Shown here piece by piece: positions 1-64,000 of a stretch of 64,000 nucleotides of DNA. Position numbers and translations under genes: made by a program. The stretch lies in the NCBI RefSeq assembly GCF_008807075.1, contig NZ_CP035632.1, forward strand, positions 1 through 64,000. Direction: 5' to 3'. Under the pieces are notes generated by a model. The model ran no database searches, was not told the DNA's origin, and saw only the letters and a program-made list of their open reading frames with translations. Position 1 is the stretch's first letter; every line of letters starts with the position of its first letter. The DNA comes from Synechococcus sp. RSCCF101. GTDB lineage: Bacteria; Cyanobacteriota; Cyanobacteriia; PCC-6307; Cyanobiaceae.

Positions 1-385
1 GGTCCCCGAACTGCGGCCGAGTATCAACGGGACTTCAAGCTGAAGCGGGATCCCCGATCACCCCGATCGGGGTCTTTCTGCGCCGCTCCAGCCTCGATGA
101 ACTGCCCCAGTTCTGAACGTGCTCCGCGGCCAGATGAGCGTGGTCGGCCCGCGCCATCGTTTCGGCCGAGCTGGAACGCTACGGCTCCTGCATGGACGAG
201 GTGCTCTCGGTCCGACCGGGACTCACCGGTCTCTGGCAGGTTTCGGGTCGCAACAACCTCAGCTACCGGCGCCGGGTGCGCCTCGATCTGGCTACTCACG
301 CGACCGCAACGTGGCGCTCGATCTCGCGATCATCATCCGTACCATTGGCGTGATCCTCTTCCCGATGGATCGCGGTGCCTACTGA
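1..385 (+). CDS. Sugar transferase C-terminal part (frameshifted, 5' end outside window)
   Basis: C-terminal part of a WbaP/CpsE-type membrane phosphoglycosyl transferase that starts polysaccharide repeat-unit synthesis on undecaprenyl phosphate. Pieces of the family signature are spread over three frames: SSLDELPQF, then LRGQMSVVGPR, then ELERYGSCMDEVLSVRPGL with GLWQVSGRNNLSYR, and finally a tail ending in FPMDRGAY. At least four single-base losses (near 57, 114, 153 and 285) are needed to join them, so the gene is unreadable as given. I infer sequence error in a real gene rather than decay, because residue conservation is intact between the breaks. It converges on cbiB, with 2 bases between the stop codons. 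Confidence 0.72.
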
Positions 386-387
386 CA

Positions 388-1418
388 TCAGCCTGATCCA
401 CTGACGGGGATTGCCAGAGCCACGCCGGCGACGCCCACCAGCCAGATCAGCATCAGACGTCGGGTCAGCAGCAGCATCCGCTCGATGTCAGCGGGCGTCA
501 CCGACCGGCCGCCCGCTCCCACCGGTGGCTTGATGGTGATCTCGCCGCCGTAGTGGTTGGCTCCGCCCAGTTCCACCCGATCACCGGGCATAGATGGCTT
601 CCGAGAGCCCGCGTTGGGAGAGGCATCGGCCCGGCCATCGCGGGCAGCGGCCTGCACAGCGGCAGCCAGCGCGCCACAGCCCGGCCGCCGGGGCAGGCTG
701 AGGGCACCAGGCGCGCGGGGAGCCAGACGAGGGCGTCATCGAGCCTGGCGCCGGCGGTCCCGAGCCAGCGCAGCCGCCCGCGCCGGTAGCCCAGCATCGA
801 ATCAAGGGTGCTGGCGGCCTTCATGGCCCAGGCCAGCGCCAGTGGACCCGGCATCCACAGCGCTCCCGCCAGCCAGACCAGCGACCCGAGGAGCATCCAG
901 AACAGGGGGGCGAAGACGCCGTCCACGGCGTTCTCACTGGCGGTCTCCGCCGCGGCCCGGAGAATGCCGCCCCGATCGAGCCGCTCCACGTCCCGTCCCA
1001 CGATCCAGGCCAGTCGCCGGCGCGGGCCATTCAGGCTGCCGTCGTCCTCCGCCAGGGCGGCCAGCACCCCCCGAACCGCGTCCGTCAGGCTGCGCCAGGC
1101 GAGGGCACTGGCCAAAGCCACCACCAGGGGGATCCAGCCGATGGGGCTCTGCAGGGCCAGGCGCTCCAGCACCCAGCCGCTCCCACCGCTCACGAGCACC
1201 AGGCCTGCCGTGATTGCTCCGCCGGCCAGCCGCAGCCGGATCGGAGAATCGCCGGCCCAGCGTTCCCCGCCGTGGCGCAGGCGCTCGATGCCCCACCCCA
1301 TCACCTGCACGGGATGCGGCCAGGAACGCGGGTCGCCGATCCAGGCATCGAGGACGACGGCGGCCAGGACCGGTGCCAGGGGCCACAGCGCGCTCCAGAG
1401 CTCGTGCCATGGCTTCAC
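388..1418 (-). CDS. cbiB: Adenosylcobinamide-phosphate synthase CbiB/CobD (frameshifted C-terminus)
   Basis: Membrane enzyme of cobalamin synthesis that joins the aminopropanol arm to adenosylcobyric acid. The GTG at 1418 overlaps the stop of the upstream MFS gene (GTGA). The N-terminal two thirds are in one frame and show the family pattern: LDAWIGDPRSWPHPV, ETASENAVDGVFAPLFW and AASTLDSMLGYR. After ARLVP (about 705) the protein continues in other frames, with SPNAG, SEAIYA, ELGGANHYGGE and a final hydrophobic helix ending at 388. Around 583-605 three separate G runs each look one base short, which together restore the frame. Probably a functional gene with local sequence errors. Confidence 0.8.
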
Positions 1419-2496
1419 GGCACCGCGCCGGGCCTGGGGCGCGAGCTGTGGGGGACCACGGCCATCGTCAGGAAGAGCAGCAGCAGCAGCGGCAGCGCCA
1501 ACTGGAGGCCGATGCCCTGGGCGATGGCACCCATGGCCACACTTCCCAGCAGCCCGCCGACTGCGCCCGAGCGGCGCAGCACCTGCCAGGCCAGGCCGGG
1601 ATCCGTCCGCTCCGGCAGATTCCCGCCAACGCTGCGTCGCTCGTGGCCGCGAGAAGGCCGATGGGAACGAACAGAGCCACGGCGCTCCAGCCGGCCATCA
1701 GCTGAGTGAGTCCCAGCAGAGCCGCCAGGGCGGCAAAGCTGGCGCTCGTGGAGCGGAGCCGGGGCATGCCGGCGGGAAGCACTCCCCAGAGGGCCCGGCC
1801 GAGTCCGTAGGCCACCAGCACCATGGCGAAGTCGAAGCAGCGGCCCTGATCCACCGTGCGCACCCACAGGGGCAGCAGGGCGAACAGCCTCCGAACAGGG
1901 CTCCCTGCAGCAGGCCGGCCCCACTGAGCCTGGCCCGCATGCTGTCCGGGTGGCGGCCGTTGCCATCGCTGTCGTCCCGGACCCGGCGCGCGAGCTCTGG
2001 CTCAGGGCCAGCGGCAGCAACAGCACCAGGGCCGGTGCGAACTGGGCCGGGGCGGGAAACAACAGCGCGGTCAGCAGCAATCCGAGCAGCCCGCCCAGCT
2101 CCGCTGCGGACCGGAGTCCCTCAGCCGTTGCGCCGGGGCGCTCCAGCAGGCGCTGCTGCAGAGGCAGCTGACTGCTCTCCCTCCCCAGCCCGAACAGCAG
2201 GCTGGCAAGAAGCAGATGGCGATCAGCCAGACCGTGTTCTGCGCTGGCAGGCTCCGGGCTCCGGCCAGGCTGGCGGCCAGCAGCATCAGCAGGCTGAGTA
2301 GCTGGAGACCGTAGGCGGAGGGTTTCGGCCGCAGGGGCAGCAGGGCCGGCAGGGTGACGACCGCCGGCAGCAGGCCGTTGAGCAGCGGCGAGCGGCTCAG
2401 GCCACTCACCAGCCAGGCGGTTGCCGCCAGGCTCAGGCTGGATCCGGCCTGGGAGGACCCCCAGGCCAATGCGGCGGACCGGGCGCCCGAGCGCAC
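1415..2496 (-). CDS. MFS-type transporter (multiple frameshifts)
   Basis: Hydrophobic multi-helix protein of about 360 residues once the frames are joined. It starts at a GTG 8 bases after the ilvC stop (ALAWGSSQAGSSLSL) and ends GAIAQGIGLQLALPLLLLL before the stop that overlaps cbiB. The middle is spread over all three minus frames, for example LLGLLLTALLFPAPAQFAP, then VLVAYGLGRALWGVLPAGMP and GWSAVALFVPIGLLAATSD. The R-ALWGVLPAGMPR-like loop and helix pattern resemble the major facilitator superfamily; the substrate is not evident. Its position between ilvC and cbiB suggests co-transcription. At least three to four single-base losses are needed, which I attribute to sequence error. Confidence 0.6.
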
Positions 2497-2504
2497 CCAG
2501 GCGA

Positions 2505-3500
2505 TCAGGCGGCGCGCAGCCAGCTGAACATCGATCTCAGACCTTCACCCACCTGCTCGACGGGATGCTCCGCGTCCTGCTGACGCCATTCGCCCATCCG
2601 CGGCTTGCCGGCTTCGCACTCGGCCACGAAGTTGCGGGCGAAGGTGCCGTCCTGAATGTCGCTCAGGATGCGCTTCATCTCGGCTTTGGTGTCGGCGGTG
2701 ATCACGCGCGGGCCACTCACGTAGTCGCCGTATTCCGCGGTGTTGGAGATCGACTCCCGCATGGCCGTCAGGCCGCCCTTGACCATCAGATCCACGATCA
2801 GCTTCACCTCGTGCAGGCATTCGAAGTAGGCCAGCTCGGGCTGGTAGCCGGCCTCCACCAGGGTCTCGAAACCGGCCTTGACCAGAGCGCTCAGGCCGCC
2901 GCACAACACCGCCTGTTCCCCGAAGAGGTCGGTCTCGGCCTCCTCCTTGAAATTGGTCTCGAGGATGCCGGCGCGGGTGCCGCCGATGGCCTTGGCGTAG
3001 GCCATGGCCAGCTCGCGGGCCTGGCCGGAGGCGTTCTGCTCGACGGCGAACAGGCAGGGGACACCCTGGGCGTTCTGGTATTCCCAGCGGACGGTGTGGC
3101 CCGGGCCCTTCGGCGCAATCATCACCACATCCACATCGGCCGGGGGCTGAATCAGGCCGAAGCGGATGTTGAAGCCATGGGCGAAGCTGAGCACCTTGCC
3201 CGGTTTGAGGTGCGGTGCGATCTCGGCGCTGTAGACGGCCTGCTGCGCTTCATCGGGCAGCAGGATCATGATCCAGTCGGCACGCTCGGCGGCCTCTGCC
3301 ACGCTGAGCACCTCAAGGCCGTCGGCCCGGGCCTTCTCGGCCGAGCGGCTGCCCTCGTAGAGGCCCACCACCACATCGATGCCGCTGTCCTTCAGGTTCA
3401 GGGCATGGGCATGACCCTGGGAGCCGTACCCGATGATCGCCACCGTTCTGCCGTTGAGAAGGCTCAGGTCAGCATCGGCGTCGTAGTACAGGGTGGCCAT
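2505..3500 (-). CDS. ilvC: Ketol-acid reductoisomerase
   Basis: Catalyses the NADPH-dependent isomerisation and reduction of acetolactate/acetohydroxybutyrate in valine and isoleucine synthesis. The 331 residues match the short class I enzyme. The Rossmann motif [13 protein letters not shown] lies near residue 25, and the Mg/active-site region includes [12 protein letters not shown], the acidic helix [17 protein letters not shown] and [17 protein letters not shown]. It is one of the few intact genes in the first 6.6 kb. It lies 73 bases downstream of clpP3 and just upstream of the MFS gene and cbiB on the same strand. Confidence 0.97.
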
Positions 3501-3572
3501 CCGTGGGAATGCAGGCGCAGACAGACCGATGAGTGTATCGGCGCGACCTGCATGGCCCGGGCTGGCCGGGCC

Positions 3573-4180
3573 TCAGCTGCGCGCGGCGTCGGGGTCCTCG
3601 ATCACCCGGTCGATCAGGCCGTAGTCCTTCGCTTCGGCAGCGCTGAGGAAGTAGTCGCGGTCAGTGTCGCGCTCGATCTTCTCGAGTGGCTGACCGCTCA
3701 TTCCTGCGAGGCTGCGGTTGAGCATGTCCTTCATGCGCAGGATCTCGCGCGCTTCGATCTCGATGTCGCTGGCCTGCCGTTGACTCGTGCCACCGAGGGG
3801 CTGGTGGATCATGATCCGGCTGTGGGGCAGGGCCACCCGCTTGCCCTTGGTGCCGGCCGCGAGCAGAAACGCACCCATGGAGGCCGCCAGACCGACGCAG
3901 ATGGTCACGACGTCGGATTTGACGTACTGCATCGTGTCGAAGATGGCCAGTCCGGCGGTCACCGAGCCGCCGGGGAGTTGATGTACAGATAGATCGGCTT
4001 GCTGCTGTCCTCGGAATCGAGGTACAGCATCTGGGCCACCAGGCTGTTGGCCACGCCGTCGTTGACCTCCTGCCCGAGAAACAGGATCCGCTCGACGCCG
4101 AGACGGGTGTAGATGTCGACCCAGCGCTCGTACTGGCTGCCGGGAAGGCGGTAGGGGACGCTCGGAGTGCCGATGGGCAT
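3573..4180 (-). CDS. clpP3: ATP-dependent Clp protease proteolytic subunit ClpP3 (frameshifted)
   Basis: Serine protease subunit of the cyanobacterial ClpP3/R core, which degrades substrates delivered by Clp chaperones. It starts [20 protein letters not shown] at 4180. The reading frame breaks inside the [11 protein letters not shown] motif (about 3965-3980), where a G run is one base short; the second frame then continues to 3573. Catalytic Ser (GLAASMGAF) and His (MIHQPLGG) are present, as is the downstream [12 protein letters not shown] segment that holds the Asp. It sits directly downstream of clpR, the usual bicistronic order. The frameshift is probably a sequence error, since this subunit is normally essential in cyanobacteria. 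Confidence 0.9.
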
Positions 4181-4228
4181 GGTCAGGAAGTCTGTTGAGG
4201 GTGTGTGGAGGGAAGAGGGAATGGCGGC

Positions 4229-4906
4229 TCAGGCCACCGGTACCGGGGCTGGGCTGGGGAGATCCTTGCGACTTCCGAGAACGCGATCGATCAGCCCGTA
4301 GTCCTTCGCCTGTTCGGGGGTGAGGTAGCTCATCCGGTCGGAGTCGCGGCTCAGTTCCTCCACTGAGCGCCCGGTGTTGCTGGAGAGGATCTCGAGCATG
4401 GAGCGCTTGTTGTGCAGCACCTCCTGGGCACGGATCTGGATGTCGGTGGCCTGGCCCTGAGCGCCGCTGCGGGGTTGATGCAGCACGATCGAGGCGTGGG
4501 GAAGCGAGGCCCGCTGACCCTTGGTTCCGGCCGAGAGAATCACCGCTGCAGTGCCCATCGCCTGGCCGATGCAGATCGTGTGGATCGGCGGTTTGATGTA
4601 GCGCATCGTGTCGCAGACAGCGAAGGCTTCCGTTTCAAAGCCGATCGCATCGCCTGAGTACCAGCTTGTACCGGTGGAATTGATGTAGAAATAGATCGGC
4701 TTCTCCGGATTGTCGAACTCCAGATAGAGAAGCTGAGCGATGATCAGCTCGGTCACATCCATGCCGAGCTGCCGTTTGGTGTCGTTGTCGGAAAAGAGAG
4801 GCAGTCCGAGGTAAACGATCCTCTCCTTCAACATCAGGGAGGGCAGATCCGGTGGCGGGGTGCGCATCACGGCCGAATCACCGTAATAAGGGGCCGAAAC
4901 CGTCAT
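4229..4906 (-). CDS. clpR: Clp protease inactive subunit ClpR
   Basis: Non-proteolytic ClpP paralogue that forms mixed rings with ClpP3. The 225-residue protein starts [15 protein letters not shown] chose this ATG because the longer upstream frame has no ClpP similarity. The ClpP fold is clear ([43 protein letters not shown]). The catalytic serine motif of ClpP is replaced by [11 protein letters not shown], the hallmark of ClpR. It lies 48 bases upstream of clpP3 on the same strand. Confidence 0.93.
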
Positions 4907-4935
4907 CGCCGCTCGCGAGTTGTGCTGTGTCGACC

Positions 4936-6016
4936 CTAGCGGGGGTGTGCGGGCCTGTGGTCGCAGCGTGCGAACACCATGCGACCGGCGGATGTCTGCA
5001 GGGCGCCGGTCACGGTCACCGGCAGCCGCTGGCCGATGCGGTCTCGCGCCCCTTCCACCACCACCATCGTGCCGTCCTCGAGGTAGCCCACCCCTGCAGC
5101 GCTTCCTTGCCCTCGCGGACGATCTTGAGTTTGAGCTCGTCACCGGGGCGAACCTCCGGCCGCAGGGCGATCACCAGATCACTGAGGTTCATCACCCGCA
5201 GCTCCTGGACCCGGGCGACCTGGGCCAGGTTGTAGTCGGCCGTGAGCAGGGTCCCGCCAGTGTCGGAGGTGAGCAGCAGCAGCTTGTCATCCACCCCCGC
5301 GCCCTCGTAGCGGGTGCTGTTCACCACCAGGCGGCGGCCGTAGGTGGAGCGCAGCTCGGTGAGCAGCTTCAGCCCCCGGCGTCCCTTGCCCCGTTTCTCG
5401 GCATTGGCTGAGTCGGCCAGGGCCTGCAGCTCATCGATCACGGACTGGGCCACGATCACCTGCCCTTCGAGCAGGCCACAGGCCAGCAGGGCACGGATGC
5501 GCCCATCGATGATGACGCTGGTGTCGAGAATCTTGGCCGAGGCCGGCGTGAGCACGCCATCGGCCACCAGCAGCGCTTCGGCGGCGCCGGGATTGAACAG
5601 CCGCAGCAGCGTGCGGCCGTGCACCTCGGCCAGGTTGTACCCCAGCACCCCGAAGAACACGTTGCTGAGCACCGCGGCCAGCGGCTTGATCAGGATGACC
5701 TCCCACGGCAGCGGCAGCAGCAGGATCGGGGCCAGCAGCAGGTTGGCCACCAGCAGTCCGAGGATCAGGCCCACCGACCGGCTGATCAGCAGGTCGGTGG
5801 GCATGGTGCGCACCTGCTGCATCAGCTTCTGGCGCAGCTGCTGGAAGAAGACCCCCGCCAGCAGGCCGAAGAAGGCGCCGAAGCCCCCCATCACCGTGCG
5901 CAGCCCCTCCGGGTTGGTGACCTGCACCAGCATCGATTCGGGCAGCAGATCGACGCCGAGCCATCCGGCCGCCCCCCCGAGACCAGGAACAGCACCAGGA
6001 TGAGGACTTCCACCAT
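4936..6016 (-). CDS. PIN/TRAM domain membrane protein, YacL family (frameshifted at both ends)
   Basis: Protein of about 360 residues with four N-terminal membrane helices, a PIN-like nuclease domain and a C-terminal TRAM RNA-binding domain, as in Bacillus YacL. The PIN start is [13 protein letters not shown], with further acidic positions in [10 protein letters not shown] and [12 protein letters not shown]. The TRAM part reads [20 protein letters not shown], then, after a one-base loss in a G run near 5092, [15 protein letters not shown] second loss at the G run near 5973 separates the true start ([15 protein letters not shown] at 6016) from the rest. The substrate is unknown. It is the first gene of the minus-strand run toward clpR. 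Confidence 0.82.
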
Positions 6017-6109
6017 GAGAGGCGTGCCGGTCCATGTCGTGCGGTACGAGGGCAGCATGCCCCATTCCCCGCGGTGCGGCCCGGGCCCCTGCCGCAGCGT
6101 TGTGAGTTC

Positions 6110-7397
6110 GTGATCGGCTCCGCCCCCGCCTCTGGCCGCCGCGCAGTGCCTACGTGCACGTGCCCTTCTGCCATCGCCGCTGCTTCTACTGCGACTTCGC
6201 GGTGGTTCCCCTCGGCGATCGGGCGGACGGGGGGCGATCCGGCTCGGTGCAGGCCTACCTGGAGCTGCTGCAACGGGAGATCCACGCCGCGCCGCACGGA
6301 CCGCCGCTCTCCACGATCTACGTGGGGGGCGGCACACCCTCCATCTGTACCCCCGATCAGATCGCCGGGATCCTCAGGAGCCTGCGGCAGCGCTTCGGTC
6401 TGGCTCCCGGAGCGGAGGTGACCCTGGAGATGGACCCGGCCAGCTTCGACCGTCCGCGCCTGGCGGGCATGCTGGACGCCGGCATCAATCGCGTCAGCCT
6501 CGGGGGCAGAGCTTCAGCGACGTCATGCTCGAGCGTCTCGGTCGGCGGCACCGGCGCGTTGACCTGGAGCGGGCCGGAGGCTGGCTGACGCAGGCCCTTC
6601 TGAGCGGTGACCTGCGCAGCTGGAGCCTGGATCTGATTCAGGCCGCTCCCGGCGAGACCCGCCACAGCTGGGATGAGCAGCTCTGCCGCGCGATCGCGCT
6701 CGGCCCTCCGCACCTCTCCATCTATGACCTGAGCGTGGAGCCCGGCACGGTGTTCGCCAGGCAGCGCGACCGGGGCGCCCTGGTACTGCCCGACGAGGAT
6801 CTGGCGGCGGACCTGATGCTCCAGACCGCAGCCACACTGGCGCGTCACGGCTATGGCCACTACGAGATCTCGAACTTCGCCCTGCCCGGGCACGCCTCCC
6901 GCCACAACCGCGTCTACTGGAGCGGCGCCGGCTGGTGGGGCTTCGGGCTGGGAGCCACCAGCGCCCCTGCGGGCACAAGGGAGAGCCGGCCCCGGACCCG
7001 AGCTGCCTACGAGGCCTGGTTGCGGGATCGGCTGACCCCATCAGAGGCTCCTGAACCCGGCCTGTTGGCGCTGCTGCCCTTCGATGAGCAGGTGCTGGTG
7101 GGACTCCGGCGCCGGGAGGGGGTGCACCTGAGCCGGCTGGCTGAGGCCTGCGCCATTGAACCCGCCGCCCTGGCCGACCTGATCCAGCGTTGGCAGCCTT
7201 GGCTCCAGAGCGGCCTGCTGCAGCGTGCCGGGGGGCGCTGGTGGCTCAGCGAACCGGAGGGAATGGCCCTCAGCAATGGCCCGTTGCGGGAGCTGCTCGA
7301 CTGGTGGGATGCGTGGCCGGATGCTGCTGCTGCTGAAGAACCCAGTCCCGCAGGGTCTCCCCGAACAGCCGACCCCCCTCCAGCAGTGGCGGGCTGA
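6110..7397 (+). CDS. hemW: HemW-like radical SAM protein (frameshifted)
   Basis: Radical SAM protein of the HemW/HemN-like family, thought to handle heme rather than act as coproporphyrinogen oxidase. The cluster motif C-x3-C-x2-C is seen in HVPFCHRRCFYCDF near 6160-6195, followed by YVGGGTPSICTPDQ and EVTLEMDPASF. After RVSLGG (about 6505) the frame shifts by one missing base and continues FSDVMLERLGRR, YEISNFALPGHASRHN and the C-terminal winged-helix part. The start is uncertain: the SAYVHVPF frame has no good start codon, so a GTG at 6110 plus another lost base near 6140 is likely. The 3' end overlaps panB by 128 bases on opposite strands. Confidence 0.85.
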
Positions 7398-8091
7398 AGG
7401 GCGGGGCGGCCTCGCTGAGGCCCAGCAGATCCGCGCTGACCCTGACCTGGCCGTCGCAGTCGTCACCGGCACCGATGCCGATCACCGGGATGCTCAGGCG
7501 ATGGCGCAGTCGGCCGGCCAGGGTTGAGGGGATGTGCTCCAGCACGAGTGCGAAGCAGCCGGCGGCCTGAAGGGCCAGTGCCTGCTGCTCCAGGCGCTCC
7601 TGGCTCACCGGATCGCCGCCCTGGCGGCGGTAGCCGAGCTGATGCACCGACTGGGGCGTGAGGCCGACGTGGCCCATGACCGGGATGCCCATCCGCACCA
7701 GCCGGTCGATCACCTCCAGGATCTCGGGCTCGGCGCCCTCCACTTTCACCGCGGCCGCCGGCGCCTCCTTGAGGGCGCGGCCGGCGGCCGCCACCGCGTC
7801 ATCCGGTCCGCACTGGTAGCTCAGAAACGGCAGATCGCAGATCAGCAGCGGCTGGAGATGGGGCGGGGGCAGGAGCCCGCGCCCTACAGCCCGGCAGTGG
7901 TGCAGCATGTCCTCCAGGGTGACCGGAAGGGTTGTGGCATGGCCCAGGGCGGTCATGGCCAGGGAATCTCCCACCAGCAGCACATCGGCACCGGAGTCCT
8001 GCACCCACCGGGCCGAGAGAGCGTCCCAGGCCGTGAGCGCCAGGATCGGCCGGCCGTGGCGTTTGTATCGGATCAGATCGTCAGGACGCAC
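7270..8091 (-). CDS. panB: 3-methyl-2-oxobutanoate hydroxymethyltransferase
   Basis: First committed step of pantothenate synthesis: transfers a hydroxymethyl group from methylene-tetrahydrofolate to ketoisovalerate. The 273 residues show the family motifs LTAWDALSARWVQDSGAD, LLVGDSLAMTALGH, AAAVKVEGAE, MGHVGLTPQSVHQLGGY-like (QLGYRRQG), and IPVIGIGAGDDCDGQV. The C-terminal 50 residues overlap the end of hemW in the convergent orientation; one of the two tails may be over-extended by a sequence error. Upstream of its start lies the divergent SRP RNA gene. Confidence 0.95.
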   Translation of the reverse strand: MRPDDLIRYKRHGRPILALTAWDALSARWVQDSGADVLLVGDSLAMTALGHATTLPVTLEDMLHHCRAVGRGLLPPPHLQPLLICDLPFLSYQCGPDDAVAAAGRALKEAPAAAVKVEGAEPEILEVIDRLVRMGIPVMGHVGLTPQSVHQLGYRRQGGDPVSQERLEQQALALQAAGCFALVLEHIPSTLAGRLRHRLSIPVIGIGAGDDCDGQVRVSADLLGLSEAAPPFSPPLLEGGRLFGETLRDWVLQQQQHPATHPTSRAAPATGHC

Positions 8092-8128
8092 GGCAGAGAA
8101 CCACCAGCGCCCTTGCTAGCATTTGACT

Positions 8129-8222
8129 GACTCGGACCCATGCGGTTCCGACGCCCAAATCTGGTCAGGACCGGAAGGGAGCAGCCACACGGGATGCTCA
8201 GAGCAGGCGTGGACTCCGAGTC
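8129..8222 (+). ncRNA. ffs: Signal recognition particle RNA (bacterial small type)
   Basis: The universally conserved SRP domain IV core, with GGTCAGG followed by CCGGAAGG and AGCAGCC, lies at 8163-8186. The ends pair: GACTCGGA at 8129-8136 is complementary to TCCGAGTC at 8215-8222, giving a 94-base hairpin RNA of the usual size. The RNA scaffolds Ffh for co-translational membrane targeting. It is transcribed away from panB and converges on ftsZ; a perfect inverted repeat follows 99 bases downstream. Confidence 0.93.
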
Positions 8223-8320
8223 ACCCATTTCACCGGAGCTGCTGCGTTCAGCGAACAAGCGCCGATCCAGCTAATGGTGCATGGCTCTTCGTTCGCATCA
8301 CGGTGGACATTGAATTGAAT

Positions 8321-8358
8321 ATTCAGGAGTCAGATCCACAGAACTCTGACTCCTGAAT
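8321..8358. terminator. Perfect 14-bp inverted repeat between SRP RNA and ftsZ
   Basis: Arms 8321-8334 (ATTCAGGAGTCAGA) and 8345-8358 are perfect reverse complements around a 10-base loop. It sits between the convergent SRP RNA gene (plus) and ftsZ (minus, stop at 8364). It has no clear T run, so a bidirectional transcription barrier or RNA 3'-end stabiliser is inferred from position and symmetry alone. Confidence 0.6.
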
Positions 8359-8363
8359 GCATC

Positions 8364-9539
8364 TCAAGGGTGATCGGGACGTTCCTTGCGCTTGCGCAGA
8401 AACTCCGGAATGGCCGCTCCGGCCCCCTCGCCGAGTGCCGGAGTGCTGGGAGCCGATGTGGGCACGGTGGAGAAGTGGGGCTGGGCCGGCCGCTCGGAGC
8501 GATAGCTCTCGCTGCCTTCGAAGCCGGTGACAATCACCGTCACATGGATCTCTCCCTCCTGCCGCTCATCCACCACGGCACCGAGGATGATGTTGGCCTC
8601 GGGATCCACCACGTCGTAGATGACTTCCGAGGCTGTTGTCATGTCCTCGAGAGTCATGTCGCGCCCACCGCTGATGTTGATCACACAGCCCTTGGCTCCA
8701 TCGATGCGGGCGGACTCGAGCAGGGGGCTGCTGATGGCGGCCTGAGCGGCTTCCACCGCTCTGGAGCGCCCGGACCCGACACCGACACCCAGCAGGGCCG
8801 TACCGGCCTCGCTCATCACCGAACGGACGTCGGCGAAGTCCACGTTGACCAGGCCGGGTCGGGTGATGATGTCGGTGATGCCCTTGACGCCCATCCGGAG
8901 TACGTCATCGGCTGAGCGGAAGGCTTCCTGGAGCGGTGCTCCGGAGATCGTGTCCCGCAGACGGTCGTTGGGAATGACGATCAGTGTGTCGACATGCTCG
9001 GCGAGGCGGGCGATGCCCTCATCGGCCTGGCGCTGCCGTTTGCGGCCCTCGAAGGAGAAGGGTTTGGTGACGATGCCGACCGTGAGCGCGCCGACCTCCT
9101 TGGCTACCTCGGCCACCACCGGGGCGGCACCCGTGCCGGTGCCCCCACCCATGCCCGCGGCGATGAAGACCAGATCGGCGCCTTCCAGGTTCTGCTGCAG
9201 TTCCATGCGCGACTCCTCGGCCGCCTTCTGCCCGATGGTCGGGTTGCCGCCGGCTCCCAGCCCCCGGGTCAGCTTCTGGCCCAGCTGGATGCGGTGCTGG
9301 GCTGCCGAGAGGAGCAGAGCCTGGGCGTCGGTGTTGAGCACCCGGTAGCCGACACCTTCGAGATCCGATGCGATCATGCGGTTGACCGCATTGCTGCCAC
9401 CACCTCCGACCCCGATCACCTCGATCCTCGCGCTCTGACTGGGAACGATGCCGTTGGGGCTGCCGTTGGCGTGGGTCATCGCCGCATGCTCGGGATCAGA
9501 GGTCGCAAGGGGAATGGGAAGCGTGGTGTCCGTCTGCAC
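8364..9539 (-). CDS. ftsZ: Cell division protein FtsZ
   Basis: Tubulin-like GTPase that forms the division ring at mid-cell. The 391 residues include the GTP-binding [15 protein letters not shown], the signature [17 protein letters not shown], and the synergy-loop region [21 protein letters not shown]. The C-terminal peptide ends [12 protein letters not shown], matching the conserved tail that binds membrane anchors. It starts at a GTG at 9539. It is the last gene of the minus-strand glutaminase-miaB-ddl-ftsQ series, separated from ftsQ by 191 bases that probably hold its own promoter, although I see no convincing boxes there. Confidence 0.97.
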
Positions 9540-9730
9540 CTGTGGGCCACACCATTCGAGTTCCGCAGCATTATGTCGTCATTGGCTTCGGTTTTCCGAA
9601 AGATCCCAGCCAGTTGCCCGATTTGCGTGGAAATGCAACCCCGGTGCCTGAGGATCTGCCCTCGCTCTTGACGGATGTGTGCCTCACGTCCCTGAGGATC
9701 CGTTGCGCCGGCGCGCGGTGGCCGTGTGGA

Positions 9731-10570
9731 TCAGTCGGTTTCCGCTTGTGCAGAGGCACTGGCTGGCTTCGCCGCAATCCCCAGCTCCGGTTGCTCGGGA
9801 TCGGTGAGATCGATGCTCACGAGCCGGCGTCCGCTCAGTTGCTGGGGCAGTTTGCTCGTGAGGTGCCGCATCACGGCCAGTCGCTCCGGGTGGCGACCGT
9901 CATCGGAGCCCAGCAGCACATCGCCCAGGGCCTCGGTGCTCAGCCAGAGCTCGCCATTGCTCTCGAACCGCACTCTTGAGAGCGGGCTGCCCATGCCGTC
10001 GCGACGCTCCAGCACCTGCTCGAGCGTGGGGCGATAGCGCTGCTGCCAGCCCAGCACCCGGATCGAGGTGAGAGGCTCCTCGCCGGCAGCCAGCAGAGAG
10101 CGGTCCATCCAGTGCCCCGCGCCGTCCACGAGCCCCGCCTCCACGCCGGAGCGGGTCGGACGTTCCGCGTGCGCCAGGGGATCCCGGTCCGTGAGACGGA
10201 CCATGAGGCGTGGGGGCAGCATCCGCCGTTGCACGTGCACCTCCTGCACCGGAAGCATGGTGCCCAGGCGCTCCTCCACTTCGCTGGGCACCAGATCGAG
10301 CAGGGTGCGGGGGAAGGAGAGCTCCAGGGCCTCGAGCACCCGCTCCCGTCCGAGCCGTTCGCTGCCGCTCACCACCACCTGGTCGGCACGGCTCAGCTGC
10401 CAGCCCTGATCCAGCACGAGCACTCCCAGGCCGCCGGCCGCGGCCAGGAAGAACAGCAGCCGCCAGGCGTTGGCCAGGCCCTCCCACTGCTTCTGGCGGC
10501 GCATCAGCCGGCGCCGTTCAGCGCCGGGGGAGCGGACCCGCGATCGCACCGGGGGCGTCACAGATCGCAT
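9731..10570 (-). CDS. ftsQ: Cell division protein FtsQ/DivIB-like
   Basis: Single-pass divisome protein linking early and late division proteins. A basic N-terminus (RRRLMRRQKQWEG) precedes one membrane helix (RLLFFLAAAGGLGVLVL, about residues 37-53). A POTRA-like domain follows (QVVVSGSERLGRERVLEAL, QEVHVQRRMLPPRLMVRLTDRDPLA), then the FtsQ beta domain. The 279-residue length is usual. It overlaps the upstream small membrane gene by 13 bases, and the ddl-(hypothetical)-ftsQ-ftsZ order is typical of picocyanobacteria. Confidence 0.9.
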   Translation of the reverse strand: MRSVTPPVRSRVRSPGAERRRLMRRQKQWEGLANAWRLLFFLAAAGGLGVLVLDQGWQLSRADQVVVSGSERLGRERVLEALELSFPRTLLDLVPSEVEERLGTMLPVQEVHVQRRMLPPRLMVRLTDRDPLAHAERPTRSGVEAGLVDGAGHWMDRSLLAAGEEPLTSIRVLGWQQRYRPTLEQVLERRDGMGSPLSRVRFESNGELWLSTEALGDVLLGSDDGRHPERLAVMRHLTSKLPQQLSGRRLVSIDLTDPEQPELGIAAKPASASAQAETD

Positions 10571-10968
10571 CGGCAGCGGGCCATCAGTTCATCCATCCAG
10601 AGCCGGGCCCGGTCGGCATCGGCGAAGGGCACATCCGCCTGCTGTCCCGCCCCGACCAGGCGGATCCGGCACTGGCCCTGGGATTCCTCGGTCAGGGGCG
10701 CTTCGCCCGTGTCGAGGGCCAGCAGCTCCAGCAGCTCCAGCTGACGGACCCGGAATTCACCCTGGGGGTTGAGCTTGCCGGCTTCGAAACTCGCCCAGCT
10801 CAGCAGACCGTCCTTCAGCCGCGCCGCTCCCTGGCCGTCGAGCTTGGCCAGTTCCGAGCCGGTCGCCCAGGTTCGGAACAGGCCCTGTCGCCGTCGCTCC
10901 AGCCAGCCCAGGGCGGTGAGCAGAACGAAGAACAGGAGCAGCGGAAGCCAGAGGAGACCCTGGGTCAT
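10558..10968 (-). CDS. Small membrane-anchored protein of unknown function (ddl-ftsQ intergene)
   Basis: 136 residues with one N-terminal membrane helix ([19 protein letters not shown]) followed by a basic stretch and a soluble domain with no motif I recognise. I chose the ATG at 10968, whose ATGA overlaps the ddl stop; the longer frame upstream has no support. Position between ddl and ftsQ suggests an envelope or division role, but this is context only. Confidence 0.75.
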
Positions 10969-12119
10969 GGCAATGCGGGGGTGACCCCGACGGCCGCCCC
11001 ATCCTCGCTGGCCGGCGCGGCGGCATCGTCGTCCAGGGCCAGCCGGATCAGGCGGTGCACCAGTTCCGGCAGGGGCACGCCGGAGGCCTGCCAGAGCATC
11101 GGGTACATGCTCTGGGATGTGAATCCGGGGAGGGTGTTGATCTCGTTGACCCACAACCGCTCCACGCCGGGCTCGTAGAAAAAGTCAACGCGAGCCAGTC
11201 CGCTGGCCGCCACGGCCCGGCAACTGGCCACGGCCAGTCGGCGGATCTGCTCACGGATGCCGTCCGGGATCTCGGCCGGGATCAGGCAGTGGCTCAGTCC
11301 GTCGCTGTATTTGGCGGTGTAGTCGTACCAGTCGGCGTCGAAGCGGATCTCCCCCACCACCGAGGCCTCCAGCCGCCGGCCGCCCAGAACGGCGCATTCG
11401 AGCTCTCGGGCGCTGACGCCCTGCTCCACCACCAGACGGGAATCGTGACGGCAGGCTTCCAGAAGGCCCGTGCGGAGTTCCTCCCGGCTGTTGCAGCGGC
11501 TGATGCCCACCGAGGACCCGAGGTTCGCCGGCTTCACGAAGCAGGGGTAGCCGAGGGCCTGCTCCAGTTCGGCGGCCAGCGCCTCGCCATCGCTCATCAC
11601 CCGCGTGCGGTCGCAGGATCGATAGGGCACCTGGGGCAGCCCGGCAGCCGCGAAGGCGGCCTTCATGGCCTGCTTGTCCATGCCCATGGCCGACCCCAGC
11701 ACCCCCGAGCCGACGAACGGCGTTCCCATCAGGGTGAACAGTCCCTGAACGGTGCCGTCCTCTCCGTTGGGGCCGTGCAGGACGGGGAACCAGACCTGCA
11801 CGGCCTCGGCGGCGGCGGGCAGACCCCGGAAGCCCGCTCGGGGAGAGGCTTCGGATGAGTCGGAAGGCGAGCCGGATGGCGTCTCGGCCGCGGCGGCCGG
11901 CTCATCAGGCTCCCCCCGCTCCAGCACGGTCTCCGCCACCTCCGGCGGTTGCCAGCCTCCCTGGCGGTCGATGTAGATCGGAATGACCCGATAGCGGGAC
12001 CTGTTGAGCGGATCCCTCAGCCCCTGCAGCACCGTGCGGGCCGAGCGGATCGACACCGCATGCTCCCCGGAGGCGCCGCCGAACAGAAGACCGATGGAGA
12101 GGGGGGGAGCGAAAGGCAT
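10965..12119 (-). CDS. ddl: D-alanine--D-alanine ligase
   Basis: ATP-grasp enzyme making D-Ala-D-Ala for peptidoglycan. Residues include [17 protein letters not shown] at the N-terminus, [43 protein letters not shown] and the Mg-binding RVDFFYEPG with [11 protein letters not shown]. Its 384 residues make it longer than the E. coli enzyme, partly through a low-complexity Glu/Ser/Pro/Ala insertion around residues 65-95. Start chosen at [12 protein letters not shown] (12119). It precedes the small membrane gene and ftsQ on the same strand. Confidence 0.96.
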
Positions 12120-12183
12120 GCGGCGACTGCGGCCTGGCGCCGCAGACCTGGGTCGGCCAAAGGTATCAGCGCTGCCGCGTCCG

Positions 12184-13641
12184 TCAGCCCCCCGAGGATT
12201 GATGCTTCGGTTCAGGGGACAACGCCAGGGCCGTGCCGCTGAGGGAGAAGGGGCGCGTCTCCTCGATCCGCACCTGCACAAGCGCGCCGGTGGGGATCGC
12301 CGTGCCATCGGCGAGCCGGGCCGGGAAGAAGGTGAGCCGGTTGGTGCGGGTGCGGCCCATCAGCTGATCGCTGCGGCGGGGATTGGCTCCCTCCACCAGC
12401 ACCTCTTCGCAGCGTCCCAGGTAGCGGCGGCTGCGCGATCGGGCCGAGCGCTCCACCAGGGCATTGAGCTCCTGCAGCCGTGCCACCTTGACCTCCTCGC
12501 TCAGCTGATCCGGCCAGGTGGCCGCCGGCGTGCCCGGCCTCGGTGAGTAGGCCGCCGTGTTCACCTGATCGAAGCCCAGGCGGTCGATCAGGGTCAGGGT
12601 CCGCCGGAACTGCTCGTCGCTTTCGCCCGGGAAGGCCACGATCACATCGGCGCTGATGGAGGCATCGGGGATGCGCTGCCGGATGCGTTCGATGATCCGC
12701 TCGTAGCGGGCGACCGTGTAGCCACGGCCCATGGCTTTGAGGATGGTGTCGTCGCCGCTCTGGAAGGGGATGTGGAAGTGTTCGCAGACCTTGTCCAGCT
12801 GGGCGCAGGCGTCGATCAGCCGATCGGTGAAATAGCGGGGGTGACTGGTGGCGAATCGAAACCGTTCGATCCCGTCCACGTCGTGCACGGCATGGAGGAG
12901 ATCGGTGAGGGTGTGGGCGTGTCGACCCTCCGGCGTGCTGCCGGGCAGGTCGCGGCCGTAGGCATCGATGTTCTGCCCGAGCAGGGTCACCTCCCGGTAG
13001 CCCCGCGCGGCGAGCCCCTTGATCTCGGAGCGGATCGCCGCCGGCAGCCGCGACTGCTCCCTGCCCCGGACCGCGGGCACCACGCAGTAGGTGCAGCGTT
13101 CGTTGCAGCCGTAGATCACGTTGACCCAGGCGCAGACGCTGCTGTCGCGGCGGGCCGTGCTGATGTCCTCGAGGATGTGGTGCTCGTCGGTCGCCACCAC
13201 CTGCTGACCGTTGGCCACCTGCTGCAGGAGCGTTTCCAGCCGATTGGCGTGCTGGGGACCCATCACCAGATCCAGCTCGGGCACCCGCCGCAGCAGGGCG
13301 GCACCCTCCTGCTGGGCCACGCATCCGGCCACCACCAGGGTCAGGCTCGGGTCCAGGCGCTTGCGCTGGGCCTGTCGCCCCAGGTGGCTGTAGACCTTCT
13401 GCTCGGCGTTGTCGCGGATGGTGCAGGTGTTGTAGAGAACGACGCTCGCGCTCTGCTCCGTCTCCGCCGGCCGCAGGCCCATCGACTCCAGGATGCCGGC
13501 CATCCGTTCGGAATCGGCCTTGTTCATCTGGCAGCCGAAGGTGGTGATCCAGTAGGTCCTGCCGGCGGCGGCGCCGGTCTCCTCCGGATCGGCCGGCCCG
13601 CTCAGGGGCCTGACGGAATGAGGGCTCAGCGTCGAGGTCAT
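12184..13641 (-). CDS. miaB: tRNA-2-methylthio-N6-dimethylallyladenosine synthase MiaB
   Basis: Radical SAM methylthiotransferase that modifies A37 of tRNAs reading UNN codons. Order: N-terminal UPF0004 domain with three cluster cysteines ([37 protein letters not shown]), radical SAM motif [17 protein letters not shown], then a C-terminal TRAM domain ([16 protein letters not shown]). The 485-residue length is normal. I prefer the ATG at 13641, whose ATGA overlaps the stop of the glutaminase gene; an in-frame ATG at 13659 is the alternative. Confidence 0.95.
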
Positions 13642-15512
13642 GAGGGCAGTCTGGGCCATTGCACCTCCGGCTGTTCCAGCAGGCTCAGCTGCTGACTCGC
13701 CAGCGTCAGCTTGCGGGCCGTCTCCCGGTAGAGGAGGCGCATCAGCGCCAGAGCCAGCGCCGATTCGCTCCGCTCGAGCTGCTCGAACACCGCGCGGCTC
13801 AGCACACGGCAGCAGCCCTCCGTCTCGCTCACCACGTCCGCACCGTGGCGACTGCCGGTGACGAAGGCGACTTCGCCGAAACACACCCCCGGTCCGAAGG
13901 TGGCCAGCCGCACCGGCCGCTGCGCGCCCGGACGATCGAGCACCGCACTGAAGCTGCCGGCCTCGATCACGAACAGGGCATCGGCCTCACTCCCTGCGCG
14001 GCAGACCGTCTCGCCCGCCGCGTAGCAGCGCACCTCCATCAGCCGCGCCAGCTGGCCGGGGCAGGGATCGGGCAGCTGGCCGAGGAGATCGGCCGCACCG
14101 CCAGCCTCCGGCCCTGTCCGGTCATCAGCGTCATCCGGTCTGCTCCGGTCCTCCAGCAGGAGTGTTTCGGCCGCCTCGATGGCGGGATCGAGACCGGGGT
14201 ACACGGCCACGTTCTCAATGCGGAGCAGTTCCTGCAGCGGATCCGCCAGATGGCCCAGGCCACAGAGCAGAACCGTGACGCTGCTGCGGTGGAGTGTCTC
14301 GAACGCCGGCCGCAGCAGGTCGATGCCGATGCGTGAGACGTCCAGCACCCCAGCCAGATCGAGGACGAGAAAGCTGCCCGGCTCCGCGCAGGGCTCGATG
14401 TAGGCCAGCAGCTCCTCGGTGGCTGCGAAGTCGAGCACTCCCTGCACCTGCAGCACCCGGATGCGATCCCCGCACCGATCCAGCACGGCGCATTCCGCCC
14501 GGTCGCGCCAGTGCCGTGAATGCCGCGTGCAGGCGGTGGTGGCGGAACGGATGGTGGTGCCTGAGCGGGGCGGCTGGTCGAACAGATGCAGCTGCCATCG
14601 CCGTGAGAGCTCCTCGCAGACCGCGACCCCGCGCACCGAATTGCCGTAGGCATCCAGGGGTGGCGAGTACACCGCCAGGCCCAGCTGGCCCGGAACCACC
14701 GCCAGCAGGCCGCCTCCCACACCGCTCTTGGCCGGCATTCCGACCGTGTGCAGCCACTGGCCGCTGTAGTCGTACATGCCGCAGCTGCCCATCACCGCCA
14801 GCACGGCGCTGCTCAGTTCCGGATCGATGACCCGGGTGCCGCGGAAGGGATGGCGTCCCTGGCAGGCCAGGCAGGAGGCCATCACCGCCAGATCCCGGCA
14901 GGTGACCTGCACCGAGCACTGACGGAAGTAGAGCTGCAGCGAGGCCTCGGGGTCGGTCTCGATGATCCCGGCATTGCGTAGCAGGTGACCGATGGCCCGG
15001 TTGCGGTGGCCGCTGTCCCGTTCGGAGCGGAACACGGCTTCGTCCACCTCCAGGGGCCGGCCCGCCAGCCCGGCGTAGAAGGCCAGGAGCCCGGCCTCGG
15101 CGCCATCGGGGTCGTGCGCCCAGATCTGGGCCGTGGTGGCGATGGCACCGGCGTTGATCATCGGGTTCATCGGAATCCCGCTGTCCGGATCGAGGCTGAT
15201 GGCGTTGAAGGCCTCTCCGGATGGCTCCACCCCCACCTTCTGCAGCATCTTCTCGGGAGAGAGGAGCGAGAGCGCCAGGGCGTAGCTGAAGGGCTTGGAG
15301 ATCGACTGGATGGTGAAGGGTGTCTCGCTGTCGCCGACGCTGTACAGACGACCGTCGCTGGTGGCCACCGCAATGCCGAAGGCATCGGGACTGGCCCGCG
15401 CCAGCTCGGGGATGTAGTCCGCCAGCCGGCCGTCGCGCCGGCCGATGAGGCTCTGATGGACCTCATTCAGCAGACCCTGGATCAGCGAGGACGTCGCCGC
15501 AGGTGTGGGCAT
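13638..15512 (-). CDS. glsA: Glutaminase A fused to STAS and cyclic-nucleotide-binding domains
   Basis: The N-terminal ~310 residues are a serine-dependent glutaminase (Gln to Glu plus ammonia): the S-x-x-K pair is in [11 protein letters not shown] (S70, K73), with NPMINAGAI and [22 protein letters not shown]. Residues ~340-430 form a STAS domain ([38 protein letters not shown]). Residues ~490-610 form a cNMP-binding domain with a phosphate-cassette-like [15 protein letters not shown]. At 624 residues it is about twice the usual length of bacterial GlsA. The domain order suggests enzyme activity tied to partner binding and to a nucleotide signal (inference). It is divergent from dgcA, with 87 bases between starts. 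Confidence 0.9.
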
Positions 15513-15599
15513 GGCGCGATCCGGAGGCGGCCTTCCAGGTTCCCGCAAGGGAAGGTTGTGGCAGGTTGAGACCCGGTCTCATTGCCAGGGCCCGCGCCG

Positions 15600-16712
15600 A
15601 TGCTGATCCGCATCCGCCCCTTTCGCCTCACCAAGGCCGTGCCTCTGGCGATCAGTCGGGGCACCACGTCGGCCGTGACCCATCTGGAGGTTCGGCTGGA
15701 CCATGAGGGCCTGGTGGGCATCGGGGAAACCGGTGGCTTCGAGACCGGTCATCGTGGTTATGAGACCGATGCCGTGGCCGCTGAGCTGAAGGCGTTGCCG
15801 CCCGATCTGGGTGGCCTGGATCCGCGGATGCCCCAGGCCTTCGAGTCGCTTCTGGCCGGCCTGTCGCCGCCGGCGCGCTGCGGCCTCGATCTGGCTCTGC
15901 TCGACTGGTGGGCCCGCTGGCTGAATCGGCCCCTCTGGCAGCTCTGGGGACTGCAGAGCGAGACGGGTCAGCTGGCCACCAGCGTGACGCTCGGTCTGGG
16001 CACGGTGGGGGCCGTTCTCTCCCGCCTGGAGCGCTGGTGGACCCAGCTGCCGGCGAGCCGCATCAAGCTCAAGCTGGGCAGTTCGGATGGCCCAGGGCAT
16101 GACCGGCTGCTGCTGCATGCCGTGGCCGGCGCGCTGGAGCGCAGGCGTGAGGAGCACGGGCAGCCCCTGGAGCTGCAGGTGGATGCCAATGGCGGCTGGA
16201 CCGTGGAATCCACCCTCCGTCTGATGCCGGATCTGGTGCGCTGCGGCGTCAGCCTGCTGGAACAGCCCCTGCCGCCCGATCCGGACCCGCGGCACGACAG
16301 TGCCGGCTTCGCGGCCCTGCATCCGCAGTGCCCGATGCCGCTGGTGGCCGATGAGAGCTGCTGGGATCTGGAGGATCTGCTGCGGCTGGCACCCCATGTG
16401 GACGGCATCAACATCAAGCTGCTCAAGAGCGGCGGGCTGAGCGAGGGGCTGCTGATGGCCCGCACGGCTCGCCGGCTGGGCCTCTCGGTGATGCTGGGCT
16501 GCTATTCCGACGGCGGGCTGCTCAACGGTGCGGCGGCCCAGCTGCTGCCGCTCGCCCGCTGGCCCGACCTGGACAGCCACCTCAATCTGCTGGATGACCC
16601 GTTCCGGGGCCTGCCCCTGCAGGGTGATCGCCTCAGTCCACCCCATGGCATCGGCCTGGGCATCACGATGGACAGCCGGACACGGGATGAGCCCGCCGAT
16701 GCCCGCTCCTGA
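15600..16712 (+). CDS. dgcA: Enolase-superfamily epimerase, DgcA / Ala-Glu epimerase-like
   Basis: Muconate-lactonizing subgroup enolase-superfamily fold, 370 residues. Visible catalytic set: K-x-K in SRIKLKLGS, metal ligands in QVDANGGW, LLEQPLP and VADESC, and the opposite lysine in GINIKLLKSGGL, followed by MLGCYSDGGL. These are the hallmarks of L-Ala-D/L-Glu epimerases and of N-acetyl-D-glutamate racemase DgcA. The downstream DUF1611 gene overlaps it by 26 bases, which favours the DgcA role (D-Glu recycling) over a generic dipeptide epimerase. Start chosen at MLIRIRPFRLTKAV; a TTG 18 bases upstream is the alternative. Confidence 0.78.
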   Translation: MLIRIRPFRLTKAVPLAISRGTTSAVTHLEVRLDHEGLVGIGETGGFETGHRGYETDAVAAELKALPPDLGGLDPRMPQAFESLLAGLSPPARCGLDLALLDWWARWLNRPLWQLWGLQSETGQLATSVTLGLGTVGAVLSRLERWWTQLPASRIKLKLGSSDGPGHDRLLLHAVAGALERRREEHGQPLELQVDANGGWTVESTLRLMPDLVRCGVSLLEQPLPPDPDPRHDSAGFAALHPQCPMPLVADESCWDLEDLLRLAPHVDGINIKLLKSGGLSEGLLMARTARRLGLSVMLGCYSDGGLLNGAAAQLLPLARWPDLDSHLNLLDDPFRGLPLQGDRLSPPHGIGLGITMDSRTRDEPADARS

Positions 16713-17793
16713 CCCGGCGGATTTCCCGCCGCTGCGCGATCACCACCGTGTGGTGCTGCTTCAGCACGGCGGCCTGAAGGGCCTGGGGGGCAAGACCGGC
16801 CTGGCGATGCTGCGCTACCGCAGCGGGCCCATCGTGGCGGTTGTGGATCCGGAGCATGCGGGCGGGGATCTCCAGTCCCTCACCGGTGTGGCGCGGGAGG
16901 TGCCCGTCGTGGCCTCGATCGAGCAGGCCTTGGGCCGGCGCCCCGAGGTGGCGGTGATCGGCCTGGCGCCATCGGGGGGGCGCCTGAGCGGGCCGCTGCG
17001 CCGGGATGTGCTGGCGGCGCTTCGCCACGGCCTCTGTGTGGCCAACGGCCTCCACACGCGGCTGGCGGACGACGAGGAGGTGCGGGCCAGCGGGGTCCCC
17101 CTCGAGCGCATCTGGGATCTGCGCCGGGAGCCGCCCGGTCTGGCGGTGGCTGCCGCCCGGGCCGCCGGGCTGCCGCAGCGCCGCGTGCTGGCCATCGGCA
17201 CGGACATGGCCGTGGGAAAGATGAGCGCCTGCTTGGAGGTGCTGGCGGCGGCCCGGCGCCGGGGTGTGGCCGCCCGTTTCGTGGGCACCGGCCAGGCCGG
17301 CATCCTGATCTCAGGCCGTGGCGTGGCTCTCGATGCCGTGCGGGTGGACTACGCCCCCGGCGCTGTGGAGGGGGCTGTGCTCGGCACCGCCGCCGACTTG
17401 GCCCCCGATGGCCTGGTGCTGGTGGAGGGCCAGGGCTCCCTCTGCCATCCGGGCTCCAGCGCCACCCTGCCGCTGCTGCGCGGCAGCCAGCCCACCGACC
17501 TGCTGATGGTGCACCGGGCCGGTCAGACGGGTGTTGACCGTGTGCCCGGCGTGGCGATTCCCCCGCTGGATGTCCTGCGGTCGACCGTGGAGGCCGTGGC
17601 GGCGATGGCCATCCCCGCGGGCTCCACGCCGCCGGGCGTCCGGGCGCTGGCTCTCAACACCTCAGGGCTCGGGGACACCGAGGCTCGTGCCGCGTGTCAC
17701 CGGCACGAGGATCAGCTGGGCCTGGTCTGCGACGATCCGGTCCGCCATGGGGCGGATCGGATCCTCGAGGCGCTGCTGGAGAGCCAGGGATGA
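16687..17793 (+). CDS. dgcN: DUF1611 P-loop protein, DgcN-like (D-glutamate N-acetyltransferase)
   Basis: 368-residue DUF1611 protein with a P-loop-like IGTDMAVGKMSACLEV (near residue 176) and the family segments GTGQAGILISGRGVALDAV, GAVEGAVL and VEGQGSLCHPGSSATLP. Members of this family paired with a DgcA epimerase have been described as D-glutamate N-acetyltransferases acting in D-Glu catabolism. The start ATG at 16687 lies inside the end of dgcA, so the two are translationally coupled. The specific reaction here is inferred from pairing, not from residues. Confidence 0.78.
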   Translation: MSPPMPAPDPADFPPLRDHHRVVLLQHGGLKGLGGKTGLAMLRYRSGPIVAVVDPEHAGGDLQSLTGVAREVPVVASIEQALGRRPEVAVIGLAPSGGRLSGPLRRDVLAALRHGLCVANGLHTRLADDEEVRASGVPLERIWDLRREPPGLAVAAARAAGLPQRRVLAIGTDMAVGKMSACLEVLAAARRRGVAARFVGTGQAGILISGRGVALDAVRVDYAPGAVEGAVLGTAADLAPDGLVLVEGQGSLCHPGSSATLPLLRGSQPTDLLMVHRAGQTGVDRVPGVAIPPLDVLRSTVEAVAAMAIPAGSTPPGVRALALNTSGLGDTEARAACHRHEDQLGLVCDDPVRHGADRILEALLESQG

Positions 17794-17799
17794 CGAAAG

Positions 17800-17873
17800 G
17801 GCGAGCGAGGGGATTCGAACCCCCGAATAGCGGCGCCACAAGCCGCTGCCTTAACCACTTGGCGACGCCCGCC
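17800..17873 (-). tRNA. trnH: tRNA-His (GTG)
   Basis: The complement folds as a full cloverleaf: acceptor GCGGGCG pairs with CGCTCGC near the 3' end, and an extra 5' G (position -1) faces the C73 discriminator, the identity mark of tRNA-His. The anticodon loop reads CTTGTGG with anticodon GTG, and the T arm is GGGGGTTCGAATCCCC. The CCA end is not encoded. Confidence 0.95.
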
Positions 17874-17923
17874 ATGTCGGTGACAATCTACCCAATCGAC
17901 ACCGGAACCCCTGTGAGGCCGCT

Positions 17924-18400
17924 GTGAGCGCGTCGCGAGCCTCCCTCGGGCTCTCCATCGCCGGGGCCGCGGCCCTGGCCCTCTCCGCCACCGCTCTGGT
18001 GATGAGCAATCCGGACCCGCAGGCCTTCGAGGACTACGCCGGCGAGCGCATCGCCCGCCATCTGAGTGAGGACCTCTGCGGCCGGGGAGGGCTGCCGCTG
18101 CTGTTTCAGCTGATCGCTCAGGACTGCGAGCGCCTGGTGCAGGACCAGCGCTCGGCGCTCGGACGCCTCGCCCGCAGCCACACCCGCCGGGTCAATCTGG
18201 GTCTGTTCAGCCTCTATGCCACCGAGCTGGGTGGTCAGGCTCTGCTGCCGGGACTGCGTCTGCCGCGCTTCAGCGTCACCACCCTGGCGGTGGCGGGTCG
18301 CTTCCACACCCTTCCCCGCCTCGATCAGGACGATGACGCGTCCGATGGCCAGGCCGGCACCGGTTCGGAGTCGTCATCCGGACAGGCGCGCAACCGGTGA
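17924..18400 (+). CDS. DUF4359-like secreted/anchored protein
   Basis: 158-residue protein with an N-terminal hydrophobic segment (LGLSIAGAAALALSATALVM) then NPDPQAFEDYAGERIARHLSEDLC, the pattern of the cyanobacterial DUF4359 family. Two cysteines in the exported part (DLC and QDC) could form a disulfide. The C-terminus is acidic and low complexity. Starts at a GTG; its end overlaps the next gene by GTGA. Function unknown. Confidence 0.7.
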   Translation: MSASRASLGLSIAGAAALALSATALVMSNPDPQAFEDYAGERIARHLSEDLCGRGGLPLLFQLIAQDCERLVQDQRSALGRLARSHTRRVNLGLFSLYATELGGQALLPGLRLPRFSVTTLAVAGRFHTLPRLDQDDDASDGQAGTGSESSSGQARNR

Positions 18401-19653
18401 GCGACCCCTGCAGCGGTGAGCTCCGGGCCCGTGTTCCCCGCTGCCTCCTGGATCCACGGGCACCGGCCCCGGCCACCAGCCACGGGGACGGCTGGCAGGC
18501 CGTTCATCTGAGGTGGCGCGAGGCCCGCCTGCAGCAGGTGCAGCCGCTGCCGGAACCCTCCGACCTCAGCGCACCCCTGGTGCTGCCCACCTTCTGTGAG
18601 GCGCATGCCCACCTCGACAAGGTCTTCACCTGGAGGGAGCACCCCAACCGTGAGGGTTCGATGGACGGGGCTCTGGCGGCCAACATGCAGGAGCATGGGT
18701 TGCGAACCGCGGAGGCGGTCCACGCCCGCGCCAACGCAGCGCTGGAGCGGGCCTGGCATTACGGCGTTCGTGCGATCCGCAGCCATGTGGACAGCCTCGG
18801 CCCCGGTGCGGCGGCCAGCTGGGATGCCCTCACGACGCTGCGGCGCCAGTGGCGCGGCCGGATCGAGCTGGACCTGGTTGCCATGGTGCCCCTGGATCAG
18901 TGGTCCACGCCGGCCGGCGTGGCGCTGGCCGATCGGGTGGCCGCCGCCGGCGGGCTGCTGGGCGGCGTGGTCGGCCCTCCCTTTCCGCGCGATCCCCGTC
19001 GTGGCGGCGGCCTGAAGGCTCTGCTGGCGCTGGCCCGCAGCCGCGGGCTCGGGATGGACCTGCACATCGATGAAGGCGATGACCATCCCGGCCGTGGTCT
19101 GCTGGCTCTCGCCGCTGCGCTCGAGCGGGACCGGCGGCGGGGCCTGCCCGCCACCGGTCCGATCACCTGCAGCCACGCCTGCAGCATGGGCCTGATGAGC
19201 GATCGGGCCTGCGGGCGCCTGGCGCAGCGGCTGGAGGCCCTCGGCATCGCGGTGGTGGCCCTGCCGCTGACGAACCTCTGGCTGCTGGGTCGCCGCCCCG
19301 GCCGCACACCGGTGCGACGTCCGCTGGCTCCGATCGCCCAGCTGCAGGAGGCGGGCGTGACGGTGGCGGTGGCCAGCGACAACGTGCAGGATCCCTGGTT
19401 CCCGGGCGGCGACCTCGATCCGATCGAGTTGCTGCGCTTCTCGGTGCCGGCAGCCCAGCTCCTGCCCTGGAGCCGCCTGGGCCTGTCCTGTTTCACCACG
19501 GCACCCGCGCGCATCCTCCGGCAGGACTGGGACGGTGTGCTGCGTCAGGGGGCTCCGGCGGATCTGGTGGCGCTGGAGGCCCGCGACTGGTCGGACCTGC
19601 TGGCCCGGCCCCCGGCCCGCCGCGTGCTGCGCTGTGGCATCTGGTTGCGGTAG
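18397..19653 (+). CDS. Cytosine deaminase-like amidohydrolase
   Basis: Metal-dependent amidohydrolase of the CodA subgroup, 418 residues. Metal and substrate residues: H-x-H in EAHAHLDK, HIDEGDD, SHACSMG and the late Asp in ASDNVQDPWFPGGDLDP, all matching the CodA layout. The natural substrate is not decided by this; cyanobacterial members could deaminate other N-heterocycles. It overlaps DUF4359 by 4 bases and is followed 34 bases later by the FAD oxidoreductase, so the three are probably one operon. Confidence 0.82.
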   Translation: MSDPCSGELRARVPRCLLDPRAPAPATSHGDGWQAVHLRWREARLQQVQPLPEPSDLSAPLVLPTFCEAHAHLDKVFTWREHPNREGSMDGALAANMQEHGLRTAEAVHARANAALERAWHYGVRAIRSHVDSLGPGAAASWDALTTLRRQWRGRIELDLVAMVPLDQWSTPAGVALADRVAAAGGLLGGVVGPPFPRDPRRGGGLKALLALARSRGLGMDLHIDEGDDHPGRGLLALAAALERDRRRGLPATGPITCSHACSMGLMSDRACGRLAQRLEALGIAVVALPLTNLWLLGRRPGRTPVRRPLAPIAQLQEAGVTVAVASDNVQDPWFPGGDLDPIELLRFSVPAAQLLPWSRLGLSCFTTAPARILRQDWDGVLRQGAPADLVALEARDWSDLLARPPARRVLRCGIWLR

Positions 19654-19687
19654 ACCTCCCGGAGTGCCGCCGTTCTGGCCGGAGTCC

Positions 19688-21070
19688 ATGTCCGCCCCGC
19701 TGCCGCCGCCGCCCACTGCGGCCGCGATCGAGGATCTCGCCCGCGCTCTGGAGGCAATCCCGGCGCTCACCCTGCTGCGCCGGCCCGCGGAGCTGGAGCG
19801 CCTCTCGCGCGACTGCCACGACTACTCACCGGCCCTCTCGGATCTCCTGCTGGGCTGCCGGGCCCAGCTCGTGGCGAGGCCCGGCAGCGTGGATGCGGTG
19901 CAGCGCCTGGTGGCCGCCTGCGCCGCTCATGACGTGCCGCTCACGGTGCGGGGAGCCGGCACCGGCAACTACGGCCAGTGCGTGCCGCTGCGCGGCGGCG
20001 TGGTGCTGGATTGCTCCCGCCTGGATGCGGTGCGCTCCATCGATGCCGAGACCGGTGTGGTGGAGGTGGAGGCCGGCTGCGTGATGGCCCGGCTGGAGCA
20101 GCAGCTGGCGGGCTGCGGCCGCAGCCTGCGCCTCATGCCCAGCACCTGGCGCACCGCCAGCATCGGTGGCTTCATCGCCGGGGGCTCCGGCGGCATCGGC
20201 TCGATCCGCTGGGGCTTCCTCCGGGATCCCGGTCATCTGCTGGGTCTCGAGCTGGTGACCATGGAGCCGGACGCGAGGCGGCTGAGGCTCGATGCCGCCG
20301 CCAGCCGCCCGATCAATCACGCCTACGGCACCAACGGGGTGATCACGGCCCTGCGTCTGGCTACCGCACCGGCGGAGAGGTGGCATGAGCTGGTGGTGGA
20401 AGTGGCCGATCTGGAGGCGGCTCTGGATCTCAGCCAGGCCCTGGCCGGCGCGGCGATCGAGCTGCAGGAGCTGGCGGTCTTCGAGCGCGGCGTGTGCGAC
20501 CGGCTGCCCTGGCCCGCGGGCTGCCCCCCGGTGGCCGGAGCGCGGCTGGCCCTTCTGGTGGATCCGTGCGGCAGCCGTTTCCTGGAGGAGTGGCTGCCGG
20601 CCCAGGGGGGGACCGTGATCCTGCAGCGGCCGGAACAGCCGGGCTCCGCCCGCCCCCTGCGGGAGCTGTGCTGGAACCACACCACCCTGCACATGCGGGC
20701 CCACGACCCCGGCTGGACCTACCTGCAGATGCTCCTGCCGCCCGACCCCGCTCCGATGCTGCGCGAGATGCGGGCGCGCTGGCAGGGCCAGCTGCTGTGG
20801 CACCTGGAGGCGGTGCGTCAGCAGGGCGCGGCTCGGCTGGCTGGCCTGCCCCTGCTGCGCTGGAGCGGGGCGGAGGCCCTGGAGGCGCTGATGCAGGACT
20901 GCCGCAGCCACGGTGCCGTGATCTTCAACCCCCATGTGCTCACGGTGGAGGATGGCGGCCTCGGGGTGGTGGATGCCGATCAGGTGGAGGCCAAGCACCG
21001 CTTTGACCCCGCGGGCCTGCTCAACCCCGGCAAACTCCGGGGCTGGACGGGCCCGCGGCCATCGTCCTGA
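19688..21070 (+). CDS. FAD-binding oxidoreductase (PCMH type, GlcD-like)
   Basis: 460-residue flavoprotein of the vanillyl-alcohol oxidase/GlcD superfamily. The FAD-binding half has VARPGSVDAVQRLVAACAAH, VRGAGTGNYGQCVPLRGGVV and a long STWRTASIGGFIAGGSGGIG loop; the C-terminus ends FDPAGLLNPGKL. Substrate unknown. Start set at MSAPLPPPP because the upstream part of the frame overlaps the amidohydrolase and lacks similarity. It converges on the pentapeptide gene, with 6 bases between. Confidence 0.85.
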   Translation: MSAPLPPPPTAAAIEDLARALEAIPALTLLRRPAELERLSRDCHDYSPALSDLLLGCRAQLVARPGSVDAVQRLVAACAAHDVPLTVRGAGTGNYGQCVPLRGGVVLDCSRLDAVRSIDAETGVVEVEAGCVMARLEQQLAGCGRSLRLMPSTWRTASIGGFIAGGSGGIGSIRWGFLRDPGHLLGLELVTMEPDARRLRLDAAASRPINHAYGTNGVITALRLATAPAERWHELVVEVADLEAALDLSQALAGAAIELQELAVFERGVCDRLPWPAGCPPVAGARLALLVDPCGSRFLEEWLPAQGGTVILQRPEQPGSARPLRELCWNHTTLHMRAHDPGWTYLQMLLPPDPAPMLREMRARWQGQLLWHLEAVRQQGAARLAGLPLLRWSGAEALEALMQDCRSHGAVIFNPHVLTVEDGGLGVVDADQVEAKHRFDPAGLLNPGKLRGWTGPRPSS

Positions 21071-21076
21071 GGCGGA

Positions 21077-21673
21077 TCAGCAGCCCAGGCTGGTGCGGGT
21101 GTCCACGCCGGTGGTGGGATGCTGCCCTTCCGCGTCGCGGCAGAGATCCCGCACCACGGCCAGATCCAGCAGGGCGTCGCTGAAATCGGCGTCATCCACC
21201 AGCGCGCCCTGAAAGCGGCTGCCCGATGCGATCACACCCTGCAGCAGGGCGCCGCTGAGATCGGCGCCACGGAAATCCGCCCGATCCATCAGGGCATCGG
21301 AGAGGTCGGCGTCCGCGAAGGAGGCCTCGGGAAAGGAGGCCTGGGTGAGGATCGCTCCGTGCAGATCGGCTCCGGTGAAGCGGGCGCCCCGGCCGCTCAC
21401 ACCGGCGAAGGAGGCGTTGTTCAGGTCCTGACCGCTGAAGTCGACGCCGCTCTGATCGGTGAGGGTGTAGTCGACCCGGTCCTGGAAGAGGGCCCGCTCC
21501 TGCAATCCGGCGCCGCCCGAGGTGTCCAGCGCCATCGCGGCGGCGGGGGTCAGGGCGACGGTGCCGCCGAGGCCCACCAGCCAGAGCACGGCACCCAGCA
21601 GCAGCGGCAGCAGTTCCAGCCGCCGGCGGCGGCGGCGCCCGGTGCGGGGGGAGACGGCGGTGGGCTCGGACAT
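21077..21673 (-). CDS. Pentapeptide-repeat protein, exported
   Basis: 198 residues. A basic N-terminus (RTGRRRRRR) and a hydrophobic helix (LLPLLLGAVLWLVGLGGTVAL) suggest export or a membrane anchor, possibly to the thylakoid lumen. The rest is pentapeptide repeats of the A(D/N)LxX kind (GADLHGAILTQASF, ADLSDALMDRADFRGADLSG), which fold as a right-handed quadrilateral helix. It ends in a short tail with two cysteines (RDLC and LGC). Start chosen at MSEPTAVSP. It lies 23 bases downstream of folC. Confidence 0.85.
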   Translation of the reverse strand: MSEPTAVSPRTGRRRRRRLELLPLLLGAVLWLVGLGGTVALTPAAAMALDTSGGAGLQERALFQDRVDYTLTDQSGVDFSGQDLNNASFAGVSGRGARFTGADLHGAILTQASFPEASFADADLSDALMDRADFRGADLSGALLQGVIASGSRFQGALVDDADFSDALLDLAVVRDLCRDAEGQHPTTGVDTRTSLGC

Positions 21674-21696
21674 GGCGACACGGCTCGGGGTCCTCA

Positions 21697-22929
21697 CTAT
21701 CGGAGAGACGACCCGTCCCGGAGCAGGCTGCCGATCAGATAGAGGGAGCCGGCCACCACCGCAGCGGGCGGATCCGAAGCCAGGGATGCCACGCCCCGAG
21801 CAGGAGCCGGAACCTGCGCCAGAGCGGACTGCAGCGTTGCCGCGGCCTCGATCGGCACGGCGGCGCCGTCCATCGCAGCGAGCAGGTCCTGCCGCGACCA
21901 GCTGCGGTGCCCCGGCACGGGCACCAGCCAGACCCGGTCACCGGGGCGGATCAACTCGGCGACGATGCCGGGACCATCCTTGTTGGCCAGGATGCCCAGC
22001 ACCCAGTTCAGGGGGCCGGGATGGAGCCGATCCAGCTCCCGGCGCAGGCTGCGGGCGGCCGGACGGTTGTGGGCGCCGTCCAGCAGCAGGGCGCGGCCCT
22101 GCCACTGCCAGGGCTGCAGGCGGCCGGGCCAGCGAGCCTCGAGAAAGGCCCGCCGCATCAGGCTCTCGCTCAGGTTCCAGCCCAGGGGAGCCAGAGCCTT
22201 CAGCATCGCCCGGGCCACGGCGGCATTCGAGCGCTGCACGGCGCCGGGCAGGCCGCAGGGCCATTCGAGAGGCTCCACCCAGTGGAGGCTGGCGCCCACG
22301 CGCCCGGCCTCCCGCTCGAGCACCTCGGCCACCTCCGGATGCTGCCGGGCGCTGAAGGCCACCGCTCCGGGGCTGAGGATGCCGGCCTTCTCGCGGGCGA
22401 TGGCGGCACGGGTGGAGCCCAGATGCTCCTGATGGTCGAGATCGATCGAGCCGAAGCCCAGCACGGGGCGCTGCGGGTGGGCGGTGGTGCCATCGAGCCG
22501 GCCGCCGAGACCCACCTCCAGCACCGCCAGCTCGACGCCGCCGCGGGCGAACCAGACGAAGGCGGCAGCGATCACCGTCTCGAACGGCGTCAGCGCGTGC
22601 CGGAGCGCCGTGGGCTGGATCTCCTGCAGCAGTGCGGCCAGCGCAGCGGCCGGGATCGGGTCCCGGTTGACCTGCAGACGCTCGCACCAGCTCACCAGAT
22701 GGGGCGAGATCGTGAGGCCCGTGCACACCCCGTGCTGCACCAGGGCCTCGCGCAGCAGGGCGCAGATCGATCCCTTGCCGTTGGTGCCCGCCACCTGCAG
22801 GGCTGCAAAGCGCTGCTGGGGGTCACCCAGATCGGTGAGGGCGGCGCTGAGCCGATCGAGGCCGAGCTGAACGCCGCGCCGCGCGAAGGGCTCGATCAGT
22901 GCGTCGATGGCCGCATCGGCGGACTCCAT
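21697..22929 (-). CDS. folC: Dihydrofolate synthase / folylpolyglutamate synthase
   Basis: Mur-ligase-family enzyme adding glutamate to folates. Motifs: VAGTNGKGSICALLREAL (P-loop), TISPHLVSWCERLQVN, EVGLGGRLDGTTAH, REKAGILSPGA and LLDGAHNRPAARSL. The 410-residue length fits. It follows argD by 7 bases on the same strand. Confidence 0.94.
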   Translation of the reverse strand: MESADAAIDALIEPFARRGVQLGLDRLSAALTDLGDPQQRFAALQVAGTNGKGSICALLREALVQHGVCTGLTISPHLVSWCERLQVNRDPIPAAALAALLQEIQPTALRHALTPFETVIAAAFVWFARGGVELAVLEVGLGGRLDGTTAHPQRPVLGFGSIDLDHQEHLGSTRAAIAREKAGILSPGAVAFSARQHPEVAEVLEREAGRVGASLHWVEPLEWPCGLPGAVQRSNAAVARAMLKALAPLGWNLSESLMRRAFLEARWPGRLQPWQWQGRALLLDGAHNRPAARSLRRELDRLHPGPLNWVLGILANKDGPGIVAELIRPGDRVWLVPVPGHRSWSRQDLLAAMDGAAVPIEAAATLQSALAQVPAPARGVASLASDPPAAVVAGSLYLIGSLLRDGSSLR

Positions 22930-22936
22930 CGGGGCC

Positions 22937-24115
22937 TCAGCCCAGGGCGATGATCGCCCGCTCCAGGCGGCGGACCAGCTCCTGCAGCTCGCGGGGGCCG
23001 ATGGTGAGAGGAGGCACGAGACGCACCACGTCGGGACCGGCCGGCACCACCAGCAGACGCTCCTCCAGAGCCCTGGCGGCGATCGCGGGGGCCTTGAGCT
23101 CGCCGGGCTGAAGCACCAGACCCTGCAGCAGCCCCCAGCCGCGGGTGCCGGCCAGGCGGGAGGGATGACGCTGCACCAGCTGGTCCAGCTGCTCCCTCAG
23201 CAGCACGCCCATGCTCTCGCAGTGGGCCACCAGATCGCGGCGCATCAGTTCCCCGGCGACCGTGAGCCCGGCGCGGCAGGCGAGGGGATTGCCGCCGAAG
23301 GTGCTGGCATGGTCACCCGGCACGAAGTGGTCGGCGTGGCGCTTCACCGCCAGTGCGCCGATCGGGATGCCGCCCCCCAGACCCTTGGCCAGGGTGAAGG
23401 CGTCGGGCTCGACCCCCAGCTTCTGGTATCCCCAGAGGGCGCCGCTGCGGCCCATGCCGATCTGCACCTCATCGAAGATGAGCAGCAGGCCGCGTTCCGT
23501 GCAGCGGCGGCGCAGGTGGGCGAAGAAAGCCGGGTCGCCGGGATGCACACCGCCCTCACCCTGAAGCGGTTCCACCAGCACGGCCACCGGCGTCCCCGCA
23601 TCGGGATCGACGGCGTCGAGAACGGCGTCGAAGCCGGCGATGTCGTTGTAGGGGAAGAAGCGGAAGCCGCTCACCAGCGGCTCGAAGCCGCGGTGATACC
23701 GCGGTTGCCCCGTGGCGCTCACGGCGGCCAGGGTGCGGCCGTGAAAACTGGCCCGGGCCGTGAGGATCACGGGCCGGTCGGCCCCGAGGCGCTCGTGGCC
23801 GTGCTTGCGCGCCAGCTTGATCGCGGCCTCGTTGGCCTCCGCGCCGGAATTGGCGAAGAACACCCGGTCGAAGCAGCTGTGCTCGCAGATCCAGGCGGCG
23901 AGAGCCTCCTGCTCCGGAATCCGGTAGAGGTTCGAGACGTGCTGCACAGCCTGGAGCTGCCTGCCGAGGGCGCGCCGCAGGGCGGGAGCGCTGTGGCCCA
24001 GGGTGCAGGTGGCGATGCCGGCCACGGCATCGAGGTAGCGGCGACCCCGCTCATCCCAGAGCCACACCCCGCGACCGCGGCGGAAGGCCACCGGGAAGCG
24101 GGAGTAGGTGTCCAT
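22937..24115 (-). CDS. argD: Acetylornithine aminotransferase
   Basis: Class III PLP aminotransferase of arginine synthesis. Features: YLDAVAGIATCTLGHSAP, FFANSGAEANEAAIKLARKHG, LVEPLQGEGGV, IFDEVQIGMGRSG, the PLP lysine in TLAKGLGGGIPIGALAV, and HASTFGGNPLACRAG. The 392-residue start at MDTYSRFPVAFRRG is preferred, because the longer frame runs into the tRNA gene. A tRNA-Leu lies 50 bases upstream. Confidence 0.95.
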   Translation of the reverse strand: MDTYSRFPVAFRRGRGVWLWDERGRRYLDAVAGIATCTLGHSAPALRRALGRQLQAVQHVSNLYRIPEQEALAAWICEHSCFDRVFFANSGAEANEAAIKLARKHGHERLGADRPVILTARASFHGRTLAAVSATGQPRYHRGFEPLVSGFRFFPYNDIAGFDAVLDAVDPDAGTPVAVLVEPLQGEGGVHPGDPAFFAHLRRRCTERGLLLIFDEVQIGMGRSGALWGYQKLGVEPDAFTLAKGLGGGIPIGALAVKRHADHFVPGDHASTFGGNPLACRAGLTVAGELMRRDLVAHCESMGVLLREQLDQLVQRHPSRLAGTRGWGLLQGLVLQPGELKAPAIAARALEERLLVVPAGPDVVRLVPPLTIGPRELQELVRRLERAIIALG

Positions 24116-24165
24116 CAGGGGCCCCGCCGGCGCCTCGGACGTGATGGGAGCAGGGGGCGCTGCAG

Positions 24166-24247
24166 TGGGAGCGGTGGGACTCGAACCCACATGCCCGAAG
24201 GCGCTCGATTTTGAGTCGAGTCCGTCTACCAATTCCGGCACGCTCCC
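24166..24247 (-). tRNA. trnL: tRNA-Leu (CAA)
   Basis: The complement gives an 82-base class II tRNA: acceptor GGGAGCG/CGCTCCC with discriminator A, anticodon stem CTCGA/TCGAG with loop CTCAAAA (anticodon CAA), a long variable arm CGCCTTCGGGCATG, and a T arm GTGGGTTCGAGTCCCAC. CCA is not encoded. Confidence 0.95.
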
Positions 24248-24272
24248 CCAGGGAGCGACTGTAGGGGTCGGT

Positions 24273-25574
24273 TCAGGGGTTGAAGCGGGTGATGCTGGCG
24301 CCGACACCGCGCAGTTTTCCCTCGATGTCGTCGTAACCGCGGTCCAGATGCTGCAGCCCCTGCACCTGGGTGGTGCCTTCGGCGGCCAGCCCGGCCAGGA
24401 CCATGGCGGCGGAGGCGCGCAGATCGCTGCCGGTGACGGGCGCGCCGCTGAGGCGGGGCACCCCCTCGACGAAGGCGGTGCTGCCCTGGGTGCGGATCGA
24501 GGCTCCGAGCCGCTGGAGTTCAGCCACGTGCTGCATGCGGTTTTCGTAGATGGTCTCGCTCACCACGCTGGTGCCCTTGGCGGTGGCCAGCAGAGTCATG
24601 AACGGGGCCTGCAGATCGGTCGGGAAGCCAGGGAAGGGCTGGGTGCGCAGATCCACGGCATGGATCTCGTCCGCCCGGAGGGTGAGGCCGCGGCCGTCTC
24701 GCTCGATGGTGCAGCCGCAGTCCTGGAGTTTGGTGAGCACGGCGCTGAGGTGCTCCGGCACCACCGGGCTCACGTGCAGGCAGGAGCGGGTGATCGCCGC
24801 CGCCAGCAGGAAGGTGCCGGCTTCGATGCGATCGGGGATCACCTCGTAGCGGGTGCCGCCGAGCCGCTCCACGCCCTCGATCGTGATCACGGCCGTGCCC
24901 GCCCCCTGGATGCGGGCACCCATGGCGATCAGCAGATTGGCCAGGTCGGTGACCTCGGGTTCCTGGGCGGCGTTCTCCAGAACGGTGGTGCCCCGGGCGA
25001 GGACAGCCGCCATCAGCAGGGTCTCGGTGGCGCCCACACTGGGGCAATCGAGGGTGATGTGGGCACCGGTGAGACGGCGGCTCGTGCCCGGCACCGCCGC
25101 CGAGACGACACCGTGCTCGATGCTGATGGCGGCACCGAGGGCCTTCAGGCCGCGCACATGCTCAACGATGGGGCGGGCGCCGATCTTGCAGCCGCCCGGC
25201 ATCGGCACCTTGGCGATCCCCAGCCGACCCAGCAGCGGGCCGATGCAGAAGAAGCTGGCGCGCAGGCCGTTGACCAGCTCGTAGGGGAGGGCGGCATGGC
25301 TCACGCCGGAGCCGTCCAGCACGAGGGTCCCGTTGCGGCGGTCCTCCACCGAAACCCCAACAGCGGAGAGCACCTCGCCCATGCCACCGATGTCGGTGAG
25401 CTGGGGCACGTTCTCCAGCGTCAGGGTCTCGTCGCAGAGCAGCGCGGTGGCCATCAGCACCAGCGCCGAATTCTTGGCGCCGCTCACCTGGATCGAGCCG
25501 GCCAGGGGTCGGCCGCCCACGATCTCAAGGTGGGGCGTGAGAACGCCCTGAGACGGGGTGGCGACCGCAGTCAT
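24273..25574 (-). CDS. murA: UDP-N-acetylglucosamine 1-carboxyvinyltransferase
   Basis: First committed step of peptidoglycan synthesis, transferring enolpyruvate to UDP-GlcNAc. Visible: [14 protein letters not shown] at the N-terminus, the catalytic cysteine loop [12 protein letters not shown] (the fosfomycin-binding Cys), [15 protein letters not shown] and [14 protein letters not shown]. 433 residues. The ATG at 25574 is used; the longer frame upstream has no MurA similarity. The 180 bases to the divergent tRNA-Leu(CAG) must hold promoters for both. Confidence 0.96.
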
Positions 25575-25754
25575 ATCGCGTCGTGCTCTGATGACAGCGG
25601 CATATTGACAAGACGCTTTGAGATCGTCTAGACGGCCGGCCCCGAAACTGGCTTGAGCACTGTCGGGGAGGCCGATCTGCCGCCCGGCTGACGGCCATGA
25701 CCTATGGTCGTTGCCGTCACAGGAATCGCAGTCGATCCCCTGGGGCCTTGCCAC

Positions 25755-25838
25755 GCGGATGTGGCGGAATCGGTAGACGCGCTAGTTTCAGGTACTAGTG
25801 GCAGCAATGCTGTGGGAGTTCAAGTCTCCCCATCCGCA
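25755..25838 (+). tRNA. trnL: tRNA-Leu (CAG)
   Basis: 84-base class II tRNA: acceptor GCGGATG/CATCCGC with discriminator A, D arm with TGGCGGAATCGGTAGACGC, anticodon stem CTAGT/ACTAG with loop TTCAGGT (anticodon CAG), a long variable arm, and T arm GGGAGTTCAAGTCTCCC. CCA is not encoded. Confidence 0.95.
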
Positions 25839-25949
25839 CTTCACTCGAACCACTGATCTCCCGCCTCTGTTGAGGTCTGCCAGCTCTCCACCACTCCCAC
25901 GCGATGGGTGGCGTTGAATGAGGGCTGAACGCATCGCAGCGCCCTCCCG

Positions 25950-26198
25950 ATGATCGTGCTCAAGATCAGCAATGCCTCCGAGGTGGTGGCCTCGAAGGTG
26001 GGCCGTTTCCTGGAGTTCCTCACACCCGATGCCATGGATGAGGCGGCCGTGGAGGACGAGGTGATGAAGAAGCTGATCGAGAATCTCAAGGCCGAAGGGC
26101 TGGCCGGTGAGGTGGCGTCGGTGAAGGGCCTCGATCTGCATGAGCAGGATCTGATCATGAAGGGAGCGATGAAGGTCAGACGCCACCGCAGCTTCTGA
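25950..26198 (+). CDS. Conserved cyanobacterial small protein of unknown function
   Basis: 82 residues starting MIVLKISNASEVVASKVGRFLE and ending MKVRRHRSF. No membrane segment or known motif; a two-strand/two-helix fold with an acidic middle (PDAMDEAAVEDEVMKKL) is suggested by the pattern. It resembles a small protein I recall as widespread in cyanobacteria, but I cannot name it. It sits between tRNA-Leu and the methyltransferase gene; its TGA stop overlaps the likely CTG start of that gene. Confidence 0.75.
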   Translation: MIVLKISNASEVVASKVGRFLEFLTPDAMDEAAVEDEVMKKLIENLKAEGLAGEVASVKGLDLHEQDLIMKGAMKVRRHRSF

Positions 26199-27055
26199 CG
26201 CTCTCCACCCCCGATCCGATCAGCAGCCGCCGTAATCCGCTTGTGGTGCGGCTGCGGCGCCTGCATCAGAGCCGCCACCGGCAGGCTGAGCAGTGCCTGC
26301 TGCTCGAGGGTTCCAATCTCGTCCTTGAGGCGCTGGCGCTCGGCCTGCATCCCGAGCGCATCCTGGCCACCGAGGCATGGATCGCCTCCCACCGCTCCCT
26401 GCTGGAGCGGGCGGCTGCCGGAGCCTCCTCGGGACTGACTCTCCAGCCCGTTTCGGTTCCTGTCCTGGAGACGGTGGCCACCACCGTGAGCCCGGATGGC
26501 GTGGTGGCGGTGCTGCGGGCCGAGAGCCTGCCGGCGGAACCGGCGGCGCCGGATTTCGTTCTGGTGCTCGACCGGCTGCAGGATCCCGGCAACCTCGGCA
26601 CTCTGATGCGCCTGGCCCGGGCGGCGCAGGTGCAGGCGCTCTGGCTGCTGGGAGGCGCCGATCCCTGGCAGCCGAAGGTGCTGCGCGCCTCGGCGGGCGC
26701 GGCGCTGCACCTGCCCGCCCGGCGCTTCGCTGCCACCGGAGAGCTGCAGCAGGCGCTGGCCGGATCGATCGCCGCCGGCCTGCAGATCGTCGGCACCCTG
26801 CCCCCGGGCGCTGAGCCGGCCCCGCGGCCCTACTGGGAGCTCGACTGGCGGCGCCCCACCGTGCTGCTGCTGGGCAATGAAGGCAGCGGGCTCGATCCGG
26901 CGCTGCTGGCCGCGCTGGAGCAGCGGGTCACCGTGCCCCACGATCCGTCCGTGGAATCCCTGAACGTCGCGATCGCGGCTGCCCCGCTGCTGCTGGAGCG
27001 GCAGCGCCAGAGGCTGCAGGTGACAATGACCCCTGCAATGCAGCAGTCAGGGTGA
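26195..27055 (+). CDS. TrmH/SpoU-family RNA 2'-O-ribose methyltransferase
   Basis: SPOUT-fold methyltransferase: LVLDRLQDPGNLGTLMRLARAA, LLGNEGSGLDPALLA and SLNVAIAAAPLLLERQR are the three family motifs that form the trefoil SAM-binding knot. Target rRNA or tRNA not decidable. The conserved N-terminal ISSRRNPLV lies upstream of the first GTG (26243), so translation probably begins at a CTG at 26195, which overlaps the preceding stop; this start is an inference. The 3' end overlaps lpdA by GTGA. Confidence 0.85.
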   Translation: MTLSTPDPISSRRNPLVVRLRRLHQSRHRQAEQCLLLEGSNLVLEALALGLHPERILATEAWIASHRSLLERAAAGASSGLTLQPVSVPVLETVATTVSPDGVVAVLRAESLPAEPAAPDFVLVLDRLQDPGNLGTLMRLARAAQVQALWLLGGADPWQPKVLRASAGAALHLPARRFAATGELQQALAGSIAAGLQIVGTLPPGAEPAPRPYWELDWRRPTVLLLGNEGSGLDPALLAALEQRVTVPHDPSVESLNVAIAAAPLLLERQRQRLQVTMTPAMQQSG

Positions 27056-28512
27056 GCAGCGAGCAGGGCGGCGATCAGACCCCGGGTTTCGACTACGACC
27101 TGGTGGTGATCGGAGCGGGCTACGGCGGCTTCGATGCCGCCAAGCACGCCGCGGAGCATGGCCTGCGCACCGCGATCATCGAGGCCGGCGACATGGGCGG
27201 CACCTGCGTGAACCGCGGTTGCGTGCCCTCCAAGGCGCTGCTGGCCGCCAGTGGGCGGGTGCGGGAGCTGGCGGATGCGGACCATCTGCGCGGCTTCGGC
27301 ATCCACGCCGCGCCCGTGCGCTTCGAGCGGCGCCGCATCGCCGAGCACGCCAATCAGCTGGTGGCCACGATCCGCACCAATCTGACCCGCACGCTCGAAC
27401 GGGCCGGGGTCACGATCCTGCGGGGCCGCGGCCGGCTGGAGGGCTCCCAGAAGGTGGGGTTGAGGGAGCCGAACGGAGTGGACCGGGTGCTCAGCGCCCG
27501 GGATGTGGTGATCGCCACCGGCTCGGATCCCTTCGTGCCGCCCGGCATCAGCACCGATGGCCGCACGGTGTTCACCAGCGATGAAGCGGTGAATCTGGAG
27601 TGGCTCCCTCCCTGGATCGCCATCATCGGCAGCGGCTACATCGGCCTGGAGTTCGCCGATGTGTACACGGCGCTCGGCTGTGAGGTCACGATGATCGAGG
27701 CGCTGGACCGGGTGATGCCCACCTTCGATCCCGACATCGCCAAGCTCGCCGCCCGCAGCCTGATCGACGGCCGCGACATCGATGCCCGCGCCGGTGTGCT
27801 GGCCAAGACGGTGACCCCCGGTTCACCGGTGACGATCGAACTGGTCGACATGGTCAGCCGCGAGCCGGTGGAGGAGTTGCAGGTGGATGCCGTGCTGGTG
27901 GCCACCGGACGGGTTCCGGTCAGTGCCGAGCTCAATCTGGCCAGCATGAATGTGAGCACCAACCGGGGCTTCATCCCGGTGGACGACAGCCTGCGCGTTC
28001 TCGCCGATGGCGAGGTGGTGCCCCACCTCTATGCCGTGGGCGATGTGACCGGAAAGATGATGCTTGCCCACACCGCCGCCGCCCAGGGCGGCGTGGCCGT
28101 GGACACGATCCTGGGTGCCGACCGGCGCATCGACTACCGCTCCATCCCCGCCGCCACCTTCACCCATCCGGAGATCAGTTCGGTCGGCCTCAGCGAGGCC
28201 GACGCAAAGGCCCTGGCCGAGGAGGAGTCCTTCGAACTGGGCACGGTGCGCAGCTACTTCAAGGCCAACTCCAAGGCCCTGGCCGAGCTCAGCAGCGACG
28301 GGCTGATGAAGCTGCTCTTCCGGCGCGACAGTGGCGAGGTGCTCGGCGCCCACATCTTCGGCCTGCACGCGGCCGACCTGATCCAGGAGGTGGCCAACGC
28401 CGTGGCCCGGCGCCAGTCGGTGCGGGATCTCATCCATGAGGTGCACACCCACCCGACCCTGAGCGAGGTGGTGGAGGTGGCCTACCGCCAGGCGGCCGCC
28501 AAGCTCGTCTGA
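27052..28512 (+). CDS. lpdA: Dihydrolipoamide dehydrogenase
   Basis: FAD- and NAD-dependent E3 component of the pyruvate dehydrogenase and glycine cleavage complexes. Motifs: FAD-binding VVIGAGYGGFDAAKHAAE, redox cysteines in GGTCVNRGCVPSKALL, NAD-binding IIGSGYIGLEFADVY, YAVGDVTGKMMLAHTA and the catalytic HTHPTLSEVVEVA at the C-terminus. 486 residues. Starts at a GTG overlapping the methyltransferase stop; trpC follows after 63 bases. Confidence 0.96.
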   Translation: MSSEQGGDQTPGFDYDLVVIGAGYGGFDAAKHAAEHGLRTAIIEAGDMGGTCVNRGCVPSKALLAASGRVRELADADHLRGFGIHAAPVRFERRRIAEHANQLVATIRTNLTRTLERAGVTILRGRGRLEGSQKVGLREPNGVDRVLSARDVVIATGSDPFVPPGISTDGRTVFTSDEAVNLEWLPPWIAIIGSGYIGLEFADVYTALGCEVTMIEALDRVMPTFDPDIAKLAARSLIDGRDIDARAGVLAKTVTPGSPVTIELVDMVSREPVEELQVDAVLVATGRVPVSAELNLASMNVSTNRGFIPVDDSLRVLADGEVVPHLYAVGDVTGKMMLAHTAAAQGGVAVDTILGADRRIDYRSIPAATFTHPEISSVGLSEADAKALAEEESFELGTVRSYFKANSKALAELSSDGLMKLLFRRDSGEVLGAHIFGLHAADLIQEVANAVARRQSVRDLIHEVHTHPTLSEVVEVAYRQAAAKLV

Positions 28513-28575
28513 GCCCACCTGCCCGCTTCACCGTTCTCACCCCTGCCGCTGCCTGCCGCTCCCCGCACCGATCCC

Positions 28576-29460
28576 ATGGAGATCCGTCGCCGCCCGCCCA
28601 ACCCACCGGTCAAGGTGGCCCATCTGCAATACGCCGTTCCCCATCCCGACGCGGAGCCGCGGAACATCCTCGAGCGCATCGTCTGGGCGAAGGACAGGGA
28701 GGTGGCCTCTGCCCGGGAGAAGGTGCCGCTCGAGTCGCTGCGGCGTCAGGTGCAGGATCTGCCCCCCACCCGGGATTTCGTGGCGGCTCTGAGGGCCAGC
28801 TGCCGCAAGCCGGCGGTGATCGCCGAAATCAAGAAAGCCAGCCCGAGCAAGGGCGTGATCCGGGAGGATTTCCAGCCGCGGGCGATCGCCGAGGCCTACA
28901 GCGCCGGGGGAGCCAGCTGCCTGTCGGTGCTCACCGACCGGGCCTTCTTCCAGGGCGGTTTCGATGTGCTGGTCGACGTGCGGGACAGCACCGATCGCCC
29001 CCTGCTCTGCAAGGACTTCATCCTCAGCCCCTATCAGCTGTACCAGGCCCGCGCCGCCGGCGCCGATGCCGCCCTGCTGATCGCCGCGATCCTCAGCGAT
29101 CGCGATCTGGGATACCTGCTGCGGGTGGCCCGCACCCTCGGACTCGCCGTGCTGCTGGAGGTGCACGACGATGCCGAGATGGAGCGGGCGCTGGCGCTGG
29201 GTGGTGTGGATCTGATCGGCATCAACAACCGCGATCTCACCAGCTTCCAGACCGATCTGGCCACCAGCGAACGGCTGCTCGAGCGCCACGGCGGCCGCCT
29301 GCGCGAGGCGGGAATCCTGGCGGTGAGTGAGTCCGGGCTGTTCAGCCGGGAGGATCTCGACCGCGCCGTCAGCGCCGGCGCCGATGCCGTGCTCGTGGGT
29401 GAGGCCCTGATGCGGCAGCCCGATGTGCAGCAGGCCCTGGAGATCCTGATCAGCGGCTGA
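28576..29460 (+). CDS. trpC: Indole-3-glycerol phosphate synthase
   Basis: TIM-barrel enzyme closing the indole ring in tryptophan synthesis. Motifs: [71 protein letters not shown] and [11 protein letters not shown]. 294 residues, with the ~30-residue N-terminal extension usual in cyanobacteria ([12 protein letters not shown]...). It follows lpdA and precedes the signalling region. Confidence 0.96.
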
Positions 29461-29567
29461 GGCTCTACTCCGCTGTGTCCCTGCCTTTGTGAAGCTTGCC
29501 CCGCCACCCGGCTGGGGTCAGCCGGGCCTTCGCACCATGAAGGAAAGCCGGCCGAGGGGGTGGATCG

Positions 29568-31502
29568 ATGGGGAGTGTCGCTGCCCTGGCGGGGCCTGCA
29601 GCCCAGACCCTGCTGGCCCAGTTCGTTCCCCACGGGCACTGCTACCTCTGGCGCCCGGACCTGGTGAGCCTGCACGTGCTCTCCGACAGCCTGATCGCCA
29701 TCGCCTACTTCAGCATTCCGGTGGCGCTGGCCACCTTCCTGCGGCGCCGCAGAGACCTGCCCTTCGCCTGGGTGTTCTGGCTGTTCGGGCTGTTCATCGT
29801 CTCCTGCGGCATCACCCACGTGCTGGAGGTGTGGACGCTCTGGCATCCCGATTACTGGCTCTCCGGTGCGCTCAAGGCGCTTACGGCCCTGGTGTCGCTC
29901 TACACCGCCTTTGTGCTGTGGCGGATCATGCCCCAGGCCCTCACCATCCCCACCCCGACCGAGCTGGCGGCGCTCAATCGCCAGCTGGAGGAGGACTCGC
30001 AGCAGCTCCGCCAGACCTCCCAGAGCCTCCGGGACGAGCTGGAGTTCTCGAACAGCCTGTTCGACCAGTCCGCGATCGGACTGGCCTGCACCGGGCCGCA
30101 CGGCCGCTGGCTGCGGGTCAATGCCCGTCTCTGCGACATGCTCGGACTGGATCGCGGCGACCTGGGCTCCCTCTCCTGGGGCGCTCTGGCCGCTCCCGAT
30201 GCCGGGCCGGAGGTGCTCGACCGCCTGCGCGGGTTGGACAGCGGTTCGTTCGAGGATTCGGAGCTGGAACAGCGCCTGCTCACGCGTGACCGCGGCGCGA
30301 TCGATGCGGTGCTCTCGGTGCGCGGCGTGCGTCAGAGCTCCGGTGAGCTCAAGTACTGCCTGGCGGCCGTGCAGGATGTGAGCGAGAAGCGGGCGGCCCT
30401 GCGCGAACTGGAGGAGCAGCGCAGCATGTATTCGGCCGTTCTGGCCAGCATCTCCGATGCGGTCTTCGTGGCGGACCGGCAGGGCGACTTCACCTATGTC
30501 TGCCCCAATGTGTCCACGATCTTCGGCTATTCGCCTGCGGCGGTGGCCCAGTTCAGCAGCGTGAGCTCACTGCTGGGTGAGGATCTGTTCGAGGAGAAGC
30601 AGCTGGAGGAGATGGGAGAACTCAGCAACATCGGCTGCAGCGTTCTCGATGAGCAGGGCGGCAGCCATGAGCTGCTGGTGACGGTGAAGGCGGTGGCGAT
30701 CGGCGCCGGTTCGCGCCTCTACACCTGCCGCGACATCACGGAGATCAAGGCGGCCGAACAGCGGCTGCTGCAGGCCAAGCAGCGGCTGGAGGAGAGCAAC
30801 GAGGAGCTGCAGGAGTTCGCTTATGTGGCCTCCCACGATCTGCAGGAACCGCTGCGCAAGATCCTCGCCTTCGGCGAGCGGCTTCAGAGCGCCTGCGCCG
30901 ACCGGTTCGAGGATCGCGAGGCGGATTATCTCAAACGCATGATGAGTGCGGCCCTGCGCTCGCGCGAACTGATCAATGATCTGCTCACCTTCTCCCGCGT
31001 GCAGACCAAGGCCCGGCCGCTCGAGCCCACCGATCTGGCCGCGGTGGTCGATGGTGTGCTCTCGGACCTCGAGATCGCCATCGAGAGCAGCGGTGCCGAG
31101 GTGGATGTGGGCCCCTTACCGCACCTGGATGCCGATGCCAATCAGATGCGGCAGCTGTTTCAGAACCTGCTCAGCAATGCGATCAAGTTTCGGCGTGCCG
31201 ATGTGGCGCCACACATCCAGATCAGCTCCCGCAGCCTCAGCGGACCGGGCCCGCAGCGCTGCGAGATCAGCGTGAGTGATAACGGCATCGGATTTGAAGC
31301 CCGCTACGCCGAGGCGATCTTCATGCCGTTCAAGCGTCTGCACGGTCGCCAGGCCTATGAAGGCAGTGGAATCGGTCTGGCGATCTGCCGTAAAATTGCC
31401 AGACGCCATTCCGGCACCCTTGTGGCGCAGAGCAGTCCCGATCAGGGGTCCACGTTCACGCTTCAGATGCCCGTTCATGCGGCAACGCCCATCAGCTCTT
31501 GA
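29568..31502 (+). CDS. Ethylene-receptor-like sensor histidine kinase (EBD-PAS-PAS-HisKA-HATPase)
   Basis: 644 residues. The N-terminal ~130 form three membrane helices closely matching plant ETR1 and Synechocystis Etr1 ethylene-binding domains: D40, Y47, I50, P51, I77 and the copper ligands C80 and H84 are in register (AYFSIP, FIVSCGITH), as is the downstream LKALTALVS. A coiled linker, two PAS domains (~155-270 and ~285-395), HisKA (AYVASHDLQEPLRKI, H423) and HATPase_c (LLSNAIKF, DNGIGFEARY, GSGIGLAICRKIARRHSG) follow. No phytochrome-type GAF is seen, unlike Slr1212. The response regulator downstream overlaps it by 4 bases. Ligand (ethylene or other) is inferred. Confidence 0.88.
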   Translation: MGSVAALAGPAAQTLLAQFVPHGHCYLWRPDLVSLHVLSDSLIAIAYFSIPVALATFLRRRRDLPFAWVFWLFGLFIVSCGITHVLEVWTLWHPDYWLSGALKALTALVSLYTAFVLWRIMPQALTIPTPTELAALNRQLEEDSQQLRQTSQSLRDELEFSNSLFDQSAIGLACTGPHGRWLRVNARLCDMLGLDRGDLGSLSWGALAAPDAGPEVLDRLRGLDSGSFEDSELEQRLLTRDRGAIDAVLSVRGVRQSSGELKYCLAAVQDVSEKRAALRELEEQRSMYSAVLASISDAVFVADRQGDFTYVCPNVSTIFGYSPAAVAQFSSVSSLLGEDLFEEKQLEEMGELSNIGCSVLDEQGGSHELLVTVKAVAIGAGSRLYTCRDITEIKAAEQRLLQAKQRLEESNEELQEFAYVASHDLQEPLRKILAFGERLQSACADRFEDREADYLKRMMSAALRSRELINDLLTFSRVQTKARPLEPTDLAAVVDGVLSDLEIAIESSGAEVDVGPLPHLDADANQMRQLFQNLLSNAIKFRRADVAPHIQISSRSLSGPGPQRCEISVSDNGIGFEARYAEAIFMPFKRLHGRQAYEGSGIGLAICRKIARRHSGTLVAQSSPDQGSTFTLQMPVHAATPISS

Positions 31503-31951
31503 GATCACCCTTGGACCCCGTGCTCATTCTGCTGGCGGACGACGATGAGGACGACCGGCTGCTCATCTGGGACGCCCTGGCCCAGAACCGCGTCCCCAAC
31601 AAGCTCAAGTGCGTCGGAGATGGAGAGGAGCTTCTCGCCTATCTGCGACACAAGGGGGCGTATCAGGATGCGGAGACCTCGCCCCGGCCGGATCTGATTC
31701 TGCTGGATCTGAACATGCCTCGCATGGATGGGCGTGACGCGCTGCGCTGCATCAAGGCGGATCCGGATCTGCGGCGCATCCCGGTGGTGGTGCTCACCAC
31801 CTCACAGGCGGAGGAGGACATCCTCAAGACCTACGACCTGGGTGTGAGCTCCTTCATCACCAAGCCGATCGGTTTCGACCGCCTGGTGAGCATGATGGCC
31901 GACCTCGGCAACTACTGGTTCAACCTTGTGTCGCTGCCGCCGCAACGCTGA
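31499..31951 (+). CDS. Rcp1-like single-domain response regulator
   Basis: 150-residue CheY-fold receiver with no output domain. Acidic pocket LLADDDEDDRLL, phosphoacceptor in LILLDLNMPRMDG, Thr in VVVLTTSQAEED and Lys in FITKPIGFDRL. The loop KGAYQDAETSPRPDLI and the C-terminal LGNYWFNLVSLP are typical of Rcp1/phytochrome-partner regulators. A TTG overlapping the kinase stop (TTGA) or an in-frame TTG/GTG 12-21 bases later may be the start. Almost certainly the partner of the ethylene-receptor-like kinase. Confidence 0.9.
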   Translation: MRSPLDPVLILLADDDEDDRLLIWDALAQNRVPNKLKCVGDGEELLAYLRHKGAYQDAETSPRPDLILLDLNMPRMDGRDALRCIKADPDLRRIPVVVLTTSQAEEDILKTYDLGVSSFITKPIGFDRLVSMMADLGNYWFNLVSLPPQR

Positions 31952-32040
31952 GGGATCACCCCTCTCGTGACGATGGCTGTCCGGCCGAGGACGGCGGGTC
32001 GGCGCGCTGGCTACGTTGACAACACTGCTGTGGTGGTGCC

Positions 32041-34521
32041 GTGGAGAGCGTTGGACCGGCGGCCTCAACCGACCATGGCCCGCTCCGCATCCTGCTGGTG
32101 GATGATGACGAAGACGATTTCATCATCACCCGCGACCTGCTCAGTGACAGCCGCCGGCTCGACGCGGAGCTGATCTGGGCCGCCTCAGGGGCCGAGGCCC
32201 GCGGACTGCTCTCCGGCACCCCCATCGATCTGGTGCTGCTGGATGTGAACCTCGGCGGGGTCTCCGGCCTGGATCTGCTGGTGGAGATCCAGCGCGACGG
32301 CTGCACCTGCCCGCTGATCATGCTCACCGGCGCCGGTGATGATCAGGTGGATCAGCGCTGCATGGATCTCGGCGCCGCCGACTATCTGGAGAAGGGGCCC
32401 CAGCTCACGGTCACCCTGCTCGAGCGCTCCATCCTTCATGCGCTGGACCGGCAGCGTGACCGCCAGAACATCGCCCTGATGACCACGGCGCTGGAGGGGT
32501 TGTCCGACGGCATCTTCATCACCGACAACGACACCCGTCTGCTGTTCGCCAACCGCGCCGTGCGGGACCTCTGCGGTGGCAACAGTGGCGACGCCACCTG
32601 CTGGACGGTGCCCACCGATGCCGCCGACCATCTCACCCACCTGATGGAGCTCGCCGGCAACCATGGCGACAACGGTGCGGAGGAGAGCGGAGAAATCGAT
32701 TTCCTGCTCAAGCATCCCCAGGACCGGAATCTGCGCACCTTCTCGCTCTCCGACTATCAGGTGACGCTCGATCAGGCGCAGCGCCACCGGCTGCGGCTGG
32801 GCATCGTCCGGGATGTGAGCGAGGTGCGCGCGGCCCAGGCGGAACTCGATCGCTTCTTCAAGCTCTCAGGCGACTGTCTCTTCGTGGCGGATGCCTCCGC
32901 CACCATCCTCCGTGTCAATCCGGCCTGGCGCCGCACGCTCGGCTTCCAGAGTCACGATCTGGTGGGGCGGACCTTCTGGTCGCTGTTTCACGATCCCCAG
33001 CACCCGCTGCTCTGCAAAGCCCGGGAACGGCTGGAGAATCATCACTCCGTCGAGCAGATGGAGCGACCATGCCAGGGCTCCTTCGGCCATCGCATCTGGA
33101 TGTCGTGGAATCTGGTGCCCGTTCCCGAGCAGGGGCTTCTCTACGGCAGCGGTCGCGACATGTCCGAACGCAAGTCGTCCGAGGACGCGCTGCTGTTCAC
33201 CAGCCTGCACGACAGCCTGACCGGTCTGGAGAACCGGGTCTGCAGCCTGAAGCGTCTGCAGACCTGTCTGCAATGGCAGCAGCGCTATCCGAACCGTTTC
33301 TTCGTGTTGCTGTTCATTGATCTCGACAACTTCAAGAACGTCAATGACCGTCTCGGCCACGCCGCCGGTGATCAGCTGCTGAGCGAAGTGGCCCGCCGCC
33401 TCAAGCAGGGTGTGCGCGCCACCGATCATGTGGCCCGTCTCGGTGGAGATGAGTTCCTCGTGCTGCTGGAGGATCTGGACAACCAGGCCGATGCCCTGAC
33501 CATGATCGAGCGCCTGGTCCGGGCGCTCTCCTCCCGGGTGACACTCGGCAGCGAAACGGTGGCCGGCTCGGCGAGTGTGGGTGTGGTGTTCTCCAGCCGC
33601 ACGTACCGCACCGCGGAAAGCATGATCCGCGATGCCGACATCGCCATGTACGAGGCCAAGCGCGGCGGCAAGCACGGCTACCGGGTCTTCGATGCCTCCA
33701 TGTCGGCCCAGTCGAGTCGTCTGCTCACGCTGGAGGCCGGTCTGGAGGAGGTCATCTCCCGGCGTGAGTTGATCCTGGCCTACCAGCCGATTGTGAACCT
33801 GGCTGACGACTGCCGTCTGATCGGATTCGAGGCCCTGCTGCGCTGGCAGCATCCGCAGCTGGGAACCATCAGTCCGCATGAACTCGTTCCGATCGCCGAG
33901 CACAATGGCCTGATCGGCCCCATCGGCCTGTGGGTTCTCGAATCGGCCTGCCGCGATCTGCTGCGCTGGCAGGGGCTGCATCCGGGAGGGCACGCCTTCA
34001 CGCTGAACGTGAATCTGTCGGCCAAGCAACTGTTCGATCCGGAACTGCTGCAGTCGATCCGGGATGTGCTGGATGTCACCGGCTTCCCGCCCCGGCTCCT
34101 GCACCTTGAGGTGACCGAAACCAGCCTGATCACGAACGTGGCGCTGGCCACCCATGTGTTGCGCAACATCCAGGACCTGGGCATCCACCTCAGCCTCGAT
34201 GACTTCGGAACCGGCTATTCGTCGCTGCAGTACCTGCAGCAGTTCCCGATCAGTTCGCTCAAGATCGACAAGTCATTTGTGCGGGGCATCGAGAGCAACG
34301 AACGGGATCTGCGCATCGCCTGCGCCGTCATCTCCCTGGCCCGGAGCCTCGAGCTCGACGTGGTGGCGGAAGGTATCGAGACCCGCGTTCAGATGCATCG
34401 CCTCCAGACGCTGGGCTGCGGTCTCGGTCAGGGCTATCTGTTCGCCAGGCCCCTCTCCGCCGAGGAGACGGAGGCGTACATCCGCTCTCAGGCCACCCAG
34501 CTGGAGAAAGCTCTGGCCTGA
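32041..34521 (+). CDS. Receiver-PAS-PAS-GGDEF-EAL c-di-GMP signalling protein
   Basis: 826 residues. N-terminal receiver (ILLVDDDEDDFIIT, phosphoacceptor in LVLLDVNLGGVSG), two PAS domains (~150-265, ~275-390), diguanylate cyclase (RLGGDEFLVLL, GGDEF at ~468-472) and phosphodiesterase (FEALLRWQHP, EAL at ~597-599; DDFGTGYSSL; VVAEGIE; QGYLFARPL). Both catalytic signatures are intact, so it may make or break c-di-GMP. The receiver lysine is in a divergent context (DYLEKGPQL). It follows the Rcp1-like regulator by 89 bases and is a likely output of the same pathway. GTG start. Confidence 0.93.
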   Translation: MESVGPAASTDHGPLRILLVDDDEDDFIITRDLLSDSRRLDAELIWAASGAEARGLLSGTPIDLVLLDVNLGGVSGLDLLVEIQRDGCTCPLIMLTGAGDDQVDQRCMDLGAADYLEKGPQLTVTLLERSILHALDRQRDRQNIALMTTALEGLSDGIFITDNDTRLLFANRAVRDLCGGNSGDATCWTVPTDAADHLTHLMELAGNHGDNGAEESGEIDFLLKHPQDRNLRTFSLSDYQVTLDQAQRHRLRLGIVRDVSEVRAAQAELDRFFKLSGDCLFVADASATILRVNPAWRRTLGFQSHDLVGRTFWSLFHDPQHPLLCKARERLENHHSVEQMERPCQGSFGHRIWMSWNLVPVPEQGLLYGSGRDMSERKSSEDALLFTSLHDSLTGLENRVCSLKRLQTCLQWQQRYPNRFFVLLFIDLDNFKNVNDRLGHAAGDQLLSEVARRLKQGVRATDHVARLGGDEFLVLLEDLDNQADALTMIERLVRALSSRVTLGSETVAGSASVGVVFSSRTYRTAESMIRDADIAMYEAKRGGKHGYRVFDASMSAQSSRLLTLEAGLEEVISRRELILAYQPIVNLADDCRLIGFEALLRWQHPQLGTISPHELVPIAEHNGLIGPIGLWVLESACRDLLRWQGLHPGGHAFTLNVNLSAKQLFDPELLQSIRDVLDVTGFPPRLLHLEVTETSLITNVALATHVLRNIQDLGIHLSLDDFGTGYSSLQYLQQFPISSLKIDKSFVRGIESNERDLRIACAVISLARSLELDVVAEGIETRVQMHRLQTLGCGLGQGYLFARPLSAEETEAYIRSQATQLEKALA

Positions 34522-34540
34522 GGGGAGCGTGGAAGTGGGC

Positions 34541-34837
34541 TCATCCGTCGGATGCGGCAGCATCAGGGTCGAGATCCAGATCGAGCGAGGCGAGCACTCG
34601 GGCCTTGTTCGATAGGTCCCCGATGATGTGAATCGTCGGCGGTGGCAGGATTCGTGCCAGCGTCGGCGTCATCACGATGGCATCTTCGATCAGAGCCTCC
34701 GGGTGCTCGAAGGCGTCCAGCACCTCCAGTTCAAAGTCGGATCCCAGACTCTCCTCCAGCAGGCTCCGCAATTGCCCAACCAGGGCCTCGGCTGTCGGGG
34801 TTATCCCAGTCACATAGAGGCGCAGCTTGGCTTTCAT
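34541..34837 (-). CDS. KaiB-like thioredoxin-fold protein
   Basis: 98 residues matching the KaiB family: KLRLYVTGITPTAEALVGQL, LEVLDAFEHPEALIED and the hallmark TPTLARILPPPTIHIIGDLS. KaiB is a fold-switching clock protein; the same domain is also the sensor part of SasA. No kaiA or kaiC is in this window, so a clock role is not supported here. Its ATGA start overlaps the stop of the upstream response regulator, placing it as the last gene of an EAL-kinase-regulator-KaiB set. It may bind the neighbouring kinase or regulator (inference). Confidence 0.88.
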   Translation of the reverse strand: MKAKLRLYVTGITPTAEALVGQLRSLLEESLGSDFELEVLDAFEHPEALIEDAIVMTPTLARILPPPTIHIIGDLSNKARVLASLDLDLDPDAAASDG

Positions 34838-35232
34838 GACGGGGGCAGCACCGTGGTGGCCTGATCAACGATGGCCCGGGTGATGCTGATGATCTGGTCG
34901 CGTTCCAGAGGCTTCATGACCAGATCGAAGCTGATCTGCTCCGACCGGGCTGCAGCCAGATCCTGGAAGAATTCCTTGTGAAAGGCCGTGACGATGTACA
35001 CCCGACCGGAATAACCCTGCCTGCGGAGCTGCCGCAGCGTTTCCACGCCGTTCATTCCCGGCATCCGAAGATCGAGATAAATCAGACAGGGCTGCCTGGA
35101 TCGGGCGGCGGCCAGCCCCTCCTCGCCGGATGCCGCGAGCACCACCTCCAGATCGGCTTCGTCAGAGAGACTCAGGGCAAACGCTTTGCGGACGGAGGCG
35201 TCGTCATCAATCACCAGAACGGTTTTGGTCAT
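34834..35232 (-). CDS. Single-domain response regulator
   Basis: 132-residue CheY-like receiver: VLVIDDDASVRKAF, phosphoacceptor in LIYLDLRMPGMNGVETL, Thr in VYIVTAFHKEFF, Lys in FDLVMKPLERDQI. No output domain. Start chosen at MTKTVLVIDDD (35232). It lies 40 bases downstream of the PAS kinase and overlaps the KaiB-like gene by 4 bases, so it is the evident partner of that kinase. Confidence 0.92.
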   Translation of the reverse strand: MTKTVLVIDDDASVRKAFALSLSDEADLEVVLAASGEEGLAAARSRQPCLIYLDLRMPGMNGVETLRQLRRQGYSGRVYIVTAFHKEFFQDLAAARSEQISFDLVMKPLERDQIISITRAIVDQATTVLPPS

Positions 35233-35272
35233 CTCTGGTCCGGCTGGATGACGGTCTCGTGCCAAAACAACA

Positions 35273-36766
35273 CTAGCCCGCCGGTTGCCGAGCAGCAGCC
35301 TGATGGGATGCCCCGGCGCTGGGAAGCCGCACGGTCATGGTGGTGCCGTGGCCTTCGCGGCTGAAGCAGTCGATCGTGCCTTTGTGCTCCTGAATGATCG
35401 ACCAAGAGGTGGAGAGGCCCAGTCCCGTACCCTTTCCCTCCGGCTTTGTGGTGTAGAAGGGGTCAAAGATGTGTGTTCTCTGATCCGCGGGAATGCCTGG
35501 CCCCGTGTCTTCGATCTCCAGAACGGCATGATCCCTGTCGCGAGAGAGTCCGATCCGCACCCGTCTGGTCTCGCACCCAGTCACGGCATCGAAGGCGTTG
35601 GTGAGAAGATTGATGAGAACCTGCTGAATGGCGTTCGGATCCGCTCGGATTCCGATCGTCTCCCGCCCGGCGTCGACCTCGATCGCAATGTTCTCCTTCC
35701 GCCCTCGGTACTGCAGCAATCTCAGCACCTGATCCACCAGTGTGTTGAGGCTGACGTCGTAAGCCACGTTTTCGCTGCTGGCATGGTGGCGTGAGAACGA
35801 GAGCAGATCTTTCACGATGGCCGCGCAGCGTCTGGCTTCGTGTTCGATGTCTTTCAGAACCTCGTGACGGCTGTCAGTGGCATCGGTCTTCTTCAGGCAG
35901 TACTGGGCGAAATTGATGATGCCCATCAATGGATTGTTCAGCTCGTGGGCCAGGCCCGCGGTGAGATGGCCCAGCGACGTGAACTTCTCCAGCCTGAGCC
36001 GCTCGTCGCCAATGGTCTTGCTGTCTGTGATGTCTCGTGCTAGTTCCAACCGAACCATCTTGCCATTGGACCAGCGGATCGCCTTGTCGGCGATGCCGTA
36101 CCAGTGCTTGTTCTGCTCGTTCCTGAACTCCCACCGGTAGGTCTGGCCCAGATTCTCGTTGAAGATGTACTTGTTCGTACAGAATGGGCAGGGCGAGTCC
36201 CGATTCTGCAGAACTTCATGACATTTTCTGCCCACTACATCATCGCCCCAGGCCGCCTTGAAGGCGGCATTCACATAGAGCAGGTCGTAGCTGTCGGGAT
36301 CGGAGACATAGATCACATCATCCATGCCGTCGAACAGTGCTTCCAGTTGGGCGTGGTCCGAGCCGGCAGCAGCGGGGGCCGAGTCGGCAAAATCGGCTTC
36401 ATCGCTGATCAGGGCCAGCAGCGCTTTGGGATGCTGCTGTGCGTCGTTCTCCAGGACGGCGATGGTCACCGCAGCGGGTCGAACCCCGCCATCGGCTCTG
36501 ATGAAGCGTTTGTGGATGGTGATGCCTCTGATGTGCCCACGAGCCATTCGATCGATCTGCTGACGATCCCTCTCCCGATCATCCGGATGTGTCACATCCT
36601 CCCAGGACATGCCGATCGGTGGGTTCTGCTCCACACCGAGCCAGGCCTGCAAAGACCTGTTCATCTCAATCCAGGCCCCCTTCGCGGATAGCACAGCTGT
36701 GGCCACCGCTGCTGAAGCAAGGCCGGCGCCTGCTGCAGCTGCCTCACTGTTCGCCTTGATATCCAT
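35273..36766 (-). CDS. PAS-PAS sensor histidine kinase (soluble)
   Basis: 497 residues with no membrane helix. PAS1 (~20-125), PAS2 (~145-255) carrying a Cys-x2-Cys loop (SPCPFCTNKYIF), then HisKA (GHLTAGLAHELNNPLMGI) and HATPase_c (INLLTNAFDAV, EDTGPGIP, GKGTGLGLS). The H-box resembles NtrB-type kinases. The Cys pair might bind metal or sense redox (inference). The ATG at 36766 is preferred; a GTG 12 bases upstream is in frame. Preceded by the EAL gene (70-base gap) and followed by the regulator and KaiB-like genes. Confidence 0.92.
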   Translation of the reverse strand: MDIKANSEAAAAGAGLASAAVATAVLSAKGAWIEMNRSLQAWLGVEQNPPIGMSWEDVTHPDDRERDRQQIDRMARGHIRGITIHKRFIRADGGVRPAAVTIAVLENDAQQHPKALLALISDEADFADSAPAAAGSDHAQLEALFDGMDDVIYVSDPDSYDLLYVNAAFKAAWGDDVVGRKCHEVLQNRDSPCPFCTNKYIFNENLGQTYRWEFRNEQNKHWYGIADKAIRWSNGKMVRLELARDITDSKTIGDERLRLEKFTSLGHLTAGLAHELNNPLMGIINFAQYCLKKTDATDSRHEVLKDIEHEARRCAAIVKDLLSFSRHHASSENVAYDVSLNTLVDQVLRLLQYRGRKENIAIEVDAGRETIGIRADPNAIQQVLINLLTNAFDAVTGCETRRVRIGLSRDRDHAVLEIEDTGPGIPADQRTHIFDPFYTTKPEGKGTGLGLSTSWSIIQEHKGTIDCFSREGHGTTMTVRLPSAGASHQAAARQPAG

Positions 36767-36836
36767 TGTTACTTCCACTCTTCATGAACCGTACAAACGA
36801 CAGATTGGCCTGCCCGATGGTGAGCACCTGATCCAC

Positions 36837-38924
36837 CTAGCTGGGGTAGGGGCCATCCTCCCGCAGGCTCCTGAGCAGCCCGGCCAGGCTGCTCACGAAC
36901 TCGGCGCGCAGCCCCGTCATCACCTCAATCACATCCGCTCGTGTCGTGCTGCCCGCCGGCCCGGATCCGTCGATCAGTTGCCGTGCCATCCGTTCCGACT
37001 GCCGGTGGATCTCGCCAATCACGCCATAGCCAGGCAGGTGCCCGTAGCGTTTTTTGCCCCGGCCTGCATACCAGGTGCGGAAGGGGCAGCCTGTGCGAGC
37101 CAGCGATCGGATCTGCGCCGAATCATGGTCGGCCAGGGCCTTCAGCAGTTGATCGATCCATGCCAGATGGCAATGGGCTGCAATCACGAGCTGGATGTTG
37201 AAGCGATTGAACACCTCCATCTGTGTGCCCCACCCCGGTGCGCTGGTCCAGGCTTCGATCCATTCCCGGAGATGACCTGGCGGCATCGGTCGCCCGATCG
37301 CGTAGCCCTGACCGCGATGGCAGTTGAGGGAGGGGAGAATCACGGCGTGCTCCGGATCCTCGATGCCCTCCGCGATCACCTCCATGCCGAAGACATCGGC
37401 CAGCTGGGCAATGCTCTCAACGATCTCCATGTCGGTTGGGTTCCGCAGCATGTCTCGCACGAAGCTCTGGTCCACCTTGAGCTGATCGACGGGGAGGGAT
37501 CTGCAATAGGCGAGCGAGCAATAGCCAGTCCCGAAGTCGTCGAGGGAAAAGCGAACCCCGTGCCGGTGGCATTCCAGGATGATGTCCTGAGCTCGCTCGA
37601 AATCCGAGAAAGCGGTTGATTCAAGAATCTCGATCTCGACGTCTGCCGGATTGATCTCCGGATGCTGGTCGAGTCGCTTCCTCAACCGCCTTGGGAAGTC
37701 TCCGGCCAGCAGGTGCGCGCTGCTGATGTTCACGGCCGCCTTCATCAGGAGGCCCTGCCGCATCCATGCCTTCAGCTGGTTCAGCGCTTCGTCCAGCACC
37801 CACTCGCCCAGCTCCACGGCCAGAGCCGTGTCATCGATCACTGGGAGGAAGGCTCCCGGCAGCAGCAGGCCCTTCTCAGGATGCTGCCAGCGAATCAGGG
37901 CTTCAAGCCCCAGGATCTCTCTGCTGACGAGATCCACCTGAGGCTGATAGAAGAGGGTGAACTCGCCATTCTCCAGGCCGCGTTCGATCGCATCGCAGAG
38001 CTGCTGACGGTCGATCCGCGCGTTGCCCCAGCTGGCGTCATAGAACGCCATTCGGTTCCCACCATTCAGCCTGGCCTCGCCCAGGGCGAGCGTTGCACTG
38101 TTCAGCAGCGCCTGAGGTTGGCCGATGCTCTGATCGCTGGAGGCTGCCCCGATGCTGAGCGAGATCCTGGCCTCGCCATCGTCCAGCTGGATGGGTTGGC
38201 TTGTGGTGTCGAGAATCCGCTCCACCAGGCTGATGCCATCCGCTTCCTTCTCCAGGCCCTGGATCGTCATGGTCAGGCCATGGCTGCCGACCCGCCGCAC
38301 GGAATCCTCCTCGCGCAGGATGGCCCTGACCCGGTTCACGGTGGCGGCCATCACCTCATGCACCGCCTCCGAGGTCCACAGGCCCCGCAGCTTCTCGTAG
38401 TCATCCACCTCGGCCCGGCAGACCAGAACGGTGGTTCCCGTTGTTCGGCGAGCCAATGGCTGCGTGACATCACTCGTCGGCGCCAGCCAGAGCCAGATCC
38501 GGTCCCACGGCTGCGACTGGACCGGCAGCGCGACCGCGCCGACAGACACCGTCAGCTCCCTGCCGTTGGCTGCCGGCAGCACGGCGGACACCGCTGCTGG
38601 CGGCCGCCCATCACACAGGTGCAGCAGAACCGTCCCGATGGCCCCTCCAAGGCTGGAGTCCTCAGGGCTCTGCACCGCCGCCAGAGCATCGCTTGAGTCC
38701 GCGCATCCGAGCAGAGCACGGGCGGCCGGGTTGGCGGCCACCGGTCGGACTCCGCTCTGTTGCCGCTGGTTCAGCGCCGAGCAGTCCAGCCACCAGAGGG
38801 GGATGGGCAGTGCCTGAAACAGGGCGTCCAGCTCACCGCTGGAGGGTGCGCGCTCACCATGCTCGCCCCGACCAGATTGCGGGCCGGTCAACGGGTCCCT
38901 CGTCCTCTTGCATGTGGCTTGCAT
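36837..38924 (-). CDS. Degenerate GGDEF-EAL protein with CZB-like C-terminus
   Basis: 695 residues. A PAS-like N-terminus (LFQALPIPLWWLDC) is followed by a diguanylate-cyclase fold whose GGDEF is replaced (VRRVGSHGLTMTI). The EAL phosphodiesterase signature is complete (LGLEALIRWQHPE at ~340; VNISSAHLLAGDF, DDFGTGYCSLAYC, VIAEGIE, QGYAIGRPM). Residues ~580-655 resemble a chemoreceptor zinc-binding (CZB) helical domain: AAHCHLAW, GCPFRTWY (C613) and EIHRQSE, although the fourth ligand position is Glu rather than His. A c-di-GMP-degrading, zinc- or redox-gated enzyme is inferred. First gene of the set that runs to the KaiB-like gene. Confidence 0.88.
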   Translation of the reverse strand: MQATCKRTRDPLTGPQSGRGEHGERAPSSGELDALFQALPIPLWWLDCSALNQRQQSGVRPVAANPAARALLGCADSSDALAAVQSPEDSSLGGAIGTVLLHLCDGRPPAAVSAVLPAANGRELTVSVGAVALPVQSQPWDRIWLWLAPTSDVTQPLARRTTGTTVLVCRAEVDDYEKLRGLWTSEAVHEVMAATVNRVRAILREEDSVRRVGSHGLTMTIQGLEKEADGISLVERILDTTSQPIQLDDGEARISLSIGAASSDQSIGQPQALLNSATLALGEARLNGGNRMAFYDASWGNARIDRQQLCDAIERGLENGEFTLFYQPQVDLVSREILGLEALIRWQHPEKGLLLPGAFLPVIDDTALAVELGEWVLDEALNQLKAWMRQGLLMKAAVNISSAHLLAGDFPRRLRKRLDQHPEINPADVEIEILESTAFSDFERAQDIILECHRHGVRFSLDDFGTGYCSLAYCRSLPVDQLKVDQSFVRDMLRNPTDMEIVESIAQLADVFGMEVIAEGIEDPEHAVILPSLNCHRGQGYAIGRPMPPGHLREWIEAWTSAPGWGTQMEVFNRFNIQLVIAAHCHLAWIDQLLKALADHDSAQIRSLARTGCPFRTWYAGRGKKRYGHLPGYGVIGEIHRQSERMARQLIDGSGPAGSTTRADVIEVMTGLRAEFVSSLAGLLRSLREDGPYPS

Positions 38925-39047
38925 CCCGCCCGAGCGGCTTCGAGAGGAGGTGGGCAGTCCCTCCCCTCATCTCGGTCTAGCCCGTGGATGGAGTGGTGCC
39001 AACCGAACCATGCAGCCGATGGGCGACGCGCGCCCACCGGCGCTGCC

Positions 39048-40034
39048 TCAGACCAGGGACGGTGCCTCGACGATGCCGGAGGGCACGTTCTCGAACATCA
39101 CCGAGGACAGGTAGCGCTCGGCCAGATCCGGCAGCACCACCACGATCGTCTTGCCGGCGAACTCGTCCTGTTCCGCCAGGCGGATGGCGGCGGCGGCGGC
39201 GGCGCCGCAGGAGATGCCCACCAGCAGGCCCTCCTCCTTGGCCAGACGCAGGGCCATGGCGATCGATTCGTCGTTGGTGACCTGCTCCACCCGGTCCACC
39301 AGGCTCAGGTCGAGGTTCTTGGGGATGAAGCCGGCGCCGATGCCCTGGATCTTGTGGGGGCCGGGCTTGGGGTCCTCACCGTTGAGGGTCTGGCTGATCA
39401 CCGGGCTGTGGCTGGGTTCCACCGCCACCGAGAGGATGTTCTTGCCGGCCTCGTTCTTGATGTAGCGCGACACGCCGGTGATGGTGCCGCCGGTGCCGAC
39501 GCCGGCCACCAGCACATCGATGGCGCCGTCGCAGTCGTTCCAGATCTCCGGGCCGGTGGTCTTGAAGTGGATCTCGGGGTTGGCCGGGTTCTCGAACTGC
39601 CCGGGCATGAAGTACTTGTCCGGGTCGCTGGCGGCGATCTCACGGGCCTTGGCGATCGCACCGGGCATGCCCTTGGAGGCTTCGGTGAGGATCAGCTTGG
39701 CGCCGAGAACGGCCATCACCCTGCGCCGCTCGATCGACATCGATTCCGGCATGGTGAGCACCAGCTCGTAGCCGCGGGCCGCCGCGGTGAAGGCCAGGGC
39801 GATGCCGGTGTTGCCGGAGGTGGGCTCGATGATCGTGTGGCGCTTGGTGAGAACGCCGCGCTTCTCCGCATCCCAGATCATGCTGGCGCCGATCCGGCAC
39901 TTGACGCTGTAGGCGGGGTTGCGCCCCTCGATCTTGGCCAGCACCGTGGCCTTGGCGTTGCTGGTGACCGAGTGCAGCTTCACCAGGGGTGTGTTGCCGA
40001 TGGCGAGGCTGTTGTCGTCGTAGATGCGAGCCAT
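39048..40034 (-). CDS. cysK: Cysteine synthase (O-acetylserine thiol-lyase)
   Basis: PLP enzyme making cysteine from O-acetylserine and sulfide. PLP lysine in [15 protein letters not shown], substrate loop [13 protein letters not shown], phosphate loop [15 protein letters not shown] and the C-terminal [11 protein letters not shown]. 328 residues starting [17 protein letters not shown]; the longer frame upstream overlaps the PLP-enzyme gene and has no similarity. It follows two CGS-type genes on the same strand (79-base gap). Confidence 0.96.
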
Positions 40035-40113
40035 TGGGCGGCGCTGTCGCACAGGATGTTCCGATGCTATGTGGCCTGTGTCGCTTGCGCCGCAGGACCC
40101 GCTTCGGCTCGCC

Positions 40114-41580
40114 TCAGGCCCGCTCCAGGGCGCTCTCGAACCGCTGCCACAGCTCCTCGGGCGGTTCCAGTCCCACCGACACCCGCAGCAGGGAGCGGGG
40201 CACACCGCAGCCTTCGGCCCAGGCGAGCTCGTGGTAATGAGCCAGCAGAACGTACGGGCAGACCAGGGTGAAGGGCGTGCCCAGGCTGGGCCCCTTGCAG
40301 ACCCGCAGGCTGTCGTAGACCCGGGCCGCACTGGCCTCTCCGCCCCGCAGCTCGAACGAGAGCAGGCAGCCGCTGCCGCCTCCGGGACGGAGCAGACGGC
40401 GAAAGGCCGGGCTGGCGGCCGGGTGCAGCACGCGCGCCACGGCCGGATGGCCCTCCAGCCGTGCGGCCAGCAGCGCGCAGTGGTGGTTGAGGCGCGCCAC
40501 CCGATCCGCCACATCTCGCGACGCCCGCTCCAGAGCGATGGCGTCGGCATCGCTCAGCTCGGCGGCGGGCTCGGCGGTGAGAGCGGTGAGAGGCTCGCGC
40601 CAGGGCGAGTCCTCGCTCACAACCAGGCTGCCGGCCAGGATGTCGCCCCGGCCGGCGAAGCTCTTGGTGAGGGAGGTGAACACCAGATCGGCATGGGGCC
40701 GGGTCTCGATGTTCAGCGACGAACCGATCGTGTCGTCCACCACCAGGGGAATGCCCCGCGCCCGGGTGAGGGCCGCCAGGGCCGGCAGATCCACGCAGCC
40801 CAGCATCGGGTTGCTCGGCAGTTCCACGATCACCGCCGCGGGTTCGACGCGATCGAGGGCCTCGGCCAGCCGCTCCGGCTCGCCGTTCAGCACCAGCTCG
40901 CCGCCGCTGTGGATCACCTGGGGCAGCTTGAGCACATCCACGTAGGGGAAGCCCACCTGCAGGGTGGGGCGGCCGGGCCGCAGGGCGGAGATCGCCCGCA
41001 GGCCCAGATCGAGCGCCGCCATGCCGGAGGGCAGCAGTCGCACCCGCTCCGGCCTGCCGCCGTGGATCGCGGCCAGACGCCGCTGCAGCTGCCGCCGGGC
41101 CCACCGGCCGTGGTCCGCCGGCGGCACCGGCTCCCGGCCGAGGGCCTGGGCGGCCAGCCGCGAGGAGGCGCCGAGGCCGGTGTGCTGCCAGAAGGCGGTG
41201 GCGGCCGGCGTGGCGTCCGCGGCGGCCAGCAGGCACCAGAGGCTCCCGCTCGGCACGACCGCGGTGTGGCTCCCGGGGCTCACCCGAAGGCAGTGGGCCC
41301 TGGCCAGCTCCGCCGCGGCCTGGCTGGGGAAGGGCCAGGCGGAAGCGAAGGAGGTCTGCGCCAGGGCGGCCTCGGCCACCTCCCGCAGCAGCGGGTGCAT
41401 CACGAAGCGCGGGTAGGCCGTGCGCAGGGCGGCCCGGCAGGCCGGGTCGTTCTCCTCATAGGCGACCACATCGCGCCAGCGCGGCAGCGCCACCGACACG
41501 GCGTGGGGGCTGTCCGGCAGGGGATGCCCCAGGTCGATCGCCTGCCAGCAGGGATCCAGCAGCAGGTTGCGGCCGCTCAC
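40114..41580 (-). CDS. Cys/Met-metabolism PLP enzyme (cystathionine gamma-synthase paralogue)
   Basis: 488 residues, about 100 longer than CGS. The first ~140 residues lack CGS similarity (contain [16 protein letters not shown]). The rest is a fold-type I PLP domain: [40 protein letters not shown] and the PLP lysine in [17 protein letters not shown]. Its GTG start overlaps the stop of metB by 4 bases. The N-terminal extension and tandem position are seen in other picocyanobacteria as far as I recall; the exact reaction (CGS, CBL or other) is open. Confidence 0.83.
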
Positions 41581-42776
41581 CCCAGCCGGTCGAGCCCGCG
41601 TTGCAGATCGGCGATCAGATCCGCGCTGTCCTCGGCCCCGATGGAGAGACGCACCAGCCCGGCGTCGATGCCCAGGCGCCGGCGCACCTCAGGCCGCACA
41701 GCGGCGTGGGTCATGGTGGCCGGGTGGCAGACGAGGCTTTCCACGCCACCGAGGCTCTCGGCCATCGTGAAGTAGCGCAGACCCTTGCAGAAGCCGTAGG
41801 CCTGATCCTCACCGGCCCGCAGGGTGGCCGTGATCATCGCCCCGCCCTGGCGCATCTGCCTGCGGGCCAGGGCCTGCTGGGGATGATCCGCCCGGAAGGG
41901 GTAGCGCAGCGCGGCCACGGCGGGGTGGGCGGCCAGGGCCTCGGCCACGGCGGCGGCATTGGCGCACTGGCGCTCCAGGCGCAGGGAGAGGGTCTTCACG
42001 CCGCGACTGATCAGCCAGCTGTCGAACGCGGAGGGTTGCAGTCCGAGCGCCTTCTGGGCGAAGCGGAGGCGCTCCTGCCAGGCCGGATCGTTGCTGCAGA
42101 CCACGCCACCCAGCACATCCGAATGGCCGTTCACGTACTTCGTGGTGCTGGCCAGCGAGAGGGTGGCGCCCAGCGCCAGGGGCTGCTGCAGCAGGGGTGT
42201 GGCGAAGGTGTTGTCCACCAGCACCGGCACGCCGATCGCCCGGGCCCGCGCGCTCACCGCCGCCAGGTCGATCACCTTCAGCAGGGGGTTGGTGGGACTC
42301 TCCAGCCAGATCAGAGCCGGGGGGGCGGCGGCGGTGAGCGCGCTGAAGCGCTCCGGCCAGTCGACCGCGGTGAAGTCCAGCCACTCGGCCTCGACGCCGA
42401 AGCGGGCGAACACCTGCTCAAGCAGACGCACCGTGCAGCCGTAGAGGTTCTCCTCGCAGAGCACCCGGTCGCCCTGGCGCAGCGAGGAGAGCACGGCGGT
42501 CATGGCGCTGACGCCGGAGCCGAACACCGTGGCGTGCCGGGCGCCCTCCAGGCCGGCCAGCACCCCCTCGAGGATGCGGAAGTTGGGGTTGCCCGACCGG
42601 GTGTAGTCGAATCCGCCCGGATTGCCGTGGGCGAAGGTGGAGGAGAGAAACAGCGGTGCGGTGACCGCTCCGGTCTCGGCGCTGTAAGTCTCTCCCTGAT
42701 GGATAGCCGCTGTGGCCGGACCGGGTGCCGGGCCGGACTCGCTCGCCGGTGACTGATCGACGTCCGGGCGGGTCAT
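41577..42776 (-). CDS. metB: Cystathionine gamma-synthase-type enzyme
   Basis: 399-residue PLP enzyme of methionine/transsulfuration metabolism. Motifs: TAAIHQGETYSAETGAVTAP, DYTRSGNPNFRILEGVLAGLEGA, FGSGVSAMTAVL, LESPTNPLLKVIDL, LVDNTFATPLLQQPL, the PLP lysine in LASTTKYVNGHSDVLGG, and ESLGGVESLVCHPATMTHA. Start chosen at MTRPDVDQSP. CGS, CBL and homologues cannot be told apart by these motifs, so the symbol is provisional. It is the first of a metB-CGS paralogue-cysK series downstream of rpsD. Confidence 0.87.
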   Translation of the reverse strand: MTRPDVDQSPASESGPAPGPATAAIHQGETYSAETGAVTAPLFLSSTFAHGNPGGFDYTRSGNPNFRILEGVLAGLEGARHATVFGSGVSAMTAVLSSLRQGDRVLCEENLYGCTVRLLEQVFARFGVEAEWLDFTAVDWPERFSALTAAAPPALIWLESPTNPLLKVIDLAAVSARARAIGVPVLVDNTFATPLLQQPLALGATLSLASTTKYVNGHSDVLGGVVCSNDPAWQERLRFAQKALGLQPSAFDSWLISRGVKTLSLRLERQCANAAAVAEALAAHPAVAALRYPFRADHPQQALARRQMRQGGAMITATLRAGEDQAYGFCKGLRYFTMAESLGGVESLVCHPATMTHAAVRPEVRRRLGIDAGLVRLSIGAEDSADLIADLQRGLDRLG

Positions 42777-42876
42777 GGCAGCGGCGGAGCTCCCCGCAGG
42801 GGAGAGGAAAGAAGGAGGTGGTCCGGGGGGCGCCGGCAGCGGCTGACGCTCCCCCGAAGGTGGTTCGGTCCCGGGG

Positions 42877-43485
42877 TCAGACCTTCCTGGAGTAGTACTC
42901 CACCACCAGGAGTTCGTTGATCTCGAGCGCAACCCATTCGCGCTCCACCGAGCCGACGACCTTGGCGCGCAGCTTGGGCTTGTCCAGCTCCAGGTGCGGC
43001 GGCACGTTGGCCAGGCCGGGGAATTCGAGATTGCCTTCGGCGAGCTTGCGGCTCTGCTTGCGTTCGCGGATGGCGATCTGATCGCCGGACTTGCAGTGGT
43101 AGCTGGCGATGTCGACCAGACGGCCGTTCACGGTGACGTGGCCGTGGCAGACCAGCTGCCGGGCGCCGGGGATGGTGGGCCCGAAGCCGAGACGGAAACA
43201 GACGTTGTCGAGGCGGCTCTCCAGCAGCTTGAGCAGGTTGGTGCCGGTGGACCCCTCCTGGGCGCGCGCTTTCTTCACGTAGCGCACGAGCTGGCGTTCC
43301 GAGATGCCGTAGTTGAAGCGAAGCTTTTGCTTCTCCTCGAGGCGGATGGCGTATTCCGAGCGCTTGCGACGGGCTTGGCCGTGCTGACCGGGGGGATAAG
43401 ACCGCTTGGCGGACTTACGGGTGAGACCGGGGAGGTCTCCCAAGCGCCGCGTGATCCTCAGGCGAGGGCCGCGGTATCTGGACAT
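42877..43485 (-). CDS. rpsD: 30S ribosomal protein S4
   Basis: Primary 16S rRNA-binding assembly protein. 202 residues: [58 protein letters not shown] and the S4 RNA-binding fold [14 protein letters not shown]...[13 protein letters not shown]. Zinc-free form (no Cys4 knuckle). Divergent from yidD, with 111 bases between starts that must hold both promoters. Confidence 0.98.
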
Positions 43486-43596
43486 GGGCGGAAACAGTGG
43501 GCGATGGAACGGTTGGCGGGGCTCCGGGGTGCCGGTCCGGACCAACCGACGACCGCTGACCTCAGGCAAGCTGGACAGCGGATCGAAGGCAGGCGG

Positions 43597-43866
43597 ATGA
43601 CCCGTGAGCAGAGCGCACGCCAATCCAGCACCATACCGCCCGTCGCGGTGCGGCTCGCCTGGCCGGCCATGGCCCTCGTGCGGGCCTATCGCCGCTGGAT
43701 CTCCCCCCTGATGGCTCCCCGCTGCCGCTTCATCCCCTCCTGCAGCGCCTATGCGCTTGAGGCGCTGGAGCGCCATGGCCTCTGGCGGGGCGGCTGGCTC
43801 ACTCTGCGCCGGCTGCTGCGCTGCCATCCCTTCACGCCCTGCGGCTGCGACCCGGTGCCCGACTGA
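43597..43866 (+). CDS. yidD: Membrane protein insertion efficiency factor YidD
   Basis: 89-residue amphipathic membrane-associated protein that aids YidC-dependent insertion. The family block [23 protein letters not shown] with [17 protein letters not shown] and the Cys-rich end [14 protein letters not shown] is complete. In many bacteria yidD sits between rnpA and yidC; here it is apart from them, next to rpsD. Its stop shares a base with the next start. Confidence 0.94.
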
Positions 43867-44171
43867 TGGCCCTGACCCTGGTGCTGTTCAGCCGCACGGG
43901 CTGCTGCCTCTGCCAGCAGCTGGAGCAGCGGCTGCGCCGGCTAGAGCTGCCCTGGCCGCTGGAGGTGCGCCGCATCGATGCCGATCCCGCCCTGCGGCTG
44001 CGCTACGACCTGGAGGTGCCGGTTCTGGCGGCCGCCGATCCGGGCAGTGGCGGCTGGCGGGATCTGCCCAGGCCCTCGCCCCGGCTGCAGGGGGAGGCGC
44101 TCGGCCGCTGGCTCGAGCGGGCGATGGCCACAGCCGCGCAGGCCAGACTGGGGCCTCCATCCAGCGATTGA
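43866..44171 (+). CDS. Glutaredoxin-like (DUF836) protein
   Basis: 101-residue thioredoxin-fold protein with [19 protein letters not shown], where a C-x2-C (CCLC context) sits at the usual active-site position, followed by [22 protein letters not shown] with the cis-Pro. Likely a thiol-disulfide protein of unknown partner. Start overlaps the yidD stop by one base. Confidence 0.82.
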
Positions 44172-44182
44172 GGCAGCCCGCG

Positions 44183-45697
44183 GTGAGCCAGATGCTCCAT
44201 CCCCTGCTCCGGTCGGTCGGGCTGGCCGTTCCCGAGGGCCTCGCCAATGCGGAGGTGCGGGCCGTCACCTGCGACTCCCGCATGGTGCGGCCGGGAACGC
44301 TGTTTCTCGGTCTGCCCGGCCAGTCGGTGGACGGCGGCTGCTTCTGGCCCCAGGCCCTGGAGGCCGGAGCCGCGGCGGCGGTGATCGGCCCGGCCGCCGC
44401 CGCGCAGCGGCCCCCCGGCCACCCGGATGCCGTCGTGGTGGTGGAGGAACCGGTGGCCGCCTGGGCGGGCCTGCTGGCCGCCTCCTTCTGGCATCACCCC
44501 TCCTCCCGCTTCCAGCTGATCGGGGTGACGGGGACCAACGGCAAGACCACCACCACCCATCTGATCGAGCACCTGAGCAAGGCGGTGCGGAAACCGGCCG
44601 CCCTGTTCGGCACCATGGTCAACCGCTGGCCCGGCACCAGTACCAGCGCCCAGCACACCACCGCCTTCGCCGATCAGCTGCAGGCCCAGCTGGCCCTCGC
44701 CGCCGAGGCCGGCACCTGCGTGGCGGCGATGGAGGTGAGTTCCCATGCCCTCGACCAGCAGCGCGTGCGCGGCTGTGATTTCGCCGGGGCGGTGTTCACC
44801 AACCTCAGCCAGGACCACCTCGACTATCACCCCAGCATGGAGGCCTATTTCGAGGCCAAATGCCGGTTGTTCCATGCCCCCTTGCTGCGCGGCGACGGCG
44901 TGCGGGCGGTGGTGAACAGCGATGACGACTGGGGGCGACGGCTGGCGGCCGATCTCGGCGATGCCTGCTGGCGCTCCTCACTGGAGGACCCGGGGGCCGA
45001 GCTGCATCTGCGCGATCTGCAGTTCTCCAAGGACGGGGTGAGCGGAACGGTGGTGACCCCAGCCGGCAGCGCCCCGTTCCGTTCCATCCTGCTGGGCCGG
45101 TTCAACCTGATGAATGCCCTGCAGGCCATCGGTGCCCTGGTGCAGCGGGGCCATCCCCTGAAGGGAGTGGTGAGCGGCCTGCCCAGCTTCCGCGGTGTGG
45201 CCGGGCGCATGGAGCAGGTGCAGGTGGCCGGTGCCGTGTGCGACAGCCTGCCCGCCGTGCTGGTGGACTACGCCCACACCCCCGATGGTCTGGAAAAGGC
45301 CCTGGAGGCGGCCCGGCCCTTCACCCGGGGGCGGCTGATCTGCGTCTTCGGCTGCGGCGGAGACCGCGACCGCAGCAAACGGCCCCAGATGGGGGCGATC
45401 GCGGCCCGCCTCAGTGATCGGATCGTGGTGACCTCCGACAACCCCCGCACGGAGGACCCCCAGCGGATCCTCGATGACGTGATGGCCGGGGTCCCCGATG
45501 CCGCCGGCACCACGGTGGAGGGGGACCGGGCCCGGGCGATCGCCCTGGGCATCGCCGAGGCGGGAGCGGACGACCTGGTGCTGATCGCCGGCAAGGGCCA
45601 TGAGGACTACCAGATCATCGGCAGCACCAAGATCCATTTCGACGACCGGGAGGAGGCCGAGAAGGCCCTGCGGCTCCGCCTGCGCTCCCGCGCCTGA
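44183..45697 (+). CDS. murE: UDP-N-acetylmuramoyl-tripeptide synthetase (MurE)
   Basis: Adds the third residue of the peptidoglycan stem peptide. Motifs: [18 protein letters not shown]-loop [44 protein letters not shown] and the substrate-specifying [13 protein letters not shown], where DNPR indicates meso-diaminopimelate. 504 residues from the GTG at 44183 (ATG at 44192 is also possible). Confidence 0.96.
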
Positions 45698-45734
45698 GAG
45701 GACCCTGGCCCCTGCGGCCCCGGGCCTCCCGGCT

Positions 45735-46886
45735 TCAGAGCATCGCCGTCAGGGCGCTCAGGAGCCGGTCCAGATCCTCCTGGGTGGTGGTGATGTGGGT
45801 GCAGGCCCGCAGGCAGGAGGGGTGATCGAGATGGCGCAGCCAGATTCCCTGCTCCCCGAGCCGCCGCGCCACCGCCGGTGGTTCGCGGCCCTCCACGCGG
45901 AAGCTCACCAGCCCCGCCGGTGGCGGGCCGCTCAGCAGGGGCTGGAGGCCGTCGGTGCGGGCCAGGGCCTGCCAGAGCTGACCGCTCAGCTGCTGGATGC
46001 GGCGGCTGCGTTCATCACAGGCCCCCTGGCTGTCCAGCAGCTCGAGGGAGGTGCGCAGCCCGGAGAACAGGGGCGTGCAGGAAGTGGCCACCTCGAAGCG
46101 TCGACCATCCTCATGAAAACCCTCGTTGGCGGCCTGCTCGTCCCGCAGGCTGCGCCAGCCGATCAGCGTCGGCCTGGCCTGGCTGAGCAGGCGCTCTGAG
46201 AGCACCACGGCGCCGAGGCCCTCTGGGCCGCAGCACCACTTGTGGCCGGTGAAGGCATAGATGTCGGATTGGGAGGCGGCCGCGGCCACCGGCAGGCTGC
46301 CCATCGACTGGGCGGCGTCCACCAGCAGCCAGGGCTGGCGGGGATGCTCGGCCAGCCGCTCGGCCACAGCCGCAATGGGCATCACCTGGCCGGTGTTCCA
46401 GAGCAGGTGTGACAGCACCACCAGCCGCGTGTTGGCGGTGAGGGCCTCCTCCAGTGCGCCCAGCACCTGCTGATCGGTGTCCGCCTGCTCATCGAGGCCG
46501 CCCCGCCAGCGGGTGACCGGGAGCGAGGTGATGTGCAGACCCTCGCGCGAGGCCAACTCGTGGCAGGCGGCCACGACACCGGGATGTTCCGCGTCGCTGA
46601 TCAGGATGGTGTCGCCGGGTTCCCACGGCAGACCCCAGAGGGGCAGAACACAGCCGCTGGTGACGTTTTCGGTGAAGGCGACCCGCGACGGGCGCACCCC
46701 GCAGCGGGAGGCCAGCAGGCCTCTCAGCCGGGAGAGCTCCCGGTCGATGAAGGGCCAGACGGCGGTGGAGAAGGGCCCCAGCTCCTGGATGGTGCGCCAG
46801 CTGGCGACCATCGCGTCCAGGGATGGGTCGGGCAGGGGGCCCTGCCCGCCGTAGTTGAGATAGGTCTTGCCGGCGAGTGCCGGCAT
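45735..46886 (-). CDS. L-cysteine/cystine lyase C-DES-like (class V aminotransferase fold)
   Basis: 383-residue fold-type I PLP protein of the NifS/cysteine-desulfurase group. TYLNYGGQGPLPDPSLDAM at the N-terminus, FTENVTSGCVLPLWGLPW, DAEHPGVVAACHEL, LVDAAQSMGSLPVA and the PLP lysine in AFTGHKWCCGPEGLGAVVL. The GGQGP start and GPEGLG after the lysine match the cyanobacterial C-DES cystine lyase, which supplies sulfane sulfur for Fe-S clusters. It lacks the mobile Cys loop of NifS as far as I can see. Role inferred from similarity. Confidence 0.82.
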   Translation of the reverse strand: MPALAGKTYLNYGGQGPLPDPSLDAMVASWRTIQELGPFSTAVWPFIDRELSRLRGLLASRCGVRPSRVAFTENVTSGCVLPLWGLPWEPGDTILISDAEHPGVVAACHELASREGLHITSLPVTRWRGGLDEQADTDQQVLGALEEALTANTRLVVLSHLLWNTGQVMPIAAVAERLAEHPRQPWLLVDAAQSMGSLPVAAAASQSDIYAFTGHKWCCGPEGLGAVVLSERLLSQARPTLIGWRSLRDEQAANEGFHEDGRRFEVATSCTPLFSGLRTSLELLDSQGACDERSRRIQQLSGQLWQALARTDGLQPLLSGPPPAGLVSFRVEGREPPAVARRLGEQGIWLRHLDHPSCLRACTHITTTQEDLDRLLSALTAML

Positions 46887-46932
46887 CTGGTCGCGGAGGG
46901 ACCCAGGGGATGGAGTGATGGCGGCCTCTCGC

Positions 46933-47097
46933 TCAGAGAACCTGGCCCACCATCACCGCCGCCACGGCGGAGAACAGAGTGATGCCGAGGGCCGTGAGCG
47001 GGTTCTGACCCTGGGCCACCGCCACCGTGGTGATGACACCGGCGCCGAGGCTGGCCACGGCCAGCTGGGTGGTGAGTTCGGATGCGCGTTGGCCCAC
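46933..47097 (-). CDS. Small membrane protein (54 residues)
   Basis: Short frame from a GTG at 47097 to the TGA at 46933, reading RASELTTQLAVASLGAGVIT, then TVAVAQGQNPLTALGITLFS and ending AVAAVMVGQVL. Two hydrophobic segments predict two membrane helices joined by a short QGQNP loop. The composition, absence of stop codons and gap-filling position between ycf46 and the C-DES gene support a real gene, but no family is recognised. An earlier start is not available in this frame as ATG. Confidence 0.6.
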   Translation of the reverse strand: MGQRASELTTQLAVASLGAGVITTVAVAQGQNPLTALGITLFSAVAAVMVGQVL

Positions 47098-47178
47098 GGA
47101 GGTCTGTTCAGGACTGACTGGACGGTAAGGAGACCCTCCTGGCGGACCCTGAGGAACGCTGCGCTTCGTAATCCCGCG

Positions 47179-48717
47179 TCAGGGTTCGTTACCTGGCGAC
47201 ATGGCGTCGCTGTGGACGGAGGCGGCCCGTGCCCGTCCTCCATAGGCCCAGCGCTGCAGCGACTCCAGTTCCTCGCGCGCCGTGCGCGACAGCGGAACCA
47301 GCTGGGCCGCCGCCTGGATCAGGTCGTTCTCGCCGAACTCGCGCTGCTCGGCGAAGGCCAGGTGCATCGCCTCCACCACCGTCTGCTCCAGCTCGGCGCC
47401 GGAGAACCCTTCGGTGCGGCCCACCACCACCTCAAGGGGGATGGTGTGCCGCGGCCGGCGACGGCGCAGATGCAGATCGAGGATGGCGCGGCGCTCGCCG
47501 GCACTGGGCAGCTCCAGCAGGAAGATCTCATCGAAGCGGCCCTTGCGCAGCAGTTCCGGGGGCAGGCGGTCGATGCCGTTGGCGGTGGCCACCACGAACA
47601 CGGCGCTGGTCTTCTCCGCCATCCAGGTCAGCAGGCTGGCCAGCACCCGCTGGCTGGTGCCGCCATCGCCGCGGCCGCGGCCGGATTCGCCGAAGGCGAA
47701 CCCCTTGTCGATTTCATCGATCCAGAGCACGCAGGGGGCCATGGCCTCGGCCCGCTGAATCATCTCCCGGGTGCGGGCCTCACTGGCGCCCACCAGGCCG
47801 GAGAAGAGGCGCCCCACGTCGAGCCGCAGCAGCGGCATCGACCAGCTGTGGGCCACGGCCCGGGCGGTGAGCGATTTGCCCGTGCCCTGGGGGCCCACCA
47901 GCAGCACCCCGCGCGGCAGCGGCAGGCCGTAGCTGCGGGCCTCCTCGCTGAAGGCCTGGTGGCGTTGATCGAGCCAGGTCTTGAGCACCTCCAGTCCGCC
48001 GATGTCGGCCGGGGTGGCCTGGGTGGGGCAGTACTCCAGCAGCTCGCTGCGGGCGATCGCCTGGCGCTTCTCCTCCAGCACCTCCTCCAGGTCGTCGTGA
48101 TCGAGGCGGCCCCGCCGGGCCAGGGCCCGGGCGGCGATCTGCCGCACCCGCTGCTCGGTCAGCCCGCTGCAGCCCTGGCTGAGGGCCTCCAGGGTGCTCG
48201 GCGGCAGGGTCTGGCTGCTGGCGGTGGCGATGGCCCCCAGCAGGGTGCGGATCTCCTGCTGCGACGGCAGGGGCAGGTCCAGCAGGGTCACGCATTCCTC
48301 CAGATCGCCCGGAAGCTCCCAGCGGGCGGCGGTGATCACGAGGGTCTGAGGTCGGGAGGGCAGCTGCCGGGACAGGTTGCGCAGGCGCCGGGCCACACCG
48401 GGGTCCTCGCAGTAGCGGTGGAAGTCGGTGAGCAGGAGGATGGCCGCATCACCCGGCGGCAGGGAATCCAGGGCCTGCAGCGCCTGCATCGGCTGCCGGG
48501 CGGCCTCGCCGCCGCGGTTCGGCAGACCCTCCAGGCCGCCGATGAAATCCCAGCGCAGCAGCGATCGCCCGCCCAGGCGCCGGGCCGCCTCCTTCAGCAG
48601 CCGCTCGGCTCGCTCCTCCTCGATGGTGCGGATCCAGAGAATGGGCGTGCGGGCGCGGATCAGCAGATCCAGGTGCTCGCTCCAGCTCGGCTGCTGGCCG
48701 GCCGCCGCCTCAGCCAT
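47179..48717 (-). CDS. ycf46: AAA ATPase Ycf46-like
   Basis: 512-residue protein of the chloroplast/cyanobacterial Ycf46 family. The N-terminal half is a non-canonical domain (LLIRARTPILWIRTIEEERAE), followed by an AAA module: Walker A VGPQGTGKSLTARAVAHSW, Walker B VLWIDEIDKGFAF, and the second-region FDEIFLLELPSAGERRAIL. In Synechocystis a homologue has been linked to inorganic-carbon use; the exact role is unknown. Overlaps DUF177 by 8 bases. Confidence 0.92.
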   Translation of the reverse strand: MAEAAAGQQPSWSEHLDLLIRARTPILWIRTIEEERAERLLKEAARRLGGRSLLRWDFIGGLEGLPNRGGEAARQPMQALQALDSLPPGDAAILLLTDFHRYCEDPGVARRLRNLSRQLPSRPQTLVITAARWELPGDLEECVTLLDLPLPSQQEIRTLLGAIATASSQTLPPSTLEALSQGCSGLTEQRVRQIAARALARRGRLDHDDLEEVLEEKRQAIARSELLEYCPTQATPADIGGLEVLKTWLDQRHQAFSEEARSYGLPLPRGVLLVGPQGTGKSLTARAVAHSWSMPLLRLDVGRLFSGLVGASEARTREMIQRAEAMAPCVLWIDEIDKGFAFGESGRGRGDGGTSQRVLASLLTWMAEKTSAVFVVATANGIDRLPPELLRKGRFDEIFLLELPSAGERRAILDLHLRRRRPRHTIPLEVVVGRTEGFSGAELEQTVVEAMHLAFAEQREFGENDLIQAAAQLVPLSRTAREELESLQRWAYGGRARAASVHSDAMSPGNEP

Positions 48718-49234
48718 CGCCGGTGTCCTCCGGAAGGAGGCCGAGCCCGGCCAGGGCCTGCCAGCGGGGGTCGAGCCGCCGGGCCGCTGTCGGTTCGGGC
48801 GGCTGGGGCGGACCGGTGCACTCCTCGCCGCAGCGGTTCACCACCGCCAGCTGCAGATGGAGCTGCTCGAACAGCCACTGGGCGGGATCGAAGCGTTCGC
48901 CGGCTCCGATCCGTTCGATCAGCTCATCGCCCTCACCCCAGCTCGGCCAGGGGTCCCCACCGCCGGCGGGGGCGCTCTCGATCGCGATCAGCTCGCGGCC
49001 GCGGAAGCAGAGGCTGCGGTTGAAGCGGTTCAGGCAGCGATCGCAGCGCAGGGTCACGATCGTCTCCACATCGGCGTCCAGCTCGAGGGCTGAGCCCAGG
49101 TGGCGAGCGGTGAGGGATCCCCGGACCGGGGTCAGCGTCTCGATGCCCTCGAGACGCTGGTCCACGATCCAGTGGCGGCCCTCGTCAGCCTGGGCGATCT
49201 CCCTGAGGGGAACGGGAACCAGCCGGGTAGCCAT
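48710..49234 (-). CDS. yceD: DUF177/YceD-family protein (23S rRNA accumulation)
   Basis: 174 residues. LTARHLGSALELDADVETIVTLRCDRCLNRFNRSL carries the C-x2-C of DUF177, and a second Cys pair (NRCGEECTGPP) near the end may complete a metal site. Homologues in bacteria and plastids are needed for 23S rRNA accumulation. Lies 6 bases downstream of yidC and 8 overlapping with ycf46. Usual partner rpmF is absent nearby. Confidence 0.85.
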   Translation of the reverse strand: MATRLVPVPLREIAQADEGRHWIVDQRLEGIETLTPVRGSLTARHLGSALELDADVETIVTLRCDRCLNRFNRSLCFRGRELIAIESAPAGGGDPWPSWGEGDELIERIGAGERFDPAQWLFEQLHLQLAVVNRCGEECTGPPQPPEPTAARRLDPRWQALAGLGLLPEDTGDG

Positions 49235-49240
49235 GGCGGC

Positions 49241-50386
49241 TCACTTGCGCCCCTTCGGCTCGAAGGGGAGGCGGGTGTCCGACATGCCGACACCGGCCCC
49301 GGCCGTCGCCGGTGTGGCCTGCTGGGCCAGTTGCTTGTCGAGGATGGCCTGCAGGTTGTCGGGCAGGGCCTCGCGCGTGAGCAGGAAGGTCTGGAGAGCC
49401 TGGAAGATGTTGGCGATCACCATGTAGAGGAGAACGCCGGCCGGCAGCGGGAAGAAGAGGAACATCCCGGTGATCATCACCGGCGTGATCTTGTTCGCCG
49501 TGGACTGCTGCGGGTTCGCCGGCATGCCGAGGCCGGAGAGCAGCTGGGAGACGAACAGCGTCAGACCGAAGCCTCCCACCAGGATGGCGATGTCCCAGTT
49601 GATGGCGCCATCGGTGTAGAAGCCCACCTGCCCGAGAGCCCGGATGAACAGGAAGCCGCTGCGCGCCGCCAGGCCGGGGATCGTCACGTCCACGGTGGCA
49701 TCGCCGGTGGCCAGGGCGGTGATGGTTCCATCGTCGGAGACGGACACCACATCCTCACCGCGGCTGACGCTCCAGCTCGGGCTGAGTCCCTCGGGCCGGC
49801 TGGCCTTGCTCAGAACCTCGGCGTAGGGCTTGCCATCCCGGGTCTCCAGCAGAACGGTGGCCTGATCGCCCACCGCCAGACGATTGCCGCCGGGAAGGCT
49901 GGCGATCACCGGCACATGCTCGGTTTCGCTGTAGAAGATGGAATGGCTGGCGGAGGTGAAGGGCTTGATCTCCGCCGAGGCGATCTGTTCCGGCGACTGG
50001 ACCTTGATGTTCAGGTTGTAGGGAACATCGGCGAACGGTGACCCCCGCAGCGTCGCGAACAGGGCGAACAGGATGGGCATCTGTACCAGCAGGGGCAGGC
50101 AGCCGGCCAGCGGACTACCGAACTCCTTCATCAGCTTGCCGAGCTCTTCCTGCTGCTTCTGTGGGTTGTTGGCGAAGCGGCTCTTGATCTCCGCCTGGCG
50201 CTGTTGCATCACTGGCTGGGCGATGCGCATCCGCCGGGCGCTGCGGATCGATCCGGCGCTCAGCGGGAAGAGCGCCAGGCGGATCACCACCGTCAGCGCG
50301 ATGATCGCCAGCCCGTAGCTGGGCACCAATCCATAGAAGAAATCCAGGATGGGCAGCAGCAGGTTGTCCGAGATGAAGCCGATCAC
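49241..50386 (-). CDS. yidC: Membrane protein insertase YidC/Alb3
   Basis: 381-residue insertase of plasma and thylakoid membranes. Membrane segments [56 protein letters not shown] and [20 protein letters not shown]; the basic loop [20 protein letters not shown] lies between the first two. A ~130-residue non-membrane insertion follows the second helix and includes a Big-like stretch ([20 protein letters not shown]). Downstream of the PH protein, rnpA and rpmH. Confidence 0.95.
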
Positions 50387-50477
50387 GGCGGAGTCAGTGG
50401 TGGGGGTGAGGGAGCCGCTTCAGTGTGCCCGAGCGGAGTGAGGGATGTGGCCGCCGGGGCTGGCCCGGCGGTGCGGT

Positions 50478-50924
50478 TCAGGCGGCGAAGCCCTGGGGGG
50501 ACGCCTCTGGCCGGCTCGATGAGGAGCCGCGGGCCTGCATGCGCTCAAGGATGTAGGCCTCGGTCTCGCGGAAGCGGGGCACGGAGCGCATCTCCAGCTT
50601 GGTGCCGTCGCGCAGAACCAGAACCATGTCCCCCCAGGCCCCGAGGCCGCGCGGCACGCTGCGCACCTCCCTGATCTGGCTGTAGGCGACCTGGGAGCGG
50701 TCGCGTCCCCGCCAGCCTCCGGTCACGGAGACACGGCGACTGGTGATACGGAAGCGCAGCCAGAGGGCGCGCACCGCGGCGCCCACCGCGAAGGGAAGCC
50801 CGATCACGGTGAGCCCGAAGATCAGGTTCACGATCAGGTCACCCCGGGCCGGGCCCCCCTCGTAGAAGACGGTCTCCGAGCCGGACCCGGCGGGACCCGC
50901 AGCCGTGGTGTTCTGTTCCGTCAT
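50478..50924 (-). CDS. PH-domain membrane protein (bPH_2-like)
   Basis: 148 residues. An acidic N-terminal tail, two short hydrophobic segments (DLIVNLIFGLTVIGLPFAVGAAV), then a beta-rich PH-like domain (RFRITSRRVSVTGGWRGRDRSQVAYSQIREV, GDMVLVLRDGTKLEMRSVPRF). Function unknown. The ATGA start overlaps the rnpA stop, so it is embedded in the rpmH-rnpA-yidC cluster, a position often taken by this protein in cyanobacteria. Confidence 0.85.
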   Translation of the reverse strand: MTEQNTTAAGPAGSGSETVFYEGGPARGDLIVNLIFGLTVIGLPFAVGAAVRALWLRFRITSRRVSVTGGWRGRDRSQVAYSQIREVRSVPRGLGAWGDMVLVLRDGTKLEMRSVPRFRETEAYILERMQARGSSSSRPEASPQGFAA

Positions 50925-51310
50925 GCCGTCACCCCCTCATCCAGTAGCAGTCGCTCACATTCTTCCAGCAGGTCCGCAGCCGCCGCATCCCGGCAGCCGG
51001 GTTTGAGGCTCAGCATCAGCCAGCGGCCATCGCTTTGAACCTCCCTCCCGATCAGGCGGCTGCTGAGCCATTGGTGAAGCAGACGTCTCAGCCGGTTGCG
51101 GTGCACGGAGCCCTTGCAGGCCTTGCCGCTGATCACCACAGCGCAGCGCCAGGCGCTCGTGGGAGCGGCTCTGAGCTCGCCCTTCAGGCCGCTGGGCCGG
51201 GCCGACACCGTTCTGAGGGTCATGAAGCGGCCCTGCCGGACCCGCCCGCGGCGGTAGAGGCGATCGAAGCAGCGTCGGCCCCGCAGGCGCAGCGACGGTG
51301 GCAGGGCCAC
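50921..51310 (-). CDS. rnpA: Ribonuclease P protein component
   Basis: 129-residue basic protein that binds RNase P RNA and helps process tRNA 5' ends. LPPSLRLRGRRCFDRLYRRGR and the RNR motif region (GSVHRNRLRRLLHQWL) are present. Twenty bases downstream of rpmH, as in most bacteria. Confidence 0.94.
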   Translation of the reverse strand: MALPPSLRLRGRRCFDRLYRRGRVRQGRFMTLRTVSARPSGLKGELRAAPTSAWRCAVVISGKACKGSVHRNRLRRLLHQWLSSRLIGREVQSDGRWLMLSLKPGCRDAAAADLLEECERLLLDEGVTA

Positions 51311-51329
51311 AGTGCGGATCGATCCCGGA

Positions 51330-51466
51330 TCAGACGGCCAGTCGGGCCCGTCCGCGGCGGCGGCGGGAACGGATCACGCGCCGGCCGGTGTGGGTGCGCA
51401 TGCGAACCCTGAAGCCCGAGACGCGTTTGCGCTTGCGACTGGTCCCCCGAGGGTGCGCTTGGTCAT
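51330..51466 (-). CDS. rpmH: 50S ribosomal protein L34 (one-base frameshift)
   Basis: Starts MTKRTLGG at 51466, then the expected tail [20 protein letters not shown] and [17 protein letters not shown] is in the next frame, ending at 51330. The break is in the run of five G on the minus strand (51444-51448), where six would restore a normal 45-residue L34. L34 is not annotated by frame alone because of this break and its short length. It heads the rnpA-PH-yidC series. A sequence error is far more likely than loss, since L34 is conserved in bacteria. Confidence 0.9.
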
Positions 51467-51519
51467 GGTCTGCGGTGCCTCACGTCAGCGTCGAATCGAT
51501 GATGGTATCAGCGGCTGCC

Positions 51520-52113
51520 TCAGGGATCGATCTGGATCAGCCAGCTGCCGAGATAGCCCGCCATCGGCACATCACCGGGCGCCTGGGCGAGGGCATTGAA
51601 CTGGAACATGCCGCTGTCGCTGGGGTTGAAGATGCGCATCACGATCCCGATGGTCCCCTCGTCCGGGATGGGAGTCTCCGGGAACATCTCGATCGCCGAA
51701 CCCGATTCATTCACCTCGAACACGGCCGGGAGTTCCTCCAGGCAGCGGGTGCGGGAGAGCATGCCGCCCAGCTGCATCCTGCAGAGCTTGAGATTTTCCG
51801 GATCGATCTTGGCGTCGAAGTAGTCGGGCACCGTCACGGTGAGCTTGAGAATCGCCGTCTTGCGATCCTTCTCCTTGAGCACCAGGTAGTAATCGGCCCG
51901 ATCCCGCCGATTGGTCGAAGTGGAGAAGTAGTAGAGCTTGCGGTAGTCGCGGTTGTTGTCCCAGCGGAATTCGAACAGGCTCGGCGTGCCCTGGGCCAGG
52001 GCGGCGGGAGCGGTGATCGGAGCGACCGTGGCCAGGCCCAGGGCACCCAGACCGAGGGCGAGCCGGCGCCACCAGCTGGAGGGGGAGCGATGACGGTGAA
52101 GGCTGGAGCGCAT
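51520..52113 (-). CDS. DUF2808 exported protein
   Basis: 197 residues with a signal peptide (basic RSSLHRHRSPSSWWRR, hydrophobic LALGLGALGLATVAPITAPAA, cleavage after ALAQ). The mature part, PSLFEFRWDNNRDYRKLYYF and YYLVLKEKDRKTAILKLTV, has the DUF2808 pattern common in cyanobacteria. Two cysteines (KLC, RTRC) may pair. Function unknown. Confidence 0.8.
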   Translation of the reverse strand: MRSSLHRHRSPSSWWRRLALGLGALGLATVAPITAPAALAQGTPSLFEFRWDNNRDYRKLYYFSTSTNRRDRADYYLVLKEKDRKTAILKLTVTVPDYFDAKIDPENLKLCRMQLGGMLSRTRCLEELPAVFEVNESGSAIEMFPETPIPDEGTIGIVMRIFNPSDSGMFQFNALAQAPGDVPMAGYLGSWLIQIDP

Positions 52114-52219
52114 GGTGTCGGTGGTGGAGGGCGGTGGAGCGGGGCCTGAGAATTGGTTCCCGTGATTCTCAGGGAGACCCGGGCGGGTCAGGTCGGCCGC
52201 GTGGGCGGCGCCTGAGCTG

Positions 52220-52600
52220 TCAGTTGTGACCGGATCTGTCCGGTCGCAGTCGCATCGCCTCCCGCAGATAGGGATGGTGGGGCTGCCGCTGCGGCTCCAT
52301 CCAGACGTGGGCCAGCAGGCGGATGCAGCGCGGCAGGTCGCCCGCCACGGTCATCTGCTGGCAGTCGAGCAGGGCCACCTCGTTCCATCCCGCCCAGCGG
52401 CGGGCAACCGCGGCCGGGAAGCAGGCATCCAGATCGGCGGTGACACTGAAGGTCACTGACACGACGCGGGGTCCCTCCAGACCGTTGCTCTCGATCAGGG
52501 CCGCCAGCAGCTCCTGCACGGCGGCGGCGATCGAGGCGCTGCTGTTCTCCTCGGCTGTGGTCGCGCCGCGAAGGGCCCGCAGCCGCAGGGGCTCCGTCAT
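52220..52600 (-). CDS. aroH: Chorismate mutase, AroH type
   Basis: 126-residue monofunctional mutase converting chorismate to prephenate for Phe/Tyr. RALRGATTAEENSSASIAAAVQELL, VVSVTFSVTADLDACFPAAVARR (active-site Arg) and RCIRLLAHVWM match the trimeric AroH family. ATGA overlap with the upstream sppA stop indicates co-translation. Confidence 0.93.
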   Translation of the reverse strand: MTEPLRLRALRGATTAEENSSASIAAAVQELLAALIESNGLEGPRVVSVTFSVTADLDACFPAAVARRWAGWNEVALLDCQQMTVAGDLPRCIRLLAHVWMEPQRQPHHPYLREAMRLRPDRSGHN

Positions 52601-53409
52601 GGCCTGTAGAGCCACAGAACCTGCCCGCTCCAGGCGAGATCCAGGCTGAGGCTGCCCTGCAGATCCGTCAGCAGGCTCCGGCCCGGAATCAGCCCGGCGA
52701 AGCGACGCTTCTGCTTGCCGAAGGTGATCGGGCGGGTGTCGTCCTCATCGAGGCCAGCCAGGCGGGCCGCAAGCCGGCGGGCATGGTCCTCATCGCCCAG
52801 TTCGTCCACCAGGCCCAGCTCCAGGGCCTGGGCACCGCTGAACACCCGGCCGTCGGCGAAGGCCCGCACCGCCTCAGCACTGAGACCGCGCCCCTCGGCC
52901 ACCGCGCTCACGAACTGGTCGTAGCTGCTGTCGATCAGCTCCTGCAGCAGGCGCCGCTCGTCATCCGTCAGGGCCCGGTCCGGCGACAGGATGTCCTTGT
53001 AGAGGCCGCTCTTGACCGTTTCGAAGCGGATGCCGACCCGCTCCAGCAGCCGGGAGAGGTTGTTGCCGCGAAGGATCACGCCGATCGACCCGGTGATCGT
53101 GCCCGGATTGGCGACCACCTTCTCGGCGGCCACGCCCACGTAGACGCCACCGGAGGCGGAGATGTTGCCGAAGTGAGCGACCACATGGCAGCCCTTCTTC
53201 CGCAATCGAAGGATGGCGGCGTGGATCTCCTGGCTGTCGCCCACCGTTCCGCCCGGGCTGTCCACCCGCAGCAGCAGGGCGGGGCACTCGCGCTCCTCCA
53301 CCTGCCGCAGGGCCTTGAGCACCCGATCGCGTGTGCCAGCGGCGATCGGACCCTCCACGCAGATGCGCGCCATGCGACGGCGGCTCTTGCGACGCCAGGG
53401 CCAGACCAT
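52597..53409 (-). CDS. sppA: Signal peptide peptidase SppA (short form)
   Basis: Serine protease that clears cleaved signal peptides at the membrane. 270 residues: LLLRVDSPGGTVGDSQEIHAAI, the nucleophile in GNISASGGVYVGVAA, and GTITGSIGVILRGNNLSRLLERVGI containing the oxyanion/second-subunit residues. The usual N-terminal hydrophobic anchor is replaced by a basic start (MVWPWRRKSRRRMARI). Start at 53409; the long frame upstream is shadow of the divergent EamA gene. Confidence 0.9.
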   Translation of the reverse strand: MVWPWRRKSRRRMARICVEGPIAAGTRDRVLKALRQVEERECPALLLRVDSPGGTVGDSQEIHAAILRLRKKGCHVVAHFGNISASGGVYVGVAAEKVVANPGTITGSIGVILRGNNLSRLLERVGIRFETVKSGLYKDILSPDRALTDDERRLLQELIDSSYDQFVSAVAEGRGLSAEAVRAFADGRVFSGAQALELGLVDELGDEDHARRLAARLAGLDEDDTRPITFGKQKRRFAGLIPGRSLLTDLQGSLSLDLAWSGQVLWLYRP

Positions 53410-53473
53410 CTGCTTCTGTCGGGGGGCCGATCCTAGAAAGGGGCGCCACGAGGCCCTCACGGCAGCCCGTCCG

Positions 53474-54490
53474 ATGCCGGCACCGCTGATCTGGATGCTG
53501 ATGGTGCTGCCGTTCGTCCTCTGGGGAACGGCCATGGCGGCGATGGCCCCTCTGGTCAGCAGCGGTGGCCCCTGGCTGGTGGCGGGGCTGCGCCTGTTTC
53601 CGGCCGGCCTGCTGCTTCTGCTGACCCTGCCGCTGCTCGGGCGCTCCTGGCGGCTGGACCCGCGCGATCTGGGGTGGTGCCTGGCCTTCACCGTGGTGGA
53701 CGCCACCCTGTTCCAGGGACTGCTGGCCCAGGGACTCCGCTTCACCGGAGCCGGACTGGGCTCGGTTCTGATCGACTCCCAGCCCCTGATGGTGGCGCTG
53801 CTGGCCCGCCTGCTGTTCGCCGATCCGATCAATCCGGTCGGCTGGTTCGGTTTGTCTCTCGGGCTGGTCGCCATCGCCTGTCTCGGGCTGCCGGCGCCGG
53901 TTCTGCAGGAGTGGTGGCTGCAGGGACCAAGCGCCGGTTTTCTGACCGCCGGAGCCGGCGGCACGCTGCTGATGCTTGGGGCCGCGCTGGCCATGGCCAG
54001 CGGAACCGTGCTCAGCCGCTATGCCTGCCGCCACAGCGATCCGGTGGCGGTCACGGCCTGGCACATGCTCGCGGGCTCACTGCCCCTGCTGCTGGCCCAT
54101 GTCCTGACCGTCGGTCCGCCCGCGCAGACGGCATCGACGCTGCTCCCCCCCTGGGGACCGGCGGAATGGGGACTGATGGCCTACGCCAGCCTGTTCGGCG
54201 GGGCCATCGCCTACGGACTGTTCTTCTGGTTCGCCGGGCGCGGCAGCCTCACCAGCTTCACCTCGCTCACCTTTCTCACGCCCGTCTTCGCCCTGATCTG
54301 CGGCGTGCTGCTGCTCGGTGAGCGCCTGCACCCGCTGCAGTGGCTCGGTGTGCTCCTGGCCCTGCTGTCCGTGCTGCTGATTCACCAGCGGGCCCGCCTC
54401 TGGTCGGGGGGCACCGCGGGCGGGACCCGGCCTGCCGAGGTGGCCCTGAGCGGCGCGGCGTCACAACCCGAGGAGGCGCTGCAGCCGTGA
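53474..54490 (+). CDS. EamA-family (DMT) transporter
   Basis: 338 residues, ten predicted membrane helices in two EamA repeats; the first begins PLIWMLMVLPFVLWGTAMAAM, the second GAALAMASGTVLSRYACRH. Repeat ends include FLTPVFALICGVLLLGERLHPLQWLG, typical of RhaT/EamA exporters. Substrate unknown. Overlaps the glycosyltransferase start by GTGA, so probably co-expressed with it. Divergent from sppA (64-base gap). Confidence 0.88.
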   Translation: MPAPLIWMLMVLPFVLWGTAMAAMAPLVSSGGPWLVAGLRLFPAGLLLLLTLPLLGRSWRLDPRDLGWCLAFTVVDATLFQGLLAQGLRFTGAGLGSVLIDSQPLMVALLARLLFADPINPVGWFGLSLGLVAIACLGLPAPVLQEWWLQGPSAGFLTAGAGGTLLMLGAALAMASGTVLSRYACRHSDPVAVTAWHMLAGSLPLLLAHVLTVGPPAQTASTLLPPWGPAEWGLMAYASLFGGAIAYGLFFWFAGRGSLTSFTSLTFLTPVFALICGVLLLGERLHPLQWLGVLLALLSVLLIHQRARLWSGGTAGGTRPAEVALSGAASQPEEALQP

Positions 54491-55578
54491 CCCTCAGGCT
54501 CCTGGTCGTGAGCACCCCCACCGGCGCCATCGGTTCGGGAGCCGGCGGAGGGGTGGAGCTGACCCTGGTGTCACTGGTGGCCGGTCTGCTGGAGCGCGGG
54601 CATGCCGTCACGGTGCTGGCGCCGGAGGGGTCACGGCTGCCGCCCTGCTGTGCCGGGGCCGCCCTGGAGCTCTGTGCCGGCGCTCTCCAGCCCAGCTGGC
54701 AGCACCGGCAGCGGGATGAACCGGTGACCATGCCCCACGGCGCGGTGCTCGCCGGCCTGTGGGATCGCGCCCTCCAGCGCGCGGACGGCATGGACCGGGT
54801 GCTCAACCTCGCCTACGACTGGCTGCCCTTCTGGCTCACGCCCCATCTGCGCACACCCCTGCACCATCTGGTGAGCATGGGCTCGGTCTCCGAGGCGATG
54901 GATGCGGCGATCGAGACCGTCGCGCGCCGGGACCTCTCGCGGCTGGCCTTTCACACCCGCAGCCAGGCGGCCGACTTTCAACTTCCGGGAGTTCCGACGG
55001 TGCTGGGGAACGGCTTCGACCTCAGCGCCTACAGCCTCACCGAGCAGCCCGATCCCGTGCTGGGCTGGGTGGGACGCATCGCTCCGGAGAAGGGCCTGGA
55101 GGATGCCGCCCGGGCTGCGGCGCTCGCCGGCCTGCCCCTGCGCATCTGGGGCCGGCTCGAGGACACCGCCTACGCCGCGGCGGTGGAGGCCTCCGTGCCT
55201 GCCGGCACCCTCGAGTGGGGCGGCTTCCTGCCCACGGAGCTCCTCCAGGCCCGACTGGGCCGCTGCCTGGCGCTGCTGAACACCCCCAAGTGGAACGAGG
55301 CCTTCGGCAACGTGGTGGTGGAGGCCATGGCCTGCGGCGTGCCGGTCATCGCCTACGACCGCGGCGGGCCCGGAGAGCTGGTCCAACCCGGTGAGAATGG
55401 ACTCCTGGTGGCTGCCGATGACGTTCCCGCCATGGCCCAGGCCGTTGCGACGGTCGGACAGCTGGATCGGGCTGGCGTGCGGCGCTGGGCGGAACGGCAC
55501 TGCTCCCGGGAGGCCTTCGCCGAACGGGTCGAGGGCTGGCTGCTCGGCCGGGGGGTGGCGATAGGGTCGCCGCTCTGA
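54487..55578 (+). CDS. GT4 glycosyltransferase, UDP-glucose:tetrahydrobiopterin glucosyltransferase-like
   Basis: 363-residue GT-B enzyme. RLLVVSTPTGAIGSGAGGGVELTL at the N-terminus, LNLAYDWLPFWLTP, HLVSMGSVSEAMDAAIE, LGWVGRIAPEKGLEDAARAA and the donor-site NEAFGNVVVEAMACGVPVI with GGPGE. The combination STPxGxIGSGxGGGVELTL, NLAYDWLP and SMGSxSE matches the cyanobacterial BGluT that glucosylates tetrahydrobiopterin, from memory of that family. Pteridine glycosides may aid light responses. GTG start overlapping EamA. Confidence 0.72.
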   Translation: MTLRLLVVSTPTGAIGSGAGGGVELTLVSLVAGLLERGHAVTVLAPEGSRLPPCCAGAALELCAGALQPSWQHRQRDEPVTMPHGAVLAGLWDRALQRADGMDRVLNLAYDWLPFWLTPHLRTPLHHLVSMGSVSEAMDAAIETVARRDLSRLAFHTRSQAADFQLPGVPTVLGNGFDLSAYSLTEQPDPVLGWVGRIAPEKGLEDAARAAALAGLPLRIWGRLEDTAYAAAVEASVPAGTLEWGGFLPTELLQARLGRCLALLNTPKWNEAFGNVVVEAMACGVPVIAYDRGGPGELVQPGENGLLVAADDVPAMAQAVATVGQLDRAGVRRWAERHCSREAFAERVEGWLLGRGVAIGSPL

Positions 55579-55588
55579 ATCCGCCGCC

Positions 55589-57406
55589 GTGCCCCCAGCG
55601 CGCCCCAGCCGCTCCGGACGCCCCTGGGTGCTGCCCCTGACCATCGCGCTCGGCCTGCTGCTGTTCGTGGCCGCCCTCGGGGGCAGCGGACTCGTGGATG
55701 AGACCCCACCCCTCTTCGCCGCCGCCGGCCGGGCCATGGCCGAGACCGGTGACTGGCTCACCCCGCGGGTGAACGGCCTGCCCCGATACGACAAGCCTCC
55801 GCTGGTGTACTGGCTGATGGCCTCCGGCTACGCCCTGCCGGCACGGGCCTTCTGGGATCCCCTCGGCACCTGGGCCGCTCGGCTGCCATCGGCCCTGTCC
55901 ACCGTGCTGCTGATGGCCGTCATCGCGGCCGTTCTGCAGCGATGGCCCCAGGGCCGGGCCCGTCATCCCGCCCGCACGGCCCTGGCCGCGGCCCTGGCCT
56001 TCGCCCTCTCGCCGCTGGTGCTCCTCTGGGGCCGGATCGCGGTCAGTGACGCCCTGCTCAGCAGCATGCTCGGCGTCAGCCTGCTGCTGTTCTGGCAGTC
56101 CTATGTGGAATCGGGTCGCCGGTTCTGGCTGCCCTGGCTGGTGCTTGGCCTGGCGGTGCTCACCAAGGGGCCGGTGGCCCTTGTGCTCGCCGGCATGACC
56201 CTGCTCGCCTTCGGCCTGGTGCAACGGGATCTGCCGACCCTCTGGCGGCAGCTGCGCCCCTGGCGCGGGCTGCTGATCACCGCTCTGGTGGCCCTGCCCT
56301 GGTACGTGGCCGAGCTGGCGGTGGAGGGTCAGCCCTTCTGGGACAGCTTCTTCGGCTACCACAACTTCCAGCGCCTGACTCAGGTGGTCAACGACCATCG
56401 CCAGCCCTGGTGGTTCTTCCTGCCGGTGGCGGTGATCGCCAGCCTGCCGTTCACGCCGCTGCTTGTGCACGGCCTGATCACCTCCCTGAAGCCCCTCTGG
56501 GCTCCGGCGCTGCGCTCCCCGCCCAGGCGCTCCCTGGGAACCTTCGCCGCCTGCTGGCTGCTGGCTGTGTTCGTGCTGTTCACCGCTGCGGCCACCAAAC
56601 TGCCCAGTTACTGGCTGCCGGCCACACCCGCGGCCGGTCTGCTCATCGCCCTCTCGGCCCAGGACCTGGGAACCGGGCGCCTGAAGCCCGCGCTGGCGAC
56701 GGCCTGGCTTGCGAGCTTCGGACTGCTGCTGGCGCTCAGCGGGGTGCTCTGGGCCTCTCCGCGCTGGGTGCCGCTGATCCAGGACCCGGAGATGCCCCAG
56801 CTGCCGGCGGAGCTGATGGCCAGCGGCTATGTGCTGCGGGCGGCCGTGTGTTTCAGCGTGGCGTCGGCGCTGGCGCTGGCGCTGGCTCTGCGCCCCCGCT
56901 CGGGCGGGCTGCTGGCCGTGCAGGGGGCGCTCGTGGCGTTTCAGGTCACGGCGCTGATGCCGATGTGGCTGCTCGGTGACCGGGTCCGTCAGCTGCCGGT
57001 GCGGGTCATGGCCACGGAGGTGGAGCGTCACATCCGTCCGGGTGAGCCCCTGGCGATGGTGGGGATCATGAAGCCCTCGCTTCACTTCTACAGCCGCCGA
57101 CCGGTGACCTTCGAGGGCCGCTCGGCCGGAGCCCTGGCCAACCTGAGCGACCGGCTGCACCGGGAGCGGCGCCGCGGGCTGGAACCCAGCTCACCGGAGG
57201 AGCAGCCGACGGTGCTGATGGTGATCGATGCCGGCACCGCCGACCAGCAGCACTGGCGTGATCTCGGCGCCGAGCCCCTGGCCAGCGAGGGGCTCTACCG
57301 GCTCTGGCGGCTGCCGCGCACGGCCCTCGATGAGCGGGCCGCGGACCTGCTCGGCTCCGGTGCCGTGACCCTGACCTGGAACCTGCCGAAGGACGAGCGC
57401 TATTGA
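55589..57406 (+). CDS. ArnT/GT39-like membrane glycosyltransferase
   Basis: 605 residues with ~11 membrane helices. The dolichyl-phosphate-mannose-type glycosyltransferase features are DETPPLFAAAGRAMAETGDWLTPRVNG, RYDKPPLVYWLMA, RLPSALSTVLLM and a C-terminal soluble part. The DE near the N-terminus (SGLVDETPP) matches the catalytic acidic pair of GT39/GT83 enzymes. Donor and acceptor unknown (possibly lipid-linked sugar to lipid A or protein). GTG start 10 bases after the preceding gene; it converges on DUF721 with a 7-base overlap. Confidence 0.85.
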   Translation: MPPARPSRSGRPWVLPLTIALGLLLFVAALGGSGLVDETPPLFAAAGRAMAETGDWLTPRVNGLPRYDKPPLVYWLMASGYALPARAFWDPLGTWAARLPSALSTVLLMAVIAAVLQRWPQGRARHPARTALAAALAFALSPLVLLWGRIAVSDALLSSMLGVSLLLFWQSYVESGRRFWLPWLVLGLAVLTKGPVALVLAGMTLLAFGLVQRDLPTLWRQLRPWRGLLITALVALPWYVAELAVEGQPFWDSFFGYHNFQRLTQVVNDHRQPWWFFLPVAVIASLPFTPLLVHGLITSLKPLWAPALRSPPRRSLGTFAACWLLAVFVLFTAAATKLPSYWLPATPAAGLLIALSAQDLGTGRLKPALATAWLASFGLLLALSGVLWASPRWVPLIQDPEMPQLPAELMASGYVLRAAVCFSVASALALALALRPRSGGLLAVQGALVAFQVTALMPMWLLGDRVRQLPVRVMATEVERHIRPGEPLAMVGIMKPSLHFYSRRPVTFEGRSAGALANLSDRLHRERRRGLEPSSPEEQPTVLMVIDAGTADQQHWRDLGAEPLASEGLYRLWRLPRTALDERAADLLGSGAVTLTWNLPKDERY

Positions 57407-57879
57407 GGCGGCCGGCCCGGTGCGCCGCCGCCCCGGTCCGTCCCGGCCAGCTGCCGGCGCCGGCAGAAGCCGCAGTGCCCCCATCGGGCCAGCTCGCCGG
57501 CCGGGGCGGGACTGCCGCAGAGGGGGCAGGTCTCCATCCCATGCACATCGACCCGGCTGGGATGCCGCTGCCACTGCTCGGACTCCTCGCGGCTGTGGGA
57601 GCCGGGGGCGGCCAGAGGTCCGGCCTGGACGATGCGGATCTCCCGCACCCGGTGGCCGGCGGCCATGAGCACGCCGAGCAGCCGATGGCGGCTGTAGAGG
57701 AGAGCCTGTCGCCACTGGGGCTGCTGGGCTCCCACCGTCAGCACGCTACCTCGGAGGGCGAGGGGGCGGCAGTGGGGAGCCAGCTGCTCCCCCACCAGAC
57801 GGGGCCAGTTCTGCGCCATGGCGGCCAGATGCCCCTCCCGTTGCCACTGCCGCTGCAGACCGTCCAGGCATGCGGCCAC
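57400..57879 (-). CDS. DUF721 (DciA-like) protein with C-terminal zinc ribbon
   Basis: 159 residues from the GTG at 57879. N-terminal DUF721 domain: CLDGLQRQWQREGHLAAMA, WPRLVGEQLAPHCRPLALRG and LTVGAQQPQWRQALLYSRHRLL. DciA of this domain class loads the replicative helicase in many bacteria, including cyanobacteria. The C-terminal tail has C-P-L-C and C-G-F-C pairs around HGMETCPLCGSPAPAGELAR, forming a probable zinc ribbon. The start may lie further upstream (frame is open). Confidence 0.8.
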   Translation of the reverse strand: MAACLDGLQRQWQREGHLAAMAQNWPRLVGEQLAPHCRPLALRGSVLTVGAQQPQWRQALLYSRHRLLGVLMAAGHRVREIRIVQAGPLAAPGSHSREESEQWQRHPSRVDVHGMETCPLCGSPAPAGELARWGHCGFCRRRQLAGTDRGGGAPGRPPQ

Positions 57880-58073
57880 GGCCTGGGGCGGAGCGGGCGG
57901 GCGGGGGCGGAGAAAGGTCGGGCCGACCAGGGGTCCCTCCGATGGGTCAGGGGCAGGCGGTGGCGTGGGCCTGGGGGGCAGCCACAGGTAACCACTCTGA
58001 CCCTGCCCGTGCCTCCCGGGAGAATCCGGATCCGCTCGCTAGGCTCCCGCCATCGAGACACCGCCTGCCTGCC

Positions 58074-58853
58074 ATGGGCTTCTTCGACCGTCTGAGCCGG
58101 CTGCTGCGCGCCAATCTCAACGACATGGTCAGCAAGGCCGAGGACCCCGCCAAGATCCTCGACCAGTCGGTCGCCGACATGCAGGACGACCTGGTGAAGC
58201 TGCGCCAGGCCGTGGCCACCGCCATCGCCAGCCAGAAGCGGATCGAGAATCAGGCCAAACAGGCCGAGAGCACCGCCGGCAAGTGGTACGAACGGGCTGA
58301 GCTGGCCCTCCAGAAAGGAGAGGACGACCTGGCCCGCGAAGCCCTGAGCCGCCGCAAGACCTACCAGGAGACGGCCACGGCCCTCAACGCTCAGCTCAGC
58401 AGCCAGGCGGGCCAGGTCGACACGCTCAAGAAGAGCCTGACGGCGCTCGAGGGCAAGATCGCCGAGGCCAAGACCAAGAAGGACATGCTCAAGGCCCGCG
58501 CCCAGGCGGCCAAGGCCCAGGAGCAGCTCCAGAGCGCGGTGGGCAGCCTCGGCACCAACTCCGCCATGGCGGCGTTCGAGCGGATGCAGGAGAAGGTGGA
58601 GTCGATGGAGGCCTCGAGCCAGGCCGCTGCCGAGCTGGCCGGTGCGGACCTCGAATCCCAGTTCGCCGCCCTTGAGTCGGGCAGCGATGTGGATGACGAG
58701 CTCGCCGCTCTCCGCCTGCGCATGGACGGCGGAGCCGCCGCCACCTCCCTGCCCTCCGGGAGCGACAGCGAGGCCCCCAGGCTGGAGCCGGCCAAGGCGG
58801 CCGAGGTGGATGCCGAGCTCGAGGAGCTCAAGCGCTCGATCGACAAGCTGTGA
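58074..58853 (+). CDS. vipp1: Vipp1/IM30 (PspA family) membrane-remodelling protein
   Basis: 259-residue ESCRT-III-like coiled-coil protein for thylakoid membrane maintenance. MGFFDRLSRLLRANLNDMVS, the PspA core ILDQSVADMQDDLVKLRQAV, and long helices follow. An extra Ala/Ser-rich linker and a final helix (AEVDAELEELKRSIDKL) after residue ~220 distinguish Vipp1 from bacterial PspA. It starts the vipp1-aminotransferase-birA-M23 series with overlapping ends. Confidence 0.95.
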   Translation: MGFFDRLSRLLRANLNDMVSKAEDPAKILDQSVADMQDDLVKLRQAVATAIASQKRIENQAKQAESTAGKWYERAELALQKGEDDLAREALSRRKTYQETATALNAQLSSQAGQVDTLKKSLTALEGKIAEAKTKKDMLKARAQAAKAQEQLQSAVGSLGTNSAMAAFERMQEKVESMEASSQAAAELAGADLESQFAALESGSDVDDELAALRLRMDGGAAATSLPSGSDSEAPRLEPAKAAEVDAELEELKRSIDKL

Positions 58854-60082
58854 GCGATCGCGGCGGCCCCACGCCGCAGCTCTCCCGCCGCCTCGCCCTG
58901 CTGGGCAGCGGTGTCTTCGCCCGAAACGATGTCCGCAAGGCCGCCTACCTCCGTGAGCGCGCGTCGCGCGGTTTGCCGCCACTGATCGACTGCTCCCTGG
59001 GGTCCACCGACCTGGCTCCGCCGCCTGCGGCCCTCGAGGCGATGGCCGCCCGCCTGGGCCAACCGGCGAGCTCTTCCTACTGCCTGCACGACGCCACGGC
59101 GCCGCTGCGCCGTGCGGTCGCCCGCTGGGCAGAGCGGCGCCTGGGTGTGGAGGCCGATCCGGACCGGGAGATCCTCTTCCTCGTCGGCTCCCAGGAGGGC
59201 ACCGCCCATCTCCCCCTCGCCCTGCTCGATCCCGGTGATCGGGCGCTCGTGCTCGACCCCTGTTACCCCTCACACCTCGGAGGCGTCCTGCTGGCCGGCG
59301 GTGAGCCAATCCGGCTGCCGCTGAGGGCGGCCGAGGGCTGGCGGCCGGACTTCGGCCGGCTTCCGGCGGCGGCCTGGGATGGGCTTCGTCTGATGGTGCT
59401 GGGCTATCCCCACAACCCCACCGCTGTGGTGGGGCGGCAGGAGTGGATCGAGGAGGCGGCGGCCCGGGCCGCTCGCCACGGTGCGGTGATCGCTCACGAC
59501 AACCCCTATCTGGATCTCGTGCTCGAGGGCGAGGCCCCCAGCCTGCTGCGCACGTCCATCTGGAGGGAGCGGGGCATCGAGTTCTTCTCGCTCTCGAAGA
59601 GCTGGTGTCTGGGGGGCTTCCGACTGGCCTTTGCGATCGGCGCCGAGCCCCTGATCACGGCTCTGAAGCAGGTCAAGGGGGTGATCGACTTCAACCAGTC
59701 GCTGGCGCTCCAGGCCGGCGCCGTCGCCGCCCTGGAGGAGGCCCCACACTGGCCGGCCCGGCTGTGTGACACCTACAGAACGCGCCGCGACCGGATGGTG
59801 GCGGCGCTGGCGGGTCAGGGCTGGCCCGTCGATCCCCCGTCCATGGCGCTCTACCTCTGGATGCCCGTGCCGCCGGGGCTGGACCCGCAGGACTGGACGT
59901 CGGAGCGCCTGGCCGCCGCCCTGCTGGAGCACACCGGCGTGGCCCTCACGCCGGGCAACGGCTTCGGTGCGGCGGGGGAGGGATGGCTGCGTCTGGCCCT
60001 GGTGCATCCGGAGCCGGTCCTGATCGAGGCGGCGGAACGGATCGGCCGCTGGCTGCTCGATCCGACCCCGGCGGCGTTATGA
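58850..60082 (+). CDS. Class I/II PLP aminotransferase
   Basis: 410-residue fold-type I aminotransferase: LGSTDLAPPPAALEAMAARL, SSYCLHDATAPLRRAVARW, VLGYPHNPTAVV, ANP-loop DNPYLDLVLEG and PLP lysine in EFFSLSKSWCLGGFRLAF. Resembles the LL-diaminopimelate/DapC-like and alanine-type group, but the substrate cannot be told. Starts at GTG overlapping the vipp1 stop; ends overlapping the birA start. Confidence 0.88.
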   Translation: MSDRGGPTPQLSRRLALLGSGVFARNDVRKAAYLRERASRGLPPLIDCSLGSTDLAPPPAALEAMAARLGQPASSSYCLHDATAPLRRAVARWAERRLGVEADPDREILFLVGSQEGTAHLPLALLDPGDRALVLDPCYPSHLGGVLLAGGEPIRLPLRAAEGWRPDFGRLPAAAWDGLRLMVLGYPHNPTAVVGRQEWIEEAAARAARHGAVIAHDNPYLDLVLEGEAPSLLRTSIWRERGIEFFSLSKSWCLGGFRLAFAIGAEPLITALKQVKGVIDFNQSLALQAGAVAALEEAPHWPARLCDTYRTRRDRMVAALAGQGWPVDPPSMALYLWMPVPPGLDPQDWTSERLAAALLEHTGVALTPGNGFGAAGEGWLRLALVHPEPVLIEAAERIGRWLLDPTPAAL

Positions 60083-60858
60083 TCGGCACGATCCGGGCCC
60101 GGCACCGGCGCTGTCTTGAGCTGGAGGCGGCCGATGGGTGCGGCTCCTCGCGGCCAGTCCCGCCGGCACTGGCCTGGCGCCTGAGCTGGACCCCGGTCTG
60201 CGGCAGCACCGAGGACCTGCTGAGCGCCGCTCTGCGGCGCCACTCCTCCGGGGCCGCCGGCCCCACGGCGGTGGTCGCCGCACGCCAGCGCTGGGGGCGG
60301 GGTCAGGCCTCCCGGCGCTGGATCTCCCCCGCCGGCGGGGTGTGGCTCAGTGCGGCCCTGCCGTGGTGCGAGCGGCCGTCGGCGATGGCCGATCCCGGCC
60401 TGGCCGTGGCCGAGGGGCTGGCGCGGCAGCTGGAGAGGCTGGGTGTGCGGGCGGAGCTCAAATGGCCGAACGACCTGCAGGTGGGCGGCCGCAAGCTGGC
60501 CGGACTGCTCCCCAGACTGCTGTGGCGTGGTGCCGCCGTGCGGCTGGCACGGATCGGTGTGGGCCTGAACGGCAACAACGCCGCGCCGCCCGGGGCGGTG
60601 GCTGTGAAGGAGCTTCTGGCCCCGGCCCGGCTGGGCACCGCGGAGCTCACGGCACGGGTGCTGCGCGCCCTGGACTGGGCCGTGCACCACGCCGACCGGC
60701 CGGAACCGGTGCGTCGTGCGGCCCAGGCCCGCCTGGTCGGTCTCGGCGGCGTCATCCCCTGGCGTGGGGAGAGCTGGCGGGTGGAGGGACTGGCCGCCGA
60801 TGGTGGGCTGATGCTGCGTCGCGGATCGGTGATGGTCGTGCGCAGACGCCGCTTTTAA
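60079..60858 (+). CDS. birA: Biotin--[acetyl-CoA-carboxylase] ligase
   Basis: 259-residue biotin protein ligase without the DNA-binding N-terminus of E. coli BirA. ARQRWGRGQASRRWISPAGGVWLSAAL (biotinyl-AMP loop), AELKWPNDLQVGGRKLAGLL and RIGVGLNGNN are the family signature. Attaches biotin to AccB. Start ATG at 60079 overlaps the aminotransferase stop (ATGA); the longer upstream frame is shadow. Confidence 0.93.
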   Translation: MIGTIRARHRRCLELEAADGCGSSRPVPPALAWRLSWTPVCGSTEDLLSAALRRHSSGAAGPTAVVAARQRWGRGQASRRWISPAGGVWLSAALPWCERPSAMADPGLAVAEGLARQLERLGVRAELKWPNDLQVGGRKLAGLLPRLLWRGAAVRLARIGVGLNGNNAAPPGAVAVKELLAPARLGTAELTARVLRALDWAVHHADRPEPVRRAAQARLVGLGGVIPWRGESWRVEGLAADGGLMLRRGSVMVVRRRRF

Positions 60859-60887
60859 GGTGGGCGCTGCTGTTCGTCACGAACCCT

Positions 60888-62165
60888 GTGGCCTGGTCGC
60901 TCCACCGGACTGCACGCCTCGGCCTGCCGGCCCTGCTGCTCGGCTCGCTGGTGGGGTCCGGAGCGGCCTGGCAGGTCGCGGCCCAGGTCCCGGCCCAGCC
61001 CGTGGCTCAGCCGCCGGAGCCCGAAGCCCCCATGACCGCCGGCTCCACAGACACGGCCGCCGGTGACCAGCTCGCGGCCCCACCGGCCGAAGCCCCGGCG
61101 GCCGAAGCCCCTGCGGTCCTGGCGCCTCCCTCCGCTCCCTCCCAGCAGCGCGCGCTCACTCCCCCGGAGCCGGTGACCGGAGCCGGGGCCCCACCGATTC
61201 AACGCCCGGACGCCGGAACCCTCAGCACCAATCCACCGGCCGCCCGCTTCGACACCTCCCTCGATGAGCTCGAGCGGCGCGGGGTGGTGACCCGGCAGGA
61301 GCGGCGGACCCTCGAGCGCGGCACGCCCACCCGCTCGATCGATCTGCCCCGCCATCGGGCCGCCTGCGCCCAGGGCGCTCTCTCGGAACGGGAATGCCGC
61401 TCGGGTCTCGCCGTGCGGCTGCGCGATCGCCGTTCAGGCAACGCCACCACCCTGGCGGCGGGCGCCTCGATCGAGACCATTGGCACGGGAGGCGATCCCT
61501 ACGGCCTCAACAGCCTGCGTGTGCGCTACGGCGGTGCACCGATCACCACGCCCCTCACCGTCCCGGTCTCCGCCCTGCTGGCGGGTGAGGGAGCCGGTTT
61601 CAGCCTGAGCTCGGTGTTCGCGGTGACCCCGCGGCCCGCCCCCCTGACGGGCAACAACAACAGCAGCCTGCTGTTCCCCCTGATCGGCTCCGCCATCACC
61701 ACGAGCCGCTTCGGCTGGCGCATCCATCCTGTGATCGGCAGCTGGCTGATGCACAGCGGCCGGGATCTGGCGGCGCCCCAGGGCACCCCGGTCGTCGCCG
61801 CGCTGGATGGCCGGGTCCTCAGCAGCGGTCTCGCCGGGGGCTACGGCATCGCCGTCGAACTCGACCACAGCAACCCGCGCCGCAGGACCCTCTACGGCCA
61901 CCTCTCCGAGATCTACGTCAAGGCGGGTGACCGGGTGCGGCAGGGCGAGGTGATCGGACGGGTGGGCAGCACCGGCCTGAGCACCGGACCCCATCTGCAT
62001 TTCGAGCTGCGGGAGCCCGCCGGCGGCGGCTGGGTGGCGGTCCCGCCCGGAGAGCTGGATCTGGCCCCGGCGGGGATTCCGGCTCTCGAGGGCAGTGACG
62101 CCGTGGCCCTGCTCATGGGCCAGCTGCTCGACAGCCTCCGGCGCGACGCTCCTCAGACCTCCTGA
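60888..62165 (+). CDS. M23 (LytM-type) peptidase, exported
   Basis: 425 residues from a GTG at 60888. A signal-like helix (LGLPALLLGSLVGSGAAWQVAAQ) precedes a Pro/Ala/Glu-rich linker (61000-61200), a middle domain, and the M23 domain: SRFGWRIHPVIGSWLMHSGRDL, GTPVVAALDGRVLSSG, GYGIAVELDHSNPRRRTLYGHL and GPHLHFELREP. The His, Asp and HxH ligands for zinc are all visible. Probably cuts peptidoglycan cross-links in the periplasm. The longer frame upstream overlaps birA and is not coding. Confidence 0.9.
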   Translation: MAWSLHRTARLGLPALLLGSLVGSGAAWQVAAQVPAQPVAQPPEPEAPMTAGSTDTAAGDQLAAPPAEAPAAEAPAVLAPPSAPSQQRALTPPEPVTGAGAPPIQRPDAGTLSTNPPAARFDTSLDELERRGVVTRQERRTLERGTPTRSIDLPRHRAACAQGALSERECRSGLAVRLRDRRSGNATTLAAGASIETIGTGGDPYGLNSLRVRYGGAPITTPLTVPVSALLAGEGAGFSLSSVFAVTPRPAPLTGNNNSSLLFPLIGSAITTSRFGWRIHPVIGSWLMHSGRDLAAPQGTPVVAALDGRVLSSGLAGGYGIAVELDHSNPRRRTLYGHLSEIYVKAGDRVRQGEVIGRVGSTGLSTGPHLHFELREPAGGGWVAVPPGELDLAPAGIPALEGSDAVALLMGQLLDSLRRDAPQTS

Positions 62166-62869
62166 CGCTCCCCGATCCAGCAGCGGCCCTCCCGGTCGCG
62201 ATGCAGGAGAGCTGGCCCCCCGCGGTCGATCTTCTGCTGCAGGTAGCGCATGTGCAGGTCCAGCAGATTGAGGTCGTTCCTGAGCTCCTCTCCCCAGACG
62301 CTGCCGAGCAGCCTCTCCGGCGCGAGGGGCTCACCCGGCGTGCTCATCAGACAGGCGAGCAGCTCCGTTTCGCGGTTCGAGAGATCGATCAGATGGCCTG
62401 AGCGCCGCACCTCGCCGCTGCAGGGCCGCAGCACCAGGTCCTCCACCCGCAGCTCCAGCTCAGTCAGATCGCTCCGGGATCCTGCGTCGGGGCCCAGGAG
62501 CTCCGCAATCCGCTCCAGCAGCGCGTCCACGTCGATGGGCCTGCTCAGCCGGACGAGACGGTCATCCGCTGCACCACCCCCGGCCGCATCCGGCGGATCG
62601 CCGCTGCCGCAGACCAGGACTGCCGGCAGCGGACCGACGCGATCCTGCAGCCTGCGCCAGAGATCCGGCCCGGACCCATCGGCCAGCTTCGAGGCCGTGA
62701 TCAGCAGCCGGATCGGCGGAGCGGATTCGGCCGCCAGATCGGCCTGCCGGAAGGAGGTGGCCGTCACAACGGCATGCCCCTCACGCTCCAGTTCGCTGGC
62801 GAGGAACACCAGCAGGCGCGGATCCGGGTCCACGATCAGCAGCGGGCCCATGGCGTCGCCGGAGGCCAT
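62153..62869 (-). CDS. OmpR-type regulator with degenerate receiver
   Basis: 238 residues: receiver-like domain then OmpR/PhoB winged helix (LTELELRVEDLVLRPCSGEVRR, LSNRETELLACLMSTPGEPLAPERLLGSVWG). In the receiver the acidic pocket survives (LLIVDPDPRLL), but the phosphoacceptor position is Ala (LLITASKLADGSG) and the conserved Lys is Arg (LVRLSRPIDV). It is therefore unlikely to be phosphorylated in the usual way. Its end overlaps the M23 gene convergently by 13 bases; it diverges from the PAS gene with 70 bases between. No partner kinase is nearby. Confidence 0.85.
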   Translation of the reverse strand: MASGDAMGPLLIVDPDPRLLVFLASELEREGHAVVTATSFRQADLAAESAPPIRLLITASKLADGSGPDLWRRLQDRVGPLPAVLVCGSGDPPDAAGGGAADDRLVRLSRPIDVDALLERIAELLGPDAGSRSDLTELELRVEDLVLRPCSGEVRRSGHLIDLSNRETELLACLMSTPGEPLAPERLLGSVWGEELRNDLNLLDLHMRYLQQKIDRGGPALLHRDREGRCWIGERQEV

Positions 62870-62939
62870 GGAGCACAGGCAGCTGGGGGTGATCGTAGGA
62901 AGCGGTGCCTAGGGTGAACTGTGAGTGATCCGGTGCAGC

Positions 62940-63341
62940 ATGGAGAGGCGATGGACCGCCTCCGCGATCGCGGCCCTGCGGGAACGCGAGCGGCTTCCCT
63001 TCGTGCGGGCCGATGCGAACGGCGATGTGGTGGAGATCAGTCCCCGCTTCACCGAGGTCTACGGCTGGACGGAGGAGGAGCTGATCGGGGAATCCCTCGG
63101 CCGGATCATGCCGCCGGAGTTCCGCGAGCTCCATCACGCCGGCTTCGCGCGCTTCCGCATGACCGAAGTGTCCCGCGTGCTGGATCATCCGCTGCGGCTG
63201 GCCACCTTCCGGGTCGACGGCACCAGTGTGATCAGCGAGCACTACATCGTCGCCGAACAGGCGGGTGACACCGGCGTGTGGAGCTTCGCCGCCACGCTGC
63301 GCCCGCTGGAAGGGGAGCATGCGATGCCCGAGGACGTCTGA
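62940..63341 (+). CDS. Stand-alone PAS-domain protein
   Basis: 133 residues, single PAS domain: FVRADANGDVVEISPRFTEVYGWTEEELIGE, IMPPEFRELHHAGFARF and a beta-sheet C-terminus. No LOV cysteine, kinase or output domain. Start at the ATG 62940 (GTG at 62925 possible). Divergent from the OmpR-type pseudo-receiver gene, so a regulatory pair is possible but not shown. Confidence 0.8.
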   Translation: MERRWTASAIAALRERERLPFVRADANGDVVEISPRFTEVYGWTEEELIGESLGRIMPPEFRELHHAGFARFRMTEVSRVLDHPLRLATFRVDGTSVISEHYIVAEQAGDTGVWSFAATLRPLEGEHAMPEDV

Positions 63342-63344
63342 GGC

Positions 63345-64000
63345 TCAGCGCTCCAGGGCCCGGCCGTCGCGGAAGTGGATCACGCGCTGGGCCCGTTCGG
63401 CCACATCGTCTTCATGGGTGACGAGCACCAGCGTGATGCCCTGACGATGCAGATCATCGAACAGGGCCAGCACATCGCGGGTGGTGCGGGAATCGAGGGC
63501 CCCGGTCGGCTCGTCGGCCAGGAGCAGGGCCGGCCGGTTGATGATCGCCCGGGCGATCGCCACCCGCTGCTGCTGGCCGCCGGAGAGCTGGTTGGGACGG
63601 TTGCTGTGACGATCGGCCAGCCCGACCCGGTCGAGGGCCTCGGCAGCCCGGCGCCGCCGCTCGGCCGGCGCCACCCCGGCATAGATCATCGGCAGGGCCA
63701 CATTCTCCAGCGCGCTCAGGTGGGGCAGCAGGTGGAACTGCTGGAAGACGAATCCCAGGTTCTGATTGCGCAGATCCGCCAGGGCGTCGTCCTCGAGGTG
63801 CTCCACCGGAACACCGTTGAGCCGATAGCAGCCGGACGTCGGACGGTCCAGGCAGCCGAGGATGTTCATCGCCGTGCTTTTGCCCGAGCCGGAGGCTCCC
63901 ATCACCGCGAGGTAGTCCCCTTGCGCGACCGTCAGATCGAGGTGGTCGAGCGCCCGCACAGTGGCCTCACCGCTGCCGTAGACCTTGCTGACGTCGCTCA
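63345..64000 (-). CDS. ABC transporter ATP-binding protein, MacB/LolD type (5' end outside window)
   Basis: ATPase subunit of the macrolide/lipoprotein exporter group. Walker [19 protein letters not shown]-loop [18 protein letters not shown], signature [17 protein letters not shown], Walker [13 protein letters not shown] and H-loop VLVTHEDD. The frame stays open past the ORF ATG to the window edge ([18 protein letters not shown]), so the true start is beyond 64000. Permease partners are outside the window. It lies 3 bases from the end of the PAS gene, convergent. Confidence 0.93.

Follow-up and report, generated by a model that had tools for sequence, protein, structure and literature searches.

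The window studied here, the first 64,000 nucleotides of contig NZ_CP035632.1 of Synechococcus sp. RSCCF101, raises the question of what a KaiB-like protein does in an operon with a histidine kinase and a response regulator. KaiB is best known as a component of the cyanobacterial circadian clock. The operon lies on the minus strand, in the gene order histidine kinase, single-domain receiver, KaiB-like gene. Domain search gives the 497-aa sensor kinase (35273..36766) PAS domains followed by HisKA and HATPase_c, and the 132-aa receiver (34834..35232) matches PF00072 with E 3e-20. In alignments the phosphorylation residues of the receiver (D9-D11, D54, T82 and K107) are intact, making a two-component pair of a HisKA/HATPase kinase and a receiver with the DD/D/T/K residues. 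The receiver carries no DNA-binding domain, and the signature T-[AG]-F-x-x-E-[FY] stands straight after its switch Thr. Its stop codon overlaps the start of the 98-aa KaiB-like gene (34541..34837) as ATGA, just as had been read from the sequence. Separately, the second PAS region of the kinase has a CPFC motif, and KCHEVLQNRDSPCPFC in that region may be a redox or metal site.

The complete KaiB signature announced in the sequence-only reading is there: the TPTLA, LPPP and IIGDLS motifs are all present, and the Pfam KaiB model (PF07689) matches with E 5e-19 and 68.2 bits against a gathering cut-off of 27. By profile, then, the protein is a member of the KaiB family. It does not reach the status of a clock KaiB by the circadian KaiB equivalog models of NCBIfam (TIGR02654 and NF006798; also PRK09301), because its scores of 68.3 and 71.3 bits fall below their cut-offs of 145.3 and 110. 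The same reading had described the operon as being without kaiA or kaiC. This is right for the neighbourhood, where no kai gene adjoins the operon and the kaiC linkage of a clock KaiB is therefore absent, but wrong for the genome, which has kaiA-kaiB-kaiC at about 2.883-2.886 Mb of its single 2.985-Mb contig and a SasA gene at about 0.197 Mb.

Searches with KaiB itself retrieved little besides clock KaiB1, since the window KaiB is closer to the clock KaiB1 proteins (45-49% identity, with 49% to the genome's own KaiB1) than to the KaiBs of the related loci described below (26-35%). Among 300 genomes of the family, nothing but the gene itself scored above clock KaiB1, and a degenerate KaiB alignment proved too variable for a contig scan. 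The receiver was the better search handle. The phylum search, over 244 genomes, gave no other strong match for the window's kinase, and for its receiver a match in one distant member, genome G411, where the order is a haem-NO-binding (HNOB) domain gene, a kinase, a receiver and a KaiB-like gene. These two receivers, once aligned, showed the motif AFHKEFF; used to scan bacterial and archaeal genomes, the alignment returned 80 loci. In all six top-scoring loci (Methylomonas and alphaproteobacteria) KaiB is directly behind the receiver or fused to it; a KaiB HMM found none at the remaining 74, the desulfobacterial kinase/receiver pairs included.

We speak of a KaiB-coupled module where a receiver of the T-[AG]-F-x-x-E-[FY] clade has KaiB fused or adjacent to it, as it has in the window. 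The receiver+KaiB pair also occurs in G411 and G1047, two deep-branching members of the window's phylum, and at ten alphaproteobacterial loci or genomes, where the genes are separate and adjacent or overlapping. In Methylococcales the two are fused in one frame of 229-272 aa (best match per genome), and at the 27 loci that were read the second half of this frame was confirmed as a KaiB domain. Two second copies in that order (L223, L224) lack KaiB but have a kinase and receiver. A profile built from eight module receivers, used for a census of sampled genomes, matched in 37 of 201 Methylococcales (the order of G533, a Methylomonas), 7 of 248 genomes of an alphaproteobacterial order and 2 of 194 genomes of the class of G411; of 270 genomes sampled evenly from the class of L088, the seed genome alone matched. 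Six further receiver matches, at 30-40% identity, are on viral contigs.

Following the switch threonine, module receivers have the T-[AG]-F-x-x-E-[FY] signature or something close to it, at a point where the alignment shows three residues more than in ordinary receivers. A single clade holds them and their KaiB-less paralogues (SH-aLRT 97, with 74 other receivers for comparison; 98 for the module receivers in an earlier, smaller tree). The module kinase cores likewise form one clade (SH-aLRT 95 against 40 others), in which G411 and G1047 are nearest the window's kinase. Both are quick trees, with control rows drawn from the same receiver scan. Kinase, receiver and KaiB are co-inherited. The finding is real and goes further than first described, a recurring KaiB-coupled two-component module, and the early suggestion that the kinase or receiver was the likelier partner of this KaiB is supported by the recurring set and by the Methylococcales fusion.

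The reading that we favour, with somewhat better than even confidence, is that KaiB in this module is the dedicated effector of a phosphorylatable receiver, that KaiC is not needed, and that the effector probably acts on a c-di-GMP enzyme or a second kinase. The PAS kinase would sense a signal and phosphorylate the stand-alone receiver. The KaiB-like protein would stay in the thioredoxin-like state as the effector of that receiver, either as a partner protein, as in the window, or as a fused C-terminal output domain, as in Methylococcales. We infer that the receiver touches KaiB and controls it in a phosphorylation-dependent manner, by direct contact of the kind that the CikA pseudo-receiver makes with fold-switched KaiB through the β2 strands of both (PMC6378743, PMC12632262). 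KaiB could then relay the signal by contacting another protein, the most plausible candidates being a neighbouring GGDEF-EAL c-di-GMP enzyme and a second kinase.

Candidate targets flank the window's operon on both sides. A protein that domain search shows as receiver-PAS-PAS-GGDEF-EAL, with intact GGDEF and EAL motifs (32041..34521, plus strand), is encoded convergently with the KaiB gene, its end 20 bp away. It shares 32-35% identity, across some 570-710 aa, with GGDEF-EAL proteins encoded beside other KaiB modules and is a candidate target of the module. On the other side, 70 bp upstream of the kinase gene and on the same strand, a degenerate-GGDEF/EAL protein (36837..38924, minus strand; PF00563 E 6e-68, PF00990 E 6e-10) lacks the GGDEF motif, has the EAL and DDFGTGY motifs and ends in a weak CZB-like tail that scores below the cut-off. 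Its gene is possibly the first of the KaiB operon. Elsewhere, a GGDEF-EAL gene follows the fusion in many Methylococcales and is divergent to the alphaproteobacterial pairs; none was found near G411, G1047 and several Methylococcales loci. Three of the four module lineages have GGDEF-EAL genes nearby, compared with 3 of 74 control loci (p 0.001 by Fisher's test), a rough and indicative figure as the lengths of the controls differ. Such neighbours have a precedent: outside cyanobacteria, a 2011 study reported kaiC and kaiB with kinases, receivers and GGDEF/EAL genes next to them, in loci that do have kaiC (PMC3164672).

The third gene of the Methylococcales operons varies in its output, with a common PAS N-terminus joined to either GGDEF-EAL or a histidine kinase (L202 7887-10256, L216 5114-6619). 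In at least one locus this N-terminus is retained in the downstream gene (42% identical over 241 aa) while a kinase end replaces GGDEF-EAL, which suggests that the constant part may be a PAS docking or sensing unit and that the output is exchangeable.

The sequence-only reading called the protein fold-switching. The prolines P58, P65 and P67 that have been tied to KaiB fold switching (PMC11551320) are indeed kept: a residue table places them in 41, 38 and 37 of 41 module KaiBs, and the window KaiB has all three. The switching itself is doubtful, as most module KaiBs are without the ground-state residues and the model of the window protein is thioredoxin-like. Of the 41, 32 have a residue other than Gly at the Te G89 site, the Te D91 site is mostly Thr or Gln, and Te Y8 is substituted in every one. 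The window KaiB has S84 for Te G89 and A3 for Y8; because it retains D86, the equivalent of Te D91, it is by its residues an intermediate case among module KaiBs. The laboratory change that locks KaiB in the thioredoxin-like state is G89A with D91R (PMC6378743). A structure prediction of the kind proposed along with that reading, an AF2 model that is no proof of the resting state, gives the window KaiB a predicted thioredoxin-like β-α-β-α-β-β-α fold (pLDDT 83.6), and its top Foldseek matches in the PDB are a fold-switch-stabilised KaiB and Legionella KaiB. For a natural receiver-KaiB fusion AF2 gave no usable domain interface (pTM 0.50), the receiver part, modelled without an alignment, being poor.

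A wider proposal, to which we give a little less than an even chance, is that KaiB serves here as a response-regulator output domain. Independently of KaiC, the phosphorylated receiver would control a thioredoxin-like KaiB, and this KaiB would dock on c-di-GMP enzymes or kinases; and clock KaiB and the module branch would be two specialisations of one receiver-binding protein.

The sequence-only reading had also raised a KaiC-independent use of KaiB, and this is now strongly suggested, because seven module genomes have no KaiC by sequence search and because Methylococcales have receiver and KaiB as one fused protein. A KaiC query that finds the window's own genome at 4e-97 gave short matches alone in the seven (L086-L091 and G411), the best at 1.6e-7, with no recognisable KaiC; these are comparable in order to a second, unrelated match in the window's own genome. 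The one completeness figure among the seven genomes is that of G411, 98%. The persistence of the module in such genomes bears on the possibility that in the window the KaiB-like protein instead links the kinase and receiver to the resident KaiABC, binding KaiC or competing with KaiB1 or SasA, so that time information passes to or from the kinase. The genome does have the full kaiABC and SasA, the protein's identity to the genome's own KaiB1 and its three prolines fit such a link, and kaiC, kaiB and kinase genes share operons elsewhere (PMC3164672). Against it, besides the module genomes in which no KaiC was found, stand the scores below the clock-KaiB equivalog cut-offs and the replacement of basic residues of clock KaiB (Te R23 by A18, K43 by E38 and R74/R75 by I69/H70), although several KaiC-binding residues vary in KaiC-linked KaiBs too, so that these are no decisive test of KaiC dependence. 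We consider a link to the resident clock unlikely.

Another possibility is that KaiB acts on the kinase and not on the receiver, binding its PAS or catalytic part and switching it between kinase and phosphatase activity. The kinase cores' own clade means that the kinase is co-inherited with KaiB, and fold-switched KaiB raises the phosphatase activity of CikA (PMC6378743). However, a related kinase core, present beside the pair in the window, was not found beside several alphaproteobacterial pairs (L087, L089-L091), the sensor parts of the module kinases are highly variable, and the fusions at the loci here join KaiB to the receiver, with none to the kinase. An action on the kinase in place of the receiver thus seems improbable.

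The KaiB-like gene might also have arisen by duplication of kaiB1 and have come by chance to lie in a kinase/receiver operon with which it shares no function, given that its nearest single sequences by identity are KaiB1 proteins. In the KaiB tree, the window KaiB groups with the alphaproteobacterial module KaiBs (93/78), outside the KaiB1 clade (97/94). A single clade of all module KaiBs was not recovered and not rejected (p-AU 0.36; about 100 columns with long branches), and with a smaller KaiB set the AU test rejected neither placement, including that of the window KaiB with KaiB1. The position of the window KaiB in this tree is thus not firmly settled. KaiB is found paired with this subfamily of receivers in four lineages, one of which has the two fused, and on that ground chance neighbourhood, to which we give very little credence, is rejected.

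The suggested precursor or relative of SasA did not survive: KaiB and a kinase do share an operon, but the architecture is opposite, with KaiB behind or C-terminal to a receiver that has no DNA-binding domain, and the kinase core, 28% identical to that of SasA, groups with the other module kinases, so that this origin is scarcely credible and is rejected.

The module resembles several known systems and differs from each. Clock KaiB1 and the KaiC-linked KaiBs of proteobacteria have the KaiB domain, the proline triad and the thioredoxin-like alternative fold in common with it; their partner and neighbour is KaiC, whereas the module has a receiver and kinase, has mostly lost the ground-state residues and showed no KaiC in a search of seven related genomes. 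In the CikA complex, as would be the case in the module, a receiver-type domain sits on thioredoxin-like KaiB. The pseudo-receiver of CikA, however, has no phospho-acceptor Asp and binds best when KaiB sits on KaiC, while the module receiver has all phosphorylation residues and is the genetic partner of KaiB. SasA also ties a KaiB-type fold to two-component signalling, but with KaiB at the N-terminus of a kinase that reads KaiC; the module has KaiB joined to the receiver or placed behind it, and in the window's operon the KaiB gene is a separate one. The proteobacterial operons of kaiC, kaiB and a histidine kinase or GGDEF/EAL gene (PMC3164672; L068-L070) share kaiB, the kinase and sometimes a receiver or GGDEF/EAL gene with the module, yet kaiC is their core gene and is missing from the module. 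Among the closest relatives of the kinase and receiver outside the module are the pairs of AtoS/ZraS-like kinase and single-domain receiver in Desulfobacterota, which differ in having no KaiB by HMM and receivers without the T-[AG]-F-x-x-E signature.

In a 2017 survey every genome with KaiB also had full-length KaiC (PMC5520375), and we found no description of a KaiB-coupled two-component module in the open-access library that was searched. A KaiB-receiver module in genomes that yield no KaiC would mean a job for KaiB outside the clock, and KaiB appears to have a second use as a general signalling component. The module would offer an untangled system for receiver-KaiB recognition, the step that CikA uses in the clock, and the natural fusions of methane-oxidising bacteria make the partner of KaiB obvious. 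It is also a route to asking whether the thioredoxin-like state of KaiB came first, as has been proposed for the fold switch (PMC11551320).

Other KaiB-like genes and signalling operons were observed along the way. The window's genome has a second orphan KaiB-like gene (L065 5304-5666; G000:C1 about 2046303-2046665), whose 120-aa product is 60% identical to the kaiC-linked KaiB of G023 and groups with it (100/99); it is perhaps a remnant left after the loss of its own kaiC. Tandem kaiB pairs occur in cyanobacteria (L077, L078), with kaiC adjoining in L077 and none in the fetched stretch of L078, and a rhizobial plasmid operon (L068 3220-7274) runs kaiC-kaiB-kaiB-like-response regulator, the second KaiB-like gene overlapping the regulator gene. 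G870 has a tandem receiver, a KaiB/receiver chimeric ORF and a KaiB gene (L222 6094-7390), apparently a recombined duplicate of the module. In the window, a second signalling operon (29568-34521, plus strand), convergent with the KaiB operon, encodes an ETR1_N-type (ethylene-receptor-like) kinase, a receiver and the receiver-PAS-PAS-GGDEF-EAL protein, and the receiver/KaiB module of G870 (L222) is headed by a kinase whose N-terminus is 47% identical over 141 aa to this ETR1_N-type kinase.
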